Shown: piece after piece, positions 1 to 64,000 of the stretch | Numbering within the stretch: the stretch's first letter is position 1 | Layout of the letters: the number at the start of each line of letters is the position of its first letter | Source of the DNA: Actinopolyspora mzabensis | Lineage (GTDB): Bacteria; Actinomycetota; Actinomycetes; Mycobacteriales; Pseudonocardiaceae | Direction of reading: 5' to 3' | Length of the DNA: 64,000 nt | Assembly (NCBI RefSeq): GCF_900101095.1 | Contig: NZ_FNFM01000011.1 | Coordinates: forward strand, 1 to 64,000 | Translations under genes and position numbers: made by a program | The notes under the pieces: model-generated | Databases searched by the model: none | The model's input: the letters and a program-made list of their open reading frames with translations, nothing else | Told to the model about the DNA's origin: nothing

Positions 1-322
1 CCCTCTCAGGCCGGCTACCCGTCATCGCCTTGGTACGCCACTACCGCACCAACAAGCTGATGGGCCGCGAGCCCCTCCCAAGCCGGAACACCCCCTCACG
101 AAGGTGCACCTTTCCCCACCCATCCATGCGAATGAATGGGGCCATCCGGTATTAGCCCCGGTTTCCCAGGGTTATCCCCACGCCCAGGGCAGGTTACTCA
201 CGTGTTACTCACCCGTCCGCCGCTCTGCACACCCACCACAAAGGCCGGTGCCATCGCTCGACTTGCATGTGTGAAGCGCGCCGTCAGCGTTCGTCCTGAG
301 CCAGGATCAAACTCTCCAACAA
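1..322 (-). rRNA. rrs: 16S ribosomal RNA, 5' part only
   Basis: The reverse strand carries the universal 16S start: AGAGTTTGATCCTGGCTC begins near position 315, followed by the conserved GACGAACGCTGGCGGC-type helix and the GTGAGTAACACGTGAGTAACC stretch in pieces. The 5' end is set at about 322 by analogy with E. coli, where about 7 bases precede AGAGTTTGATC. The gene runs off the left edge of the window. The V1-V2 sequence is actinobacterial; a database comparison of these bases would place the genus. Confidence 0.97.
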
Positions 323-458
323 TGTATGGAAAAAATCAAACCCCAGCACAACCCACACCACACCCGGCAACCACACCCGCGGCCACCCAACCGTGATGCG
401 AGCTGATACTCAAAGCAAAAAAGACAAGAAACAAACACACACACGCGTGCACAAACAC

Positions 459-478
459 TGTTGAATTCTCAAAGAACA
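459..478 (-). promoter_or_regulatory. rRNA leader boxA antitermination site
   Basis: On the minus strand, between the rrn promoter and the 16S gene, the sequence TGTTCTTTGAGAATTCAACA matches the boxA-type element seen in actinobacterial rRNA leaders and spacers (TGTTCTTTGAGAACTCAACAG-like). It is followed by a T/G-rich stretch. Its expected role is to recruit the Nus antitermination factors. It lies about 137 bases upstream of the mature 16S end. Confidence 0.75.
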
Positions 479-672
479 CACCCACCACCCACGCGGCAGG
501 CCCTGCGATCAAGGAAAACCGAGAGTTTTTCCGGCTGTTCCCGATCGCTTCTGTTTTCAACTCTACCACCCGACTGTTCACCCCGTGGATCGGGGGTCCG
601 GATTCAACCAGAACCCGGATCAGTCAAGCGCTGGAGTCGCCCCCGACAGTTTCCCATCGGGAGCACCAAGTT

Positions 673-701
673 ACTTTACTCGGCCCGACCGGCGGTGTCA
701 A
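673..701 (-). promoter_or_regulatory. rrn operon promoter
   Basis: The minus strand reads TTGACA (696-701), a 17-base spacer, then TAAAGT (673-678). This is a near-consensus housekeeping sigma promoter aimed at the 16S gene, with a leader of roughly 340 bases. A second weaker -35-like TTGACT lies at 622-627 without a convincing -10, and TAAGCT near 755 could be a further upstream start. The 323-877 stretch contains no credible gene. Confidence 0.8.
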
Positions 702-877
702 CCCGCCTGTTCCGGCCCGTTCGAAACCCTGCGGGCTCCTGTTCACTTGCTCGTATAGCTTAGCCCACCGCTACAGCTCACTCGAACGGGGGTGTCCCTG
801 TAACGTGAACCGCCCCTCCCGAGGCGGCGTCACGCCCGTGAGCCGCGGAAACGGCCGCAACGTGCTTGCCCCGGCGC

Positions 878-3800
878 TCATTCGGCGTTCGGCTCGGGCC
901 GCAGCCACAGCTTGACGGTACTCGTCTCCGAAGCACCGATCGCCCGCATCAACTGCTCCGGCGCGACCGGTTCACTCCTTCCCACCGGCACGATGTCGTA
1001 ACCCCAGGACGTGAACTCGTGCAACACACCGCTCGGTTCGTCGCCCAGTGCGCGTATCCCCGAGGGCGTGAACGAGCACACCACGGAAGGACGGTGCTGC
1101 CGCAACAGCCCCTCCGCCCCGTGCAGAATCCGATGCACCCTGGATCCGACATCCACGTGCAACACGGAGAGGTTGCGCTCACCGATCCCGTGCTCGCTGT
1201 TGAGCTCACCATCCAACCGCACCCCCCGCAGTCGGACGACGGAGGAGCGCCCGTCCGGAACGGACTGCTGACCCGTTCCCTCCGGTGCCGTCACTTCCAC
1301 CCCGCCGGTGCCTGCGGGCAGTCCAAGGAGTTCGAGGTCCTCGTTCCAGGCCGCGCAATCCAGCACGGTGAGCCGTTCCCGGAGCCGCTCGGCGACGTTG
1401 ACCTCGGCGTTGTGCTCCAGCAGCTCACGGGCTCCCGCGTCCGGCTCCACCGCGACCACACGCCCGGTGTGATTGAGCCTGCCGAGCACGCGGACCGCCT
1501 GGTAACCGACGTAGGCCCCCACGTCGAGGAAAACCCCACCCGGTTCCAGCAGGGAATCGATCAGGGCGGAGACCTCGGCGTCCCAGCGGTGGTGCGAGGA
1601 CAGCCACGGCAGCATCACGGTGTCATCGCCGGGCAGCCGCAGCAGTCCCGCCTCGCACACCACTGGAGTGCCGGGCAGATGTGCCGTGTCGCTGTTGCGT
1701 TCGTGCTCCCGCAGCACGATGCGACGCAACGCGTCGGTACCGCGCAACGCGTTGTCGATGTCCAGGGCGCTGCGGCGCAACCCGTTCTCCAGCTGTTCCT
1801 GCTGGCTCTTCTCCGACTCCTCGATCCGCTGCTCCAACCGGTCGACCCGGTCCAGCGTCCGCTCCACCGCCCCGGTGAGGCTGTCGATGCGCTCGGCGAG
1901 CTCGGAGAGCTGCCGCTGACCGAGCGAATCGCCGGTTTCCTCCAGCCCGCGCAGCCTGCGGTCGTGCTCGGCCAGTTCGGTACGGGCCTGCACCGTGCTG
2001 TCGTCGGCTCCCGCCACTCGGGAACCGAGCTGCTCCTGTCGCTGGGCGAGTTGCGTGAGCTCGGCGCGTACCGCGTTGATGTCGAGGTCGTCGGCGCGTT
2101 CCTGCTGCCTGCGAAGCAGCTCGGAGGAGGTTTTCTCCACCCCGTCGAGCAATGAGCGAATGATGTCGCGAATGTGCTCGTCGTAGTGGCCCAACGCCTT
2201 GAGCACGGCCTTGCGCAACGCGGGTGTGACGGCATTGCGCCCACCCATCCCCACTTCCGGTGGGCGGTGCAGCGCGTGACGGGCGATCAGCAGCGGACGC
2301 AACGGGTCCTCGTCAGGGGAGTGCTGGTCGCGTGCCCACTTCGCCCGCCAATTGCGGTAGGCCGCCTCCACGCGCTCTCGCAGCTGTTCGCCCGCCCTGC
2401 CCGGGGCGAGCTGTCGGGACAGCCGTTCCCTCGCGCCGACGGCGAACCGCTGAAGTTCACTGGGATCGTCGGCGGCCGAGGTCAGCGCGGCAGCGGCGGA
2501 CTCCACGTCGGGTTCGCCACTGCCGTGACATCCCACCAGCACCGCGCCGGACGAGCCGAACAGCTCACCGACCGCCCCCTGCTCCACCGTGATCACCGGA
2601 ATCCCGCACCCCGCGGCGTGCAGCATTCGCAGCGCGTAGCGGTCACCTCCCACACCGCCGTCCGCCCGGTGCAGGGAGACGGCGCAGTCGGCGACCGACA
2701 GGACCGTCTCCTCGGCGTCGTCCCGCTCCAACAGCAGGATCCGGTGGTCGGTGGTGGTGGCCAACCGCAGGCGTTCCGCCGCCTCGGGATGCTCCGCGGC
2801 ACCGCTGACCGCCACGACCAGCCGCACGTCGGTGCGGCTGCCGAACGCGGCACCGAAAGCGGTCACCAGGCCGAGCACGTTCGCGCGGTGTTCCTCGGCG
2901 TGGTCGGCGAAGGCTGCGAAGACGAACTCCTCGTCGATCCCGATGCGTTCCCGGGCGGCCTGCCGGGTGGCGGGCTCCGGTGGCTCCTGCTCCGGGAACG
3001 GCAGCGCGAGTACGCGGGCCTGCACTCCCACGTGACGCGCCGCGTGCCTGCCCGCCTGCGAGAGCGCCCACAGTTCGGTGGGTTCACCGGAAGCGGGAGT
3101 GGTGTCCGCCGGATCCGCCCCAGCGTCCGGCCGAATGTCGATGAGGTGGTGCCCCGCGGGTACGGGCACCGAGGGATCGCAGCGCAGCACGACGGGATAG
3201 CGCGCGTCGTCCGAGTTCGGGATGCCGGAGGTGCGTACGGCGAGCCGGACCAGTTCGGCGAGCCGTCCGGTACCGACGACCGCCACCCCGAGTTGGTCGG
3301 TCATCTCGGAGTCGTCGGTTCCCCTGCTCCGGGCCAACCGCGCGGGCACGCGCCCACTGGCCACCCCGACGCCGGCACACCACTCGCGGAACGCGGCGGC
3401 GTCGTCGGTCAGCGGACTCGGATAGTCGCGCCGCAACACCTGATCGTCCTGCCACAGGGCGAAGTCCCATCGCGAGCACCCTGCGGCGCGCTGCTGCTCG
3501 TCGGCGGGACTGCCCGCCCACTCCAGGAATTCGGCGAACGGGTCACGTTCCGGTCCGGCCGGTTCGAAGGGACTGGGCACGACGGGATCGCCCGAGGACT
3601 CGGCGGACAACCACTGGCTCCGGTACGCGGCGCGCAGCGAGGTCGGCAGCACCGTACCGTCGGGCAGTTCGTCGAACGGCGAGGCTCGTTCGCTCGTCAT
3701 CCCCCGCGAGACGAGCGCGTTGCGGTAACCGGCGCACAGCTGCGCCAGCGGCGGTGATTCGGAGAGCAGCACCCGGGGGCGGTCGGAGTACTCCGCGGAG

Positions 3801-4681
3801 AACAACCAGGGGCGCTGCGGTTCGAACCCCTCGAAATGGACGGTACGCAGCGGATGACCATCCACGGTGTACTCGCCGTCGGAGGTTTCGAGCTCACGCT
3901 GCCCGGCGTTGTACACCGACAGCCCCACGCCCGGGTCGCGCAGCACCCGGTGTTCGACCATGGCGGGCAGCCCCTCGAAGAACTCGCTCGCGGCGTCCGG
4001 TTCGGCACGCACCCGCTGGGCCCACTCGTCGAGTACCCGTTCCGCACCGCGGGCCACCGCGAGCAGGTTCGGGTCGAACGAGCCCGCCCGGGCCAGGTCC
4101 CTCGCTCCGGGGCGCAGCCCGTCGGAGGGCAGCGGGCGAATCACCCGGGGAGCGAGCCCCAACGGCGCTTCGCCGCTCAACGTGGCGAGCGGTTCCCCGA
4201 ACGGGCCGAACACCCGGACCACCGGCGAGAGGTACAACACGAGTGGTTCGGAGCGCAGCAGGTGGGCGAGCAGTCCGGGAAGTACGACCGAGTTGAGCAG
4301 GTCGCCACCGCAGGCCGTGGCAAGCCGGGAGAGCTCGACCTCGTCGATACCGATGTCGGCGGGGGTGCTGACCTCTTCCCGCAGCTCGGCTTCGAGATCG
4401 GTGGCGAAGTCCAGCAGCAGGATCGTGAACCGCCCGCCGGGGTGGCACCGCAGGAACGAGTCACGCAGTACCCGCGCCCCGGCGAGCTGACCGTGCCGGG
4501 CGACCGTGCAACCGTGCGGGACGGGGAACTCGGCCCCGTCCCCGGCGGGCCGAGTTGATTCGTCCTCCGGCAGTTCGGCGGGCCAGGCAGGCTCGTCGGC
4601 GAACTCGTCCGCCGAACCGAGTCCTTCCGGCTCGGCGGACGGCCACTGGTTCGATTCGGAGTGGTCCAGGGGATCGTTCAC
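878..4681 (-). CDS. Multidomain glycosyltransferase / coiled coil / FkbM-type methyltransferase
   Basis: About 1267 residues from a GTG at 4681, chosen because it follows the glnA2 stop by 50 bases and has AGGA upstream; the longer open frame would lie inside glnA2. Visible parts: an N-terminal region (about 1-440) with a DPFAEFLEWAG-like motif common in actinobacterial multidomain glycosyltransferases; a GT-B/GT4-like domain (about 460-770); a heptad-rich coiled coil (about 830-970); and a C-terminal FkbM-type SAM methyltransferase with VFLDVGAYVGYQ near residue 1050 and a VVAVEPD acidic strand. It probably modifies a cell-surface glycan or glycolipid; substrate unknown. It is codirectional with glnA2 and ends just upstream of the rRNA promoter. 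Domain order is seen; function is inferred. Confidence 0.72.
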   Translation of the reverse strand: MNDPLDHSESNQWPSAEPEGLGSADEFADEPAWPAELPEDESTRPAGDGAEFPVPHGCTVARHGQLAGARVLRDSFLRCHPGGRFTILLLDFATDLEAELREEVSTPADIGIDEVELSRLATACGGDLLNSVVLPGLLAHLLRSEPLVLYLSPVVRVFGPFGEPLATLSGEAPLGLAPRVIRPLPSDGLRPGARDLARAGSFDPNLLAVARGAERVLDEWAQRVRAEPDAASEFFEGLPAMVEHRVLRDPGVGLSVYNAGQRELETSDGEYTVDGHPLRTVHFEGFEPQRPWLFSAEYSDRPRVLLSESPPLAQLCAGYRNALVSRGMTSERASPFDELPDGTVLPTSLRAAYRSQWLSAESSGDPVVPSPFEPAGPERDPFAEFLEWAGSPADEQQRAAGCSRWDFALWQDDQVLRRDYPSPLTDDAAAFREWCAGVGVASGRVPARLARSRGTDDSEMTDQLGVAVVGTGRLAELVRLAVRTSGIPNSDDARYPVVLRCDPSVPVPAGHHLIDIRPDAGADPADTTPASGEPTELWALSQAGRHAARHVGVQARVLALPFPEQEPPEPATRQAARERIGIDEEFVFAAFADHAEEHRANVLGLVTAFGAAFGSRTDVRLVVAVSGAAEHPEAAERLRLATTTDHRILLLERDDAEETVLSVADCAVSLHRADGGVGGDRYALRMLHAAGCGIPVITVEQGAVGELFGSSGAVLVGCHGSGEPDVESAAAALTSAADDPSELQRFAVGARERLSRQLAPGRAGEQLRERVEAAYRNWRAKWARDQHSPDEDPLRPLLIARHALHRPPEVGMGGRNAVTPALRKAVLKALGHYDEHIRDIIRSLLDGVEKTSSELLRRQQERADDLDINAVRAELTQLAQRQEQLGSRVAGADDSTVQARTELAEHDRRLRGLEETGDSLGQRQLSELAERIDSLTGAVERTLDRVDRLEQRIEESEKSQQEQLENGLRRSALDIDNALRGTDALRRIVLREHERNSDTAHLPGTPVVCEAGLLRLPGDDTVMLPWLSSHHRWDAEVSALIDSLLEPGGVFLDVGAYVGYQAVRVLGRLNHTGRVVAVEPDAGARELLEHNAEVNVAERLRERLTVLDCAAWNEDLELLGLPAGTGGVEVTAPEGTGQQSVPDGRSSVVRLRGVRLDGELNSEHGIGERNLSVLHVDVGSRVHRILHGAEGLLRQHRPSVVCSFTPSGIRALGDEPSGVLHEFTSWGYDIVPVGRSEPVAPEQLMRAIGASETSTVKLWLRPEPNAE

Positions 4682-4731
4682 GAGTCCTGAACCTACCGTC
4701 GAGGCTTCGAGGTCGGCACTCCCCGACCGGA

Positions 4732-6075
4732 TCACAGCATGGGCATCAGGGTGCGCAGCTCGTAAGGCGTGACGTGACTGCGATAGGCGTTCCATTCGGC
4801 CCGCTTGTTGCGCAGGAAGAAGTCGAACACGTGCTCGCCGAGCGTCTCCGCCATGAGCTCCGAGTTCTCCATCTCGGAGAGCGCCTCGTTGAGGTTCTGC
4901 GGCAGGCTGGGGTACCCGGCGGCCTTGCGCTCGCTCTCGGTCAGTGACCAGACGTCGTCCTCGGCGGCCGGGGGAAGCTCGTAGCCCTGCTCCACGCCGC
5001 GCAGCCCCGCGGCGAGGATGGCGGCATAAGCCAGGTAGGGGTTGCAAGCGGAGTCGAGGTTGCGCATCTCCACGCGCCGGGAGGAGGACTTGCCCGGCGA
5101 GTACATCGGCACCCGCACCAGCGCGGAGCGGTTCGCGTGGCCCCAGCAGACCGCCGTGGGTGCCTCACCGCCGACCACGAGGCGTTTGTAGGAATTCACC
5201 CATTGATTGGTAACCGCGCTGATTTCCCTGGCGTGTCGCAGCAGCCCGGCCACGAAGGCCCGACCGGTGTCGGAGAGCTCGTAGGGGTTCTCCGGGTGGT
5301 AGAAGGCGTTCTGGTCACCCTCGAACAGACTGATGTGGGTGTGCATCCCCGAACCGGGTTGCTCGCTGAACGGTTTGGGCATGAACGAGGCCCGCACGTT
5401 CTGGGTGAGTGCGACCTCCTTGACCGTGTAACGGAAGGTCATCACGTTGTCGGCCATGGTCAGGGCGTCGGCGTAGCGCAGGTCGATCTCCTGCTGCCCT
5501 GGGGCTCCCTCGTGGTGGCTGAACTCGACGGAGATCCCCATCGCCTCCAGCGCCTCGATGGCGTTGCGCCGGAAGTGCGGGGCGGCGTCGTGGCTGGCCT
5601 GGTCGAAGTACCCGCCGGAATCGGCGGCCACGGGCTCGCTGCCGTCGACGGGCAGATTCTTGAGCAGGAAGAACTCGATCTCCGGGTGCACGTAGCAGGT
5701 GAACCCGGCCTCGGTCGCCTTCGAGAGGGTGCGCCGGAGTACGTGCCTGGGGTCGGCCCAGCAGGGCGAGCCGTCCGGCATCGTGATGTCGCAGTACATC
5801 CGTGCCGAGTAGTGTTCGCCGTCGGCGGTTTCCCAGGGCAGTACCTGGAAGGTCGCCGGATCGGGGTTGGCGACCATGTCCGACTCGTAGATTCGGGAGA
5901 ATCCTTCGATGGCGGAGCCGTCGAAACCGATCCCCTCGGCGAAGGCCCCTTCGAGCTCGGCGGGCGAGATGGCCACCGATTTGAGAATGCCGAGAACGTC
6001 GGTGAACCACAGCCGCACGAAGCGGATGTCGCGTTCTTCCAGAGTGCGGAGCACGAACTCCTGCTGACGGTCCAT
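4732..6075 (-). CDS. glnA2: Glutamine synthetase, GlnA2-type
   Basis: 447 residues, beginning MDRQQEFVLRTLEERDIRF, nearly the same start and length (446 residues) as mycobacterial GlnA2. It would condense glutamate and ammonia to glutamine with ATP in the cytoplasm. Seen: the beta-Grasp N-terminal domain; metal/substrate motifs HPEIEFFLL, the GAPGQQEIDL strand and SGMHTHISL; and RVEMRNLDSACNPYLAYAAI near the C-terminus. Its GSI-alpha-like length and the absence of an obvious adenylylation tyrosine loop suggest it is not the main GlnE-regulated enzyme. It sits next to the Hip1-like hydrolase, the M. tuberculosis Rv2222c-Rv2224c order. A perfect hairpin lies 29 bases upstream of the start. Confidence 0.93.
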   Translation of the reverse strand: MDRQQEFVLRTLEERDIRFVRLWFTDVLGILKSVAISPAELEGAFAEGIGFDGSAIEGFSRIYESDMVANPDPATFQVLPWETADGEHYSARMYCDITMPDGSPCWADPRHVLRRTLSKATEAGFTCYVHPEIEFFLLKNLPVDGSEPVAADSGGYFDQASHDAAPHFRRNAIEALEAMGISVEFSHHEGAPGQQEIDLRYADALTMADNVMTFRYTVKEVALTQNVRASFMPKPFSEQPGSGMHTHISLFEGDQNAFYHPENPYELSDTGRAFVAGLLRHAREISAVTNQWVNSYKRLVVGGEAPTAVCWGHANRSALVRVPMYSPGKSSSRRVEMRNLDSACNPYLAYAAILAAGLRGVEQGYELPPAAEDDVWSLTESERKAAGYPSLPQNLNEALSEMENSELMAETLGEHVFDFFLRNKRAEWNAYRSHVTPYELRTLMPML

Positions 6076-6104
6076 GCCCGCACCCTAAGCGTCCGGGCGG
6101 GTTC

Positions 6105-6140
6105 GTGCCCCACCCGCTCGGTCACGAGCGGGTGGGGCAC
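6105..6140 (-). terminator. Perfect 16-bp hairpin between the Hip1-like gene and glnA2
   Basis: GTGCCCCACCCGCTCG (6105-6120), a GTCA loop and its exact complement (6125-6140) form a 16-bp stem. It has no T tract, as is common in actinobacteria. It lies 110 bases past the hydrolase stop and only 29 bases before the glnA2 ATG, so it could terminate the upstream gene or act in the glnA2 leader. Confidence 0.65.
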
Positions 6141-6250
6141 CTCCGCCGAAAAGTAGGCGAGACCCGTTCGGGCCGGAGTGCTCGGCCCGGGCCATCGGTG
6201 CGGGGCTCTCGGCTCGGGACGGGCGCACGGTCCCGACCGGAAGACCTCGG

Positions 6251-7828
6251 TCAGGCCGAGCAGCGCTTGCCCTGCTCGGGGGCCTGCAGCTCGACCAGGT
6301 AGCGCGTTCCGGCCTTGTTCACGCAGTCGTTGTCGCCGAGGAAGACCCCGTGCCCCTCACCCTCGTAGGTCAGCAGCCGCCCGCCGAGCGCCTCGGCGAG
6401 CTCGCGGCCGTTCTCGTAGGGCGTGGCCGGATCGCCGGTGGTCGAGATCACCACCGTGGCGGGCAGTTTCCCCGGGCGCGGTTCCGGTTTGTCCCCGGTC
6501 TCCGGGAGGGGCCAGAAGGCACAGCGGCCACGGGCGGAACTGATCGGATGACCGTCGTCGGTGAAGGGGGCGGCCTGGCGGTACTTCCGGTTGAGTTCGC
6601 GCTGTTGCTGCCTGCCGCCGATGCGGTTGGCGTCCACGCAGAGCACCGCCTGGTGCGCGGCCATCATGTTGGAGTAGGAGCCGTCCTCGGCCCTGCCGTG
6701 GTAGAGGTCGGCCAGTCGCAGCAGCGTCGATCCGTCGCCGTTGGCCAGTCGGGCCAACCCCGCGTTGAGCGGCTTCCAGTACTGCTTCGTGTACATCGCC
6801 TGTACGAGACCGGTCTGGGCATCCGCGTAGGACAGTTTCCTCCCGTCGTACACGGTGGAGGCAGGATTGCCGATCAACGGTCGGGTGATCTCGTGGAACC
6901 GCTGCACCGCGCGGTCCGGATCGCTGCCCAGTGCGCAGCGCTGCTGCCGGGCGCACCACTGTGCGAAGGAGTCGAAGGCCTGCTGGAAGCCGGCGGCCTG
7001 TTCCAGCTGCATCTCGGTCTGGTCCCACTCCCCCGGCGCCACGGCGCCGTCGAGCACCATGGCCCGGACGCGGTCCGGGAATCGGGAGGCGTACTCGTTG
7101 CCGAGCAACGTGCCGTAGGAGTAACCGAGATAGGTGAGTTTCTCGTCACCGAGCGCGGCCCGCAGCACGTCCATGTCCCTGGCGACGCTGGCGGTGCCCA
7201 CGTTGGCCAGTAACTTTTCCCCGCTGCGTTCGGCGCACTTCTCGGCGTAGCGGCGGTTCTCCCGCTCGATCCGTTCGACGGCTCCGTCGGAGGTGATCAC
7301 CTCGGAGTTCTGTCGAGCCGCGTCCTTCTCCGTGGGAGTTAGGCACTCGACGCGAGGGGTGCTGGCCCCGACGCCGCGCGGGTCGAAGCCGACCAGGTCG
7401 AACTTCCCGCCGAGCTCGGTGCTCTTCACGCCGGAGACCCGTGCGGCGGCGCTCTGCATGCCCGAACCACCGGGCCCGCCCGGGTTGAGCACCAGTGAGC
7501 CGATACGCGCCTGCTCGTCGGAGGCGGACCGGCGCAGCACTCCGATCTTCGCGGTCTCGCCCTCGGGCTCGTCGTAGTCCAGCGGCACGGTCAGCCGGGC
7601 GCATTCCAGACCCTCGGCACCGAAGAGTTCCTCGGAGCGGGGCGTGGTGGTGTAGGACTTGCAGTTCTCCCAGTCGAGTGACTGCTGGTAGTAGCGCTGC
7701 AGTTCGGCGGTGGAGCTCTGCGCATCGGATGGTTCGTTGTGCTGCTGTTGTGACTCCTGCGTGTTCGAGCACGCCGTCATAACCCCCAGAAGAGCGACAG
7801 CGGCGACCACGATTCGTGGGCGAGGCAT
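6251..7828 (-). CDS. Exported alpha/beta-hydrolase peptidase, Hip1/CaeA (SlpD/TAP-like) family
   Basis: 525 residues from the ATG at 7828; a GTG at 7897 would leave only 17 bases to the divergent nadE and would hide the signal peptide. The N-terminus has Arg residues, a hydrophobic stretch and GVMTAC, giving a probable lipoprotein cysteine at residue 20. The serine nucleophile is in GYSYGT (Ser about 237), the acid in TTGDPATPYENG and the histidine in GEGHGVFLGDND, with an oxyanion-type NPGGPGGSG at about 115-123. Length and context match M. tuberculosis Rv2224c (Hip1/CaeA, about 520 residues), a cell-envelope serine protease. The TAP-like C-terminal domain suggests aminopeptidase activity on exported peptides; the substrate here is unknown. 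Confidence 0.85.
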   Translation of the reverse strand: MPRPRIVVAAVALLGVMTACSNTQESQQQHNEPSDAQSSTAELQRYYQQSLDWENCKSYTTTPRSEELFGAEGLECARLTVPLDYDEPEGETAKIGVLRRSASDEQARIGSLVLNPGGPGGSGMQSAAARVSGVKSTELGGKFDLVGFDPRGVGASTPRVECLTPTEKDAARQNSEVITSDGAVERIERENRRYAEKCAERSGEKLLANVGTASVARDMDVLRAALGDEKLTYLGYSYGTLLGNEYASRFPDRVRAMVLDGAVAPGEWDQTEMQLEQAAGFQQAFDSFAQWCARQQRCALGSDPDRAVQRFHEITRPLIGNPASTVYDGRKLSYADAQTGLVQAMYTKQYWKPLNAGLARLANGDGSTLLRLADLYHGRAEDGSYSNMMAAHQAVLCVDANRIGGRQQQRELNRKYRQAAPFTDDGHPISSARGRCAFWPLPETGDKPEPRPGKLPATVVISTTGDPATPYENGRELAEALGGRLLTYEGEGHGVFLGDNDCVNKAGTRYLVELQAPEQGKRCSA

Positions 7829-7914
7829 GCGCGAGATCGTGACACGCGACACCAACACCGCACGATGGGTCGCCCCGGCGAACGTGCGCGTCGTCACTGA
7901 GCGAAGATGGGGGC

Positions 7915-9690
7915 ATGCCGCAGTTGCGCGTAGCTCTGGCCCAGGTAAACCCCTGCGTGGGCGATATCGCGGGTAACAGTTCGCTGGTCCTGGAACGCAG
8001 CGAGGAAGCCGTGGCGCGCGGGGCGCACGTCGTGGCCTTCCCGGAGATGGTGCTGTCCGGCTACCCGGTGGAGGACCTGGCGCTGCGCAAGTCGTTCGCG
8101 GCGGCCAACCGCGCCGAGCTGGAGTCGCTGGCGGTGCGGCTCCGGGACGCGGGCTGCGGCGAGGCGCTGGTGATCGTGGGACATCTGGACCGCGACGACG
8201 AGGGGGTGCGCAACGCGGCTTCGCTGCTGCACGGCGGCGAGGTGGTCGACACCTACTTCAAGCACCACCTGCCGAACTACGGCGTCTTCGACGAGGCACG
8301 CTACTTCGCCCCCGGCTACGACCTGCCGATCGTGCGGTTCCACGGTCTCGATATCGGTGTGGTCATCTGCGAGGACATCTGGCAGAACGGCGGACCGATC
8401 GCGGCCCTCGGCAAGGTCGGGGTGGACGCGGTGGTCTGCGTCAACGGTTCGCCGTACCAGCGGGCCAAGGACCACGAGCGCACCCAGCTGGTGGTGCGCC
8501 GCGCCGCCGAGGCCGGGGCACCGATGGCCTACGTGAACATGGTCGGCGCGCAGGACGAGCTGGTCTTCGACGGCGACTCGATGATCGCCACGAACCACGG
8601 GGAACTGCTGAGTCGCGCCCCTCGGTTCACGGAGCACCTGCTGGTGCGCGACCTGGAGCTCACCGCGGGCGGGCACACCTCCACCGATGTCTCCCCCGAA
8701 CCGGTCGACCAGGGCACACCGCTGCACTTCCGCCCGCGCGCGCTGCCCGCCTTCCACGTCGACCGGATCACGCTGCGCCCTGATCCGCTGCCCGCCTACG
8801 AGCCTTCCGAGAGCGAGGGCGTCGCAGAGCCACTGTCCGAGGAGGCCGAGGTGTGGTGGGCGCTGGTCACCGGGCTGCGGGACTACCTGCGCAAGAACGG
8901 CTTCAAGTCGGTGGCCTTCGGCTTCTCCGGTGGCATCGACTCGTCGGTGTGCGCGGCGCTCAGCGCGGACGCCATCGGCCCGGCTGGGCTGTACGGGGTG
9001 TCGCTGCCCTCGCACTACTCCTCGGAGCACTCCCGTTCCGACGCGGCCGAGCTGGCCGAGCGGATCGGCTGCCACTTCGAGGTGCACGCGATCGAGGACA
9101 TGGTCCGGGTGTTCGTCGACCAGCTGGGACTGTCCGGACTGGCCGAGGAGAACGTGCAGGCGCGCTGCCGGGGCATCACGCTGATGGCGCTGTCCAATCA
9201 GCACGGACATCTGGTGCTGGCTCCGGGCAACAAGACCGAGCTGGCGGTGGGCTACTCCACGATCTACGGCGACGCGGTCGGCGGGTTCGCGCCGATCAAG
9301 GACGTACCCAAGACGCTGGTGTGGCGGCTGGCGCGCTGGCGCAACGCGGAGGCCGAGAAGCGCGGGGAGACCCCGCCGATCCCGGAGAGCTCGATCACCA
9401 AGGCACCTTCGGCCGAGCTGCGGCCGGGCCAGGTGGACACTGACTCGCTACCGCCGTACGAACTGCTCGACGAGGTACTGGACGGCTACGTCGAGGGCGA
9501 CAAGGGCTACGAGGACCTGATCGGTGAGGGATTCGACGCGGAGCTGGTGGAACGGGTGCTGCGGATGGTCGACCGGGCGGAGTACAAGCGCAGGCAGTAC
9601 CCACCGGGCACCAAGATCACGCTGAAGGCGTTCGGCCGGGACCGCAGGTTGCCCGTGACGAACCGGTGGCGCGAGGCGCGGCCCGCATAA
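7915..9690 (+). CDS. nadE: Glutamine-dependent NAD+ synthetase
   Basis: 591 residues. The N-terminal nitrilase-type amidase domain (about 1-270) shows the Glu of FPEMVLSGYP, the Lys of YFKHHLPNYG and the Cys of GVVICEDIW. The C-terminal synthetase domain begins near 315 with the ATP pyrophosphatase loop FSGGIDSSVCAAL. It amidates nicotinic acid adenine dinucleotide to NAD+ using glutamine-derived ammonia. It is divergent from the Hip1-like gene with an 86-base gap and starts ATGCCGCAG; a short in-frame N-terminus matches the family. Full length, no defects seen. It is a single-gene unit: the next gene downstream is a separate regulator fragment. Confidence 0.95.
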   Translation: MPQLRVALAQVNPCVGDIAGNSSLVLERSEEAVARGAHVVAFPEMVLSGYPVEDLALRKSFAAANRAELESLAVRLRDAGCGEALVIVGHLDRDDEGVRNAASLLHGGEVVDTYFKHHLPNYGVFDEARYFAPGYDLPIVRFHGLDIGVVICEDIWQNGGPIAALGKVGVDAVVCVNGSPYQRAKDHERTQLVVRRAAEAGAPMAYVNMVGAQDELVFDGDSMIATNHGELLSRAPRFTEHLLVRDLELTAGGHTSTDVSPEPVDQGTPLHFRPRALPAFHVDRITLRPDPLPAYEPSESEGVAEPLSEEAEVWWALVTGLRDYLRKNGFKSVAFGFSGGIDSSVCAALSADAIGPAGLYGVSLPSHYSSEHSRSDAAELAERIGCHFEVHAIEDMVRVFVDQLGLSGLAEENVQARCRGITLMALSNQHGHLVLAPGNKTELAVGYSTIYGDAVGGFAPIKDVPKTLVWRLARWRNAEAEKRGETPPIPESSITKAPSAELRPGQVDTDSLPPYELLDEVLDGYVEGDKGYEDLIGEGFDAELVERVLRMVDRAEYKRRQYPPGTKITLKAFGRDRRLPVTNRWREARPA

Positions 9691-9871
9691 CTCCGAGCCG
9701 TTCCGGTTGACGGCCCCCACCCGTGGCGGAACCTCTCGCACGCCTCTCGCTGCGGCGAGGCCTGACATCGGGTAGCGACCTACCCAACGTCGGGGCCGTC
9801 CTCGCGAGAGCCGCACGGGAGAACCCGCGACGGTGCCGATGGCGAGGGTGGTCGGAGTCCGGCTTGCGTAG

Positions 9872-10642
9872 ATGGAGCGGCGATTTCGTGGGAAATTGAC
9901 ACAGCCGGAGCCACACCGTCGTGCTGGGCATCGATTTCGCGGTTGGCTTCAGGTGGTGGGTGCACCGGAGGAGTCACGAACGCAGATCGGCAAACTGACG
10001 CAGCTCGCGCGCCAGCGTCAGCCGCGCAGGATGTACTCCGACACGCTTCCCGGTGCGTTTCGCAGGCTGAGCGATCACGAACAGGACGCCACCGAGCTCT
10101 ACTATTCGGACAGCGAGCTGATCCCCGGCCTGCTGCAGACCGAGAGCTACGCCCGCGCCCTGATCCGGACGGCACGAGCTGCGAGTGCCGGTGGTGAGCC
10201 CGGGGACGTGGAGGCGCGAGTCCAGTTCAGGCTGGACCGCCAGGAACTTCTCAGGCGGCCCGACGCACCCTATATGTGGTTCGTGATCGGCGAGGCCGCT
10301 CTACGGCGGCCCATCGGCCACAACGAGGTACTCCGTGAGCAACTCGGTCACCTGCTCGACCTGATCGAGCGACACGAACAACTCGTGATTCAGGTAGCAC
10401 CGTTGGACATCGTGGATCACCCGCTCCTCGGTTGCCCCATCCAGATATTGCGTTTCGGCGGAATCGCACCGGACATAGTCCACCAGCCGACCTTCATAGG
10501 TGCCGGGGTGTATCTCGTGGACGAAGAGGACATCGCTGAGTGCTCACGGGCATTCGACCGCCTCAAAGCGGTATCGCTAGGGCCCGAAGAGTCACGAGTG
10601 TACATCGTTAAACGGCTTGAGGGGCTGGAAAATGAGCGCTGA
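9872..10642 (+). pseudogene. DUF5753 (XRE-type) regulator lacking its helix-turn-helix
   Basis: The frame encodes an almost complete DUF5753 ligand/partner domain (the run YSDSELIPGLLQTESYARAL and onward), normally preceded by an about 70-residue XRE helix-turn-helix. Here the family-like sequence begins abruptly at GAPEESRTQIGKLTQLARQ (near 9958). Upstream residues are Arg/His-rich and unlike any HTH. The open frame starts at 9872, but an ATG at 10031 could begin a short 203-residue product. Copy 1 of a 25-bp dispersed hairpin repeat sits at 9878-9902, at the broken edge. Its stop overlaps the DUF397 start by 11 bases, the usual arrangement of these pairs. It is probably a non-binding remnant, or possibly a stand-alone partner protein. 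Confidence 0.7.
9878..9902 (+). repeat. Dispersed 25-bp hairpin repeat, copy 1 (diverged)
   Basis: CGATTTCGTGGGAAATTG core. It matches copies 2 and 3 with four substitutions across 25 positions and keeps the inverted-repeat shape. It overlaps the 5' edge of the truncated DUF5753 gene. Confidence 0.6.
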
Positions 10643-10820
10643 GCAGCACGATTCCGACTGGTTCGTCAGCAGCTACAGCGGTGGCAACAACAACAGCTGC
10701 GTCGAAGTCCGTTTCACCGGCCACGGCACCGAGGTGCGCGACACCAAGAACCGCGCGGCGGCAACACTCACCTTCGGAGCGCACCGGTGGAACGCCTTTC
10801 TGCGGGCGCTGCGCGGCTGA
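10632..10820 (+). CDS. DUF397 protein
   Basis: 62 residues beginning MSAEQHDSDWFVSSYSGG, typical of DUF397 (W-x-x-SS-Y-S-G-x-N-x-x-CVEV). The run CVEVRFTGHGTEVRDTKN and the terminal FLRALRG also fit. The start at 10632 is set by GAGGGG eight bases upstream and overlaps the preceding DUF5753 frame, which implies translational coupling. In streptomycetes such small proteins act with a cognate XRE/DUF5753 regulator (WhiJ/AbaA-type loci) in development and antibiotic control. The partner here appears to have lost its DNA-binding half, so this gene may be an orphan. The molecular activity of DUF397 is not known. Confidence 0.85.
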   Translation: MSAEQHDSDWFVSSYSGGNNNSCVEVRFTGHGTEVRDTKNRAAATLTFGAHRWNAFLRALRG

Positions 10821-10979
10821 GCCCGGGTGAGGGCGCTCCGGCCGTGTCCGGGTCAGCCGGAGCGCTGACAGCAGCTCCTCGCGAACCGGACACGGTTCCG
10901 GGCGCCGTGTCCGGGCTCGGTGTTCTGGCGAAACACGGTGGACACGTCGCGGAAACCCGTCACCGGTAGGCATCACGGC

Positions 10980-11504
10980 ATGGCGACAGCTCCCCGCCGA
11001 GAAAGCCCCGGTTCCTTCGACGTCACCGTCCGCGCCATGTCGCCCTCGGACTGGCCCGCCGTACGGCGCGTCTACGCCGAGGGCATCGAAACCGGCATCG
11101 CGACCTTCGAGACCGAGGTGCCAGACGAAGCCGCCCTGGACGCGAAATGGCTGCCCGGTCATCGCTGGGTAGCCACCATCGGCGACACCGTCGTCGGCTG
11201 GGCCACCGCGAGCCCGACCTCCTCCCGCGAGTGCTACGCCGGGGTCGCCGAAACCACGGTTTACATCGCCGAGGGCTACCACGGTCGGGGAATCGGAAAA
11301 TCCCTGTTGCACAAGCAAACCACAGCGGCGGACGAAGCCGGGCTCTGGACGCTGCAGGCCACGATCTTCACCACCAACCACGCCAGCATCGCCCTGCACC
11401 ACTCGGCCGGTTATCGCACCGTGGGAGTTCGCGAACGGATAGCCCGCCGTGACGGCGTCTGGCACGACACCGTCCTGCTGGAACGCCGCTCCCCCGTCAA
11501 CTGA
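10980..11504 (+). CDS. GNAT N-acetyltransferase, phosphinothricin-acetyltransferase-like
   Basis: 174 residues from ATG 10980. The Pat/Bar-type pattern is visible: VRAMSPSDWPAVRRVYAEG at the N-terminus, GIATFETEVP, the acetyl-CoA loop EGYHGRGIGKSLLHK (about 100-115), and NHASIALHHSAGYRTVG then VGVRERIARRDGVWHDTVLLER. Proteins of this family acetylate phosphinothricin, methionine sulfone or similar amino-acid analogues with acetyl-CoA. Whether this one gives herbicide or antibiotic resistance cannot be told from sequence. It is monocistronic between the DUF397 gene and a membrane protein. Confidence 0.85.
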   Translation: MATAPRRESPGSFDVTVRAMSPSDWPAVRRVYAEGIETGIATFETEVPDEAALDAKWLPGHRWVATIGDTVVGWATASPTSSRECYAGVAETTVYIAEGYHGRGIGKSLLHKQTTAADEAGLWTLQATIFTTNHASIALHHSAGYRTVGVRERIARRDGVWHDTVLLERRSPVN

Positions 11505-11632
11505 CGACCCGTGCCCGCGTCCCGCTCGTGCGGCCGAAACCGCGGGAAAGTGGCGCCTCCCGGGAGTCGGAAACCGTCGAGTGGACGAAAACGCCTGCTC
11601 GAACGTTCTTCGGTGCGCTACGGTGCCGAACC

Positions 11633-12259
11633 GTGGTATCCCAGCGACAACAACCGGACGGTCCGAATCCACCAGCTCCGGGGATCACTCCCGCAGTGTT
11701 CGACCTCGGCAAGCGGCTGCGCAGGAACGCGCTGATAGGCGCGCTGGTTCTGGGACCGTTCGGGCTTCTCGTGCTGTTCGGGAGCATCACGAACAACGTG
11801 GACGGTCCAGCGGCGGCGCGCGTGTTCTCCGGGATCTTCGGCGCCGCGCTGCTCGGTGTGGCCGTGCTGATAGCTCTGCTGTGGCCCGTGATCTCCCGGA
11901 CGCAGCAACTGGTGCTCGAACACACCGGCATCCGCTGGCACGATCCGCGCGGCCGACCGTTCACCATCCGCTGGCAGGAACTGGCCGAAATCGTGGTGCA
12001 CCGGAAATGGACACCCTCGAGGTTCGGGCGCTCCTCGGCACAGGTGCGGGTGGAGCTCTACCCCGCCGGGCACGACTTCCGGAAACGCCACCCTGACCTG
12101 GAACACCTCCTTCGGGAGGGGGAGGGCCGACCGCACTACCGCCTCACGCTCGGACCGAACAAGACGGCCGCCACGATCGTCGACGAGGGGCTGCAGCGCT
12201 TCCAGCCACGGTTGCGGCAGGGGATCCGGGAGGAGAACCAGCCCCCCTCAGCCAGGTGA
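11633..12259 (+). CDS. Two-helix membrane protein of unknown function
   Basis: About 208 residues if it begins at GTG 11633 (the open frame reaches 11528, but the extra N-terminus looks non-coding and no good ribosome site decides the start). Two hydrophobic segments are visible at about 33-55 (NALIGALVLGPFGLLVLFG) and 67-92. A soluble C-terminal part follows, with FTIRWQELAEIVVHRKW resembling a PH-like 'bacterial PH' strand order, and an IRE/Arg-rich tail. I do not recognise a named family. It lies between the acetyltransferase and the convergent NAT gene; dispersed repeat copy 2 follows it. Confidence 0.55.
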   Translation: MVSQRQQPDGPNPPAPGITPAVFDLGKRLRRNALIGALVLGPFGLLVLFGSITNNVDGPAAARVFSGIFGAALLGVAVLIALLWPVISRTQQLVLEHTGIRWHDPRGRPFTIRWQELAEIVVHRKWTPSRFGRSSAQVRVELYPAGHDFRKRHPDLEHLLREGEGRPHYRLTLGPNKTAATIVDEGLQRFQPRLRQGIREENQPPSAR

Positions 12260-12291
12260 CTTCGGAGTTGAGTCCCGTTTCCCTTCGGCCC

Positions 12292-12316
12292 GCGTCGATT
12301 TCTCGCGAAATCGCCG
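12292..12316 (-). repeat. Dispersed 25-bp hairpin repeat, copy 2
   Basis: Core CGATTTCTCGCGAAATCG (12296-12313): 7-bp arms around a 4-base loop. Read on the minus strand it is identical over 25 bases to copy 3 at 47681-47705. It lies between two converging genes, so it may also act as a bidirectional terminator. Confidence 0.75.
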
Positions 12317-12352
12317 CGCCCTCGGGACTACTACGAATCGGTCGAACTCGGC

Positions 12353-13186
12353 TCACACCCCCAGCTTGCCCCGCAGGACGGACAGCTCCTGCTCGGTGAG
12401 CTCGACGTCGAGCTCCCGCAGGCGCCGTCCCAGCTCGTCGCCGGGCACGGGAGTGCGCTCGACCTCCCCCGATGCGTGCTCCACCACCAGCTCGTCGCCC
12501 AGCAGCTTGCGCGTCGCCACGCGCTCCGGCCGCATCACCACGGGCTTGCCGACGAACGGCGAGTTCGGGTGGGTCGCCGTGTAGTGATGGGCCACCTCGT
12601 AGTCCACGGCCCGGCTCGGCGTCGTGTCGAAGGCGTGCAGCGACTCCCATCCCTCGGACGTCCACTTCTGCAGGTACCAGAACGCACCGTCGCGGCTCAG
12701 CCGGTGCCGGATGCCGTACTGGTCGACCTCGGCACCGTCGCGCAGCGGCATGGGGTGCGGAACTCCGGCGCCGAAACCGACATCGGCCAGGTAGTCGCCC
12801 TCCGCGAACGAGACGAGCAGCATCATGTGGCTGTAGGGGCCGGGACGCAGCGGCTGCACCCGGGCCATGTGCCGGGAGACAGTGAATCCCAGGCGTTGCA
12901 GCACGGCGGCGAACAGCAGGGCGTGCTCGTAGCAGTAACCGCCACGGGCGCGGCCCAGCAGCTTGGGCTGGATCGCCTCCAGTCCGAGCCCGGGGTGCTG
13001 CCCGAGCACCACGTCGATGTTCTCGAACGGGATCGCGCGCACGTGGGCCTCGTGCAGGGCGTGCAACGCCGCCACCGAGGGGGCAGCGGGCTCGGACTGT
13101 CCGACCCTGGCCAGGTAGTCGTCCACCGACACGGTGGCGACGTCCCACTCGTCGATATCGAGATGTCGCGATTCGATCGTCGTCAT
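12353..13186 (-). CDS. nat: Arylamine N-acetyltransferase
   Basis: 277 residues from ATG 13186 (MTTIESRHLDIDEWDV); the longer open frame upstream runs into the panB promoter region and is not family-like. The cysteine-protease-like triad is visible: Cys in GRARGGYCYEH (about 75), His in PYSHMMLLV (about 115) and Asp in YLADVGFG (about 130). It would move acetyl from acetyl-CoA to arylamines or hydrazines, and can acetylate isoniazid-type drugs in mycobacteria. RVQPLRP and the conserved FENIDVVLG near the N-terminus support the family. It is divergent from panB across 205 bases. Confidence 0.92.
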   Translation of the reverse strand: MTTIESRHLDIDEWDVATVSVDDYLARVGQSEPAAPSVAALHALHEAHVRAIPFENIDVVLGQHPGLGLEAIQPKLLGRARGGYCYEHALLFAAVLQRLGFTVSRHMARVQPLRPGPYSHMMLLVSFAEGDYLADVGFGAGVPHPMPLRDGAEVDQYGIRHRLSRDGAFWYLQKWTSEGWESLHAFDTTPSRAVDYEVAHHYTATHPNSPFVGKPVVMRPERVATRKLLGDELVVEHASGEVERTPVPGDELGRRLRELDVELTEQELSVLRGKLGV

Positions 13187-13391
13187 GTCACCGAAAGTCA
13201 CACTTCGAGCGTGCTGGAAGTCAACGAGTTTCGCCGCCCGGGAAAACCGCTCCGCACCGGAATAACGAAGGCACGATGTGACGTGCGCCAGAAGTTGTCG
13301 AACCGGAGCCGCAACCGTGCCACTGTTGGGGGACAAACATCCGTTACGAGCCCGTGGACCCGCAGTGCGGGCCGCGAGGAAGAGGATGAAC

Positions 13392-14285
13392 ATGTCCGAA
13401 CAGAACACCCCGAGCGCAGCCGGGGCGCACACCACCAACAACGGTGCAGCCGGCACCGAGACCTCGGCGCCCTACGGGAGCACCGCGCCGCGCCGCAGGA
13501 CCCGCATCCACCACCTGCGCGAGTACAAACGTCGTGGCGAGGCCTGGGCGATGCTGACCTCCTACGACACCTACACCGCGCGGATCTTCGACCAGGCCGG
13601 TATCCCGGTGCTGCTGGTGGGTGACTCGGCGGCCAACAACGTGTACGGCTACGAGTCCTCGCTGCCCATCACGGTCGACGAGCTGCTGCCGTTGGTTCGG
13701 GCCGTTGCCGGGGCAGCCGAGCACTCGCTGGTGGTGGCCGACCTGCCGTTCGGTTCCTACCAGGCCTCGCCGGAGCAGGCGCTGCACACCGCCGTGAGGT
13801 TCATGAAGGCCGGGGCGCACGCGGTCAAGCTGGAAGGCGGGCGCCGCTACGCGGACCACGTGGAAGCCCTGGTGGCCGCGGGGATCCCGGTGATGGGCCA
13901 CCTCGGGTTCACCCCGCAGAGCGAGCACGGTCTCGGCGGTTACCGCGTGCAGGGACGCGGCGACCAGGCCGAGAACCTGCTCGCCGACGCACGGACGTTG
14001 CAGGAAGTCGGAGCGTTCGCGGTGGTGCTGGAAATGGTCTCCTCGGACGCCGCGAAGCGGGTCACCGGCGAGCTGGAGATTCCCACGGTGGGGATCGGTG
14101 CCGGTCCCGAATGCGACGCCCAGGTGCTGGTGTGGACCGACATGGCCGGGCTCAACACCGGGCAGACCCCGCGCTTCGTCAAGCGCTACGCCGAGGTCGG
14201 GAACGAGCTGGCGCGGGCCGCGAGCGAGTTCGCCTCCGAAGTTCGCGACGGGCAGTTCCCCACCTCGGAACACGGCTTCGACTGA
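13392..14285 (+). CDS. panB: 3-methyl-2-oxobutanoate hydroxymethyltransferase
   Basis: 297 residues from ATG 13392; GAGGAAGAGG lies 6-7 bases before it, and an ATG at 13386 sits too close to that site. It makes ketopantoate from 2-oxoisovalerate and methylene-tetrahydrofolate, the first step of pantothenate synthesis. Seen: [17 protein letters not shown], the metal-site [10 protein letters not shown], the lysine of AVKLEGG and the glutamate of VVLEMVSS, then the [15 protein letters not shown] signature. An Ala/Thr/Gly-rich stretch of about 35 residues precedes the barrel. This is the Rv2225 position of the conserved backbone; no panC is adjacent. Confidence 0.95.
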
Positions 14286-14401
14286 TTCGAGAACCGCTCT
14301 CCCGGACGAGAGGTGGTTGACCAGCCGGGATGCGAGCCGGTGCACTGCCGCACGGGGCCGACTCCCCCGGCGGCGACCATCGGGTAGTCCCGGAGGCCGG
14401 T

Positions 14402-15382
14402 TCAGTCGACGGGCGGGGTGCCCGTGCCGAACGGGCTCCCGCCCAACGTTTCCCTGCCGTGCGGGGTGTGCCACTCGTCCGAAACGGGCCCGGCCGGCAC
14501 GATCCCGCTGGGATTGATTGCCGGGTGGGTGCGGTAGTAGTGGTTCTTGATGTGCTCGAAGTTCACCGTCTCGCCGAAACCGGGCGTCTGGAACAGGTCG
14601 CGTGCGTAGGCCCACAGCACCGGCAGCTCGGTGAGCTTGTGCCGATTGCACTTGAAGTGGCCGTGGTAGACGGCGTCGAACCGCACCAGTGTCGTGAACA
14701 GCCTGATGTCGGCCTCGGTGATCGTCCCGCCGACGAGGTAGCGCTGCCGTTCGAGCCGTTCGGAGAGCAGGTCGAGTCGCCGGAACAGCGCGTCGAACGC
14801 CCGCTCGTAGGCACGCTGTGACGCGGCGAAACCGCAGCGGTAGACACCGTTGTTGACGTCGCGGTAGACCAACTCGTCGATCTCGTCGATCTCCGCGCGC
14901 AGCTGCACCGGATAGAGATCCGGCGCTCCGGGGCGGTGCAGCGCGTGCCACTCGGTCTCGAGGTCGAGGGTGAGCCGGTGGTAGTCGTTGCTGACGATCG
15001 TGCCGGACTCGACGTCGATCAGGGCGGGAACCGTGTAGCGACCGCTGAACTCCGGGTCGCTCGCCAGGTACGCCTCGGAGAGCAACCGGATCCCGGTGAC
15101 CGGATCACGCCCCTCGGGGTCGAGTGTGAATCGCCAGCCACGCTCGTCCCGGAGCGGATCGACGATGCCGAGGGTGATCGCGTGCTCCAGCCCCAGCAGC
15201 CGCCGCACGATCAGCGAGCGGTGCGCCCAGGGACAGGCCAGACTCACCACCAGGTGGTATCGCCCCGGCAGGGCGGCCCACCCCGACGAGCCGTCGGCAG
15301 TCACCCGTTCGGTGAACCGGTTGCGCTGCCGCACCCACTCGCCGGTGGTGGCGGTTTCGGCCGGGAATTCGGCGGCGCTCAT
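14402..15382 (-). CDS. Xi-class glutathione/mycothiol-type transferase (quinone reductase family)
   Basis: 326 residues from ATG 15382. The thioredoxin-fold N-terminal half has the catalytic CPWAHR motif (Cys about 53, in VSLACPWAHRSLIVRR). The helical C-terminal half contains NNGVYRCGFA and the YYRTHPAINPSGIVPAGP end typical of S-glutathionyl-hydroquinone reductases (ECM4/PcpF family). Family members reductively remove a thiol from quinone adducts. Actinobacteria of this kind use mycothiol rather than glutathione, so mycothiol is the likely partner by inference. The gene converges on panB with a 116-base gap holding no clear terminator. Confidence 0.85.
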   Translation of the reverse strand: MSAAEFPAETATTGEWVRQRNRFTERVTADGSSGWAALPGRYHLVVSLACPWAHRSLIVRRLLGLEHAITLGIVDPLRDERGWRFTLDPEGRDPVTGIRLLSEAYLASDPEFSGRYTVPALIDVESGTIVSNDYHRLTLDLETEWHALHRPGAPDLYPVQLRAEIDEIDELVYRDVNNGVYRCGFAASQRAYERAFDALFRRLDLLSERLERQRYLVGGTITEADIRLFTTLVRFDAVYHGHFKCNRHKLTELPVLWAYARDLFQTPGFGETVNFEHIKNHYYRTHPAINPSGIVPAGPVSDEWHTPHGRETLGGSPFGTGTPPVD

Positions 15383-15589
15383 GCTTTCTCCCGCTCTCGG
15401 CCCCTCGTTCTCGGGCGCTCTACCCGAGCACACCGCCCGAGGCCTGGTCACGGCTCCGGCCGTGCGTGCCGGGCCGGAGCCGAACGCGGGCCGCCGGACG
15501 CGCCCTCGCACGAGGTATTGTCGACCGGGACCGCGGGCGGCGCCAGCCGGACGGGGTGCGGCGCTGCGGAGCGGACGCGGCGGGCGGGA

Positions 15590-16255
15590 TCACACGTGGG
15601 TGATGCGCAGTCCCGCGTGTGCCTTGTAACGCCGATTGATCGCGATGACGTTGGCGGTCAACGCCTCCACCTGGTGCGCGTTGCGCAGCCTGCCGCCGTA
15701 GATGCCACGCACGCCGGGAATGACTTCGGCCAGCGACCTGACGAGATCGGTGGCTTCCCGGTCGTCCCCGAGGACCAGCACGTCCAGATCCACGTGCGAG
15801 ACGTCGGTGTCGGCCAGCGTCACGGCCGAGACGTGGTGGAACGCGGCGGTGACCCTGGAGTCCGGCAGCAGCGCCTCCGCCTGCTGTGCCGCGCTGCCCT
15901 CCTCGACCGGGAGCGCGTACGGCCCCTTCTTGTCGAAACCGAGGGGGTTGACGCAGTCGATCACGATCTTGTCGGCCAGTTCCGAACGCAGCTCGCGCAG
16001 CGTGTCGGCGTGCGCCTCCCACGGCAGCGCCGCCAGCACCACGTCGGCCTCGGCGGCGCAGTCGGCGTTGCTCCGTCCCAGCGCCGAACCGCCACTGGTG
16101 GCGGCGATCTCCTCGGCCGCCTCGCCGGCCCGATCGGCCGACCTGGAACCGATCAACACCTTCAATCCCGCCTGGGCCCACCGGATGGCCAGCCCCTTGC
16201 CCTGCGCACCAGTACCGCCCAGCACTCCGACGGTCAGTTCCCGAACGTCAACCAC
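15590..16255 (-). CDS. npdG: NADPH-dependent F420 reductase
   Basis: 221 residues from GTG 16255. N-terminal Rossmann loop VGVLGGTGAQGKGLAIRWA with the NADP-preferring IGSRSADRA after the second strand. The end of the protein (RNAHQVEALTANVIAINRRY) matches the NpdG/FNO family. It reduces coenzyme F420 with NADPH, or the reverse, feeding F420-dependent oxidoreductases. Length is normal for the family. It is a stand-alone minus-strand gene, 207 bases upstream of the Xi-class transferase gene; upstream lies a tandem-repeat stretch with no gene. Confidence 0.92.
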   Translation of the reverse strand: MVDVRELTVGVLGGTGAQGKGLAIRWAQAGLKVLIGSRSADRAGEAAEEIAATSGGSALGRSNADCAAEADVVLAALPWEAHADTLRELRSELADKIVIDCVNPLGFDKKGPYALPVEEGSAAQQAEALLPDSRVTAAFHHVSAVTLADTDVSHVDLDVLVLGDDREATDLVRSLAEVIPGVRGIYGGRLRNAHQVEALTANVIAINRRYKAHAGLRITHV

Positions 16256-16573
16256 CGTGACTCCTATCGACTCAGATCACGTACCCGCACACTTTATTAC
16301 CCGACGGTAACCAGACGCGTGGCACCGGCCCGGCGTGTTCGCGACCACGGCTGGAAGTTCCCTCGGCGACGAGCGGAACGAATCGGCTCGCGGCTCGTTG
16401 AGCCGGATACCGCCCGATCGGACCGCACTCCGTTCCGGTGCCACTCGGTTCGGGGCCACTCGGTTCGGGGCCACTCGGTTCGGGGCCACTCGGTTCGGGG
16501 CGGCTCGGTTCGGGGCGGCTCGGTCCATGACGGGGCTGTGTCCATGACGAGGCCGTGCCACGATGCTCCGAGT
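16256..16573. other. Gene-free 318-bp stretch
   Basis: No credible gene. Open frames here are Arg/Pro/Thr-Glu repeats produced by the tandem repeat at 16441-16524. It should contain the npdG promoter and the end of the RNB operon transcript, but no clear -35/-10 pair was found. Confidence 0.6.
16441..16524. repeat. 15-bp tandem repeat, 5.6 units
   Basis: Four copies of CCACTCGGTTCGGGG (16441-16500) followed by one and a half copies of the variant CGGCTCGGTTCGGGG (16501-16524). Period 15 in non-coding DNA; identity between units is nearly perfect, so it is young or homogenised. It is not a CRISPR: there are no spacers. Confidence 0.95.
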
Positions 16574-18082
16574 TCAGTCGGAGGGCCCGTCGGCGAGTTC
16601 GAAAAGGACCTCGCGCCGAGCCGAGTCGACGTCGACGAGCCGTACGGAGACCCGCCGACCGCGAACCAGCTCGGCACCGTGGCAACGCGCTATCACCGGC
16701 GGCTCGGGCACGAACACCTCACCCGTGCCCGCCTCCTCGTCGGTGCGCAGCACGGTCGCCGTGAAGACCTCACCGAGCCGATCCGCGAGTTCCCAGGCCT
16801 GCACCTGCGCGATGCACGCCCGTTCCACACGCGAGGCCAGCCGGTCGGAATTGCCCATCGCCGAGGGCAGCTCCATGATGCCCTCCCGAACCCATTCCGG
16901 AACGGGCCGCCCAGCGACCACGGCGAGGCAGATCTCGGTGCACAACCTGTCCACCAGCCGCCGCAGCGGAGCCGTGACATGCGCGTAGGCGGCACCGATC
17001 CCCGCGTGACCGACCACGGCGGGTTTGCCCTCCCGAAAGGCGGTGTATCCCGCACCGCGCAGCAACCGGGTTCCCGCCACGTGCAGGGCCAACGACTCCG
17101 GACGCGACGGTTCCAGACCGGCCAGGAACTCCGCGGCCGACCGATCCGGGGGCCAGTACACCCCGAGCCGTTCCGCGGCACGACGCAGTCCCGACACGGC
17201 CTCCTCGTCGGGGTCGGGCACCGTGCGCAGCACCCCCACTCCGGCCGCGAGCATGATCTCGGCGGCGCACATGCCGGTGAGCAGGGAAATCTCGGCGTTG
17301 AACGCCTCGAGCCACATCCGGGGGCGCAGGCCCAGCCGCCAGCCGGAGCTGTCCGAGAATTCCACCCGTTGTTCCGGGAGTCCGAGCTCGATCGCCCCCC
17401 GGTGCGTCGTCTGCTCCCTGCGCAGCAGGCCGACCTCCGGCAACAGCTCCACGGCCGGGTGCGGGGCGCCCGCTTCGAAGGAGCGCAGCAGCCCCCGGTA
17501 GTCCAGTGCCGCCACGGAGCGGACCACGGCGCGGCGAACGTCGACTCTTACCGGGACACCGTGGCTGTCGAGGTCGACGGTCCAGAGCACTGCCGGTCTG
17601 ACCTGCTCGGGCAGCAGGCTGGCCGCCCCCTCGGAAAGCAGCGGCGGGTGCAGCGGGATGTTGCCGTCCGGCAGGTAGAGGGTCTGACCGCGGCGAAAGG
17701 TCTCCCGGTCCAACGCACCGCCGGGTGCCACGAAGGTGGCCGTGTCGGCGATCGCGTAGTGCACCCGGAAACCGTGGCGCCGTCGCCGCAGCAGCACCGC
17801 CTGGTCGAGATCCTTGGAGCCCTCGGGATCAACGGTCACCAGTGGCAGACCGGTCGCGTCGGTGCGTTCGGCCGCGGAGAGCGGCTCGGCCACGGCCTGC
17901 TCCGCCTCCATCAGGGCGGCGGTGGGGAACTCCCCGGGCAGACCGAACTCGCGGCGGATACCGACGAAAGCCGTACCGGGACCGGCAGCGGCTCCCTCGG
18001 GAGCCGCTTCCCCTGCGTCCGGGTGCTCCGATTCGGCAGCAGCGACGGAATCGTTCCGCCGAGAGGTCCGCGCCGCTGCCAT
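16574..18082 (-). CDS. RNB-domain exoribonuclease (RNase II/R-like)
   Basis: 502 residues from ATG 18082. The RNB catalytic motif is DPEGSKDLDQAVLLRR (about 86-101), with the four acidic metal ligands expected for 3'-5' exoribonucleases of the RNase II/R family. HYAIADTATFVAPGGALD and YLPDGNIPLHPP, and AYAHVTAPLRRLVDRL later, also match RNB. It lacks the long cold-shock and S1 domains of RNase R, so it is the short actinobacterial form. Its start lies 6 bases after the small SPOR-like gene, so it is likely the last gene of the minus-strand run that begins with the T4SS-like operon. Confidence 0.9.
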   Translation of the reverse strand: MAAARTSRRNDSVAAAESEHPDAGEAAPEGAAAGPGTAFVGIRREFGLPGEFPTAALMEAEQAVAEPLSAAERTDATGLPLVTVDPEGSKDLDQAVLLRRRRHGFRVHYAIADTATFVAPGGALDRETFRRGQTLYLPDGNIPLHPPLLSEGAASLLPEQVRPAVLWTVDLDSHGVPVRVDVRRAVVRSVAALDYRGLLRSFEAGAPHPAVELLPEVGLLRREQTTHRGAIELGLPEQRVEFSDSSGWRLGLRPRMWLEAFNAEISLLTGMCAAEIMLAAGVGVLRTVPDPDEEAVSGLRRAAERLGVYWPPDRSAAEFLAGLEPSRPESLALHVAGTRLLRGAGYTAFREGKPAVVGHAGIGAAYAHVTAPLRRLVDRLCTEICLAVVAGRPVPEWVREGIMELPSAMGNSDRLASRVERACIAQVQAWELADRLGEVFTATVLRTDEEAGTGEVFVPEPPVIARCHGAELVRGRRVSVRLVDVDSARREVLFELADGPSD

Positions 18083-18088
18083 CGGTAC

Positions 18089-18292
18089 TCAGCTCCCCTC
18101 GGCCCCCGGCTGCCGCTCCCAACGCAGATCGGCCTCGTCGGCTGCTTCGGTACGCTGCCTGGCCAGTTCCAGCGCGTGTTCGGCCGAAGCACGATCAGGG
18201 TATGGACCGAGACGGTTGAGCGAACGGCACACTTCACCGGGCGCTTCGACTCGTCGGTGCTTCAAGCAGAAGTACCAGCTGTTCGGGTCCAT
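18089..18292 (-). CDS. Small conserved protein, SPOR-like
   Basis: 67 residues from ATG 18292 (MDPNSWYFCLKHRRVE). It contains WYFCLKH..VE and GPYPDRASAEHALELARQR, a pattern resembling a compact SPOR-type fold and seen in short actinobacterial proteins of unknown role. Two cysteines (in YFCLKH and EVCRS) are spaced 15 residues apart. A longer open frame to 18358 adds only an Arg-rich extension. It is 6 bases upstream of the RNB gene and very probably co-transcribed with it. Function not known. Confidence 0.7.
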   Translation of the reverse strand: MDPNSWYFCLKHRRVEAPGEVCRSLNRLGPYPDRASAEHALELARQRTEAADEADLRWERQPGAEGS

Positions 18293-18370
18293 GCCACGAG
18301 CCTGGCACGCCGGAACAGGAATGTCACGTTCACGCCGCCGAGTGCGACCGGAGGACACCCGCCCGACGGC

Positions 18371-18802
18371 TCAGGAAGCTCCCCGGGAACCACCGTGTCG
18401 GCGCGGTATGGGATCCAGGCAGGGCACGAGGACGCGCTGCTGTTCCGGATCCTCGACCGGCATGCCGTCCCGGGAGCGGTACTCCAGTTCGCCGGTGTCG
18501 TCGACCTCCATGGTGTATCCGATCTCGGTCAGTTGATCCTCGTCCAGGTCGACCAGTCGCTCGTACCGGGTGGGCACGACGCGGTAGACCGGCCATTTCA
18601 GATGTCCGAACGCCTGGTGGAACTCGGCCAGCAAATCCCGCATGTGCCGCTGCCAGGGCAGCGGCATGGACTCGGCAAGCGAACGCGGCAGCACGGCATA
18701 GGCCTGATCGACACCGTGGTGCTGCTCGGAGAGGTAGTCCCCGAGGGGAGTGCTGGAAGCGGGCGGACCGTTGGGGCGTGGAATCGGGTCGGGGGTGAAC
18801 AT
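18371..18802 (-). CDS. Hypothetical protein trailing the T4SS-like operon
   Basis: 143 residues from ATG 18802, which has an excellent ribosome site (AGGAGGAACAGC directly upstream). Soluble, with no signal peptide or membrane segment. Notable runs are HHGVDQAYAVLPRSLAESMPL, WQRHMRDLLAEFHQAFGHL and the strand-rich YRVVPTRYERLVDLDEDQL. I do not recognise a named family; it looks like a conserved actinobacterial protein. It lies 131 bases after the hydrolase gene and 78 bases before the SPOR-like gene on the same strand, so it could belong to either group. Confidence 0.7.
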   Translation of the reverse strand: MFTPDPIPRPNGPPASSTPLGDYLSEQHHGVDQAYAVLPRSLAESMPLPWQRHMRDLLAEFHQAFGHLKWPVYRVVPTRYERLVDLDEDQLTEIGYTMEVDDTGELEYRSRDGMPVEDPEQQRVLVPCLDPIPRRHGGSRGAS

Positions 18803-18933
18803 GCTGTTCCTCCTGGAGCGTGCGGCGAACCGTTCGGGGCGCCGTTCGACCGACCTGGACATTCTCGGCGCGATCGCGCCCGAATGCCCGTCTCGCCTGC
18901 CGGTGCTGTCGTTCGGGGCTCACGCACGACAGG

Positions 18934-19920
18934 TCACCGCGACCGGGAAAGCGTGGGGCGCACGGCCGTCGGCAACAGCTCGCCGCCGTCCCAGAGCTTG
19001 GCGATCTGGACCTTCTCGCCGGGCTGCGGGGCGTGCAGCACCTTGCTGTCGCCGAGGTAGAGCGCCACGTGGTGCACCTCGGTCGCCAACCGACCGGTTC
19101 CCCAGAACACCAGGTCCCCGGCCCGGGCCCGGGACAGCTCCACCTTGGCTCCGCCGCTGTCGTACTGGTCCTGCGAGACCCGTGGGATCTGCACCCCGGC
19201 GGCGGCATACGCCTGCTGCATCAGACCGGAGCAGTCGAACTCGTGCGGCCCCTCGGCCGCCCACTTGTAGGGGTCGCCGATCTGCTGCTTGGCGTAGTCG
19301 ATCGCCTCGCTGACCAGGGAACCGGTGTTGGGCATCTCGTCGCAGCCGCTCAGCGCGGCGACGTCGCCCTGGTTGCTGACCAGGTGTGCCGCCATGGCCT
19401 CGGCCTCGTGGTAGCGGTCCGGAAACGCCGAACGTTCCACCGCCTGTGCCGCGGCACCGGGCCGCATCCGCTTCCAGCCCTCGACGTCGAGCAGTACGTC
19501 GTAGAACTTGTTGATCGCGTAGCCGAGGTCGGTCACCTGCCGCGGGGTCCCCCAGTTCATCGAGGGCCGCATCTGGAACACGCCCAACGAGTCGGCGTGC
19601 CCGTAGTCGAGATTGCGCAGGTTCGACTCCGTCTTGCCCGCCTGGATCGCGATCTGCCAGGCGCGCGGCGGCAGCTCGCGTTGCTTGCCGATCTGGATGA
19701 TGCGAGCGGCTATCCTGCGCTGTTCGCGTTCGAGCTGGGCGGCCATGCGCTGCCCGCGTTGGCCGGAGTTACCCGAGGTCGCCAACGCGGTACTGCAACC
19801 AGCCCAGGTGGAGTTGCCGCTGCCTCCTCCCATACCGGCCAGCAGGCCGGTTACAGCACCGACACCGATCAGCCCACCGAAACCGGTGAGCAGCACCAGG
19901 ACAACAGCGATCTTGCGCAT
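18934..19920 (-). CDS. VirB1-like cell-wall hydrolase: lytic transglycosylase plus NlpC/P60
   Basis: 328 residues from ATG 19920 (MRKIAVVLVLLTGFGG), one base after the stop of the VirB8-like gene. The N-terminal segment 4-33 is a signal anchor. Next is a transglycosylase/SLT-like region (about 90-160) with AIQAGKTESNLRNLDYGHADS and LGVFQMRPSMNWG. Then comes a C-terminal NlpC/P60 endopeptidase with Cys in HEFDCSGLMQQAY (about 235) and His in EVHHVALYLGD (about 280). This dual hydrolase is the VirB1-type component of Gram-positive type IV secretion, which opens peptidoglycan for the channel. Both catalytic pairs appear intact. Confidence 0.87.
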   Translation of the reverse strand: MRKIAVVLVLLTGFGGLIGVGAVTGLLAGMGGGSGNSTWAGCSTALATSGNSGQRGQRMAAQLEREQRRIAARIIQIGKQRELPPRAWQIAIQAGKTESNLRNLDYGHADSLGVFQMRPSMNWGTPRQVTDLGYAINKFYDVLLDVEGWKRMRPGAAAQAVERSAFPDRYHEAEAMAAHLVSNQGDVAALSGCDEMPNTGSLVSEAIDYAKQQIGDPYKWAAEGPHEFDCSGLMQQAYAAAGVQIPRVSQDQYDSGGAKVELSRARAGDLVFWGTGRLATEVHHVALYLGDSKVLHAPQPGEKVQIAKLWDGGELLPTAVRPTLSRSR

Positions 19921-19921
19921 A

Positions 19922-20548
19922 TCAGTCCACCCTGTCGTAACCGGCAACACGCCAGCCCTGCTCCGCGCGGACCACGTGCAACCGCAACGTGGGTCCGTCG
20001 GTGGGCGCCAGTACCCGCATTGAGTTCTTCGTCGACTGCTGGGTTCGTAATTCGCCCGTTAGTTCGGTGGCCGGCACGTTGGCGGGTTCGACGGTCTCCA
20101 GCACACCGATGAACTCGGGGGTGGTGTGGGGCCGCAACCGGTCGAGCCACTGCTGCCGCTCCTGGCCGGTGGAGTGGCGTACCCAGTTCGTCACCCAGGA
20201 ACGCGCCACATCGATTCCCGCCGGATCGGGGGCGGTGGACTTCGCCGTGACGGTGGGAACGGAGATCGTCGGCGGAGCTCCACCGAGCTCGTCCCGGCCG
20301 GTGCTCTCGCCGGAGCCCTCGGAGCCGCTCCCCTCCGAACCGGTCTCGACGGTGTAGTCGACGGAGTCGCGGTCGGTGCGGGGCGCGGCGCCGCCCCGCG
20401 AGGAGATCTCGGGGAGCAGCGTTCCGATGGCGCTGACCAGCGCCACCACCAGCACCAACGCCATGATCAGGTGTTTGGGGGAACGTAGCGGCCAGCCCCA
20501 TAACCTGCGGTAGACGGCCGCACGGCCGCGGTGTGTTCTGATCGGCAT
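19922..20548 (-). CDS. VirB8/TcpC-like membrane protein of the T4SS-like operon
   Basis: 208 residues from ATG 20548. A cytoplasmic basic N-terminus (MPIRTHRGRAAVYRRLW) precedes one membrane segment at about 28-48. A Ser/Gly/Glu-rich linker (about 60-95) follows, then a globular domain of about 110 residues ending GWRVAGYDRVD, with an NTF2-like strand pattern (VARSWVTNWVRH, QQWLDRLRPHTTPEF). Topology, size and operon place agree with VirB8/TcpC-type channel proteins. Sequence similarity to a named family is only suggestive by eye. It is 27 bases after the TrbL-like gene and 1 base before the hydrolase gene. Confidence 0.7.
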   Translation of the reverse strand: MPIRTHRGRAAVYRRLWGWPLRSPKHLIMALVLVVALVSAIGTLLPEISSRGGAAPRTDRDSVDYTVETGSEGSGSEGSGESTGRDELGGAPPTISVPTVTAKSTAPDPAGIDVARSWVTNWVRHSTGQERQQWLDRLRPHTTPEFIGVLETVEPANVPATELTGELRTQQSTKNSMRVLAPTDGPTLRLHVVRAEQGWRVAGYDRVD

Positions 20549-20575
20549 CAGGATCGACCCTCTCGAAGCGACGCG

Positions 20576-22573
20576 TCACTCATCGGAGACCTCCAACCCA
20601 CGCGAGGGGCGATAGACCACATTGACCGGTCGCCCCCGGACGAACTCGTTGTCGGGCCGCCGATCCGCGTCCGGGGACGTCCTCCGCACCGCACCGTTGC
20701 CACCGACCCGGGAGGGAACCACCACCGGATCCTGATCGCGTTCGTTCCACGAGCCGTCGCTGATCGGAGAGGTGTCCACCACACGGCTGCTCTCGCCGCC
20801 GGCCCCGGCAGCGGGCAGTGCTCCCGTGGCCCGTTGCGTCGCACCCGGGCGCTGCTGTCCGCCACCGGAGTGGTCCTCGGTGGCGGTGCCACCCGTGCGT
20901 GCGGCGGGGATCGCCGCCCCGGGCACACCCCCTTCACGACCGCCGTCGTGCCGTGCCGCGGGCCGATCCATGCGTTCGGAGGTCGCCGCCACCGGAGGCT
21001 CCACGGACTCGGGGCGGCCGCGCCCGGAACGGCTGCCGTTCGAGGACGAGGAGTCCTCCCCGTCCTCGGAGGCACGCACCCGGTCCCAGAAGTCGTCCTG
21101 GGCACCACTCTGCTGCCCGTCCGAGCGACTCCCGCGCGACCGGGAGAACAACGAAGGGGGACTGGGCAGCGCCCCGCCCGCGACGCCTGCCGAGAGCTGG
21201 ACCATCTGCCCCATCCGACGGATCGGTCTACCGATCATCAGGAAGATGACGGTCAGCAGTCCGGCCAGCGCTATCTGGGGCAGCAGGGCGAACCCGCTCC
21301 GCGGAGCGAAGATCAGGTTCAGCACCACCGTGTGCACACCCGCCATCGCCGAGATGACCACCACGTTGAGCAGCGCGGACCCCGCGATACGGCCGACACC
21401 GCGCAACACGTCGTGGTGCAGTATCGCGATGAGACCGATGAGCGGCCCCGTCAGGATCAGCACGCGCAGCAGCAACTGGGCCAGCAGGATGGCGGCCTTG
21501 GCCAGTAGTTGGAACGTGGTGTAGGCGAGTGCCTGGAGCATGCTCAGCATGCCCGCACCGATCCTGCTGCCGTCCACGCCCTGGAGGTAGCCGTATGCCC
21601 CACCCATCCGGGAGGCGACGTCCTCGAACTGCTGCTGCTTCTCCTGCGCGGAACCGTCGGCGGCGCCGGACAGCACCTCCCGTTTGGTCCAGGCCTGCGC
21701 GTCGAGCAGCTCCATGCCCAGTTCCTCGGCCTTGGCCGAGTCGGGGTCACCGAACTCGCCGCGTAACCACCCCCGGTAGACCACCTGGTCGTGCAGCATG
21801 GTGGGCAGCCCGTCCCGCTCGTCGACACCGACCTCGCGCAGGAAGCCGCCCTGCACCGCGGAGGTACCGGTGATCACGACGTCGTCCAGGGCCTGGGTGT
21901 AGACCAGCGGGGTCAGATAGGTGGCGCTGGCGAGCCAGAGGCCCGCGAGTGCCCAGGTCGTCCGCTTTCCGATACTGGCGAGATCACCCCGCCAGATGTA
22001 GCGGAACAGCAGCACGGCGAGTATCACCGCGACCACCCCGAACCAGGGGGTGAACACGCTGTCGTACAGCGCCACGGTGGCCTCGGCGATCATGTCGTCC
22101 AGCGGTTCCATGAGATCGCCGGACAGCAACGAGTAGTGCAGCGAGTTGGTCACGCCCACCAGGTTCTTGGCGACGTTGAACAGCTGGTTGCCGATCCAGG
22201 TGTCGACCATCGCGTTGGGGTTGCTGACCCCCTGCGGCCCGCAGCCGAGATCGTAGGTGTGCCAGACCTGCCCGGCGTAGCCGTACTTGTCGTAGGCGCT
22301 GCCGCTCTGTCCCACCCCGATCGGCGCCGGATCCAGCGCGCCGACCATGCCGGTGCCGGGACGTCCCGGCGTCGGGGGTTCGGTGCAGTCCAACGGCTGC
22401 GCGTAGGCGGGAGCACCGGCCAGCGCCTGCAGCCCCAGGAGCGCGATCACGATGGTCAACGCGCCGCGACGCCCCCCGCGGGGCACCGGCGAACGAGCGG
22501 AACCGCGTCCCGCACGTCGGAGTCCGGCGACCACCGCCGTGGTCGCCGCGGCCAGGATCAACAGCAACCACAC
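20576..22573 (-). CDS. VirB6/TrbL-like polytopic channel protein
   Basis: 665 residues from GTG 22573, directly after the VirB4-like stop. A signal-like region near 37-60 (IVIALLGLQALAGAPAYA) is followed by the extracytoplasmic CTEPPTPGRPGTG. The core has at least five hydrophobic segments between about 160 and 460, including FGVVAVILAVLLFRYIW and LLRVLILTGPLIGLIAIL. The last 200 residues are a disordered Ser/Gly/Arg/Asp-rich tail. This layout is that of actinobacterial TrbL/VirB6 conjugation channel proteins. It is the central membrane component of the operon. Confidence 0.8.
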   Translation of the reverse strand: MWLLLILAAATTAVVAGLRRAGRGSARSPVPRGGRRGALTIVIALLGLQALAGAPAYAQPLDCTEPPTPGRPGTGMVGALDPAPIGVGQSGSAYDKYGYAGQVWHTYDLGCGPQGVSNPNAMVDTWIGNQLFNVAKNLVGVTNSLHYSLLSGDLMEPLDDMIAEATVALYDSVFTPWFGVVAVILAVLLFRYIWRGDLASIGKRTTWALAGLWLASATYLTPLVYTQALDDVVITGTSAVQGGFLREVGVDERDGLPTMLHDQVVYRGWLRGEFGDPDSAKAEELGMELLDAQAWTKREVLSGAADGSAQEKQQQFEDVASRMGGAYGYLQGVDGSRIGAGMLSMLQALAYTTFQLLAKAAILLAQLLLRVLILTGPLIGLIAILHHDVLRGVGRIAGSALLNVVVISAMAGVHTVVLNLIFAPRSGFALLPQIALAGLLTVIFLMIGRPIRRMGQMVQLSAGVAGGALPSPPSLFSRSRGSRSDGQQSGAQDDFWDRVRASEDGEDSSSSNGSRSGRGRPESVEPPVAATSERMDRPAARHDGGREGGVPGAAIPAARTGGTATEDHSGGGQQRPGATQRATGALPAAGAGGESSRVVDTSPISDGSWNERDQDPVVVPSRVGGNGAVRRTSPDADRRPDNEFVRGRPVNVVYRPSRGLEVSDE

Positions 22574-22575
22574 GA

Positions 22576-25506
22576 TCAGGTAACACCTCGTGCTCGGTCC
22601 CCGCCCCGGTAACCGTTACTGCTCCCGGGATCCTCGTCGGGATCGGTCTGGTGGTTGTCGCGGCCCACACCGGCGGCGGTCAGCTCCCACTCGGTGAAGT
22701 CCTCCAGCAACTCCTCGCTCTCCTCCGAGACCGGCTCGTCCTCGGCGTCGGCACCGCTGATCTCGGCGATCGAGTCGGAGTTCGGCGTCAGCGAATCGTT
22801 TCCGTTCGAGGTGTTCTCCTCGGACTCCTCGGCCACCGGAGTGGTGTCCAGCGAGTCGCGCAGGTGCTGCAGGTGCGGACCGCTGAAGTCGATCCTGATG
22901 CGTTCCACACCACCGTCACCGTCACCGAAGATGAACTGCCGCGGCGAACGGTCCCGCTCGGTGCTGTTGCGCGACGGCCCGGGTCGACGTCCCAGTGCGG
23001 AGATGACCTGCTCGTAACCCGCGTCGACCGGCACCTTCAGCAGCCGCAGCGCGTCGGACTGGGCCTGCTCGTCGTCGAGCCTGCCGATGAACACCGAGTC
23101 CAGCAGCGACACGAAACCCTGGATGCGCAGGAAGTCGTCGGGAATCTGGCTGGAAAGCAGCACACGCACGTTCCACTTCCGGGAGTCCCGGGCGAAGCGG
23201 TTCATCAACACCCGCCCGGTGGGAACCTCGGACAGGAAGAACGCCTCGTCGATCCAGACGCCCTTGCGTTCCTCCTTCGGTCGTTCGTAGACGGTGCGCT
23301 GGGTCAGCCACGCCGCCAGGTTGAGCAGCTGGACCCCCAGGGCCTCGCTGTCGGTCCAGTGCTCACGGCCGACGCCGTCCTTGGGGAGGGTCAGCCCGGC
23401 CATGGTGAGCACGGTCAGCCGGTCCTCCCTGCGCTGCGAGTAGGGATCGGCGTCGGCCTCCGGAATCAGCAACGACATGCGTTCGCGGACCTCGTCGAGG
23501 AAGTCCGCGACCACCACGGCGTGCTCGTGGTGCTCACTGGCGTCCCTGCGCAACGCCTCGAACACCATGCCGGGGTGCGCGTCGGGCCTGCCGCCGACGG
23601 CCCGGACCGCGCGCAGCAGCACGATGCGGGTCTGCGGCATCCGGGCGACGTCGTAGGGCAGCAGGCCGGTGAGCACGTCGAGCACCAGGCGACGTCTGGT
23701 GGCCGCAGCCAGCGCGCGTTCCCGCCGCCAGCTGCGCTCCGGGTCCTCTTCGTCCACGAAGTGTTCCAGCTCCGGCTCGGCGACCACCCGGTACGGATTG
23801 AGGATCCCCGGTTGGGCGTTGAGCAGGTTGATCGGACGCGCGTAGGGCCGAAGTTCGGGCAGTTCGCACAGTTCGGCCAACGGACCCGAGGGATCCAGCA
23901 ACGTCCAGTACGCCCCGGCCCGCAGCGTCTTGTACACCAGTCCGCCGCCGAGGAAAGACTTGCCGCCGCCGAGACCGGCGACCATGGCGGTCAGCCCGGA
24001 GGCGTCGCGCACCTCCTGCGCCATCCACGGGTCCCAGGCCACCGGGCGCCGGGTGGCGGTGCAGGTCTCGCCCAGCAGCACCCCCCTGCGGTCCCCCACC
24101 TCGGCGGTGGCCTGCGGTACCGAGGAGGCGGCCCACAGCACGGAGCCGCGACGCATGTAGGCCCCCGAGGCGAGCGGCTCACCGGGAATGAACTCCCGCG
24201 CCATGGCGTACTGGGCCTCGGGGTGCTCGATCGCCACCTTGGGTTTGTAGAGATCGAGCAACTGCTGGGCCAGCCGCAGCGCGTCACGTTCGGTCGGCCC
24301 GGACACCGACATGCGCCACCAGGAACGCACCCGGGTGGCCAACGCGGTGAAGCCGGAGGTCATCTCGTCGTCGATCTCCAGCACCCTGCCCGCCTGCCGG
24401 GAGAGCGAGGTGGGCGGTTCCAGGCCGTGTTCCTCGGTGTAGTGGCGCACCTGGGAGCGCACCTTGTTCATCTGGCGCTGCAGCTCCCCACCGACGTCCT
24501 CCGGACGACGGACGTAGATGCGGGCGGACCACTCGACCGGCGCGGGCAACCGGTCGGAGTGCTGCAACCAGGGATCGTCCACTTCGGGTATCTGCAGTCC
24601 GTGCGTCTGCCCGAGGGTCAGCACTGCCACCTGCCTGCTCACCCCGGCGTTGGAACCGGTACGCCCGCGGACGGTGACCGTGGGGGCGTAGGGCTCCTGG
24701 TGCATGTCGGCGGCGTCGGTGAAAGAGGCCAGATCCTCGGGTTGCCAGTCGCTGCTCGGGGTCGCGGGCAGGTTACGCGGGGCGGGCAGTCCGAGCGAGC
24801 ACGAGCGGTGCATCAGCCAGGAGACTTCCTCTGCCGTGACCGGCCTGCCGTCCAGACCCGCCGAGCCGATCACCTGATCCAGGTGTTCGATCTCGCTGTC
24901 CAGGGCGACCAGTTCGGCGTCGACAGCCTCCGGGAACACTCGACGAAGCAGCGGCGCGGCTCGCTCGACCGCGCGGTCGACCACGTTGCGGGTCTGGACC
25001 TGCACCCCCAGGTAGACCTCCTTCTCGGCCATCGAGCGCCCCATGAGCTGCTGCTGTTCCCCGACCATGTAGTCGTCGAAACTCAACGCCCCCGCTACAT
25101 CGGGAACCGGGTTGTGCGCGTTACGTACGTGCGCCTCGGCCCACATCCGGATCGGATAGGGCCGGTTCGTCACGCGAAGATGCAGCCAACGTCCCTGCAG
25201 CTCGGCGTACTGCCCGGCGATGGCGGCGATGAGGTCCTGTCGCTGCGAATCGGATCTGAACGACCAGCGCTGCGGGGAGAGCCGGTACCAGGCGAACACG
25301 TCCTGGCCGGTACGTAGCAGGTGACCGTCGATGGAGCGGGCCGCTATCGACGGCGTGTAGCTGGGCAGGGACTGCTCCCCGGAAGGCTTGCGGTCCTTGC
25401 GCTTGCTCCGCCGTCCGTTCTTCGACGCCTTCTGCGGCGCGGCACGGTACTGCTGTCCCGAGGCCCGCTTTGAATCGTTCTCACGACCTCGCCCGCGACC
25501 GAACAC
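22576..25506 (-). CDS. VirB4-like ATPase of a type IV secretion-like system
   Basis: 976 residues from GTG 25506, chosen because AGGAGG lies 6 bases upstream; the longer frame overlaps the upstream gene deeply. A basic N-terminus (about 1-60) leads to a partner-binding domain (about 65-480) and a RecA-like ATPase domain. Walker A is GLGGGKS (about 510) and Walker B is KGVWIDEAFFLSE (about 750). The C-terminal SRNSTERDRSPRQFIFGDGDG is followed by an acidic Glu/Ser tail. VirB4 proteins energise assembly of the conjugation or secretion channel and extract pilin. The start overlaps the VirB3-like gene by 26 bases and the stop is 2 bases from the VirB6-like start. Confidence 0.88.
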   Translation of the reverse strand: MFGRGRGRENDSKRASGQQYRAAPQKASKNGRRSKRKDRKPSGEQSLPSYTPSIAARSIDGHLLRTGQDVFAWYRLSPQRWSFRSDSQRQDLIAAIAGQYAELQGRWLHLRVTNRPYPIRMWAEAHVRNAHNPVPDVAGALSFDDYMVGEQQQLMGRSMAEKEVYLGVQVQTRNVVDRAVERAAPLLRRVFPEAVDAELVALDSEIEHLDQVIGSAGLDGRPVTAEEVSWLMHRSCSLGLPAPRNLPATPSSDWQPEDLASFTDAADMHQEPYAPTVTVRGRTGSNAGVSRQVAVLTLGQTHGLQIPEVDDPWLQHSDRLPAPVEWSARIYVRRPEDVGGELQRQMNKVRSQVRHYTEEHGLEPPTSLSRQAGRVLEIDDEMTSGFTALATRVRSWWRMSVSGPTERDALRLAQQLLDLYKPKVAIEHPEAQYAMAREFIPGEPLASGAYMRRGSVLWAASSVPQATAEVGDRRGVLLGETCTATRRPVAWDPWMAQEVRDASGLTAMVAGLGGGKSFLGGGLVYKTLRAGAYWTLLDPSGPLAELCELPELRPYARPINLLNAQPGILNPYRVVAEPELEHFVDEEDPERSWRRERALAAATRRRLVLDVLTGLLPYDVARMPQTRIVLLRAVRAVGGRPDAHPGMVFEALRRDASEHHEHAVVVADFLDEVRERMSLLIPEADADPYSQRREDRLTVLTMAGLTLPKDGVGREHWTDSEALGVQLLNLAAWLTQRTVYERPKEERKGVWIDEAFFLSEVPTGRVLMNRFARDSRKWNVRVLLSSQIPDDFLRIQGFVSLLDSVFIGRLDDEQAQSDALRLLKVPVDAGYEQVISALGRRPGPSRNSTERDRSPRQFIFGDGDGGVERIRIDFSGPHLQHLRDSLDTTPVAEESEENTSNGNDSLTPNSDSIAEISGADAEDEPVSEESEELLEDFTEWELTAAGVGRDNHQTDPDEDPGSSNGYRGGDRARGVT

Positions 25507-26071
25507 CGCGAACCTCCTTGCTACGCACACGACTGTTGGGGGGACTGGCTCGTCCGGCGGAACCGGAGCGATCACGCGGGGTCCGGACCTCGCGCGCGGG
25601 GCGGGTGGCCTCACCCTGCCGAGCGGGTCCGGCGGGTGCGGACCCGGCGGAGGCCCGCTTCCGGCGGGCGGATCGCTTCCCACGTCCGGACTGTTTGGAC
25701 CGTGCGGGACGGGGACGTCGCGAACTGACCCGTACGGCGGCGGCACTCGCGGCTCCTCCCCTCCCCCGCACGGACCGACGCGGCGCCGTCAGCTCGCGCA
25801 ACCACATCACCATCACGGCGCTCAGCGGTCGCTCGTGACTGATCCGGGAGCAGATCAGCCGGGTCAGCGCGATCGTGATGACCACGGCCCACGCTGTGGA
25901 GAAGAAACCGAAGCCGATGTTCATCCGACGTTCCGCTGCGAGCACCAGCAGAAAGACCAGGATCCCCACACCCCAGGCGACGTAGCGAGCGCGCCACGGG
26001 AAGGTCGCCTTCGGCGGGCCCAGCCAGACGGCGTCCACCCGGTAGATCTCGTCGTCGGTACGTACCTGCAT
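25481..26071 (-). CDS. VirB3/PrgI-like membrane protein with long basic tail
   Basis: 196 residues from ATG 26071 (MQVRTDDEIYRVDAVWLGP). Two adjacent hydrophobic helices (about 29-48 and 50-72; YVAWGVGILVFLLVLAAE, then FGFFSTAWAVVITIALTRLI) are followed by about 110 Arg/Ser/Pro/Gly-rich residues. Position immediately before VirB4 and the two-helix topology match the VirB3/PrgI component of Gram-positive T4SSs. The long basic tail is not typical of PrgI and may bind nucleic acid, wall polymer or VirB4 (inference). Its end overlaps the VirB4 start by 26 bases. Confidence 0.7.
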   Translation of the reverse strand: MQVRTDDEIYRVDAVWLGPPKATFPWRARYVAWGVGILVFLLVLAAERRMNIGFGFFSTAWAVVITIALTRLICSRISHERPLSAVMVMWLRELTAPRRSVRGRGGAASAAAVRVSSRRPRPARSKQSGRGKRSARRKRASAGSAPAGPARQGEATRPAREVRTPRDRSGSAGRASPPNSRVRSKEVRGVRSRARS

Positions 26072-26109
26072 ATCCTCGCCACCTGCCCATCGGGCCGAAC
26101 GCTCGGTCG

Positions 26110-26430
26110 TTACCCACCGCTGGTGCTGAACAGGCCGGCTATGAAGGTTCCGATGTCCACACCGGTACCGCTGACCGCGAGTCCGATGATCGCCAGTGCG
26201 ACGAAGACGCCTCCGACACGGCGCATCACGCCCGCGTTGTCGCCCTTGCCGCCACCCAGCCACAGCAGCAGCAGTGCCACGGTCAACAGCAGCAGCGGGA
26301 GCAGATTGTTCAGAATCCATTCCCGGATGCCGTCGGTGTTCAGATCGGTCTGCGCGAGCACCGTCACCGGCGACCGCGTCATCACGAACGTTGCGATCGG
26401 GTCCAGGGCTGCTAGTGGCACGGCGGTCAT
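26110..26430 (-). CDS. VirB2-like small double-helix membrane protein (candidate pilin subunit)
   Basis: 106 residues from ATG 26430 with AGAGGTAACA before it; an upstream in-frame start at 26472 lacks one. A leader (MTAVPLAALDPIATFVMT) precedes VLAQTDLNTDGIREWILNN and two hydrophobic segments, about 43-58 (LLPLLLLTVALLLLWLG) and 70-90 (VGGVFVALAIIGLAVSG). The protein ends GTFIAGLFSTSGG. VLAQTD could be a signal-peptidase site. Size and topology match VirB2/TrbC-type pilins, and it is the first gene of the operon. Sequence identity to a named family is not certain. Confidence 0.65.
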   Translation of the reverse strand: MTAVPLAALDPIATFVMTRSPVTVLAQTDLNTDGIREWILNNLLPLLLLTVALLLLWLGGGKGDNAGVMRRVGGVFVALAIIGLAVSGTGVDIGTFIAGLFSTSGG

Positions 26431-26869
26431 TGTTACCTCTGTGTACGAGCGGTTGTCGGCTTTTTTCGACAAACCGGGGGATGCCCGGCACGCGGTATCG
26501 AGTAGAACATGTCACGTGTCCCGGAAGTAGTGGTAGCGCCCACCGGGTGTGGCGTCGAACGTGTCACTCTTACAGCATGCCCGCCGACACTGAAAACCAC
26601 TCGTACGGCGCAACTTCGTGTCGCACGGTTCGACCGGGATTCACCCGTTCGTCCACACCGATCCGTGTTCCGTCTCTAGTGGGGGGTTCGACAGTGGCCA
26701 ACTGAGGACCATCCTTTCGTAACCGACGGAACTCCGACAACGGCCCCGGTGATCAGTCGGCGCCCACACCGATGATGCCGGATCTCACATCACACTTCCG
26801 TGAAGCCAGTGTCGATCATCGTCGCACGTGCTCACCGTTGGGGTGGCAGCGGCGGAGAACGACCACTAG
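26431..26869. other. Gene-free region upstream of the T4SS-like operon
   Basis: 439 bases with no credible gene. It must hold the promoter of the operon that starts at 26430. A perfect inverted repeat TTGTCG-N8-CGACAA lies at 26453-26472, 23 bases before the first start codon. No convincing -35/-10 pair was found. Confidence 0.6.
26453..26472. promoter_or_regulatory. Inverted repeat before the T4SS-like operon (candidate operator)
   Basis: TTGTCG (26453-26458), 8 bases including a T6 run, CGACAA (26467-26472). It sits 23 bases upstream of the first start codon, where a repressor would block transcription or the leader would fold. No regulator gene is adjacent. Confidence 0.45.
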
Positions 26870-27658
26870 TCACCGAATCCCCGAATTGCCGACGAGCAGA
26901 AATCCGCGCATCGCGAAACGCCGGTCCTCCAGCAGTCGCATGGCGTGTCGCCAATCGGCGAGGTCAACCCGGCCGTCGGCGAGCACACGGTCCCGCAACT
27001 GCGTGAAATTGGCGCGGATCAGCTCACACCCGGGCGAACCACCCCGCCACACCTCGGCGGTCGCCGTGGAATCGACCCGGGTCAGTTCCGTCCGGCACAG
27101 CTCGCCGTAAAGGTGCCGTCCCCAGTGTATGTCGGCCCCCACGGCGGACATGGCGTCCAGATAGGACCACAACACGCGGTCGAAAACCTCCGCGTCCGTC
27201 TCGCTGGGAGCACAGACGGTTCCCGCGCCCTCCACGTCGAAGTCCTCGAGCAGCAGCACCCCACCGGGCTTGAGCGCCCCCACCAGGTGCCGCAGCAGTT
27301 CACATCGTCCTTCGAGCAGGATCAGCAGCAGTCTGCCGTGCACCAGGTCGTAACCGCTCCCGGCGAGTCGGTCCACGGTGAGATCGTGCTCGATGACTCG
27401 CAGGTTCCTCGCGGACACGTGCCGCAACCCACGAAGATCCAGATCGGTGGCGACCACTTCACCGCGCCGCCCGACCATGCCCGCCAGCCACGCGGCCAAC
27501 GAACCGCTCCCGGCTCCCACGTCGAGACACCGCCAACCCGCCCGCACGCCGCAGTCGAGCAGCCGTCGGACGCTGATGTGGTCGAAGCTCCTGTCCAGGG
27601 CACCGAGATGGGCCGCGGTGAGTCGGTCGTCCGAGGCGAAGACATACCCTGCTGCCAA
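26870..27658 (-). CDS. Class I SAM-dependent methyltransferase
   Basis: 262 residues if it starts at TTG 27658 (LAAGYVFASDDRLTAAHLGALDRSFD, in two pieces); the start is uncertain and no strong ribosome site is present. SAM-binding motif I is CLDVGAGSGSLAAWLAG (about 44-60) and motif II VVATDLDLRGL. LKPGGVLLLEDFDVEG (about 128-143) is motif III-like. It would methylate a small molecule; the substrate is unknown. It is codirectional with the T4SS-like operon but 439 bases upstream of it, so probably a separate unit. ELLRHLVGAL and the tail show no further recognisable domain. Confidence 0.8.
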   Translation of the reverse strand: MAAGYVFASDDRLTAAHLGALDRSFDHISVRRLLDCGVRAGWRCLDVGAGSGSLAAWLAGMVGRRGEVVATDLDLRGLRHVSARNLRVIEHDLTVDRLAGSGYDLVHGRLLLILLEGRCELLRHLVGALKPGGVLLLEDFDVEGAGTVCAPSETDAEVFDRVLWSYLDAMSAVGADIHWGRHLYGELCRTELTRVDSTATAEVWRGGSPGCELIRANFTQLRDRVLADGRVDLADWRHAMRLLEDRRFAMRGFLLVGNSGIR

Positions 27659-28027
27659 GCCGAGCTCCCAATTCCACGGGCGGGGGCGGATCCCGCTGCC
27701 CGGGTCGGCCGCCGGCGCGCGGGAAGGCGGCGGTGAAAGGCAGCGGCACGTCGTCGACCCACCTTTCGCGCGGGATCACTCGACGAAACGTCCCGCCTGC
27801 TCGCGCTCCGGGTGGCTCGACATCGATTGGTTACCACGCCATCGCGGATCTTTCCCCCGAAAACGCGGCACGGTCGAACCAACGGGTGACCGGATCGCTG
27901 CTCGGGATCGACACCGGGGATTCTCACCGGGGCGCCGAGAAGTACGGCCGGCCTACCGAACACGACGGACACGTCCGGTTCGGAAGAAGCACTGACAGCG
28001 GACGGCGGAAACGCCGCCCGGGAGAGC
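27659..28027. other. Gene-free region between methyltransferase and rnpB
   Basis: 369 bases with only overlapping, atypical open frames. It must contain the end of the RNase P RNA transcript and the methyltransferase promoter. No strong hairpin or promoter was recognised. Confidence 0.5.
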
Positions 28028-28432
28028 GGACGAGTCGACCTGTAAGCCGGATCCTGTACGCGGCGAACGCCCGAGGCGTTCCCGCGTGGCGGCCATCCAT
28101 CTAGGCCCGCCGTTACCGACGGGCTCCAGCGGTCTACCCGCAAGTCTCGGGCGGGCCGCCCTCGAACACTTGCGCAGGCACCGACAACGGTGCCCTCTTG
28201 ACCTTGCTCCGGGTGGGGTTTACCGAGCCGTCCCCGTCACCGGGGACGCTGGTGGTCTCTTACACCACCCTTTCACCCTTACCCGACCGAGCAGTACGGT
28301 CGAGCGGTTTGCTTTCTGTGGCACTTTCCCGAGGGTCACCCCTGGTTGCCGTTAGCAACCACCCTGCCCTGTGGAGTCCGGACTTTCCTCGACGGGGCCG
28401 AACCCCGTCGCGGCCGCCCGGTCGACTCGTCC
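28028..28432 (-). ncRNA. rnpB: RNase P RNA, bacterial class A
   Basis: The minus strand contains all main class A landmarks: a 13-bp P1 formed by GGACGAGTCGACC (28420-28432) and GGTCGACTCGTCC (28028-28040); GAGGAAAGTCCGGACTCC (CR I); GGGTAAGGGTGAAAGGG; AAACCCCACCCGGAGCAAG (CR II/III region); and TAGATGGATGGCCGCC, with ACAGGATCCGGCTTACAGGTC near the 3' end. It is about 405 bases. It forms the catalytic RNA of RNase P, which matures tRNA 5' ends. Confidence 0.97.
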
Positions 28433-28440
28433 GCACCGTC

Positions 28441-28446
28441 ATTCTA
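28441..28446 (-). promoter_or_regulatory. Candidate rnpB -10 box
   Basis: TAGAAT on the minus strand ends 8 bases before the P1 helix start of RNase P RNA, the right place for a -10 hexamer. No good -35 was found, so only this element is assigned. Confidence 0.5.
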
Positions 28447-28644
28447 GTAGGAGTCGGTCGCCCTCGTTCGCCCCAGGTACCCGGTTGACGGGTCCTCCCC
28501 TCCGTTCTCGCTCGCCAGTGGTGGCGAGGCCGAGAGTGCCCGCCACCTCGGGCACTGCGCACGGAGGCGGGAGGACTCCGACGGCGAACCGACCTTTCGG
28601 ACCGCGGACCGGCAACTCGACGGGCCGCGGACCGAACAGGGTGC

Positions 28645-30081
28645 TCAGACCCTCGACGACACGGTGGTGCGATCCATGTCCTCGAGTGTCCGTCCCTTGG
28701 TTTCGGGGATCCACTTGATCACGAACCACACGGACACGGCCGCGAAGGCGGTGTACCCGAGGTAGGTCATCGACAGGCTGATGTCGGACAGCGGCGGGAA
28801 AGTGGCGGTGACGAGGAAGTTGGCCAGCCACTGGGCCGCGGCGGCGACCGCCAGCGCGGGGGCGCGGAACCGGTTCGGGAACATCTCACCCAGCAGCACC
28901 CACACGACCGGACCCCACGAGATGGCGAAGAAGAACACGAAGACGTGCGCGGCGACCAGCGCCATCGGTCCGTACGGGTTGGCCAGGTTCGGTTCGCCGT
29001 CCACGGTGCTCGCGTGGCTGAAGGCGAACGTGGCCAGGCCCAGCATGACCGTCATGCCCACCGAACCCGTCAGCAGCAGCGGGCGGCGTCCGACCTTGTC
29101 GAGCAGCAGCAGGGCGATGACGGTGCCCAGCACGTTGAAGATCTGGGTGGACAGGCTCAACAGCAGTGAGCTGGACTCGTCGATGCCGACCGACTGCCAC
29201 AGCGCCGACGAGTAGTAGAAGATGACGTTGATCCCGCCGAACTGCTGTAACACGGACAGCACGATGCCGATCCAGACGATCGGAAGCAGCCCGGAGCGCG
29301 CGCTGCGCAGATCCCGCACCCGAGGACGGTGGTCGTTCACCACGGACTCCCGGATCTCGGCGAGCCGTTCGTCGACGTCGCCCTCCTCGGTGGTGTCCAG
29401 CACCTGTCGAGCACTGTCGAAGCGACCCCGTGTGACCAGGTAACGCGGTGATTCCGGGATGGTGAACGCCAGCGCACCGTAGAGAACCGCGGGAACCGCC
29501 TCCACAGCCAACATCCACTGCCAGGCGTCGAGTCCCAGCACCGGCTCAGCGGCGCCACCGGCCGCACCCGCGATGGCCCAGTTGATCACCTGGGAAATCG
29601 CGATGCCCAGCACGATGGCCAGTTGTTGCAGGGTGCCGAGCCGCCCCCTGCGCCGGGCAGGGGCGATCTCGGCGATGTAGGCCGGTGCGATCACCGAGGC
29701 CATGCCGACCGCGACGCCGCCGACGAGCCGCCAGAACGTGAAGTCCCAGACGGTGAACGGCAGGGCCGATCCGATCGCGCTCAACAGGAAGAGCACCGCA
29801 GCGGTGCGCATCGTGACCAGTCGGCCGTACCGGTCGGCGAGCGTCCCGGCGTTCCACGCACCGAGGGCGGACCCGATCAGGGCCATGGCGACGGCCAGCC
29901 CGGTGACCACCGAACCGACCCCGAAGGTTTCCCGGATCGAGGTGACGGCTCCGTTGATCACGGCGGTGTCGTAACCGAAGAGAAACCCGCCGAGCGCCGC
30001 CACCGAGGCGAAGTGGGCCGTGCGCAGTGGTCGGGCGTGAGATCCGGCACCCGAGGTGCCGGTGGTGGAATGGAAGGACAT
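28645..30081 (-). CDS. MFS sugar-porter family transporter
   Basis: 478 residues from ATG 30081, twelve predicted membrane segments. Sugar-porter signatures are clear: GGFLFGYDTAVINGA in TM1, DRYGRL after TM2, ARRRGRLGTLQQLAIVLG (the R-x-x-x-R-G-R-x loop), PESPRYLV after TM6, QQFGGINVIFYYS in TM7, DKVGRRPLL after TM8, and PETKGRTLEDMD at the end. It would import a hexose or pentose, probably by proton symport. It is divergent from a ROK regulator across 179 bases with a palindromic operator, so its sugar is probably the regulator's ligand. Confidence 0.93.
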   Translation of the reverse strand: MSFHSTTGTSGAGSHARPLRTAHFASVAALGGFLFGYDTAVINGAVTSIRETFGVGSVVTGLAVAMALIGSALGAWNAGTLADRYGRLVTMRTAAVLFLLSAIGSALPFTVWDFTFWRLVGGVAVGMASVIAPAYIAEIAPARRRGRLGTLQQLAIVLGIAISQVINWAIAGAAGGAAEPVLGLDAWQWMLAVEAVPAVLYGALAFTIPESPRYLVTRGRFDSARQVLDTTEEGDVDERLAEIRESVVNDHRPRVRDLRSARSGLLPIVWIGIVLSVLQQFGGINVIFYYSSALWQSVGIDESSSLLLSLSTQIFNVLGTVIALLLLDKVGRRPLLLTGSVGMTVMLGLATFAFSHASTVDGEPNLANPYGPMALVAAHVFVFFFAISWGPVVWVLLGEMFPNRFRAPALAVAAAAQWLANFLVTATFPPLSDISLSMTYLGYTAFAAVSVWFVIKWIPETKGRTLEDMDRTTVSSRV

Positions 30082-30127
30082 CTATGCTCCATTGCACTCA
30101 AGGGGAAGTGTGACCCAGCAATGGTTG

Positions 30128-30146
30128 GTAAGGATCGTATCCTTAC
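30128..30146. promoter_or_regulatory. ROK operator palindrome between transporter and regulator
   Basis: GTAAGGAT-CGT-ATCCTTAC, a perfect 8-bp inverted repeat with a 3-base spacer. The flanks TTG...TAA extend it by two matches to 11 bp with one mismatch. It lies 46 bases upstream of the transporter start. A minus-strand TTGACA (-35 like) at 30154-30159 immediately precedes it, so binding would cover the transporter promoter. Confidence 0.75.
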
Positions 30147-30260
30147 TAATGCGTGTCAATACGGTGAACGACTGTTACTCATGGTTTCGATCGATCACCG
30201 AGAGTCGCAGCGCTCGCGGCCGGTAGTGATCCGTGAGCCGTACGAGGAGGTTTTCGCGGC

Positions 30261-31424
30261 ATGGCCGACCCACGGACGGTCCGGCAGCTGAACCGACAGC
30301 ACATGATCGAGCTGTTCAGCGACGGCCAAGCGCGCTCGCGCGCAGCGGTGGCCCGCACGACCGGTCTGACCAAGCCCTCGGTGTCCTCGATCATCGACTC
30401 GCTGCTCGAAGAGGAACTGCTCGTCCCGGCCGGGGTCGGTGAGGCGGCCGTGGCGGGCGGCCGCAGGCCGAATCTCGTGATCTTCAACCCGGACGCGCGT
30501 GCCTACGTGGGGGTCCACCTAGGGGTGCGCAACAGTTCGGTGGCCGTGGCCGACGCACTGGGCAGGACGCTGGCGCGGGCATCGGCTCCCAGCTCGGTCG
30601 GCGACGCGGCGGCAGGTGTGAACCGACTGGAGCCACTGGTCCGCGAAGCGGCGGAACGAGCGGGAGTTCCCGTGACGCGCATCTCCTCCGTCGGAGTTTC
30701 GGTCTCCGGACTGGTCGACCACCGCAGCGGTCGTTGCCTGCTGGCTCCGAATCTGGATTGGCACGACGTGCCGCTTCGGGAGTGGGTCGAGGAGCTGTTC
30801 GGCGTCCCGGCGGTGATCTACAACGAGGCGCATGCGGGCGCGTTGGCGGAACAACGCTTCGGTTGGGGCGACGGCATCGCCAACTTCGTCCGGATCATGG
30901 TCGACACGGGCATCGGCGCGGGCGTAGTGCTGGACTCGCGGTTGTTCTCGGGAGCGGCGGGAATCGGCGGCGAGATCGGACACTGCCGCGTGGAGGACAA
31001 CGGTCGGCAGTGCGCCTGCGGCAACTCGGGATGCCTGGAGAGCGTGGCCTCGCGACCCGCGATTCTGCAGTCGGTGCGCGAGGCCGCCGAGGACGGAACC
31101 CCGACCGCGCTCGCGTCCGACTGCGACATCGACACCGTGCTGCACGCCGCCGAGCACGGCGATGCCGGGGCGACGGCAGCGCTGCGGCGGGCGGGTACGG
31201 CGTTGGGACGCGGAATCGCCTACCTCCGCAACGTGCTCAATCCGGATCTGGTCGTCCTCGGTGGTGCGGTGACCAGGGCGGGCGAGGTACTGCGGCAACC
31301 GATGGAGCAGGCGGTGCGGTGCTCCTCGCTACCGCACTCCGCCTGTCGCCTGGTGACGAGCTCGCTGCACCACGCCGAGCTCGACGGCGCCGTGGTGCTG
31401 GCTCGCGAACACGTCGCTCTCTGA
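30261..31424 (+). CDS. ROK-family transcriptional regulator
   Basis: 387 residues from ATG 30261. A winged-helix N-terminus (about 1-75: RQLNRQHMIELFSDGQ, RSRAAVARTTGLTKPSVSSI) is followed by an actin/hexokinase-like ROK domain. The zinc site is CACGNSGCLES (about 253-263), with GAGVVLDSRLFSGAAGIGGE before it. NPDLVVLGGAV ends the ATP-like fold. ROK regulators bind a sugar or sugar phosphate and repress uptake and breakdown genes. It is divergent from the sugar porter and probably controls it and itself through the 30128-30146 palindrome. Confidence 0.92.
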   Translation: MADPRTVRQLNRQHMIELFSDGQARSRAAVARTTGLTKPSVSSIIDSLLEEELLVPAGVGEAAVAGGRRPNLVIFNPDARAYVGVHLGVRNSSVAVADALGRTLARASAPSSVGDAAAGVNRLEPLVREAAERAGVPVTRISSVGVSVSGLVDHRSGRCLLAPNLDWHDVPLREWVEELFGVPAVIYNEAHAGALAEQRFGWGDGIANFVRIMVDTGIGAGVVLDSRLFSGAAGIGGEIGHCRVEDNGRQCACGNSGCLESVASRPAILQSVREAAEDGTPTALASDCDIDTVLHAAEHGDAGATAALRRAGTALGRGIAYLRNVLNPDLVVLGGAVTRAGEVLRQPMEQAVRCSSLPHSACRLVTSSLHHAELDGAVVLAREHVAL

Positions 31425-31440
31425 GCGGCGGTGGAAGCTT

Positions 31441-32652
31441 TCAGAGACCTCGAAGGTGTGAAGTGTCGTTGACCAACCGAACCGAGGCGTTGCCATCGGG
31501 ATAGAACTCGGCCACCGACAACGAGGCGAGATCGAGGTGGAGCCGGTAGAACAGTTCGGGCCCGGCCCCCAGGGCCATACGTAACAGCGCCTTGATAGGT
31601 GTCACGTGGGTTACGAGCACGATCGTTCGTCCCGCGTAGTCCCGCAGCAGCCGGTTTCGCACCTCGTCGACCCGCGCGAAGACCGCGTTCATGCTCTCGC
31701 CCTCCGGGGGTGTCACCGCGGGATCACCGAGCCAGCTGCGATGCAGCTCGGGGTACCGCTGTGCCGCCTCGGTGAAGGTCAGCCCCTCCCAGGCACCGAA
31801 GTCGGTCTCCACCAACCCCTCGTACGGCACCAGCTGCCCGCCGATGGCCGTGGCCACCGCCTCGGCGGTGCCGCGAGCCCGGCTCAGCGGCGAGGAGAGC
31901 ACCGGGACCGCTCCCTCCTCGGGAACGAGCTCCTCCATCGTCAGCAGTCGCCCGGCAGCGGCTCGCGCCTGTCGCCTCCCCAGCTCGGTGAGCGGCACGT
32001 CCCCACGGCCGGAATAGCGTTTGTCCACCGACATGGGCGACTGTCCGTGCCGCAGCAACAGCAACCGCGTCGGGGCTCCCACCGCACCGCTCCAGCTGGC
32101 GACGCCACTCGGCGCGGAATCGGCCTCGGCCGTTTCGGCCGTCGCGGTTCGCTCAGCGGGCTCGGGCGATTCGACGGACTCGGCGGGCACCGCCGATCCG
32201 GGTGCGAACAGCTGGCCGGCTTCGGTCACCGGCTCCGCGCCGTCGCCCTGCCGGTCCATGGCCTCGTTGGCGAGCCGGTCGGCGTGCTTGTTGCGCTCCC
32301 GTGGAATCCACTCGAACCGCGCGGAGGTGAACCGCGACACGAGCTTCCGCGCCTCGGCGGCCAACGGTTGCAACACCGGGTTCTTGACCCGCCACCTGCC
32401 CGACATCTGTTCGACGACGAGTTTGGAGTCCAGCCGGATCTCGGCCTCCGCCGCGCCGAGTTCCAGGGCCGCTTCCAGCCCGGCGATCATGCCGCGGTAC
32501 TCGGCCACGTTGTTGGTCGTCTCCCCCAGCCCGTCGGAACGCTCGGCCAACACCCGACCGTCCGCGGCGTCGCGAACCACCGCTCCGTAGCCCGCCGCAC
32601 CGGGATTACCACGCGACCCGCCATCTGCCTCGACGATCACCCGGTTGCTCAC
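31441..32652 (-). CDS. Bifunctional RNase H / histidine-phosphatase (Rv2228c type)
   Basis: 403 residues from GTG 32652, overlapping the upstream stop as GTGA. The N-terminal RNase HI domain (about 1-140) has the acidic ligands in VEADGGSRGNPGA, EYRGMIAGLE and IRLDSKLVVEQM, and HADRLANEAMD. An Ala/Glu/Ser-rich linker (about 145-205) leads to a histidine-phosphatase domain with LLLRHGQSPMSV, ETDFGAWEGL and VLVTHVTPIK. In M. tuberculosis Rv2228c this fusion combines RNase H with alpha-ribazole/acid phosphatase activity; here both sites look intact. Last gene of a four-gene coupled chain. Confidence 0.92.
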   Translation of the reverse strand: MSNRVIVEADGGSRGNPGAAGYGAVVRDAADGRVLAERSDGLGETTNNVAEYRGMIAGLEAALELGAAEAEIRLDSKLVVEQMSGRWRVKNPVLQPLAAEARKLVSRFTSARFEWIPRERNKHADRLANEAMDRQGDGAEPVTEAGQLFAPGSAVPAESVESPEPAERTATAETAEADSAPSGVASWSGAVGAPTRLLLLRHGQSPMSVDKRYSGRGDVPLTELGRRQARAAAGRLLTMEELVPEEGAVPVLSSPLSRARGTAEAVATAIGGQLVPYEGLVETDFGAWEGLTFTEAAQRYPELHRSWLGDPAVTPPEGESMNAVFARVDEVRNRLLRDYAGRTIVLVTHVTPIKALLRMALGAGPELFYRLHLDLASLSVAEFYPDGNASVRLVNDTSHLRGL

Positions 32653-33383
32653 TGGTCCAACTCCTTGGTGCGCACCATGATCGCGCCGCACTCCTCACAG
32701 CGCACCACGTCGTCCGCCGCGGCCTCCCGCACCGAGGCGAGCGCCGCACGGTCCAGTTCGAGGCGGCAGGCACCGCACCTGTTCCCCTGCAGACGTCCGG
32801 CACCCGAACCACGCTGCTGCCTGATGCGTTCGTAGAGGTCCAGAAGCTGCTGCGGTATGTCCGCGACCAACGACTCCCGTTCGGCCAGTCGCTTGGCCTC
32901 GTCGCTTTCCAGGTCCGCCAGCGCCTCGTCACGAGCGTGCCGCGCGTCCTCCAATTCGGACTCCGCGGTGTTCACCTCCTGCTGGGCGTGCGAAACGTCG
33001 GTCTCCTGGGCTTCGCGGCGCTCCATGACCTCCAGCATGTCGTCCTCCAGCGCGGCCTCGCGCCTGCTGAGAGTACTCATCTCGTGCTGCAGGTCCTCCA
33101 GCTGCTTGGAGGAGTCGGTGGAGTCCATCATCTGCTGATCGCGCTGCTGCCTCGACCGCACCTGGTCGACCTCGTGCTCCAGCCGCTCGACCTCGCTGCG
33201 CAGATCGTCGAGTGTGGTCCGCGCTGCCACCAACGCGTCCTGCTTGGTCCGAACCTCGCGCTCGGCTACGCCGATCCGCTCCAGTTCCGGCAGCGACCAC
33301 CTGCGGTGGTTGATGCGGTTGAGCTCGGCATCGACGTTGGCGACTTCGAGCAACCTGCGTTGTGCGGCGGGATCGGCTTTCAC
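32649..33383 (-). CDS. Coiled-coil protein with C4 zinc ribbon (Rv2229c type)
   Basis: 244 residues from GTG 33383 (VKADPAAQRRLLEVANVD), with GGAGG upstream. About 1-175 is a long coiled coil with many Glu/Arg heptads (EELQREMSTLSRREAA-like runs). The C-terminus has two CxxC pairs, CGACR and CEECG, forming a zinc ribbon that ends IMVRTKELDQ. Members of this family (DUF164) are conserved but their activity is not clear. Both start and stop overlap neighbours by 3-4 bases (Nif3 before, RNase H after), so it is translationally coupled to both. Confidence 0.85.
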   Translation of the reverse strand: MKADPAAQRRLLEVANVDAELNRINHRRWSLPELERIGVAEREVRTKQDALVAARTTLDDLRSEVERLEHEVDQVRSRQQRDQQMMDSTDSSKQLEDLQHEMSTLSRREAALEDDMLEVMERREAQETDVSHAQQEVNTAESELEDARHARDEALADLESDEAKRLAERESLVADIPQQLLDLYERIRQQRGSGAGRLQGNRCGACRLELDRAALASVREAAADDVVRCEECGAIMVRTKELDQ

Positions 33384-34240
33384 TCCGGCTTCCTCCCAGT
33401 ATCGGTGGCCGTGGCGTGCGCGTGCACCGTCCATGGATCGGTGCGGCACGAGGAGACGAGGACTTCGACGGTATCGGGCAACGCCGCGCCGAGGACATCG
33501 GCTGCCTGCTCGCACCAGGGCCACTCGCTGGCCCAGTGCGCGACGTCGACGAGGTTGGGGACACGCGTGTCCGGCACATCGGCACGCGAGAGGTGTTCGG
33601 TCGCCGGGTGGTGCCGCAGATCCGCGGTGACGTAGGCATCCACCCCGGCCTCGACAGCGGCCTCCAGATTCGAGTCACCGGAACCGCCGCACACGGCGAC
33701 CCGCCGCACGGGGCGGTTCGGGTCACCCGCCCCGCGTACCCCCCAAGAGGTCACGGGCAGCGCATCGGCGACCCGGTGCACGAATCGTTCGAACGGTTCG
33801 GGCTCGGGCAAAGTTCCCAGCCTGCCCAGGCCGGTTTCGGCCCCCTCCCGGTGCGGGCTGAGCGGGCCGGTGACGGTCAGTCCGAGCCGCGCGGCGAGCG
33901 CATCGGAAACACCGGGGCTCGCCGTGTCGGCGTTGGTGTGGGCGCAGTACAGTCCGATCCCGGCACGGATCAGCCGGTGCAGCAGACGGCCCTTGGGGTC
34001 GTCGGCAGGCAGGGCGTGCACCCCGCGCAGCAGCAGCGGGTGGTGCGAGACGAGCAGCTGGGCGCCCTGCTCGACGGCGGCGTCGACGGTCTCCTCGACC
34101 GGATCGACGCAGCACAGCACACGACGCACCGTCGCATCGGGATCGCCGCAGACCAACCCGACCGCATCCCACGACTCGGCGTAACTCGGCGGGTAGGCGG
34201 CTTCGAGTACGTCGAGCACATCCCTGATCCGTGTGGTCAT
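33380..34240 (-). CDS. Nif3-like dinuclear-metal-centre protein
   Basis: 286 residues from ATG 34240 (MTTRIRDVLDVLEAAYPPSY). Metal ligands are visible in LLVSHHPLLLRGVH (about 62-70), CAHTNADTASPGVSD (about 110-124) and near the C-terminus VTADLRHHPATEH. CGGSGDSNLEAAVEAGVDAY precedes it. Nif3/YbgI proteins form hexameric rings with two metals per subunit; some members have been linked to cyclic or nucleotide hydrolase roles, but function is unsettled (GTP cyclohydrolase I type 2 is an old label). Overlaps the aminotransferase stop. Confidence 0.9.
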   Translation of the reverse strand: MTTRIRDVLDVLEAAYPPSYAESWDAVGLVCGDPDATVRRVLCCVDPVEETVDAAVEQGAQLLVSHHPLLLRGVHALPADDPKGRLLHRLIRAGIGLYCAHTNADTASPGVSDALAARLGLTVTGPLSPHREGAETGLGRLGTLPEPEPFERFVHRVADALPVTSWGVRGAGDPNRPVRRVAVCGGSGDSNLEAAVEAGVDAYVTADLRHHPATEHLSRADVPDTRVPNLVDVAHWASEWPWCEQAADVLGAALPDTVEVLVSSCRTDPWTVHAHATATDTGRKPE

Positions 34241-35370
34241 CGAGTCGCTTCCCGTGTCGTGGATCGATTTTCGGTAACGGTGGCAACCGGCTCGTGGTCG
34301 GTGGGTGCGCACCCCCGGCCCTCCGGTGGTGCGACGACTCCCCGCAGCGCCGAGACCAGTCGGGAGTTCTCCGTATCGTCGCGCACGGCCACCCGGATGT
34401 GGTCCTCGTCGAGCCCGGGGAAGGTGTCGGCCCGGCGTACCGCGATCCCGTGTCGCCGCAGCCCCGCGCGCACCGAAGAGCCGTCCGGCACCCGCAACAG
34501 CAGGAAGGGGGCCGCGGCGGGCAGGGCGACGTCGACTCCCGGGATGTCGGCGAGCTGGGCCGCCAGCTCGTCGCGGCGATGGGCGAGCCGGTCCGCCGCG
34601 CGTTGCGACTCGGCGACGGCCTCGGGTTCACAACACGCCAGTAGGGCTTCCAACCCGAGCGTGCCCACCGGCCAGTGCGGGCGACGGTGCGTCAACCGAC
34701 GCAGCAGTTCCGGTTCTCCCAGCGCGTACCCGACCCGCAGTCCGGGCAGTCCCCACATCTTGGTCAGCGAACGAAGCACGAGCAGTCCGGGGATCCGTTC
34801 GGCGGCCAGCGATTCCGGCTCGTCGACCACCGCGTCGGCGAAGGCCTCGTCCACGACCAGCACCCGTCCGGGACGGGCCAGCGAACGCAGGGTCTCGGCG
34901 GGGTGCAGCACCGAGGTGGGATTCGTGGGGTTGCCCAGCACCACCAGATCGGCCCGCTCGGGCACGGCCTCCGGCCGGAGTCGGTACCCGTCGGCCGGAT
35001 CGAGCAGCACTCGGGTGACGTCGACCCCACCCTCGCGCAGCGCCAGCTCCGGCTCGGTGAACGAGGGATGCACCACGGCTGCCAGCTCCGGACGGAGGGT
35101 GGGCAGCAACGCGAACCCCTCCGCCGCCCCCGCGAGGGGCAGCACTTCCTCGGGAGAACGATCGTGCCGTCGGGCCACCGCGCACCGGGCCGCGAGGTCG
35201 TCCTCGGCGGACGGGTAACCGCCCAGCCTGTCCAACGCGCCGATCAGCCGGTCGCGCAACCACTCGGGGGGTCGGCGCAGCCGGACGTTGACCGCGAAGT
35301 CGAGCAGCTCGCCAGCGGCGTCCACATCTCCGTGATGGCGGAGCATCTCCCTGTCGTCCCGGCGAGTCAT
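34237..35370 (-). CDS. CobC/HisC-like PLP aminotransferase (Rv2231c type)
   Basis: 377 residues from ATG 35370 (MTRRDDREMLRHHGDVD). Fold-type I PLP enzyme: substrate loop NVRLRRPPEWLRDRL, the NPTNPTSVL loop (about 165-173) and the lysine in LRSLTKMWGLPGLRVGYALG (about 225). Similar proteins are called CobC or L-threonine-O-3-phosphate decarboxylase/histidinol-phosphate aminotransferase-like and have been tied to the aminopropanol arm of cobalamin. cbiB nearby and the cobC-type phosphatase downstream agree with that, but HisC-like transamination remains possible. First gene of the four-gene chain (stop overlaps Nif3 start, ATGA). Confidence 0.85.
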   Translation of the reverse strand: MTRRDDREMLRHHGDVDAAGELLDFAVNVRLRRPPEWLRDRLIGALDRLGGYPSAEDDLAARCAVARRHDRSPEEVLPLAGAAEGFALLPTLRPELAAVVHPSFTEPELALREGGVDVTRVLLDPADGYRLRPEAVPERADLVVLGNPTNPTSVLHPAETLRSLARPGRVLVVDEAFADAVVDEPESLAAERIPGLLVLRSLTKMWGLPGLRVGYALGEPELLRRLTHRRPHWPVGTLGLEALLACCEPEAVAESQRAADRLAHRRDELAAQLADIPGVDVALPAAAPFLLLRVPDGSSVRAGLRRHGIAVRRADTFPGLDEDHIRVAVRDDTENSRLVSALRGVVAPPEGRGCAPTDHEPVATVTENRSTTREATR

Positions 35371-35521
35371 CCCCGGCAGTCTAGCTACCGATCGGGTCGG
35401 GCCGGACAGCGCCGGTGGTGCCGCCGGAACCACCGCACGCCGGTGCTAGGCAGCCCCACGGAAAGCGTCACGTGGGAGAACCCGGCGCCCGGGCGATGCC
35501 GCGCAACGGGACACTGGGGGT

Positions 35522-36079
35522 GTGACATTCGATTCCACCACCAAGGCCTTCCACGTCTCCTTCGTCTGCACCGGCAACATCTGCCGGTCCCCCATGGCAG
35601 CGCTGGTGTTCGGGGAGCACCTGCGGCGTGCCGGGCTCTCCGACCGGGTCGAGGTGTCCAGCGCGGGCACCGGTCCCTGGCACGCCGGGGAGTCGGCCGA
35701 TCCCCGCACCAGCGCGGTGTTGGCGGATCACGGCTATTCCACCGAGCACACCGCCGCACAACTCGACGAGCACCACCTCGACGCGGACTTGCTGGTGGCC
35801 ATGGACGCGGGGCACCTGCGCGTGCTCCGGGACGAGGTTCAGGACGCCGACCGGGTCAGGCTGCTGCGCTCGTTCGACCCGAAGTCCGACGAGTGGGCGG
35901 AGGTGCCGGATCCCTACTTCGGTGGCGAGCGCGGTTTCGACGGGGTGATGGAGATGATCGAGGCCGCTGTCCCGGGACTGCTCGACCGGGTCAGGGCAGG
36001 CCTGGGACTGCCCGCCGTGGGAGAGCGGAGTTCCGCCTCCTCGGCCGAGACGACGTCTCCCTCCGAGCCGGCGTCGTGA
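35522..36079 (+). CDS. ptpA: Low-molecular-weight protein-tyrosine phosphatase
   Basis: 185 residues from GTG 35522. The P-loop CTGNICRSPM (Cys about 16, Arg about 22) is the catalytic cysteine motif. The general-acid loop is VPDPYFGGERGF (Asp about 131). A non-catalytic tail of about 30 Ser/Ala/Glu residues follows the usual 155-residue domain. It would remove phosphate from phosphotyrosine on proteins. In M. tuberculosis the syntenic PtpA (Rv2234) is secreted; no signal sequence is seen here. No PtkA kinase (Rv2232) is next to it. Confidence 0.92.
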   Translation: MTFDSTTKAFHVSFVCTGNICRSPMAALVFGEHLRRAGLSDRVEVSSAGTGPWHAGESADPRTSAVLADHGYSTEHTAAQLDEHHLDADLLVAMDAGHLRVLRDEVQDADRVRLLRSFDPKSDEWAEVPDPYFGGERGFDGVMEMIEAAVPGLLDRVRAGLGLPAVGERSSASSAETTSPSEPAS

Positions 36080-36161
36080 CCGCTCGTCGCACCGGTCGAG
36101 AGCGGAAACGACCGGAACCGTTCGTAACTCACGACCCGACGACCCGATCGAGGGGGATTTC

Positions 36162-37055
36162 ATGAGCCGTCCGGGGTTGGCCGAAGCGGTCGCGGAACTG
36201 ACGGGGGCCGAGGCGGCGGAGCCTCGTCGCCTCGGGGGCGGCGACGCCTCTGCTGCCTACGAGGTCCGACTCGACGACGGCCGCAGCGTGTTCGCCAAGG
36301 CCGCCCCGCCGGACATGCCGCACGCGCTGCGTGCGGAGGCGGCCTCACTGCGGTGGCTGGCCGAGGCGGGCACGATACGCGTACCCGAGGTCTTCGGCGA
36401 GGACGAGCAGTGGCTGGTCACCGAGCACGTGGCCGAGAACCCTCCCAGCGCCGAGGCGGCGGCGGAGTTCGGACGCGCACTCGCGCGGACGCACGCCGCC
36501 GGGGCCACCGCGCACGGCTGCCCACCTCCGGGCGGCCCCGAGGACGCCTGGATCGGTCTGGCCCCGATGCGCAACGAGCCCGTGGCGGACTGGCCGAACT
36601 TCTACAGCACGCTGCGCGTGGAGCCCTACGTGCGGCGGTTGGTGGACGCGGGCACGCTGTACCGCTCGGAGGCGGAGCCGATAACCGAACTCTGCGAACG
36701 ACTCGGCGAACTTCCCGGCGCCGACGAGGCGCCCGCCAGGCTGCACGGCGACCTGTGGAGCGGCAACGTGCACTGGGGGCGAGCCCCGGAGGACACGACT
36801 CACGTGTGGCTGATCGACCCGGCCGCGCACGGCGGGCACCGCGAGACCGATCTGGCGATGCTGCGGTTGTTCGGCTGTCCCCATCTGGAGCAGGTGCTGG
36901 CCGCCTACGAGGCGGAGACTCCCCTGGCGCCGGGCTGGCGTGAGCGGGTGGGGATACATCAGCTGTTCCCGTTGCTGGTGCACGGCGTGTTGTTCGGTCG
37001 CGGTTTCGCCAGTCAGGCCCATTCGGTCGCGCGGGAGGCGTTGCGCTCGTTCTGA
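36162..37055 (+). CDS. Fructosamine-kinase family protein
   Basis: 297 residues from ATG 36162, GAGGGGGAT upstream. N-lobe: RRLGGGDASAAYEVRLDDG and VFAKAAPP (ATP-binding lysine). Catalytic loop: LHGDLWSGNVHW (about 195-206). The metal-binding WLIDPAAHGGHRETDLAML (about 222-240) replaces DFG. HAAGATAHGCPPPGGPE-like residues in the middle fit FN3K. It would phosphorylate protein-bound or small ketoamines and so reverse glycation. It lies between ptpA and the SURF1 gene on the same strand, with spacing of 82 and 72 bases. Confidence 0.88.
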   Translation: MSRPGLAEAVAELTGAEAAEPRRLGGGDASAAYEVRLDDGRSVFAKAAPPDMPHALRAEAASLRWLAEAGTIRVPEVFGEDEQWLVTEHVAENPPSAEAAAEFGRALARTHAAGATAHGCPPPGGPEDAWIGLAPMRNEPVADWPNFYSTLRVEPYVRRLVDAGTLYRSEAEPITELCERLGELPGADEAPARLHGDLWSGNVHWGRAPEDTTHVWLIDPAAHGGHRETDLAMLRLFGCPHLEQVLAAYEAETPLAPGWRERVGIHQLFPLLVHGVLFGRGFASQAHSVAREALRSF

Positions 37056-37127
37056 GCCGGGAGACGAGTCCCACTACCGGATGGACCCGTGCGGCGCACC
37101 GGCCATCGCCCGGCCTACCGTGGACCC

Positions 37128-38033
37128 GTGCGTTTCGGGTTTCTACTGCGCCCCGGCTGGATCGCGTTGCTCCTGCTGGTGGGTGTTTTTTCCACGCTCT
37201 GCTTCACGGTGCTGTCACCGTGGCAGTTCAGCAGGCACAACGAGACGCAGGCGCGCAACGACGCGATCCGGGCATCGATGCGCGCGGAGCCCAAGCCGTT
37301 GCGTGATGTGCTGCCGAGCGGGGAGGCTCCGGGCTCCTCGACCGAGTGGAAGCGGGTCACGTTCACCGGTCACTACCTTTCCCGTGGCGAGACACTGGCC
37401 TGGCAGCGCACCGTGCTCGGCGAACCCGCCTTCGAGGTGCTGACCCCGTTCCGGCTGGAGAGCGGTGGGACGGTGCTGGTCGACCGTGGATTCATCCGCC
37501 CGGTGGAGTCCACCAGGGCGCCGGAGTACGCGGCCGCCCCGGAGGGGACGGTGCGGTTGACGGCGCGGATCCGCGCGAACGAGTACGACGCCGAACAACG
37601 CTCGATGTTCCGCCACGACGGCCACCGGTGGACGTACGCGATCAACGCGAACACGGTGGAGCGCGGCGTCGATATTCCGCTGCGCCCCGGTTACTTCACA
37701 CTGGTCTCCAACCAGCCCGGTGTGCTGCAGGCCGTGCCACTGCCGAGGCTGGAGTCCGGCCCCTACTTCTCGTACGCGATGCAGTGGATCATCTTCGGAG
37801 CCATGGCCCCGCTGGCGGTGGGGTATCTGGTCTACGGCGAGATGCGTTCCCCCCGCACTCCGAGCGGCCGGGTACCGAGCGGGGGATCACCGCACGGGGA
37901 GGCGTCCGAGAGCGGCGGGCGGAAGCGGAGATCCCGCATGTCGGTCGCCGAGGTGATCGCGGCGGAGGAACGCCGGGAGCAGGAGAGTCGGGAACAGGAG
38001 AAGCGGGAGCAGGAGAACTCGGCGGGTACCTGA
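37128..38033 (+). CDS. SURF1-family cytochrome oxidase assembly protein
   Basis: 301 residues from GTG 37128 (VRFGFLLRPGWIALLLLVGV). Two membrane segments, about 8-30 and 212-235, flank a periplasm-facing domain with FTVLSPWQFSRHNE, RVTFTGHYLSRGETLAW and RVLVDRGFIRP-like strands (GTVLVDRGFIRPVE). The hydrophilic Glu/Arg tail (QEQESREQEKREQE region) ends the protein. SURF1 helps insert heme into aa3-type cytochrome c oxidase. This is the Rv2235 position. Its end faces cbiB (25 bases, convergent). Confidence 0.92.
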   Translation: MRFGFLLRPGWIALLLLVGVFSTLCFTVLSPWQFSRHNETQARNDAIRASMRAEPKPLRDVLPSGEAPGSSTEWKRVTFTGHYLSRGETLAWQRTVLGEPAFEVLTPFRLESGGTVLVDRGFIRPVESTRAPEYAAAPEGTVRLTARIRANEYDAEQRSMFRHDGHRWTYAINANTVERGVDIPLRPGYFTLVSNQPGVLQAVPLPRLESGPYFSYAMQWIIFGAMAPLAVGYLVYGEMRSPRTPSGRVPSGGSPHGEASESGGRKRRSRMSVAEVIAAEERREQESREQEKREQENSAGT

Positions 38034-38057
38034 CCGGCGAGCTCCCCGCGGGACGTC

Positions 38058-38999
38058 TCACCTCCGCCTGCCCACGAGCAGCGCCGTCACCGAAGCCAGC
38101 ACACCCCCCACGGTGCCGATCAGCCTGGACAGCTCGACACTTCGGGTGATGTCGCCACCGTCGGCGGTACGCCCCTCCCCCAGCACGGGGCGGGTCTCGG
38201 CGGTGTGCTCGTAGTCGATCCGGCCTCCCAGCCTGATGCGCAGCGCACCGGCGAACGCCGCCTCGACCTGGCCCGCGTTGGGACTGGGGTGCGCCGAGGC
38301 GTCCCGTCGCCTGATCCGACCGCTCTCGCGCGCCGAGCCACCGACCACCGGTGCGCACGCCACGGTCAGCATCGCGGTGGTGCGTGCCGGGAGCAGGTTC
38401 AGCAGATCGTCCAGTCGCGCCGCGGCCCAGCCGAAAGCGTGATACCTGCTGCTCCGGTTCCCGATCATGGCGTCGAGCGTGTTGGTCGCCCGATAACCGA
38501 CCAGTCCCGGAACTCCCGCGAGGGCGCCCCAGAACAGCGGAGCGATGACCGCGTCCGAGGTGTTCTCCGCCACCGATTCGACCGTGGCACGCGCCAGTCC
38601 CTGGTTGTCGAGCTCGTCGGCGCGGCGCCCGCACAGTCCTCGCAACCTGGAACGCGCCGCCGCCAGCTCACCGGAGTCGAGGTGACCGGCCATCGCGCTG
38701 CCCTCCCGCGCCAGGGATGCGCCGCCGAGCGCACTCCAGGTCGCCAGGGCGGTCAACGTCGCTTCGGCCACCGGCGAACGCCGGACCATCCGCTGCGACA
38801 GCGCACCGAGGCCAACGGTCGCGCCGACCAACGCGGCGGTGTGCAGCACGCCTGCCGAACGGTCGGCGCGGTAGGTGACCGACTCCACCCGCTGCGCGAT
38901 CCTGCCGAACGCCGCCACCGGGTGGCCGCGTTTCGGATCCCCCAGCACCGCGTCAGCGGCTACGCCGAGTAATAAACCGACCGCCCGCCCCGAGCTCAC
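38058..38999 (-). CDS. cbiB: Adenosylcobinamide-phosphate synthase
   Basis: 313 residues from GTG 38999, GGAGGAGTAGGC upstream. N-terminus VSSGRAVGLLLGVAADAVLG then DPKRGHPVAAFGR, the family's conserved start. Four or five membrane segments follow, with ENTSDAVIAPLFWGALAG (about 150) and GYRATNTLDAMIGNRS. It joins the aminopropanol(-phosphate) arm to adenosylcobyric acid in cobalamin synthesis (called cobD in pseudomonad/mycobacterial nomenclature, Rv2236c). No cobalamin riboswitch is visible upstream. It is divergent from jetA with 133 bases between. Confidence 0.92.
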   Translation of the reverse strand: MSSGRAVGLLLGVAADAVLGDPKRGHPVAAFGRIAQRVESVTYRADRSAGVLHTAALVGATVGLGALSQRMVRRSPVAEATLTALATWSALGGASLAREGSAMAGHLDSGELAAARSRLRGLCGRRADELDNQGLARATVESVAENTSDAVIAPLFWGALAGVPGLVGYRATNTLDAMIGNRSSRYHAFGWAAARLDDLLNLLPARTTAMLTVACAPVVGGSARESGRIRRRDASAHPSPNAGQVEAAFAGALRIRLGGRIDYEHTAETRPVLGEGRTADGGDITRSVELSRLIGTVGGVLASVTALLVGRRR

Positions 39000-39132
39000 G
39001 CCTACTCCTCCTCGCAAGGTCGACCACGTCCGTGGCGGACGCTACCTTTCCGTGACGACACGAGGCACACCGAGGTCACGAGTAACGGAGTGTTTTCGGT
39101 GGCTCCCGAGTCCGGGGTTATCGTGGCTGACC

Positions 39133-40926
39133 GTGACCGCCGATCACGAAGCCGTCGAACCGAGCTCCGGGGCGATGCCGAACGCCGTGCCGCCCCACCC
39201 CGCTCCGGTCGCGCATCCACCTGGTCCGGAATGGATCACCGGAGCCGGAACGGACGGCGCCGACCTCGCGAGAACCGCTTCCCCGCACGGCGGGACAACC
39301 GCGGGCGCCGAGGTCTCGGACGGTCCGGCGGCCGAACGGGAGCTTCCGACGGACCCGGACGTCGACTCCGGTGAACGACGCCTGCTGCTCTACCGCCACC
39401 TGCAGGTGAGCGGCCACCGCACCTACCTGACGATCATGCGGCTGTTCACCTCCACACTGCTGGCGGACCTCTCCGCGGCGGAGGTGGCGGGCACGCTGGC
39501 GGTGGCCGAACGCGAGGGCAGGATCGCCGAAGGTGAGTCCGAGCTGTCGACAGTGGTCGAACGGCTGCGCAAGCTCCGCGAATGGGGCAACCTGACCCAC
39601 GGCAGGCGCGAGACCACCGCGTCCAGCATCGCGGAGTTCCAGCACGGCAGCGTGCGCTTCCAGGTGAGCAAGCTGGGTGTGCGGGTGCAGCGGGACGTGG
39701 ACGCGCTGCTGCGGGTTCCCGAGGGCGCACGGGAAGTCTCCAAGGAGTTGCTGCCCGCCATCGAGCGCGGGCTGCACGGGATCGTGGAACTGCTTCCCGA
39801 GGAGACGAGCGTCGAGACACTGCCGGAACGGACCAGGGAGCGCCTCTCGGAACAGGTAACCACGGTCTTCCTGCAGCACTCCGAGCTCGCCGACACGGTT
39901 CGCGACTTCTACGCCTACCTCGGCCAGGTGGTTACCAGGCATCACCTGAACGCGAGCGAGATATCCGGTTTCCGGAATCTGCTGGTGGAGTACATCCAGG
40001 CGGTGGTAGAGGACGTGATCCGCCACACCGAGCCGATCGCGGCGTCGTTGAGCGTGCTGGCACGGCGTCGGGAGCAACTGCTGGCGGCGCTGGGCACCGT
40101 GGAGGACCTCGGCGCGGAGGTGGAGCGGGCACGCGGCAGGACCGGGGCCGACTGGCAGGAACTCACCGACTGGTTCCTGGACTCACCGGGCAGGCCGAGC
40201 CAGGTGTCGGCACTGCGCGAGGCTACCGCACGCGCGATCGGCTCGTTGCTGGCCAGCGTCAAGCACGCAACCTCGGGCGGCGGGCCGGTACCCGGGCGCC
40301 GGAGCGATCTGCTCCACCTGGCGCGCTGGTTCGACGACTCCGATCAGGCCGGTGCGCATCGGCTCTACGCCGCCGCTTTCGGGCTGTACTCCTCCCGATG
40401 TTTTCAGCCCGCCCCGCCGCACGACGGGGACGAGCACGCCACCAGCTGGCTGGCGGGAAACCGCGTGGAGATCCCGGTCAACGTTCGCAACCGCGCCGAC
40501 CGGAGCGGCAGCGGCGGCACCTCGCGGGTGCTGCACGACCCCATGACCGAGCGGCAACTGCTGGACGAACGCCGAGCCGAGCAGCAGCGGCGTGCCGCCG
40601 CCGTGGACGAGCTGGCCGCGACCGCGGAAAACCTGACGGCGAGCAGGCTCTCCGCCGATGCGCTGGAAGTGCTGTGCGAACTGCTGACATTGGCGATGGC
40701 CGACCGGGAGGATCCGACCGAAACCCGCACGGCGCTGGAACCGGTCCACCGACTGCGGCTGCGAATCCGGCACGCCCCGGAGAGCCCGACCACGATTTCC
40801 AGCGTGCGCGGCGAACTCACCCTGCGAGAGACGGCGGTGGAGCTGGATGTCTCCGAGATGTCCGGGAAAATCACCGCGACCGGATCCGCGAACCACGAGA
40901 ACGTCACCGACGGAGCGATCCGATGA
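39133..40926 (+). CDS. jetA: Wadjet JetA-like kleisin subunit (DUF2397/TIGR02677)
   Basis: About 597 residues from GTG 39133; the start is uncertain because the first 70 residues are Pro/Ala/Gly-rich and ATG 39175 is an alternative. The folded part begins near 80: RLLLYRHLQVSGHRTYLTIM and LADLSAAEVAGTL, and later VTRHHLNASEISGFRNLLVEYIQ in pieces, with helical heptads through the middle. FDDSDQAGAHRLYAAAFGLY and PMTERQLLDERRAEQQ near the end match DUF2397. JetA is the kleisin bridging the SMC-like JetC heads. First of four genes overlapping by 4 bases. Confidence 0.87.
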   Translation: MTADHEAVEPSSGAMPNAVPPHPAPVAHPPGPEWITGAGTDGADLARTASPHGGTTAGAEVSDGPAAERELPTDPDVDSGERRLLLYRHLQVSGHRTYLTIMRLFTSTLLADLSAAEVAGTLAVAEREGRIAEGESELSTVVERLRKLREWGNLTHGRRETTASSIAEFQHGSVRFQVSKLGVRVQRDVDALLRVPEGAREVSKELLPAIERGLHGIVELLPEETSVETLPERTRERLSEQVTTVFLQHSELADTVRDFYAYLGQVVTRHHLNASEISGFRNLLVEYIQAVVEDVIRHTEPIAASLSVLARRREQLLAALGTVEDLGAEVERARGRTGADWQELTDWFLDSPGRPSQVSALREATARAIGSLLASVKHATSGGGPVPGRRSDLLHLARWFDDSDQAGAHRLYAAAFGLYSSRCFQPAPPHDGDEHATSWLAGNRVEIPVNVRNRADRSGSGGTSRVLHDPMTERQLLDERRAEQQRRAAAVDELAATAENLTASRLSADALEVLCELLTLAMADREDPTETRTALEPVHRLRLRIRHAPESPTTISSVRGELTLRETAVELDVSEMSGKITATGSANHENVTDGAIR

Positions 40927-42179
40927 GAACACGGGAGACCTCGGTTCCGGGGTTCGACCGACTCGGCGACATAGACGCGGCCAACGTGGTGCGCTGTGCC
41001 AGGACCCTGCTGCGCCGCCCGTTACTGCACGCGGCGAGCCAGGACGGCGACCTGCTGGGCATGATCTACCGCCACCGCGCGGTGCTGCGGGAACTGTTCG
41101 CCACACTGCTCGGCTACCGGCTGGTGATCCGCAGACGGTACGCACGGTTGTACAAGTCCGGCCCCGGCCCGGACGCCACCAGGGCGGTCCCCACCCTCAC
41201 CCCGCGCGGCTACGCCTACGTGGCGCTGACGCTGGCCGCGCTGACCGGGTGCGGAAAGCAGGTGCTGCTCTCGCGGCTGATCGACGACATCCGGGGGGCC
41301 GCCGTGGAAGCCGGGATCACGATCGACGACGAACCCGGCGAACGCAGGGCGCTGGCCACCGCACTGCGCCATCTGGTCACCCTCGGGGTGCTCACCGAGA
41401 CCGAGGGCACGGTCGGCCCGCTCGCCAACGACGCCACGGCGGAGGCGCTGATCACCGTCGACACCGATCTACTCGGTCAACTCGTGACCGGACCGCTGTC
41501 GGAGGCCGACGGTCCACAACGGCTGGTGGAACTGGCCTCGGGCAGTACGGGGGCGCACGCGGCCACCGTGGAGCAGGCCGTGCGACGCAGGCTGGTGGAG
41601 GACCCGGTGGTGCACTACCGGGATCTGCCGGAGGCCCAGGCGAACTGGCTGCGCAGGCACCGAACCGGTGAGACCGGGCTGCTGGAGCGGTACTTCGGTA
41701 TCGTGGCCGAGTCGCGCTCGGAGGGCATCGCCACCACCGATCCGCAGGACTACCTCAACGACACCTCGTTCCCCGGTAGCTCGACGGTGGCGCGCGTGGC
41801 CCAGCTCGCGATCCCGCCGCTGCTGCACGGCTCCGCCCCCCGGGAGGGCGATCACCGGCACCCGGTCGCGCGGGAGGATTTCCGCGTGGCGTGCGAGGAG
41901 CTGCTGGAGAGATATCCGGCAGCCTGGTCCCGCCGGGCGATCGAGGATCCGGATTCGCTGGTCACGATGGTGATGGATCTGCTGCGGCGGGTGGGCGTGC
42001 TGATCCCGCACGAGTCCGGTGATTCGGAGCGGTGGCTGCTCAGCCCCAGCGCGCACCGCTGGCTACCGATCCCGGACGGCGAACCGGCCCCGGCGGAACG
42101 GGAAACGGAGCCTCCCGCCGACACGGCGGTACCCGACCTCGCGTTGTTCGACTACCCGGAAGGAGAAACCGCCCGGTGA
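40923..42179 (+). CDS. jetB: Wadjet JetB-like subunit (DUF2398/TIGR02678)
   Basis: 418 residues from ATG 40923; the ATGA overlaps the JetA stop. Winged-helix (KITE-type) features: CARTLLRRPLLHAASQDGDL at the N-terminus, FATLLGYRLVIRRRYARLYK (about 60-80), PTLTPRGYAYVALTLAAL and the C-terminal WLLSPSAHRWLP. JetB binds JetA to form part of the SMC-like complex. DUF2398 similarity is by pattern recall. A Glu/Pro tail of about 30 residues ends with FDYPEGETAR; its DNA carries the ribosome site for jetC. Confidence 0.87.
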   Translation: MRTRETSVPGFDRLGDIDAANVVRCARTLLRRPLLHAASQDGDLLGMIYRHRAVLRELFATLLGYRLVIRRRYARLYKSGPGPDATRAVPTLTPRGYAYVALTLAALTGCGKQVLLSRLIDDIRGAAVEAGITIDDEPGERRALATALRHLVTLGVLTETEGTVGPLANDATAEALITVDTDLLGQLVTGPLSEADGPQRLVELASGSTGAHAATVEQAVRRRLVEDPVVHYRDLPEAQANWLRRHRTGETGLLERYFGIVAESRSEGIATTDPQDYLNDTSFPGSSTVARVAQLAIPPLLHGSAPREGDHRHPVAREDFRVACEELLERYPAAWSRRAIEDPDSLVTMVMDLLRRVGVLIPHESGDSERWLLSPSAHRWLPIPDGEPAPAERETEPPADTAVPDLALFDYPEGETAR

Positions 42180-45100
42180 GCACGGAAGCGGTGACGAGGC
42201 CCGACGGCGCTGCAGGACAGCACCTTTCGACCGCTCCCGGCGGAGACTCCCCAGGGCGGGAAGAAGTCGGTGGCCGGTGGCGTCTGCGGCGGGGCGGCGT
42301 GGTCAACATCTGGCAGTACGCCAACCAGACGTTCGACCTCAGCGGGGGACGCGCGATCTTCCAGGGGACCAACGGCTCCGGAAAGTCCCGAACCCTGGAG
42401 TTGTTGCTGCCGCTGTGTCTGGACGGTGATCTGCGACAGATCGGGTCCAAGGGATTCGACACGGTCAGCATGAAGCGGCTGATGCTCGACGAACGTGAGA
42501 GCGGGGGCAACCGGCTCGGCTACGCCTGGGTGGAACTGTCCAGGACGGCACGCGACGGCTCCGAGCGGTTTCTGACCTGTGGGATCGGAGTGAAGGCCAC
42601 CGCGACCTCGAACCAGATCAGCGATTCGTGGCGGTTCGTCACCGAACGCCGGGTCGAGCACGACCTGCGGTTGATCGGGTCGGGGGAGGTGCCGCTGAGC
42701 CAGCCCCAGCTGCGCGATGAGCTGGGTGCGGAGTGCCTGCACGACGAGCAGTCCTTCCGGGCCCGGATCGCGGGCACGGTTTACGGCATCACCCCGGAGC
42801 GCTACGGCGATCTGCTGCATCTGCAACGCACGCTGCGCAATCCCGACGTCGGGCTGCGAGTGCAGGAGGGACAGCTCGAACAGATCCTGTCCGACGCGCT
42901 GCCACCGCTGGACTCGACGCTGATACAGCGGCTGGCGACCTCGTTCGAGGACCTGGAGTCGATCCGCGAGAACATCCTGCGACTGACCACGGCCGACAGC
43001 GCGCTGAGCTCGTTTTTGACCACCTACGCGGACTACGCGCTGACAGTGCTGCGCACGCGGGCGAAGGCCTCCCGAGAGGCGGCCAGGCAGCACGACTCGC
43101 TGCACACGACGATCGACGAGCTGGCCGAGCGGTACCGTTCCGAACTGGACGAACGTTCCGAGAACGAGGAGCTGGTCGGCGAGCTGGAGCAGCGCGACCG
43201 CGAGCTGGACTCCTCGCTGGGTGCGTTGCGGCAGAGTCCGGCCTACACCGAGCTGCAGAACCTGCACGACCGCAGGGCACTGGTGGACAACGAGCGCTCC
43301 GCGGCGGAAGGCGCGCTCCGCACGGCCGAACGGCATCGTGACCAGGAACAGCGCTCTGCCTCCACGGTGCTGGGCATGTTGGAACGACTGAGCTCGGACA
43401 TCGACGCGGCCGAACAGCACCGCCGCCAGGCCGATGCGGGACTCAGGGCGTCGGGGCTGGACGGTTCGCTGGCACCGGCGATACCGACGATGCCTCCTAC
43501 GGAGGCGACGGTCCGCTGGGAGGTCGTGCGCGGCACGGCCGACAGCGGTTCCGAATGGCTCGATGTGGCACGGCACATCCCGCCACAGCCCGACACCGAG
43601 GAACTCGCCTCCCGGCTGCGTGAGGTGGACGAGCATGCCGCCGCGGCGGTCGAGGCCGCGCGGGAACGCGGTGCGTTGACCCTGACACTGCGACAGCAGG
43701 CCGAGGAGACGGATCGGCAGCGGGCCGAGGTCTCCGACGCCGAACGGCAGGCCGAAGCGGCGAAGGTGACCGCCACGGAGGCCGCCGCGCGGCGCAACCA
43801 GGTACGGCAGGACCTCTACGACACCGCCGTGACATGGCTGGACCGGGTTCGACGCTGGTGGCACGACAGCGCCCTGGCGAGCGAGGCCCCGGGAACACCC
43901 CCGCCCCCGGAGTCCCCGACGCCGGAGCAGTTGACAGCCGACCGATTCGCGGCGCGCGGCGGCAGGGAACGGATGCGCGAGTGGGCGCAGCCGGTGCTGC
44001 ATCGCGTGCGGATGCGCATCACCGAACTGGATCGGAAGCTGGCGGAGACCCGCTCGGCGGTGTCGGAACGCGACACCGAACTCGCGGAACTGCGTTCCGG
44101 CGGCGAGCGGGTACCTGCCTCGCCGAACCGGGCCACCCCGGAACGGGATCCGGCCTCGGGCGAGGCGTTCTACCGGCTGGTGGACTTCGCGGAATCGCTC
44201 CCCGAGTCCGAACGCGCTGCGCTGGAAGGTGCGCTGGAGGCCTGCGGGCTGCTCAACGCGTGGGTGACAGCCGACGGCACCGCCACGGACGCCGCCACAG
44301 CCGACGTGGTGGCGACACCGGGCGAGCGGCTCACCGCCGGCTCCCTGGCCGACCTGCTCGTCCCCGCCGCCGAACCCGACTGCTGCGTCCCCGATGCGCG
44401 GATCGAAGCGTTGCTGCGTTCGGTAGCAGTGGCCGACACGGCGGGAACAGCGGTGCGTACCGACGGCCACTGGCGCACCGGGGTGCTCTCCGGCGCCTGG
44501 CGCAAGGAAACGGCCGAGTACGTGGGCGCGGGGGCTCGCAACGCCGCCCGGCAGCAGCGCATTACCGAGTTGGAGGCCGAGCTGGCGGAACTTCGGGCGG
44601 AACTCGGTGAGGTGGAGCGGCAGCGGGCCGCCTCGGCACGACATGCCGAGTCGCTGGAGCGCGAGCTGGAGTCCTATCCGGACGACGACGAACTGTTCAG
44701 CGCGCACGCGAGACTGAGCAGCGCCGTCGACGACGCGGACGAGGCACAGCGCACCGCGAACCGGTCGCGGCAGGCCCACGAACAGGCGGAGGCACGCTGG
44801 CAGGCGATGCGTTCCGAGCTGTCCCGCGCTGCGGGCCGAGCGGGGTTGCAACCGGAGACCGAAGCGCTGCAGGAGGCCAACCGCGCCGCCACGGACGCCC
44901 GCCGGGCGTTGGAAACCCTGCGAGAGGCAGTCGGGTCACGATGCCTCGGCACGTTGAAGCAGTTGGGCACCACGGTGCTGCACCACGACGCGACGGTCGC
45001 CGACCGGATGGCGGCGGAGTCACTCGCCGAACAGCACTGCGCGAACCACGCCGAGCAGGCCGCCGCCCTGGCGGAGTTGACCGCCTCCGTCGACGACGAG

Positions 45101-46387
45101 GGCAAGCGGGTCGCCGAACAGGTCGCCGAGCTCACGCGGGAGCAGGAACAGCTCCGCGAGCGGCTCCCCGAAGTCAGGGAGCGGATCGCCGCTGCCCGGG
45201 AGGAGGCCGGGAAACTCGACGAGAAGCTGACAGCGGCTCGTGCCCGGCTCTCCGAGCGCGAGTCGGAGAGCCGCGCCGCGGCGAGCGCGCTGCGTCGGGC
45301 GATGGAGCTACCGGGGCTGTGGGCAGCGGCCGTGGCGGCCACCGAGGGGGAGCTGCCCGAATCCCCCGATGGGGTCGAGGAGGCGGCCACCGCGCTGCTG
45401 TCCACCGCGGTGACCCGCTCGTCACCGGGTAGCACGACGGCCAAGGCGGTGCACGACAAACTGCACCCGTTGCAGCAGTCGCTGAGCGGTCACTTCGACG
45501 TCACCACGGCCGAGGAGGACGAGGTGCTGACCGTGACCGTGATCGGCGAGGAGGGGCCGCTGCCCGTCGCCGAGGCGGCCCTGCGGATAAGCCGTCGGTT
45601 GGTCGAGCAGCGCGAGTACCTCAACGAACAGTACCGGTCGATCTTCGCCGACTACCTCATCCGCGATCTCGCGGAGCGGCTGCGCGACCAGATCGCGGTG
45701 GCCCGGGATCTGTGCGACCGGATGAATCGGGTGCTGGAGGGGGCGCGCTCCAGTCAGGGGGTGCACGTGCAGCTGGACTGGCAGCCCGCCACCGCGCTGA
45801 GTGAGGACCTGCGGCAGGCCATCGAGGTGGTCCGGAAACCGTTCGCGGAACGCGGGGAGCAGGAGGACGCCCTGCTGCGTCGGGTCTTCACCGAGCTGAT
45901 CGAGTCGCAGCGGGAGAGCGTTTCCGGCGGTTACGGTGAGATCCTGGCCAAGGCGCTGGACTACCGGGACTGGTACGAGTTCACGGTGCGGGTCCGCGAC
46001 TCCGGCCCCGACAACCGGCAGCGGGTGCGGCGACTGCGGCAGTTGTCCTCGGGGGAAACCCGGCTGGTGTCCTACGTGACCCTGTTCGCGGCGGCCGCTT
46101 CGTTCTACGACGCCATCGAGTCCGCGTCCCAGCAGCACGACCCGTTGCGACTCGTGCTGCTGGACGAGGCGTTCGAGCGCCTGGACGACCCGACGGTGGC
46201 ACGTATGCTGGGGTTGCTGGTGGATCTGGACATGGACTGGATGATCACCTGGCCGAGCGGTTGGGGGGTTTCCCCCAAGATCCCGAAGATGCACATCTAC
46301 GACGTGCTGCGACCGCGCAGCGGGCACGGAATCGCCTGCACCCACACCGTGTGGAACGGTCGCGGTCTGGAGCGGACGGAACATTGA
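42176..46387 (+). CDS. jetC: Wadjet JetC SMC-like ATPase (TIGR02680)
   Basis: 1403 residues from GTG 42176, AGGAGAAACC upstream; GTGA overlaps the jetB stop. Walker A is GTNGSGKS at about 64-71. Two long coiled-coil arms (about 330-650 and 790-1110) flank a hinge-like globular region (about 660-770, with EAFYRLVDFAESLPE and LLNAWVTADG). The ABC signature is LSSGETRLVSYV (about 1290) and Walker B LRLVLLDEAFERLDDP (about 1325). JetC dimers extrude DNA loops and let the system sense small circular DNA. All ATPase motifs appear intact. Confidence 0.92.
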   Translation: MSTEAVTRPDGAAGQHLSTAPGGDSPGREEVGGRWRLRRGGVVNIWQYANQTFDLSGGRAIFQGTNGSGKSRTLELLLPLCLDGDLRQIGSKGFDTVSMKRLMLDERESGGNRLGYAWVELSRTARDGSERFLTCGIGVKATATSNQISDSWRFVTERRVEHDLRLIGSGEVPLSQPQLRDELGAECLHDEQSFRARIAGTVYGITPERYGDLLHLQRTLRNPDVGLRVQEGQLEQILSDALPPLDSTLIQRLATSFEDLESIRENILRLTTADSALSSFLTTYADYALTVLRTRAKASREAARQHDSLHTTIDELAERYRSELDERSENEELVGELEQRDRELDSSLGALRQSPAYTELQNLHDRRALVDNERSAAEGALRTAERHRDQEQRSASTVLGMLERLSSDIDAAEQHRRQADAGLRASGLDGSLAPAIPTMPPTEATVRWEVVRGTADSGSEWLDVARHIPPQPDTEELASRLREVDEHAAAAVEAARERGALTLTLRQQAEETDRQRAEVSDAERQAEAAKVTATEAAARRNQVRQDLYDTAVTWLDRVRRWWHDSALASEAPGTPPPPESPTPEQLTADRFAARGGRERMREWAQPVLHRVRMRITELDRKLAETRSAVSERDTELAELRSGGERVPASPNRATPERDPASGEAFYRLVDFAESLPESERAALEGALEACGLLNAWVTADGTATDAATADVVATPGERLTAGSLADLLVPAAEPDCCVPDARIEALLRSVAVADTAGTAVRTDGHWRTGVLSGAWRKETAEYVGAGARNAARQQRITELEAELAELRAELGEVERQRAASARHAESLERELESYPDDDELFSAHARLSSAVDDADEAQRTANRSRQAHEQAEARWQAMRSELSRAAGRAGLQPETEALQEANRAATDARRALETLREAVGSRCLGTLKQLGTTVLHHDATVADRMAAESLAEQHCANHAEQAAALAELTASVDDEGKRVAEQVAELTREQEQLRERLPEVRERIAAAREEAGKLDEKLTAARARLSERESESRAAASALRRAMELPGLWAAAVAATEGELPESPDGVEEAATALLSTAVTRSSPGSTTAKAVHDKLHPLQQSLSGHFDVTTAEEDEVLTVTVIGEEGPLPVAEAALRISRRLVEQREYLNEQYRSIFADYLIRDLAERLRDQIAVARDLCDRMNRVLEGARSSQGVHVQLDWQPATALSEDLRQAIEVVRKPFAERGEQEDALLRRVFTELIESQRESVSGGYGEILAKALDYRDWYEFTVRVRDSGPDNRQRVRRLRQLSSGETRLVSYVTLFAAAASFYDAIESASQQHDPLRLVLLDEAFERLDDPTVARMLGLLVDLDMDWMITWPSGWGVSPKIPKMHIYDVLRPRSGHGIACTHTVWNGRGLERTEH

Positions 46388-47667
46388 ACGATCCCGAGAG
46401 CATTCGCGCCGTCTGGGACCTGCCGGAGCTGCGGGGCCTCTGGGAACGCGCCAGGCAGGCGCTGGAGGCCGCCGACCGTCCCGCGACGTTCCGGCTGGAG
46501 CTGCCGGACGAGCGGACTCGCCAGAAGGTGGGCGAGGTCTACGGCCGCCCCATGTGGGGGCAGGGAACCAGGATCAATGTGTCCAAACTGGATGAATCGC
46601 TGCGTGCGGGCGAACACGGCGTCGATCTGGAACGGCTGCTGGAGATCCTGCACGAACGACCGATCACCCGGCAGGAGTCGGGTTCACGACGCCGAGGAGG
46701 CGAACAGGACCGGACCGTCGGGGTGCTGCACGCGGCGCTGAGCGAGCACGGTCTGGCGGAACAACCGTGGGCCGCGGCATGGACCGACTGGGTGAGGCAG
46801 TACGGACGGGTGGCCGACTCGGACCTGGACGCGATCGCGGAACACGCCGCCGCCGTACTGGCCCGTCTCGTGCTGGACCCCGACCGACAGCCACGGGGCT
46901 GGTGGTCGCGCACCGAGTTGGCCGCGCGGTGCGCCGGGAGCGAGTACGAGCTGGACAACGGGACCACGCTGAGCCGAGTGGTGCTGCGTGCCGCATCGAT
47001 GGCGCACGGCACGGACTCACCGGGCGGTGAACGTGACCGCCGGAACCTGTGGGAACGCTGCGGAGTCACCCCGGACGGGATCTCGGTCACGGTGCCCTGC
47101 TGGGCGCTGCCGCTGGCGGGGCAGGACACGTGGTCGAGCACCGTGCGGGAACGCACCGAGCTGGGACTGCCGACGCACCTGACACTCCTCGACCTCCGGG
47201 CCGCCCCGGAACCCCTGGTCGAACCGGGCACGGTGATCGCGGTGTGCCAGAGCGCGCGGACGCTCGAGGCCGCCGTGGCCGCGGGTGTCCGGCATCCGGT
47301 GGTGTGCCTGTCCGGTCGTCCCGGCACGGTGGCGCTGGAACTGCTCGACCGGCTGCGGGCCGACGGGGCGGTGCTGCGGTTGCACTGCGACTTCGACTGG
47401 ACGGGGCTCTCCGTGGCGGGGGCGCTGTACGAGCGGCCGGGGTTCGTGCCGTGGCGGATGTCGGCAGCGGACTACCGCGAGACGGTGAACCGGGCCGCCG
47501 CCCGGCGCACCGACCTGCGGATCCTGGACGAGAACCCCACCGAGGCACCATGGGATCCCGAGCTCCCCGAGGTCATGTCCAGCGCCGGCCGTGCCGTCGA
47601 GGAGGAGATCGTGCTCGACGATCTGCTGCACGATCTGCGGAACGGACTCGACGGCGCGGTGTCCTGA
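46384..47667 (+). CDS. jetD: Wadjet JetD-like TOPRIM subunit (DUF2399/TIGR02679), altered active site
   Basis: 427 residues from TTG 46384 (TTGA overlap with jetC). The N-terminal winged-helix/arm region (about 1-230, LPELRGLWERARQALE, NVSKLDESLRAG) is followed by the TOPRIM-like DUF2399 domain. Its DxD is present in LHCDFDWTGLSVAG (about 333-346). The earlier strand reads VIAVCQSARTLEAA (about 282-295) where family members usually have V-C-E-N-P, so the metal-binding Glu is replaced by Gln. VVCLSGRPGT replaces the usual C-T-E-G-Q-P. MSAADYRETVNRA is kept. JetD is the nuclease that cuts plasmids in Wadjet systems; this copy may be inactive or depend on other residues. Confidence 0.85.
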   Translation: MNDPESIRAVWDLPELRGLWERARQALEAADRPATFRLELPDERTRQKVGEVYGRPMWGQGTRINVSKLDESLRAGEHGVDLERLLEILHERPITRQESGSRRRGGEQDRTVGVLHAALSEHGLAEQPWAAAWTDWVRQYGRVADSDLDAIAEHAAAVLARLVLDPDRQPRGWWSRTELAARCAGSEYELDNGTTLSRVVLRAASMAHGTDSPGGERDRRNLWERCGVTPDGISVTVPCWALPLAGQDTWSSTVRERTELGLPTHLTLLDLRAAPEPLVEPGTVIAVCQSARTLEAAVAAGVRHPVVCLSGRPGTVALELLDRLRADGAVLRLHCDFDWTGLSVAGALYERPGFVPWRMSAADYRETVNRAAARRTDLRILDENPTEAPWDPELPEVMSSAGRAVEEEIVLDDLLHDLRNGLDGAVS

Positions 47668-47680
47668 CGGGGATACGGTC

Positions 47681-47705
47681 CGGCGATTTCGCGAGAAATC
47701 GACGC
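47681..47705 (+). repeat. Dispersed 25-bp hairpin repeat, copy 3
   Basis: Core CGATTTCGCGAGAAATCG (47684-47701). Identical over 25 bases to copy 2 (opposite orientation). Lies 13 bases past the jetD stop. Confidence 0.75.
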
Positions 47706-47742
47706 CGCGGGCGGCGACCGTTCCGGCGGTTGCCGCCCGCGG
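47705..47742. terminator. Bidirectional hairpin between jetD and the GH3 gene
   Basis: CCGCGGGCGGC (47705-47715) and GCCGCCCGCGG (47732-47742) form an 11-bp stem with a 16-base loop, immediately after repeat copy 3. The two genes converge here (stops at 47667 and 47771), so it can end both transcripts. Confidence 0.65.
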
Positions 47743-47770
47743 GCAGCTACGTGACAGGGGACGGGAGAAC

Positions 47771-50305
47771 TCAGGCGTCGAGCGTGAGCTCGGTGCGCAG
47801 CGGAAGGTCGGCGACGCTGCGTCCGGCGAGCACGCTGAAGGTGCCGGGTTCGAAACTCCAGCCGCCCGTGGCGGAATCCCAGTGCCGGAACGCGGCGCCC
47901 TCCAGCCGCACCGGGACGCTCACCTCCTCACCGGGCGCGGCCTCGATCGCGGCGAATCCCGCCAACCACAGTGCGGGACGGTCCACAACCGACTCGGTCC
48001 GCCGCAGGTACAGCTGCACGAGCTCCTTGCCGTGCCGCTCACCGGTATTGGCCAGCCGCACCCGGAACAGGGCGTCCTCGCCGGCCCCGATCCCGTCCGG
48101 TCCCAGCAGTGCGGAGTACTCCCACTCGGTGTATCCCAGGCCGTGCCCGAAGGAGTACGCGGGCTGCCGCCCGGCTCGCTGCCACGCCCGGTAGCCGAGG
48201 TGCGGACCTTCGGCGTAGACCAGCTTCCCGTGGTCGGGGCGGGTTTCGAGCACGGGGACGTCCTCCTGACGCAACGGCCAACTGGTGGGCAGCCGACCGC
48301 CCGGCTCGCTCTCGCCGAGCAGGACCTCGGCCAGCGCGTTACCGCCCTCCTGCCCGGGGAACCAGCTCAGCAGCACGGCGGGAACCTCCTCGTGCCACTC
48401 CAGCTCGACCGGTGCGCCCGAGTTCACCACCACGACGGTGCGCGGGTTCACCCTGGCGACTGCGCGGAGAAGTTCGCGCTGCTTCCCGGGCAGCGCGAGC
48501 GTGTCCCGGTCGAAGCCCTCGCTCTCGCTCCGAGCGGTGGTACCGACCACCACGACGGCGGCATCGGCCTCGGAAGCGGCCGACACGGCCCCGGAGAACT
48601 CCCGCTCCTCGTCCGGCCGTTCCGGAAGCAGTCCCAACGTCACGGCGCTGAGCGGCGCGCCGGACACCCGGTGGGTGGCGAGCACCTCGAACGGACGCAC
48701 CGGTTCGAGCTCCACCGGAACCGTGGCGTACGGCGGGGCGAGAACGCCCGCCGCCGGATCGTCGCCTTCCGGTTCGAGCGTCCGCTCCAGCACCACCGAG
48801 CCGTCGACCGACAGGGCGTGCTGTCCCATCCCCGCCACGCCGAGTTCGTACTTGCCGCCCGCTACCGGGTGCAACCTGGCGAGGACATCGATCGTCTCCG
48901 CTCCGTGCAGTTCCGGCCCGGTCCACATCAGTTGGGCGGTGCCACGGTGCTCGGTGGCGAGCAGCTCGCCTCGCGCATCGCGGAAACGTACCCGCACTCC
49001 GCGTTCCGAGGTCTCCGGATCGGTCAGCATCTCAGCCGGAACCGGTTCGAGTCCGTCCCGGACGGCCACCCCCTCGTGATGAAGCACCTCGGTCGTGGGT
49101 TCGAGGGCCGCACGCAGCCCGTCCAGCGGCGAGACCTCGTACTCCGGCACCACGCTGGAGCTGCCACCTCCCTGGATTCGGGCGGCCGAGGCGTTGGGGC
49201 CGAGCACCGCCACCCTGCCCAGCTCGGAGCGCCGCAGCGGAAGCAGCGGCCCCTCGTTACGCAGCAACACCATCGAGTCGGCGGCGATCTCCCGAAGGAC
49301 TCGACTCCGTTCCGATGTCGTTGGCGAGGCACCACGCGGGGCGGGGTTCTCGAGCGGAGCCGGGTTCTCGAGCGGAGCCGGGTTCTCGAGCGGAGCCGGG
49401 TTCTCGAGCGGGGCGGGGTTCTCGAGCGGAGCCGGCTCGTCGAGCGCGCCGACACGCGCGGCCAGCCGAATGATCCGGCGCACCTTCTCGTCGACAGCGG
49501 TTTCGGGGATCCGTCCGGCACGGATGGCGGCGAGCAACGGCTCGCCCCAAACTTCGGAAGGTCCCGGCATGGCGAGATCGTTGCCGGCCGCTGCTGAATC
49601 CGTGCTGCGCACGGCGGTCCAGTCCGAAATCACCACCCCGTCGAAGCCCCATTCCGCGCGCAGTGGATCGGTCAGCAACGGGTGTTCGGTCATGGTGTGG
49701 CCGTTCACCCCGTTGTAAGCGGACATGACCAACCAGGCGCCCGCGGCGACCACGCGTTCGAACGGCGCCAGGAGAACCTCGCGCAGGGTGCGCTCGTCCA
49801 CCCGGACGTCGACGGTGTAGCGCTCGGTCTCGGAGTCGTTGGCGACGTAGTGCTTCGGGGTCGCGGCCGTACCCGCTTCCTGCAGCGCGGTGACATAGGC
49901 TTCGGCCATCCGCCCGGTCAGCAGCGGATCCTCGGAGAAACATTCGAAATGCCTCCCCCCGAGCGGACTGCGATGCAGGTTGATCGTCGGGCCGAGCACC
50001 ACGTGCACCCCCTTGCGGCGCGCCTCGGCGGCGAGAAGTCCAGCGGCTCGGGCAACCGTCGACTCGTCCCAGGTCGCCGCGAGAGCCGTGGGTGAAGGCA
50101 GACAGCTCGACGGATCACGCTCGTCCCAGAACTCCCCGCGCACTCCGGAAGGTCCGTCGGAGAGGAACATGCTTCGCAACCCGATCGCGGGCTCGGCAGG
50201 GGTGTGCCAGAAATCGGTCCCGCTGATCAGTCGGACCTTGCGTTCGACGTCGAGACGACCCAGCAGTCCCTCGATGCGCTCGTCCGTGACGTGCGGTGAT
50301 CTCAT
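47771..50305 (-). CDS. GH3 beta-glucosidase-like glycoside hydrolase with PA14-type insert
   Basis: 844 residues from ATG 50305, GGAGGAG 8 bases upstream. GH3 barrel: LSDGPSGVRGEFWDE, GPTINLHRSPLGGRHFECFS, ATPKHYVAND and the nucleophile Asp in GVVISDWTAV (about 250). The alpha/beta sandwich carries SESEGFDRDTLALPGKQ (candidate acid/base Glu) and, inserted, a PA14-like domain (about 415-560). The C-terminus is fibronectin-III-like. No signal peptide, so it probably acts inside the cell on imported oligosaccharides; the exact sugar is unknown. A hexapeptide repeat PAPLEN (five units) follows the barrel near residue 300. Converges with jetD. Confidence 0.9.
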   Translation of the reverse strand: MRSPHVTDERIEGLLGRLDVERKVRLISGTDFWHTPAEPAIGLRSMFLSDGPSGVRGEFWDERDPSSCLPSPTALAATWDESTVARAAGLLAAEARRKGVHVVLGPTINLHRSPLGGRHFECFSEDPLLTGRMAEAYVTALQEAGTAATPKHYVANDSETERYTVDVRVDERTLREVLLAPFERVVAAGAWLVMSAYNGVNGHTMTEHPLLTDPLRAEWGFDGVVISDWTAVRSTDSAAAGNDLAMPGPSEVWGEPLLAAIRAGRIPETAVDEKVRRIIRLAARVGALDEPAPLENPAPLENPAPLENPAPLENPAPLENPAPRGASPTTSERSRVLREIAADSMVLLRNEGPLLPLRRSELGRVAVLGPNASAARIQGGGSSSVVPEYEVSPLDGLRAALEPTTEVLHHEGVAVRDGLEPVPAEMLTDPETSERGVRVRFRDARGELLATEHRGTAQLMWTGPELHGAETIDVLARLHPVAGGKYELGVAGMGQHALSVDGSVVLERTLEPEGDDPAAGVLAPPYATVPVELEPVRPFEVLATHRVSGAPLSAVTLGLLPERPDEEREFSGAVSAASEADAAVVVVGTTARSESEGFDRDTLALPGKQRELLRAVARVNPRTVVVVNSGAPVELEWHEEVPAVLLSWFPGQEGGNALAEVLLGESEPGGRLPTSWPLRQEDVPVLETRPDHGKLVYAEGPHLGYRAWQRAGRQPAYSFGHGLGYTEWEYSALLGPDGIGAGEDALFRVRLANTGERHGKELVQLYLRRTESVVDRPALWLAGFAAIEAAPGEEVSVPVRLEGAAFRHWDSATGGWSFEPGTFSVLAGRSVADLPLRTELTLDA
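49344..49433 (-). repeat. 18-bp tandem repeat inside the GH3 gene (5 units)
   Basis: Five 18-base units of the form GGGTTCTCGAGCGGAGCC (one with two changes). The frame is kept and gives the hexapeptide P-A-P-L-E-N repeated in a linker between GH3 domains. In-frame, so copy number can vary without breaking the enzyme. Confidence 0.95.
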
Positions 50306-50585
50306 GACGGACTCCTCCTCAGCGATTAGGGAATCGCTCTCGGCCGGGAAGGCGTGGTCGGCGGAGCCTACGGCATCGGTCGCGCGGGAACCGACAACCG
50401 GGACGAGCCCGCGAGCAGCCCGGCGATGTACGAGCGTGTTCCGACTCCTGCCGCCGTCGATACCGTGCGGCGTCGGGATCCGTCGGCACGGCGGAATACT
50501 CCCCAGGGAAACCACGACTCACGCACTGCCGGTCAGGTCGGCGCACCCCGGCAGTGGCGGCAGCGGAGTGAACGGCGCTCGGAGC

Positions 50586-50969
50586 TCACTCCTCGTCGTA
50601 GCGGCGGTAGAAGTCCTTGAGCAGCTGGTGCGCCTTACGTGTGGGGGAGCCGGTTATCTCCACGCTGTCCGCACCCAACCGCAGGATCACGCTCTGCTGG
50701 TTGTTGCGTCGCAGCCAGGACTGCACCAACGCGACGATCTTCCGGACGCCCGAGCCGGACAGCAGACCGCGCACCACGAACTCACGAGTGCCCACCCGCT
50801 CCTCACCGAGCTCGCCGAGGCCGGGAGCGCGGTCGCATCGGCGCAGGGATTCGATTCGCAGTCCGAGCAGTTCGTGTTCCAACGAACGGGTGAGCCGATC
50901 CAGCGCGGCACGGTCGGTCCCGGTTACCGGTACCAGTGTCAGTTCGATCGAATCGGCGTGTTCGGTCAT
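50586..50969 (-). CDS. EACC1-like effector-associated constant component
   Basis: 127 residues from ATG 50969 (MTEHADSIELTLVPVTGTD). The run RCDRAPGLGELGEERVGTRE, then SGVRKIVALVQSWLRR, QSVILRLGADSVEITG and a final helix TRKAHQLLKDFYRRYDEE, fits the EACC1 pattern (Aravind and colleagues' actinobacterial conflict systems): short alpha+beta protein with a conserved GLGAVPE-like turn and a helix-WL segment. EACC1 is normally encoded beside a variable effector (caspase-like, trypsin-like or GAP1/TIR proteins). None is adjacent here. Assignment is by pattern recall and moderate. A longer frame upstream is not credible. Confidence 0.55.
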   Translation of the reverse strand: MTEHADSIELTLVPVTGTDRAALDRLTRSLEHELLGLRIESLRRCDRAPGLGELGEERVGTREFVVRGLLSGSGVRKIVALVQSWLRRNNQQSVILRLGADSVEITGSPTRKAHQLLKDFYRRYDEE

Positions 50970-51165
50970 GAACTTCCAACCACGTTCGGAGTGCGAGCCG
51001 TCGCGCGCTCGCCGGACTCGCGAACCGAGGGTACTGAAATCGATCACCGAACTGGCGCGACGCGCTCGAACATCACCCGTTCGGAGCACCGGAGACACGC
51101 CTACCGGCTCCCGAACCACCTCGCTCGCGTCCGCCGCCGGGGCACGGCAGCTTCCGGAAGCGCAC

Positions 51166-52227
51166 CTATGCCGGAAAGTGCCGGGGTTCCACCACGCGCA
51201 CGCCTTCGAGGGAACGCACGAAGTCGGCACCGAGGGCCGTAGCGGGGGTACGCGTACCGGTCGGGACCCCACCCGCCTCGATCGCGGCGACCACACGCAG
51301 CACCGCGTCGGCGGTGAGATCATAGGTGTCCGGCCCGATCAGCGCGGCACTGACCGAGTTGCCCACCGCATCACCGGCCTCGGCATAGACCTCCACACGA
51401 CTGGCCGACCTGCTGCCACGACCCGGCCCCCGCACGAAGGCGTCGATCGCGGTGTTGGCGAGGCGCCGAACCCGGCGGTGGCCGAACAGATCTCGCGTGA
51501 GCCGCGCGGCGGTCGGATTCATCCGGTCGAGGCCGGGCAACCCCGCGAAGGCCGTGATATTCCCGATGCCGGTGGTTCGGTAAGCCGTCGCCACATCTCC
51601 CCAGGGCAACGAGGTCACGACGCGCTGTCCACCCGGAAAGTCGACCGTGCGCCTGCGCCAGCCAACGGGCACGTCGCGCAGTGCGCCCTCCAACCGGACA
51701 CGACCACCCAACGACACACCCTCCAACGCGCTCTTCAACGTCCCCGGGCTGATACCACCGGTGGTGGTGAACGCGAGATCGAGATCGGTGGCATCGGGCA
51801 GTTCGGCGGCGACCATCGCGGCCAGGCAGTCGGTCGGCACCACGTCGAAACCGGCGCCGGGCAACAGCGTCACTCCCGCCGCCCTGCTCTCGGCGTCCCG
51901 CGCGAAGACGGCCTCGAAAACGTCGACCTCACCCGTGATGTCCAGATAGTGGGTCCCGGTACGCAGGCAGGCATCGACCATCGGAGCCGAGGTCGCGGAG
52001 AACGGACCGGCGCAGTGCGCCACGGTGTCGACTTCCCGCAGGCACGCGTCGAGCCGATGGGTGTCCCGCAGGTCCAGCGTCCGGTACTCCAGCCCGAGCG
52101 GCACGGCGGTGGCGGCGAGTTTGCGTGGGTCGCGTCCGGCGAGCACCGGTCGTTGTCCGCGTCGCACGGCGAGCTCCGCGACCAACCGGCCGGTGTAACC
52201 GGTGGCGCCGTAGAGCATCCAGACCAT
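51166..52227 (-). CDS. Saccharopine-dehydrogenase-like / trans-enoyl-reductase-type NAD(P) oxidoreductase
   Basis: 353 residues from ATG 52227. N-terminal Rossmann motif MVWMLYGATGYTGRLVAEL (about 1-19), second strand VLAGRDPRKLA and VDTVAHCAGPFSATSAP (about 66-82), all typical of the saccharopine dehydrogenase NADP-binding superfamily. ACLRTGTHYLDITGEVDVFE follows. Homologues include mycobacterial trans-acting enoyl reductase of phthiocerol assembly; that specific role is not implied here as no PKS is present. Function: NAD(P)-dependent reduction of an unknown substrate. Minus strand, alone. Confidence 0.85.
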   Translation of the reverse strand: MVWMLYGATGYTGRLVAELAVRRGQRPVLAGRDPRKLAATAVPLGLEYRTLDLRDTHRLDACLREVDTVAHCAGPFSATSAPMVDACLRTGTHYLDITGEVDVFEAVFARDAESRAAGVTLLPGAGFDVVPTDCLAAMVAAELPDATDLDLAFTTTGGISPGTLKSALEGVSLGGRVRLEGALRDVPVGWRRRTVDFPGGQRVVTSLPWGDVATAYRTTGIGNITAFAGLPGLDRMNPTAARLTRDLFGHRRVRRLANTAIDAFVRGPGRGSRSASRVEVYAEAGDAVGNSVSAALIGPDTYDLTADAVLRVVAAIEAGGVPTGTRTPATALGADFVRSLEGVRVVEPRHFPA

Positions 52228-52971
52228 GGGTCAGCCTCCGCGATCGACGGTCGGGGTTCACGCCGTGACGACAGGCGCACATCGTGCCGGACTCCGCCCT
52301 CGGAACCCGCCACCGTAGCGCGCCGAGCGACAAACTTACCCGATCGAGGGAAATGAGGAAATGATCAGCCGATCCGTGGCGAGGGCGAACGGCGCGTCAC
52401 AGGAGGTTCGCGGGAGCAGTCACCCTGCTGACGGGGGTCCGGGTGGGGACGACAGGTGCCCCGGTGTTGGCCGCTCGATCCGTCTCACCCGTCTTCGGCG
52501 CAGACCACGTCGGACGGGGATGTCGCTGCGCTCGTCGAGAGAAGTTCTCACCCCACGACGCTCGTCGGCCGCACGGCGCGGCGCGCCGCACCCGCGCCGC
52601 TTTCCGTGGGAGGCACGGATCCGTGGACCTCGTGACGCGGGTGGAGCGAAACGGGACACGTACTCCGGCTCCGGGAATTCCCCGGGTCACGTGAGTTCCC
52701 CTTCATGCAGTTTTCGGTCATTCTTCATGTTTCGCCAACGATCTGAATCACCCCGGAACGCAACAGAATCAATTTCTCCAAAAGGATTCACAGATAGGCG
52801 ACCTCGAAACAAAACAGCAAGCCCGAACCACGAGTTTCATCCTTTCGTAGTACGCGTCATGCCGAACGCGACCAACGAAACCATCATCGGTACCACCGGA
52901 CGGAATTATGGAGTTGTCTCATCACGATTCCTCCCCTCCGGGACACGAAAACGTCACAGGATTGGAGCAAG
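52228..52971. other. 744-bp gene-free region with an AT-richer half
   Basis: No credible gene. The part 52690-52970 is clearly poorer in G+C than its surroundings and leads to the small secreted-protein gene, so it probably carries its promoter. No -35/-10 pair could be assigned with confidence. Confidence 0.5.
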
Positions 52972-53289
52972 ATGCGTACCTCTGTTCGCACGATGGCCAT
53001 CGCCTCTATCGCCGCCGGATTCCTGGCGGTGGGATCACCCGCGCTGGCTGAGGACGGCAAGGACGACCAGAAGAACGCCCAGGCGCCGGTGACCGTGAAC
53101 TACTTCGAAGGCGGCGACGGCGGCGAGGCCACCGGCGGCAACGGTGGCAACGGCGGCGACGTCGAGTGCGAGAACATCGTCAAGGACGAAGCCGAGGCCA
53201 CCATCTACTGTGTCGGTGGTGACGGCGGCAACGGCGGTGACGCGACCGGTGGCAACGGCGGAGCCGGTCTGCTCAACCGCTACCTGTGA
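52972..53289 (+). CDS. Small secreted glycine/asparagine-rich repeat protein
   Basis: 105 residues from ATG 52972, GGAGCAAG upstream. Signal peptide at about 1-26 (MRTSVRTMAIASIAAGFLAV, cleavage after SPALA). The mature protein has two Gly-Asn-Asp-rich blocks (GGDGGEATGGNGGNGG and VGGDGGNGGDATGGNGGAG) around a central VECENIVKDEAEATIYC with two cysteines that could pair. It ends NRYL. The tripeptide GGN/GGD repeat could form a polyglycine-II-type or beta-structural surface layer. I recognise no family. Terminated by a strong hairpin at 53353. Confidence 0.75.
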   Translation: MRTSVRTMAIASIAAGFLAVGSPALAEDGKDDQKNAQAPVTVNYFEGGDGGEATGGNGGNGGDVECENIVKDEAEATIYCVGGDGGNGGDATGGNGGAGLLNRYL

Positions 53290-53352
53290 GTTTCCGGGGA
53301 GAACTACCCATCCGGGCCACGGGCTGATCGGGACTCCCACCGATCGGGGAGC

Positions 53353-53389
53353 AGGTGCCTGCCCTTCCTCCGGGGAAGGGCAGGCACCT
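53353..53389 (+). terminator. Strong terminator hairpin after the Gly-rich gene
   Basis: AGGTGCCTGCCCTTCC (53353-53368), TCCGG loop, exact complement (53374-53389): a 16-bp perfect stem, 63 bases after the stop. Ends in CGCG rather than T, typical of high-GC hosts. Confidence 0.85.
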
Positions 53390-54121
53390 TCGCGTGGAGC
53401 CCCGAAGCACCGAGACGAATTTTCTCATGACAATCATCTTCGCTCACTCCGCACCCGGGCTGCCACCACGCGCGGGGCGGCCAGAACGAAAAATACTCAC
53501 CCTCACATTCTCTCGCCCCAATACCCCTGAGGGAAATTCACTGAAAAATCGATTGATCGCACCGGGAGAGCGAGACCGCGCATCGAACACGACGATGGCG
53601 TGCCTCCGATCCTCCGGGCGACGCGTTGCGCGGTGAGCACCGAACGCACCACATCACCGGCACGAGCGTGCGCGAGGGTCGCGATGGCAGGGGCGGACGA
53701 GCCGTTCGAAATCACGAGGGCTCCTCAGGTCACTCCGGGGACGATACAGACCACTCCCGAGACGCGAACCTCGACATCCCCGAACACGAATGACTGCGAA
53801 CGAATCGCTCGAGAGCGTCTCCCTCCTCGGGCACCCGAGGATATCGCCGGCACGGGAACCGCTCCCGGTGTAGGCCCAACCTCGATCCCCGGTACAACAG
53901 CGAGCGTCCGTGGGGTCTTCCGAGCAACCACAGAGCCCTGGCCGGTCGAGCCGATCCAACCGGCAGTGCCACTCACCGATCTGTCGCACGGTCTTCGACG
54001 AAACGTCCCCTGCCACTCCGATCGAGCAGTCCCGTGAGCCGATCGCCGCAACCGAGACCGGAAGAGAACGAAACGGCTCCTGTCGATCACACCAGGATCC
54101 GTTTTCGCAGTTGAAAAGCGG
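53390..54121. other. 732-bp stretch without a supported gene
   Basis: Open frames on both strands (53600-54037 plus, 53654-54295 minus) have no recognisable domain, no ribosome site and amino-acid content expected of random GC-rich DNA. They overlap one another. Contents are unresolved; no integrase, transposase or direct repeat of the tRNA end was seen. Confidence 0.55.
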
Positions 54122-54193
54122 TGGGCGCAGCTGGGCTCGAACCAGCGACCCCCTGCTTGTAAGGCAGGTGCTCTTCCGCTGAGCTATGCGCCC
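54122..54193 (-). tRNA. tRNA-Val (anticodon UAC)
   Basis: The minus strand folds as a tRNA: acceptor GGGCGCA/TGCGCCC, D arm TAGCTCAGC, anticodon arm CTGCCTTACAAGCAG giving anticodon UAC, T arm GGTTCGAGCCC, discriminator A. CCA is not fully encoded (CC, then G). It reads GUA and, by wobble, other valine codons. It lies 46 bases after the ahpE stop on the same strand. Confidence 0.97.
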
Positions 54194-54197
54194 TCGC

Positions 54198-54232
54198 CGA
54201 TGGCCGACCCGTATCCTACAGGTCGGCCATCG
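54198..54232 (-). terminator. 12-bp hairpin between ahpE and tRNA-Val, overlapping a -10-like box
   Basis: CGATGGCCGACC (54198-54209) and its complement (54221-54232) with an 11-base loop. On the minus strand the loop contains TAGGAT, a possible tRNA promoter -10 box, with GTGACA 19 bases upstream. The hairpin lies 8 bases after ahpE, so it can terminate that gene. Confidence 0.6.
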
Positions 54233-54239
54233 TGAGGTG

Positions 54240-54704
54240 TCACGCGGATACTTCCGCGAGCGCCTTTCGCCAGGCGTCCTGGTCACGAGGCTCACCGGGT
54301 TGGTTCATCTCGGCGAATCGAACCTTGCCCTCGGTGTCGATGAGGAAGGTTCCCCGATTGGCCATGCCGGCCTGCTCGTTGAAGACTCCGTAAGCCTTGG
54401 CGACTTCGCCGTGCGGCCAGAAGTCGGACAGCAGCGGGAAGGTGTAACCCTCCTGCTCGGCCCATGCCTTCAGTGCGAACGGGGAGTCGACCGAGACTCC
54501 GAGCACCTGGACACGCTCGTTCTGGAAGTCACCGAGGTCGTCGCGGACCTGGCAGAGCTCGCCCTGGCAGACGCCGCTGAAGGCGAACGGGTAGAAGACC
54601 AGCAACACGTTCTTGTCGCCGCGGAAATCCGACAGCGACACCTTCTCCTTGTTGTAATCCGGCAACGTGAAGTCCGGCGCTGTGGCACCGACCTCGAGCG
54701 TCAT
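54240..54704 (-). CDS. ahpE: AhpE-type 1-Cys peroxiredoxin
   Basis: 154 residues, starting MTLEVGATAPDFTLPDYNK. The peroxidatic cysteine is in FAFSGVCQGELCQVRD (Cys about 45; a second Cys at about 50). VQVLGVSVDSPFALKAWAEQ and WPHGEVAKAYGVF follow. It reduces peroxides; M. tuberculosis AhpE (Rv2238c) is mycoredoxin-dependent and clears peroxynitrite. Thioredoxin fold complete, length normal. First of the conserved ahpE-DUF3052-aceE neighbourhood. Confidence 0.93.
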   Translation of the reverse strand: MTLEVGATAPDFTLPDYNKEKVSLSDFRGDKNVLLVFYPFAFSGVCQGELCQVRDDLGDFQNERVQVLGVSVDSPFALKAWAEQEGYTFPLLSDFWPHGEVAKAYGVFNEQAGMANRGTFLIDTEGKVRFAEMNQPGEPRDQDAWRKALAEVSA

Positions 54705-54807
54705 GCGCCCACCCTTCTGTTCGACGACAGCGTTCCGGCGCCGAACCTACACCGATCGGGACGACGAGCGCACCGGCAGCCAGCCGGTTACCGGTGCGTG
54801 GGAGTCG

Positions 54808-55245
54808 TCACCGCTTGGTCTTGGCGGGCTTGCGATAGGCCAGCCTGGTTCCCGTCCACTTGTCGCCGAGACTCAGGTTGGAGGTCTGTGCGAGGTTGGA
54901 AGTAGCGGCTGCTTCGGCGATGTCGCTGGGTTCGACGTGCCCATCGAGGCCGGTCTTGGGCGTCATCACCCAGATGACGCCTTCCTCGGCCAGGGGCGCC
55001 ATGATGTCGAGAAGTGTGTCCGTGAGATCGCCGTCTTCGTCACGCCACCACAGCAAGACGACATCGACCACTTCGTCGGCATCCTCGTCGAGCAGTTCGC
55101 CTCCGCAACGCTGCTCGATCGCTTCTCGGACGGTGTCATCGACATCCTCGTCCCAGCCGATCTCCTGCACCACCATGTCTGGCTCGATATCGAGCTTCTC
55201 GGCGACGTCGGTTTCGTTCCTACCGGCGTCTTCCGCGGCGACCAC
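54808..55245 (-). CDS. DUF3052 protein
   Basis: 145 residues from GTG 55245 (GGAGGA about 11 bases upstream). Acidic N-terminus (AEDAGRNETDVAEKLDIEPD) then VVQEIGWDEDVDDTVREAIE, and VVDVVLLWWRDEDGDLTDTL leading to IWVMTPKTGLDGHVEPSDI. This is DUF3052, conserved through actinobacteria next to ahpE (Rv2239c). Biochemical activity unknown. Located 103 bases from ahpE on the same strand. Confidence 0.88.
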   Translation of the reverse strand: MVAAEDAGRNETDVAEKLDIEPDMVVQEIGWDEDVDDTVREAIEQRCGGELLDEDADEVVDVVLLWWRDEDGDLTDTLLDIMAPLAEEGVIWVMTPKTGLDGHVEPSDIAEAAATSNLAQTSNLSLGDKWTGTRLAYRKPAKTKR

Positions 55246-55664
55246 GGCTTTCTCACTCCTCCAATTCTCGTGTGCGCAGGTGCTTCACCCAACGCACGAG
55301 ACAAGTTTGCACGATCTTGCCGTAAGCGAACACCGTCGACGGGCATCAACGCAACCGCAGATCGCACGATACGACGTATCAACACTGACAGTGACCGAAC
55401 AGCGAACAGCATCCGCCCCCGCTTCCGAGGACCACACCGGCTTCCCGCGCGAGCGCGCGCCCGCGAAATCGAAGCGGTGCTCGTGTTGTCCGTTACGCGT
55501 CACGCCACGAGACTGACGGTACTACGGCCACCACACAACCCGGGTCGTGTTCGTACCGAGTGGTAACTGTGGCGGTTCGCATCCGTGCAGCACGATGGGA
55601 GACGATGAGGCTGCCGGATCGCGAGCCTCCGGCAAGCACGCGCACGACTTCCTCAGGAGACCCC
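55246..55664. promoter_or_regulatory. Divergent promoter region between DUF3052 and aceE
   Basis: 419 bases without a gene. It contains the palindrome GATACG-A-CGTATC (55368-55380), a candidate operator. In M. tuberculosis a small gene (Rv2240c) lies at this place; no such gene is evident here. Confidence 0.55.
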
Positions 55665-58442
55665 TTGACCCCGCACAACAACGAGACCGGTGGCGCGAAC
55701 TCCCCACAACGTGTGCGGGTGATCCGAAACGGTCTGGCCTCGCACATTCCGGACATCGCTCCGGAGGAAACCGAGGAATGGCTCGAGTCGTTCAACTCGG
55801 TGCTGTCCGTCGCGGGTAAGCAGCGTGCCCGGTACCTGATGCTGCGGCTGCTCCAGCGCGCGGGCGAGACCGGGGTGGGCGTGCCCTCGCTGACCGGTAC
55901 CGACTACGTCAACACGATCCCGACCGAACTGGAGCCCTGGTTTCCAGGGGACGAGGAGACCGAGCGCCGCTACCGGGCCTGGATGCGCTGGAACGCCGCC
56001 ATGATGGTGCACCGCGCCCAGCGTCCCGGTATCGGCGTGGGCGGACACATCTCCTCCTTCGCGTCCTCGGCGAGCCTCTACGAGGTCGGGTTCAACTGGT
56101 TCTTCCGAGGCAGGAACGATCCGGGCGGCGGGGACCACCTCTACATCCAGGGACACGCCTCCCCCGGAATCTACGCGCGGGCTTTCCTGGAGGGGCGCCT
56201 GTCGGCCGATCAGCTCGACGGGTTCCGCCAGGAGTACTCCCACGCCGGGCCGGGAGGCGGGTTGCCCTCCTACCCGCATCCACGCCTGATGCCGGGCTTC
56301 TGGGAGTTCCCCACGGTGTCGATGGGGCTCTCGCCCATGAACGCGATCTTTCAGGCGAGGTTCGACAGGTATCTGCGCGACCGGGGCATCAAGGACACCA
56401 GTGACCAACACGTCTGGGCCTTCCTTGGCGACGGCGAGATGAACGAGCCGGAGTCGCGCGGGATGCTGCAGGTGGCCGCGAACGAGGGGCTGGACAACCT
56501 GACTTTCGTGGTCAACTGCAACCTGCAGCAGCTGGACGGCCCGGTCCGGGGCAATGGCAAGATCATCCAGGAGCTGGAGGCGTTCTTCCGCGGCGCGGGC
56601 TGGAACGTGATCAAGGTCATCTGGGGCCGGGAGTGGGACTCCCTGCTGCACGCCGATCGGGACGGCGCGCTGATCAACCTGATGAACACCACCCCGGACG
56701 GGGACTACCAGACCTACAAGGCCAACGACGGCGCGTTCGTGCGCGAGCACTTCTTCGGGCGGGATCCGCGCACCAAGGAGATGGTCAAGAACTTCACGGA
56801 CGACCAGATCTGGGGCCTGCGTCGGGGTGGACACGACTACCGCAAGCTCTACGCGGCCTACAAGGCGGCGATGGAACACCACGGCCAGCCCACGGTCATC
56901 CTGGCCAAGACCATCAAGGGGTACGGGCTCGGAGCCCACTTCGAAGGACGCAACGCCACGCACCAGATGAAGAAGCTGGCGTTGGACGACCTGAAGCTGT
57001 TCCGGGACAGCCTGCGCATCCCGATCTCCGACGCCCAGCTCGAGCAGGACCCCTACCTGCCGCCCTACTACCACCCCGGTGACGACGCCCCGGAGATCCA
57101 GTATTTGCGGCAGCGTCGGAGCAGGTTGGGCGGCTACCTGCCGGAACGCCGCACCCCCGCCAAACCACTGGTACTTCCCGGCGACAAGGTCTACGACGTG
57201 GTGCGCCAGGGCTCGGGCAAGCAGGAAGTGGCGACCACGATGGCGTTCGTGCGGTTGCTCAAGGACCTCGCCAAGGATCCCGAGGTCGGACCGCGGCTGG
57301 TGCCGATCATTCCCGACGAGGCGCGCACCTTCGGGATGGACTCGATGTTCCCCTCCCAGAAGATCTACAACCCGGCGGGCCAGACCTATACCCCGGTGGA
57401 CTACCAGCTGATGCTGGCCTACCGGGAGAGCGACCAGGGCCAGATCCTGCACGAGGGGATCAACGAGGCGGGCTCGGTCGCCTCGTTCACCGCGGCCGGG
57501 ACGAGCTACGCCACCCACGGCGAACCGATGATCCCGGTCTACATCTTCTACTCGATGTTCGGGTTCCAGCGCACCGGCGACGGCCTCTGGGCGGCGGGCG
57601 ACCAGATGGCACGGGGTTTCCTGCTCGGCGCCACCGCCGGCCGTACCACCCTGGTGGGCGAGGGACTGCAGCACGCGGACGGGCACTCGCAGCTGCTGGC
57701 GGCCACCAATCCGGGAGTGGTCTCCTACGACCCCGCATGGGCGTTCGAGATCGCCCACATCGTGCGCGACGGACTGCGCCGGATGTACGGGGAGCAGCCG
57801 GAGAACGTCTTCTACTACCTCACCGTCTACAACGAGCCCTATCAGCAGCCCGCCGAACCGGAGGGGATCGACGTCGACGGTCTGCTGCGCGGCCTGTACC
57901 GCTACAAGCGGGCTGCGGATGAACGAGGCCCCAGGGTACAGCTGCTGACCTCCGGCGTGGCCATGCCGGAAGTACTGCGCGCCCAGGAGCTGCTCGCCAC
58001 CGAGTGGGGCGTGGCGGCCGACGTGTGGTCGGCGACGTCCTGGACGGAACTCCGGCGTGAGGCGGAGGCGGTGGACCGGGACAACCTGCTTCACCCGGAC
58101 TCCGAGCCTCGGGAGCCGTACGTCACTCGTGCGCTGCGGCCCGCGGCGGGCCCGGTGGTGGCGGTCAGCGACTGGATGCGTGCCGTACCGGACCTGATCC
58201 GCCCGTGGGTGCCCGGCGAGATGACCACGCTCGGTGCGGACGGCTTCGGGTTCTCCGACACCCGTCCCGCCGCACGGCGGGTGTTCCTGGTGGACGCCGA
58301 GTCGACGGTGGTGGCGACGCTCGCCGCGCTGGCGCGTCGCGGTGAGATCGACCAGGCCCGGGTGAGCGAAGCCACCACTCGCTACCGGATCGACGACGTG
58401 GGGGCGGCCGGACCGCAGACCTCGGAGTCCGGCGACGCTTGA
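55665..58442 (+). CDS. aceE: Pyruvate dehydrogenase E1 component (homodimeric type)
   Basis: 925 residues from TTG 55665, AGGAG 6 bases upstream; a longer frame from 55560 lacks family similarity at its start. The thiamine-pyrophosphate domain carries [14 protein letters not shown] (Mg/TPP GDG motif) and the run [20 protein letters not shown] in pieces. [20 protein letters not shown] belongs to the second catalytic half. [20 protein letters not shown] and the C-terminal transketolase-like domain are complete. It decarboxylates pyruvate and passes acetyl to E2; E2/E3 genes are elsewhere. Rv2241 position of the backbone. Confidence 0.95.
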
Positions 58443-58455
58443 ATCGAACGGACGC

Positions 58456-58484
58456 GGGCGGCGGTCCGTTCCGCACCGCCGCCC
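58456..58484 (+). terminator. Terminator-like hairpin after aceE
   Basis: GGGCGGCGGT (58456-58465), 9-base loop, ACCGCCGCCC (58475-58484), 14 bases after the aceE stop. Confidence 0.75.
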
Positions 58485-58719
58485 GTCCCACCGCCCGCTG
58501 CCCTGCCGCGACCCCGCTGCCACTCGTGTGAACGCACCGAGGGCGAGCAGGAGCGCTCGCGCAGCCGGACGGGACGTGGCGGAACCGTCCGCACGGCTTC
58601 CGTCCGGCGGAACACGACGACGGTTCACCCGACGTCGCGGGGGCGGCTCGGCCGCTGGGCATGGCTTCGTTCCCGGCGTCCGATCGGTCGAGATCTCGCC
58701 GGGCGGTGCGCTGCCGGCT

Positions 58720-59162
58720 GAACCGGCCGTGCAGCACCAACACCGCGAACACCAGGTGGATCGCCGCGCTGAACCAGAGACCGGACACGAGCCGCAACCG
58801 CACGCTGACCGCGTCCACCGTCAGCCAGATCAGCCGGAACTCCAGCAGTTCTCGGCCCCGGACCCAGATAGCCACCACGGTGCCGACGAAGATCCAGGCC
58901 TCCGGCCAGGGCCCCAGCAGGCGTCCAGCCCCCGCAGCAACGCGCCGAACACTGCTGAGCCCAGCAGCAGCACCGTCAGGAGGCACCACCGTTCACCGGC
59001 CGTGCCACGGCGCACCATCACGCCGTGCACCGCGTCACGCCGGCGGTACCAGGCGACCCAGCCGTACGCCGAGATCGACGTGATCACGACCTGCCGGATG
59101 GCCATGCCACCCAGTTCCGCGGCGGCGTAGACCGCGAACAGCAGCAGGACAGCGACACCGGA
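58720..59162 (-). pseudogene. Decayed PnuX/RibM-type (PnuC superfamily) riboflavin transporter
   Basis: Two frames on the minus strand together read as the second half of a PnuC-superfamily transporter. Frame A (59162 to about 58930): SGVAVLLLFAVYAAAELGG, IRQVVITSISAYGWVAW. Frame B (about 58933 to 58720): GPWPEAWIFVGTVVAIWV, FRLIWLTVDAVSVRL, GLWFSAAIHLVFAVLVLHGRF. They join if one G is restored in the G5 run at 58929-58933. The first 45 or so residues (first transmembrane helix and the W-P region) are absent and no start codon is usable. An FMN riboswitch end lies upstream, so the ancestor was probably a riboflavin importer like Corynebacterium PnuX/RibM. Confidence 0.72.
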
Positions 59163-59195
59163 GCGCGCGACGCGACGGCCGAACGCGGTCGGCGT

Positions 59196-59225
59196 GCGTT
59201 TCCTCCCATCCGGACTTTCACCGAG
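59196..59225 (-). promoter_or_regulatory. 3' end of an FMN riboswitch (RFN element), remnant
   Basis: On the minus strand GGTGAAAGTCCGGATGGGAG (then GAAACGC) is the highly conserved 3' segment of FMN riboswitches. The expected 5' elements (the GGGGTCGGTG..AATTCCGAACCGGCGG block) could not be aligned in the next 120 bases, so it appears truncated or degenerate. It sits about 35 bases before the pnuX-like remnant. Confidence 0.7.
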
Positions 59226-59388
59226 CCTCACGCGTAGACTGACGGCGGACCGACGCACCGCGCCCACGCGGTGATCGCGTCGTGGGACGGCCCGTGAGCC
59301 GCCGGAGCAAATCACCACGCTTCACTCGCCCGTGGGGCTAGCCGGGCCCGTGGAGCTCGCCGACATCTCGTCTCCAGGGAGAGTCAGG

Positions 59389-59652
59389 TTGAACGACACC
59401 GACCGGGCGATTCTCGCCTTCGAGAACGAGTGGTGGCGGCACTCGGGCACCAAGGAACGGCTCATCCAGGAACGGTTCGGACTGTCCGCGATCCGCTACT
59501 ATCAACGGCTGAATCGACTGCTGGACGACCCCGAGGCGCTGGCCACCTTCCCCTCCCTGGTGAACAGGTTGTTACGGGTGCGGGACGGTCGAGCCGAGCA
59601 GCGGGAAGGCGCAGGCGGGACCGGTACGGGCGGCTCCGAAACCCTCTGCTGA
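59389..59652 (+). CDS. DUF3263 protein
   Basis: About 87 residues from TTG 59389 with GGGAGAG upstream; GTG 59350 is an alternative with no ribosome site. LNDTDRAILAFENEWWRHSG then KERLIQERFGLSAIRYYQRL, RLLDDPEALATFPSLVNRLL: the DUF3263 pattern of small actinobacterial proteins with an HTH-like DALRYY-type helix. Function unknown; the helix-turn-helix character suggests DNA binding. Located between the riboflavin-transporter remnant and the PucR-type regulator on the plus strand. Confidence 0.8.
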   Translation: MNDTDRAILAFENEWWRHSGTKERLIQERFGLSAIRYYQRLNRLLDDPEALATFPSLVNRLLRVRDGRAEQREGAGGTGTGGSETLC

Positions 59653-59729
59653 CCGTCTTCCCGGTTCCGCCCCTGCGCGGGCCACCTGACCACCTCGTGC
59701 GAACCGAGCGGTGTGCGAAGCTGGTCGAC

Positions 59730-60956
59730 ATGGCGGGCGGCAGTGAACCGGAAACCCACGGTACGAACGTGTCGAGGACCGAACGCACCGAATTGTCGGC
59801 CAGGACGCTGCGGAAGCTGGAGCGTGCTTCCGGGGGGCTGGCCACCGCGAGCATCACCGCCATGGAGGACCGGCTGGCCTGGTTCTCCCGGCTGCCCGCC
59901 GACCAGCGGTCCAACATACTGCTGGTGACCCAGACCGGGGTCTCCAACTTCGTTTCCTGGCTGCAGGACCCCTCCGAGTCCATCAGGCTCACCGCCGAGG
60001 CGTTCCGAGCGGCTCCCCGGGACCTCTCCCGCTGGATAAGCCTGCGACAGACCCTGGAGATGGTGCGTACCGCCATCGACGTCTTCGAGCAACAGCTGCC
60101 CGACCTGGCCGAGGACGAGCGGGAACGGATCCTGCTGACGGAGTCGATCCTGCGCTACACCCGCGAGATCGCGTTCGCCGCCGCTACGTCGTACGCGGCC
60201 GCGGCGGAAGCCCGCGGCGCCTGGGACGCGCGGCTGGAAGCGCTGGTGGTGGACGGGATCGTCCGAGGCGACACGGAGGAGTCGCTGCTCTCCCGCGCGG
60301 CGGCGCTGGGCTGGGAACCGTCCTCGGAGGCCACGGTGATGGTCGGCAGCGCGCCTTCGGACGACCCGCCGACGATCGTCTACCAGGTACGCAGCAGAGC
60401 CGCCCGCGCCGGCAGGTCGGTACTCCTCGTCGTGCAGGGCAGCAGGCTGGTGGTGGTGTTCGGCGAGGCCTCGGACGGACGTGCCGTGCGGGACCCGGCG
60501 AGCACCATCGCAGAGGCCTTCGAGGAGGGACCGGTGGTGATCGGGCCGACCGTGCCCAGTCTGGCGGAGGCGCACAGGTCGGCCGAGGACGCCATGTCGG
60601 GACTGCGTGCCGTGGTCGCCTGGCCGGAGGCCCCCAGACCGGTGGCTTCGGAGGACCTGCTTCCGGAGCGGGCGCTGGCGGGTGATTCGGAGGCGGAACG
60701 GCTGTTGGTGGAAACGATCGTGGCACCGCTGAACGAGGCGGGCGGCACGCTGTTGGAGACGCTGGACACCTACCTTGAGGTGGGAGGTGTGCTGGAGAGC
60801 TGCGCACGAAAGCTGTACGTGCACCCCAACACGGTTCGCTACCGACTGCGCCGGATATCCGAGGTGACCGGACGCAGCCCGTCCAATCCGCGCGGGGCGC
60901 ACACCCTGCGGGTGGCGCTGGGGGTGGCCAGGCTGGCCAGGTCCCGCGGGACATGA
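59730..60956 (+). CDS. PucR/CdaR-type regulator (Rv2242 type)
   Basis: 408 residues from ATG 59730. A helical N-terminal domain (about 40-160, RQTLEMVRTAIDVFEQQLPD) is followed by a GGDEF-like/PucR middle part and a C-terminal helix-turn-helix. There LLETLDTYLEVGGVLESCA and LYVHPNTVRYRLRRISEVTG (about 370-390) are diagnostic of the PucR HTH_30. Position before fabD matches Rv2242, reported as a regulator tied to fatty-acid synthesis genes (FasR in streptomycetes). It probably activates the fabD operon 294 bases downstream. That role is established for the family neighbourhood, not shown here. Confidence 0.88.
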   Translation: MAGGSEPETHGTNVSRTERTELSARTLRKLERASGGLATASITAMEDRLAWFSRLPADQRSNILLVTQTGVSNFVSWLQDPSESIRLTAEAFRAAPRDLSRWISLRQTLEMVRTAIDVFEQQLPDLAEDERERILLTESILRYTREIAFAAATSYAAAAEARGAWDARLEALVVDGIVRGDTEESLLSRAAALGWEPSSEATVMVGSAPSDDPPTIVYQVRSRAARAGRSVLLVVQGSRLVVVFGEASDGRAVRDPASTIAEAFEEGPVVIGPTVPSLAEAHRSAEDAMSGLRAVVAWPEAPRPVASEDLLPERALAGDSEAERLLVETIVAPLNEAGGTLLETLDTYLEVGGVLESCARKLYVHPNTVRYRLRRISEVTGRSPSNPRGAHTLRVALGVARLARSRGT

Positions 60957-61250
60957 CTGGTTCTCCCCGCTCTGCTCCTCGTCACGGAACGCGGCGAGGC
61001 GGGCCCACAGCCGAGGCGAACCGCACCGGTCGAGGCTGGTTACGACGACCTCGGCAGGCTCCGGTGATACGAAGGGGGTGGCGCGTGGCAAAACGTACGG
61101 TTGATCCGGTTGTCACCCACCGGCCACAATCAACAAGACGGGCCGTGACTGGTAGCATCACCGATGCAGCGTCTTTGTAGGGTTTCCACAAAAAATCGAC
61201 ATTGACTTAGTTGATGTCAGCATCACGTCACCCTGGGTGCGACGTGTTCA
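60957..61250 (+). promoter_or_regulatory. Upstream region of the fabD operon
   Basis: 294 bases with no gene. Contains AT-rich pieces around 61180-61215 (TTGACT and an A6 run). Expected to carry the operon promoter and the site of the adjacent PucR/FasR-like regulator. No single -35/-10 pair is clear enough to assign. Confidence 0.5.
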
Positions 61251-62207
61251 GTGAAGAGTGTGATCGCGCTGCTAGCTCCCGGCCAGGGCGCCCAGACGCC
61301 CGGCATGCTCCAACCGTGGCTGGAACTGGACGGAACCGAGCGACGGCTTACCGAGTGGTCCGAGGCCACCGGTCTCGACCTCGTACGACTCGGCACCACG
61401 GCCGACGCCGAAGAGATCAAGGACACCGCTGTCACCCAGCCACTGGTGGTGGCGAGCACGTTGCTCGCGGCGGAAGAGATGTGGCGCCGCCACCCCGAAC
61501 TGCCGCTCGACGCACCGGTTGCCGGGCACTCGGTGGGCGAACTCGCGGCCGCCGCCATCGCGGGTGTACTCAGCTTCGAGGACGCGATGTCGCTGACGGC
61601 GGTGCGCGGCAGGGAGATGGCCGCCGCCTGCGCCGCGGAGTCGACCTCGATGTCGGCCGTCCTCGGCGGTGATCAGGACGAGGTGCTGGACCGGCTCGAC
61701 CGGCTCGGGCTGCGACCGGCCAACCGCAACGGCGCGGGCCAGATCGTCGCCGCCGGCCGCGAGGAAGCGCTGGCGGAACTGGCCGAGAACCCGCCGGAGA
61801 ACACCAGGGTGCGACCGCTGGCCGTGGCCGGTGCGTTCCACACCGAGTTCATGGCGCCCGCGCGGGAAGCGCTGCGGGTGCACGCGGACAAGCTTTCCGT
61901 CTCGAACGCCGGACGTGCGATGCTGTCGAATGCCGACGGTACCGCGGTCACCGACGGGGACGAGATACTGCACCGACTGGTCGAGCAGGTCGTTCGACCG
62001 GTGCGGTGGGACTCCTGCATGGCCACTCTCGGCGAGCTCGGTGTCACCGCCACGATCGAGTTCCCGCCCGCTGGAACCCTCTCGGGCATGATTCGCCGTG
62101 ACCTCAAGGGCACCAAGACGGTGTCGCTGAAAACCCCCGCCGACCTGGACAAGGTCGCGGAAGTACTGGCCGAACACGGCCGGGCCGACTCCGGGAGCGA
62201 TTCGTGA
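61251..62207 (+). CDS. fabD: Malonyl-CoA:ACP transacylase
   Basis: 318 residues from GTG 61251 (GTG 61260 in frame is an alternative). IALLAPGQGAQTPGM at the N-terminus, the nucleophile serine in VAGHSVGELAAAAIAG (about 92), Arg of VRGREMAAA (about 120), and histidine in AVAGAFHTEFMAPA (about 200). It loads malonyl groups onto acyl carrier protein for fatty-acid synthesis. First gene of fabD-fabH-acpP-fabF; its stop overlaps the fabH start as GTGA. Confidence 0.95.
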   Translation: MKSVIALLAPGQGAQTPGMLQPWLELDGTERRLTEWSEATGLDLVRLGTTADAEEIKDTAVTQPLVVASTLLAAEEMWRRHPELPLDAPVAGHSVGELAAAAIAGVLSFEDAMSLTAVRGREMAAACAAESTSMSAVLGGDQDEVLDRLDRLGLRPANRNGAGQIVAAGREEALAELAENPPENTRVRPLAVAGAFHTEFMAPAREALRVHADKLSVSNAGRAMLSNADGTAVTDGDEILHRLVEQVVRPVRWDSCMATLGELGVTATIEFPPAGTLSGMIRRDLKGTKTVSLKTPADLDKVAEVLAEHGRADSGSDS

Positions 62208-63187
62208 GCAAACCTTCGACGTTGCGCCAGACCAGTGGCCCCGCGGCCACCCGGGTCCTCGGCTTCGGCAGCGCGCAGGGCAACCGGGTCGTCACGAACG
62301 ACGATCTGACCCAGTACGTGGAGACCAACGACGAGTGGATCCAGCAACGAGTGGGGATCGTCAGTCGTAGGCTCGGCGAGGACGACCAGACGGTCGTGAG
62401 CATGGCGGTGGAGGCGGGGTCGAAGGCCGTCGCCGACGCGGGACTCTCCCCCGCCGATGTGGATCAGGTCATCATCGCGACCTGCACCATGCCCGGACCC
62501 ATCCCGAACGCCGCGGCCCAAGTGGCCGATCGGATCGGGATAACCACTCCCGGGGCGTTCGATCTCAACGCGGCCTGCGCTGGATTCTGCTACGCCCTCA
62601 ACACCGCCTCCGACTTCATTCGTGGCGGTTCGGCGCGCCGCGTACTGGTGATCGGCGCCGAACGGTTCCAGGAGTGGCTGGACTGGGAGGACAGGGCAAA
62701 CTGCATCATCTTCGCCGACGGCGCGGGCGCCGCGGTCGTGGGACCGGCCGAGGAACCCGCCATCGGGCCCGCCGCACTGGGCAGTGCCGGTGACATGGTC
62801 GACACCATCTACCTGCGGGAGAACCGCTACATCTACCAGGAAGGGCAGACCGTCTTCCGCTGGGCCACCTCGGAGGTGGCGCCGGTTGCCGCGCGAGCGG
62901 TGGAGCAGGCGGGACTGCAGCTGTCCGATGTGGATGCCCTGGTGGCGCACCAGGCGAACCTGCGGATCGTCGAGGCCGTGGCGAAGAAACTGCGGCAACA
63001 GGGAGCCCGTGACGATCTCGTCGTGGCTCGTGACATCGTGCATTCCGGCAACACTTCGGCCGCCTCGATCCCGCTGGCGATCGATCACATGCGATCGGCA
63101 GGGGAGATCAACAGTGGTGACGTGCTGCTACTGGTCGGCTTCGGGGCGGGACTGTCCTACGGCGGCCAGGTGATCATTTGTCCGTGA
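62204..63187 (+). CDS. fabH: 3-oxoacyl-ACP synthase III
   Basis: 327 residues from GTG 62204, overlapping the fabD stop. Catalytic Cys in FDLNAACAGFCYAL (about 123), His in VDALVAHQANLRI (about 248) and Asn in VHSGNTSAASIPLA (about 280), the FabH triad. It starts each fatty-acid chain by condensing acyl-CoA with malonyl-ACP, probably branched acyl-CoA in this host type. Its place between fabD and acpP is the streptomycete-like order; mycobacteria have no fabH at this site. Confidence 0.95.
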   Translation: MSKPSTLRQTSGPAATRVLGFGSAQGNRVVTNDDLTQYVETNDEWIQQRVGIVSRRLGEDDQTVVSMAVEAGSKAVADAGLSPADVDQVIIATCTMPGPIPNAAAQVADRIGITTPGAFDLNAACAGFCYALNTASDFIRGGSARRVLVIGAERFQEWLDWEDRANCIIFADGAGAAVVGPAEEPAIGPAALGSAGDMVDTIYLRENRYIYQEGQTVFRWATSEVAPVAARAVEQAGLQLSDVDALVAHQANLRIVEAVAKKLRQQGARDDLVVARDIVHSGNTSAASIPLAIDHMRSAGEINSGDVLLLVGFGAGLSYGGQVIICP

Positions 63188-63257
63188 CCGGACGAAGAAC
63201 CGGTCGGCACCTGCCGACCGACGACGTCGAGCGAATCGAAGCAGGAAGGAAACGAAC

Positions 63258-63497
63258 GTGACGAACGAGGAAATCACTTCGGGCCTGGCGAGCATCGTCG
63301 AAGAGGTCGCAGGGGTCGACGCCGAGGAAGTGTCCGTCGAGAAGTCCTTCGTCGACGACCTGGACATCGACTCGCTGTCCATGGTGGAGATCGCCGTCCA
63401 GGCCGAGGACAAGTTCGGGGTCAAGATCCCCGACGATGAACTGGCCAACCTCAAGACCGTGGGCGATGCGGTTGACTACATCGTCAAGAACGCATGA
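63258..63497 (+). CDS. acpP: Acyl carrier protein
   Basis: 79 residues from GTG 63258, GGAAGGAAACG upstream. The 4'-phosphopantetheine site is the serine of DDLDIDSLSMVEIAVQ (Ser about 40). Helix IV region ends VDYIVKNA. Acidic, four-helix ACP of type II fatty-acid synthesis. Follows fabH by 70 bases and overlaps fabF (ATGA). Confidence 0.96.
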   Translation: MTNEEITSGLASIVEEVAGVDAEEVSVEKSFVDDLDIDSLSMVEIAVQAEDKFGVKIPDDELANLKTVGDAVDYIVKNA

Positions 63498-64000
63498 CGA
63501 CCAAGGACGTTGTGATCACCGGGATGGGCGCGACGACCCCGCTGGGCGGGGACGTCGCGTCCACCTGGGACGGTTTGCTGAACGGCGCCAGCGGTACCCG
63601 CACGATCGAAGCCGACTGGGTGGACACCTACGAACTGCCCAGCCGGATCGCCGCTCCGCTGGCGGTGGAGCCCAACGAGGTGCTGCCCCGGGTCCGGCTG
63701 CGGCGCATGGACCGCTGCGAACAGATCGCACTGATCGCGGCACACCAGGCGTGGAGCGACGCGGGCTTCGAGCTGCCCTCCGAGGACGCGGAGCCCGTCG
63801 AGCCCGAGCGGCTCGGCGTCGCCATCGGGACCGGCATCGGCGGCCCCATGACCCTGCTGGATCAGCACGAGACGCTGAAGTCGCAGGGGCTGCGCAAGGT
63901 CTCGCCGCTGACCGTTCCGATGCTCATGCCCAACGGGCCCGCCGCGCACGTGAGCCTGGAGCTCAGGGCACGCGCGGGGGTGCACACCCCGGCCGCGGCG
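63494..64000 (+). CDS. fabF: 3-oxoacyl-ACP synthase II, N-terminal part (cut by window end)
   Basis: 169 codons from ATG 63494 run off the right edge. VVITGMGATTPLGGDVASTW and GVAIGTGIGGP (about 113) with MPNGPAAHVSLELRARAG just before the catalytic-cysteine region, which is beyond the window. Elongation condensing enzyme of type II synthesis, KasA/FabF type. The start overlaps the acpP stop, so it is coupled to it. Confidence 0.94.
   Translation, partial: MTTKDVVITGMGATTPLGGDVASTWDGLLNGASGTRTIEADWVDTYELPSRIAAPLAVEPNEVLPRVRLRRMDRCEQIALIAAHQAWSDAGFELPSEDAEPVEPERLGVAIGTGIGGPMTLLDQHETLKSQGLRKVSPLTVPMLMPNGPAAHVSLELRARAGVHTPAAA

Follow-up and report, generated by a model that had tools for sequence, protein, structure and literature searches.

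A type II Wadjet JetD of Actinopolyspora with Gln in place of the putative TOPRIM metal-site Glu

The window, i.e. the whole stretch of 64,000 nucleotides of Actinopolyspora mzabensis DNA analyzed here, carries a type II Wadjet operon whose JetD protein has Gln in position 289, where orthologous JetDs have Glu, supported as the TOPRIM metal-site residue. Judging from sequence comparison, this JetD is probably unable to cut DNA, with some residual cutting possible, and would be retained to bind DNA within a core SMC complex; we assign this reading a probability of about 0.56.

The operon, its two conserved neighbours and the relevant JetD motifs are as follows.

37089..38033, plus strand: further conserved neighbour, presumably SURF1-like
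38058..39017, minus strand: conserved neighbour upstream of JetA that marks the locus, which we take to be cobD/cbiB-like
39175..40926, plus strand: JetA (kleisin; DUF2397, PADLOC JetA2), Pfam 361 bits, PADLOC E 8.7e-177
40923..42179, plus strand: JetB (KITE; DUF2398, TIGR02678, PADLOC JetB2), 4-base overlap with JetA
42176..46387, plus strand: JetC (SMC-like ATPase), TIGR02680 733 bits
46384..47667, plus strand: JetD (DUF3323 CAP and DUF2399 TOPRIM), Gln form, 4-base overlap with JetC
47242..47268, plus strand: VCQSARTLE motif of JetD (V287-C288-Q289-S290-A291-R292-T293-L294-E295)
47380..47400, plus strand: LHCDFDW of JetD, TOPRIM DxD (D336, D338) kept, Gly335 replaced by Cys
47599..47607, plus strand: C-terminal EEE of JetD (406-408), in register with the LEQER Glu pair conserved in type I JetD

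The type II Wadjet is intact, and the chromosomal locus that it occupies is an old one, common to several Pseudonocardiaceae genera. The genes stand in the order JetA-JetB-JetC-JetD and encode the type II domains (Pfam DUF2397, DUF2398, SbcC Walker B and DUF2399/DUF3323; PADLOC JetA2 to JetD2), and the ATPase motifs of JetC are intact (Walker A GTNGSGKS, signature LSSGE, Walker B LVLLDEAFERLDD). JetA, the start codon of which was picked by inspection, scores 130 bits with TIGR02677, under the cut-off of 166. The cobD-like gene adjoins JetABC in 37 of the 39 loci examined.

JetD is an open frame of 427 amino acids with a TTG start, matching DUF2399, DUF3323 and PADLOC JetD2 (E 6.8e-101). Its TIGR02679 match covers nearly the whole profile, with 173 bits against the curated cut-off of 196; the two Gln forms tested score 173 and 187 bits, while seven Glu-form relatives score 195-236, six of them above the cut-off. 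Glu-form orthologues read VCENPRVLE where the window protein reads VCQSARTLE, so that Gln289 stands for the TOPRIM Glu. The preliminary description had noticed this substitution; the TGC CAG codons that it named are present, though 3 bases downstream of the position it gave (47245-47250, Gln289 being CAG at 47248-47250), and four Glu-form genomes inspected for it have GAG as the corresponding codon. It was also right that the DxD (D336-F337-D338 in CDFDW) and MSAADYR are kept. The CLSGRP sequence, which it had listed as a further deviation, is ordinary, as Glu-form orthologues read CLSGRP, CVSGRP or CVSGNP. Leu-His-Cys precedes the DxD in place of the usual Tyr-His-Gly, and HCDFDW is found in one Glu-form JetD as well; both CLSGRP and Gly335Cys, occurring in Glu forms, were dropped as signs of inactivity.

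The assignment of position 289 to the metal site draws on profile alignment and structure prediction. When the profile of Glu-form type II JetDs is aligned to that of type I (hhalign), position 289 falls on the Glu that is invariant in 13/13 type I JetDs; the probability of this alignment is only 45 (E 2e-4), yet the motif, the DxD and the C-terminal Glu pair are all in register. The predicted JetD fold (pLDDT 89) resembles Topo VI A, MksG of Corynebacterium glutamicum and JetD 7til in structural comparison with VIA-align, and Gln289 directly follows a TOPRIM strand. A PDB sequence search with the JetD protein or its alignment yielded no relative, the matches coming from the fold comparison only. 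Taken together, the alignment and the predicted fold support the identification of this column with the TOPRIM metal-site Glu, as had been proposed from the motif.

Within Actinopolyspora, an orthologue of the window JetD is present in all ten genomes, with Gln in position 289 in four and Glu in six. The Gln rows form one clade both in the JetA-D trees and in the JetD tree, all four genomes of the clade having Gln289, and the substitution is a derived state of these genomes at a conserved core locus. A sequencing or assembly artefact is ruled out, since the change is common to four separate assemblies. The comparison with many JetDs suggested in the preliminary description likewise points beyond chance: in a class-wide sample, Glu occupies the position in 77 of the 80 readable JetDs (short or fragmentary rows left out), the exceptions being the window JetD (Gln), G053 (Ala) and G205 (Gln).

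Loss of this Glu extends to related genera. Lentzea, Saccharothrix, Actinokineospora and one Nocardia contribute 31 unique JetDs with Arg, His, Thr, Ala or Ser in the position: 23 from Lentzea, Saccharothrix and Nocardia, in which the residue is Arg or His and the DxD is broken as well, and 8 from Actinokineospora with Thr, Ala or Ser. Of all Glu-less forms, only those 23 lack the second DxD Asp, reading DFTP or DFSP. In the 20 loci read from these lineages the JetC ATPase motifs are always intact, and JetD lies beside or near JetC in 16. Downstream of JetC in three genomes of a single genus, Saccharothrix, there is a JetD CAP-TIR fusion, suggesting that the effector of the JetABC motor is exchangeable. 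The literature matches listed, with subscription journals and preprints mostly outside the coverage, include no report of these JetD variants.

The loss in the window clade is independent of the losses in related genera as judged from the JetD sequences, a single origin being rejected by the AU test (p 1.6e-20). The Lentzea group and Actinokineospora were not accepted as two certain losses: the Glu-form A. iranica stands beside Actinokineospora in the JetD tree, but a single clade of their Glu-less rows survives the test (p 0.33; 58 rows, in which 13 of the 23 Lentzea-group sequences are represented). The number of losses is thus at least three (the window clade, the Lentzea/Actinokineospora group and G205), not certainly four.

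The strongest alternative, which we consider unlikely but in need of weighing, is that JetD goes on working as a nuclease in its Gln form, with metal bound by D336 and D338, by Glu295 and the Glu pair near the C-terminus, and by oxygens of the main chain or of Gln; the change would then tune the rate or the choice of metal, and Wadjet would still cut plasmids. Both DxD Asp residues, Glu295 and the C-terminal EEE are indeed retained, selection acts on the protein as on an ordinary functional gene, and A. alba and A. righensis yielded no additional JetD of either type. Gln is also the mildest replacement, which, like the presence of the DxD Asp residues and Glu295, counts against the proposed loss of cutting. 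So does the Bp OLD nuclease, in which, according to the account of this mutant (PMC6755086), the Toprim Glu substitution E400A alone had no discernible effect and cleavage was not reduced. Against a retained nuclease stand the near-constancy of Glu class-wide and its invariance in type I, the simultaneous change of Pro291 and Val293, and the behaviour of MksG, a closer relative than OLD: cutting was drastically impaired by E236A and by D279A, as stated in the report's description of these mutants (PMC10123090), E236 being equated with JetD position 289 by spacing.

The possibility raised from the outset that a nearby Glu substitutes for the missing one was followed in the Glu295 column. This column is acidic in 35 of the 36 Glu-less JetDs. 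The wide clade to which these belong also has 27 Glu-form rows, and all 27 have Glu in the column, so its retention need be no more than descent. Among unique Glu-form JetDs overall, Glu is found here in only 59 of 149. The pattern weakly supports Glu295 as a candidate replacement ligand, one that the explanation does not require.

A recently inactivated gene heading for loss, from which the Glu has drifted away and whose remainder is too young to have decayed, is an improbable explanation. The JetD omega is raised on the stem of the Gln clade (0.215), the Arg-form JetD of Saccharothrix lies wholly away from the JetABC locus, which also tells against the preferred reading, and a Halopolyspora Glu-form JetD has no JetABC beside it. 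The crown omega of 0.099, though, is close to the background (0.086) and to the partner genes, and neutrality is strongly rejected (lnL -5661.5 with the crown omega fixed at 1 versus -5587.2 with one free omega). The window JetD differs from the other three Gln forms by about 6% without a stop. In eight Lentzea-group loci, Glu-less JetD has an omega of 0.058 (JetC, 0.055), leaving this explanation disfavoured already; in the four-sequence Actinokineospora Thr set omega is 0.134, while the three-sequence A/S/T value of 0.016 was left unused, being saturated (tree length 8.6). These omegas come from a home-made codon model, and Nei-Gojobori pairwise values point in the same direction. JetA, JetB and JetC show no shift on the Gln stem; a burst confined to this stem is not claimed, as the JetD omega of the Glu-form sister-pair stem is also raised when tested alone.

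The position of the changes is more telling than their number. Across 12 Glu-form JetDs 125 columns are invariant, and four of these are changed in the Gln form, an ordinary count (control lineages have 0 to 17), but three of the four, with P291 and V293 among the altered residues and N290 variable, fall in this motif, which holds 8 invariant columns (chance about 7e-4, post hoc). Jet genes taken from 16 retrieved loci are all free of internal stops. Since all four Gln-form operons are intact, omega is about 0.10 and the changed invariant columns cluster in the motif, the Gln change is not decay; the purifying selection on the Gln-form JetD is consistent with a non-cutting role.

Least probable of all is that the Gln form regulates a separate, active Wadjet present in its cell, or serves as the dominant partner of that system: the window genome also encodes a canonical type II JetD (VVENP) and a PF09983-type JetD, and G009 too has a second type II JetD, but the second JetD of the window genome is merely about 30% identical to the Gln form, A. 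alba (G007) and A. righensis (G004) carry the Gln form without a second type II JetD or a PF09983 match, and the Gln form retains a complete JetABC operon of its own. The other JetDs of the window genome make backup possible there, a further observation counting against the preferred reading of a non-cutting JetD.

JetD lost the metal-site Glu (E289Q) in the ancestor of the four Actinopolyspora genomes, and the Gln form has since been held under normal purifying selection. Under the preferred reading, that of a non-cutting subunit, its double-strand cut would be lost or very poor, while the JetABC motor would still load on and extrude DNA; JetD would remain in the complex as a dimer that bends DNA or has a regulatory part, and the complex would hold or compact DNA without cutting it. 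Loop trapping or silencing, the roles envisaged in the preliminary description, are conceivable as well. In the portion of the report dealing with it (PMC13040014), an engineered catalytically inactive JetD is described to bind and bend plasmid DNA together with JetABC.

Because selection preserves the Gln-form JetD and related soil bacteria lost this Glu independently, the chromosomal Wadjet may have left DNA cutting for another job. That the vertically inherited core locus repeatedly quit plasmid cutting in several Pseudonocardiaceae genera, by TOPRIM inactivation or TIR replacement, strong selection maintaining JetABC as a DNA-trapping or organising loop-extruding SMC, is a tentative view that we hold at somewhat under even odds. 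If true, it would provide a living series from defence SMC to housekeeping SMC. MksBEF, and perhaps MukBEF, have been suggested to arise from Wadjet-like systems by nuclease loss (PMC10586767, in its remarks on this origin). Naturally Glu-less JetDs beside intact JetABC and the close orthologues that occupy this locus but retain Glu are matched natural pairs in which this origin of MksBEF, and the role of a non-cutting loop-extruding Wadjet, can be tested.

Compared with known systems, the operon shares with type II Wadjet (JetABCD; TIGR02677/78/80/79) the gene order, the 4-base overlaps, complete JetABC with ATPase motifs and a JetD of CAP and TOPRIM domains, and differs in lacking the TOPRIM Glu, in falling below the TIGR02679 cut-off and in that every one of the ten Actinopolyspora genomes has the JetD orthologue. 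MksG of C. glutamicum (type I JetD, PDB 8b7f) cuts DNA with Mn or Mg and has E236, the equivalent of which in the window JetD would be Gln. MksBEF of Pseudomonas aeruginosa is likewise a Wadjet-like SMC complex, but without a nuclease, whereas the window system keeps a JetD with an apparently defective site. The Saccharothrix CAP-TIR fusion occupies the same type of locus, with JetABC kept and TOPRIM out of use; there the TIR domain replaces TOPRIM, while in the window JetD the TOPRIM domain is altered at the Glu instead.

The type II Wadjet operon of the window comprises four genes with a 4-base overlap between each successive pair, and the last of them, JetD, carries Gln at the column of the TOPRIM metal site:

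39175-47667, forward strand: type II Wadjet operon JetA, JetB, JetC, JetD
47248-47250, forward strand: CAG codon of JetD Gln289

The 427-aa JetD consists of DUF3323 and DUF2399 domains, and its residues 287-295 read VCQSARTLE. The preliminary description, which reported Gln in place of the usual Glu, was correct about the substitution and set the codon 3 bases too early. The DxD (D336 and D338) and MSAADYR, said there to be retained, were both found.

Among 191 unique JetDs collected, the column is readable in 185, with Glu in 149 and other residues in 36. This set is enriched for window relatives, and a fairer baseline is a class-wide search of 394 genomes with the type II JetD profile TIGR02679 (short and fragmentary rows left out). 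Window relatives apart, 80 loci were read and 77 were readable, with 76 Glu and a single Gln (locus L170 of genome G205). Three further rows of this search are the window JetD (Gln), a second copy in the window genome on contig C14 (Glu) and one on contig C231 of genome G053 (Ala); with these, Glu is present in 77 of 80 readable JetDs, and the claim of an unusual Gln stands up to alignment with many JetDs. L170 itself is a distant JetD, VCQQP with a normal YHGDFDW, representing a further, separate Glu-to-Gln change.

A JetD orthologue is present in all ten Actinopolyspora genomes examined. Four of them, including the window genome, A. alba and A. righensis, have the Gln form, and six, including A. 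xinjiangensis, A. mortivallis and A. biskrensis, have the Glu form; the four Gln-form JetDs make up one clade in the trees. The two Gln forms tested score 173 and 187 bits against TIGR02679 (cut-off 196 bits), compared with 195 to 236 bits in seven Glu-form relatives, six of which exceed the cut-off.

The scan of relatives kept 79 loci, 46 with Glu and 33 without. Lentzea, Saccharothrix and Nocardia sp. NRRL S-836 (the Lentzea group) contribute 23 unique Glu-less JetDs (22 Arg, 1 His), mostly about 335 aa long, all having DFTP or DFSP in place of DxD. The eight unique Glu-less JetDs of Actinokineospora retain DxD and have Thr (6), Ala (1) or Ser (1) at the Glu column. Glu is present in all 16 named Saccharopolyspora loci of the scan and in Actinokineospora iranica. 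In AU tests with the motif columns removed, one origin for the window clade and the other Glu-less rows is rejected (p 1.6e-20, 25 of 58 rows), but the 58-row set does not reject a single loss shared by the Lentzea group and Actinokineospora (p 0.33). The Gln of the window JetD belongs to a repeated pattern of Glu loss.

At the 16 loci fetched, no extracted Jet gene contains an internal stop; at one of these loci (Halopolyspora) JetA, JetB and JetC were not found. Among 125 JetD columns invariant across 12 Glu-form sequences (G053 excluded), the Gln clade changed four: V233I, E289Q, P291A/T and V293T. As control lineages show 0 to 17 changes in the same test, the number is not unusual, while the position is. 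A branch codon model puts the omega of JetD at 0.099 for the Gln crown, 0.086 for the background and 0.215 for the Gln stem, and fixing the crown at 1 gives a far poorer fit (lnL -5661.5 vs -5587.2 with one free omega). Giving the stem its own omega gains 9.3 in twice lnL for JetD and at most 1.4 for each of JetA, JetB and JetC, but omega is also raised on the sister Glu-form stem tested alone (gain 5.1), so the rate change cannot be attributed to the Gln stem only.

Omega in eight Lentzea-group loci is 0.058 for JetD, 0.026 for JetA, 0.064 for JetB and 0.055 for JetC; JetD values are 0.102 in four Saccharothrix solo genes, 0.134 in four Actinokineospora Thr forms and 0.075 in six Glu-form Saccharopolyspora. 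Every one of the 20 loci read from Glu-less lineages has an intact JetC Walker A, signature and Walker B, and 16 of them have JetD adjacent to JetC or close by. The remaining four are from Saccharothrix, and in four Saccharothrix genomes the Arg-form JetD and JetC are on different contigs; the short solo Arg-form JetDs of this genus (L138, L139, L141, L146) are under purifying selection (omega 0.10). Several Lentzea loci have about 1.2-2.5 kb between JetC and JetD, and in Actinokineospora inagensis JetD is on the opposite strand (set L254, L257, L258, L260, L268), which suggests that the gene is moving out of the operon.

In Saccharothrix sp. NRRL B-16314, Pfam identifies a DUF3323-TIR fusion gene immediately after JetC. 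A search of 390 family genomes for this CAP-TIR architecture (CAP being DUF3323) yielded three full-length copies in one genus, counting the query's own; one of the three genomes is named Saccharothrix. All follow JetC in the same orientation, in two cases after about 1.7 kb:

L261:11818-12942, forward strand: JetD CAP-TIR fusion
L331:10828-11934, forward strand: JetD CAP-TIR fusion
L332:10590-11696, counted on the reverse strand: JetD CAP-TIR fusion

In this fusion a TIR effector has apparently taken the place of the TOPRIM nuclease. A fourth frame, L293:697-1800 in a Saccharopolyspora-group genome (G811), on a contig other than that of its JetC, is possibly a separate fusion event.

In 37 of the 39 loci examined (Lentzea and Actinokineospora loci counted where fetched), JetA has beside it a conserved opposite-strand gene, which we take to be cobD-like; in most loci this gene is preceded by genes that we take to be SURF1-like, kinase and phosphatase genes. 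The exceptions are the second Wadjet of the window genome and Halopolyspora, whose Glu-form JetD (L049:11316-12590) stays next to the cobD-like gene at a locus where JetABC was not found. The conserved flanking genes argue for an old chromosomal locus, inherited vertically, and not for a mobile island.

Catalysis is likely lost in the window clade; for the Lentzea group, in which both Glu and DxD are altered, its loss is far more probable. The main rival is residual cutting by the Gln-form JetD: Glu295 and DxD are retained, and the Toprim Glu-to-Ala change alone is described as having no effect in Bp OLD (PMC6755086). A. righensis and A. alba, which have neither a second type II JetD nor a PF09983 match, count against the idea that the Gln form acts as a partner for another Wadjet. 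The window genome has two more JetDs, a canonical type II one (VVENP, C14:531793-533151) and a PF09983-type one (C12:222730-223272).

In the studied systems, JetABC extrudes circular DNA until it meets a block, and the kinked segment is then cut by JetD (PMC10586767, PMC12287153). An engineered inactive JetD in complex with JetABC binds and bends plasmid DNA (PMC13040014). If catalysis is lost, the Gln-form complex would by analogy reach the bent-DNA state and halt there. Profile alignment by hhalign places the type II Glu on a Glu that all 13 type I JetDs share (probability 45, E 2.2e-4), with DxD and the C-terminal Glu pair in register too. The Glu-to-Asp spacing of type I JetD (317 to 360) equals that of E236 and D279 in MksG, a protein that E236A and D279A drastically impair (PMC10123090).
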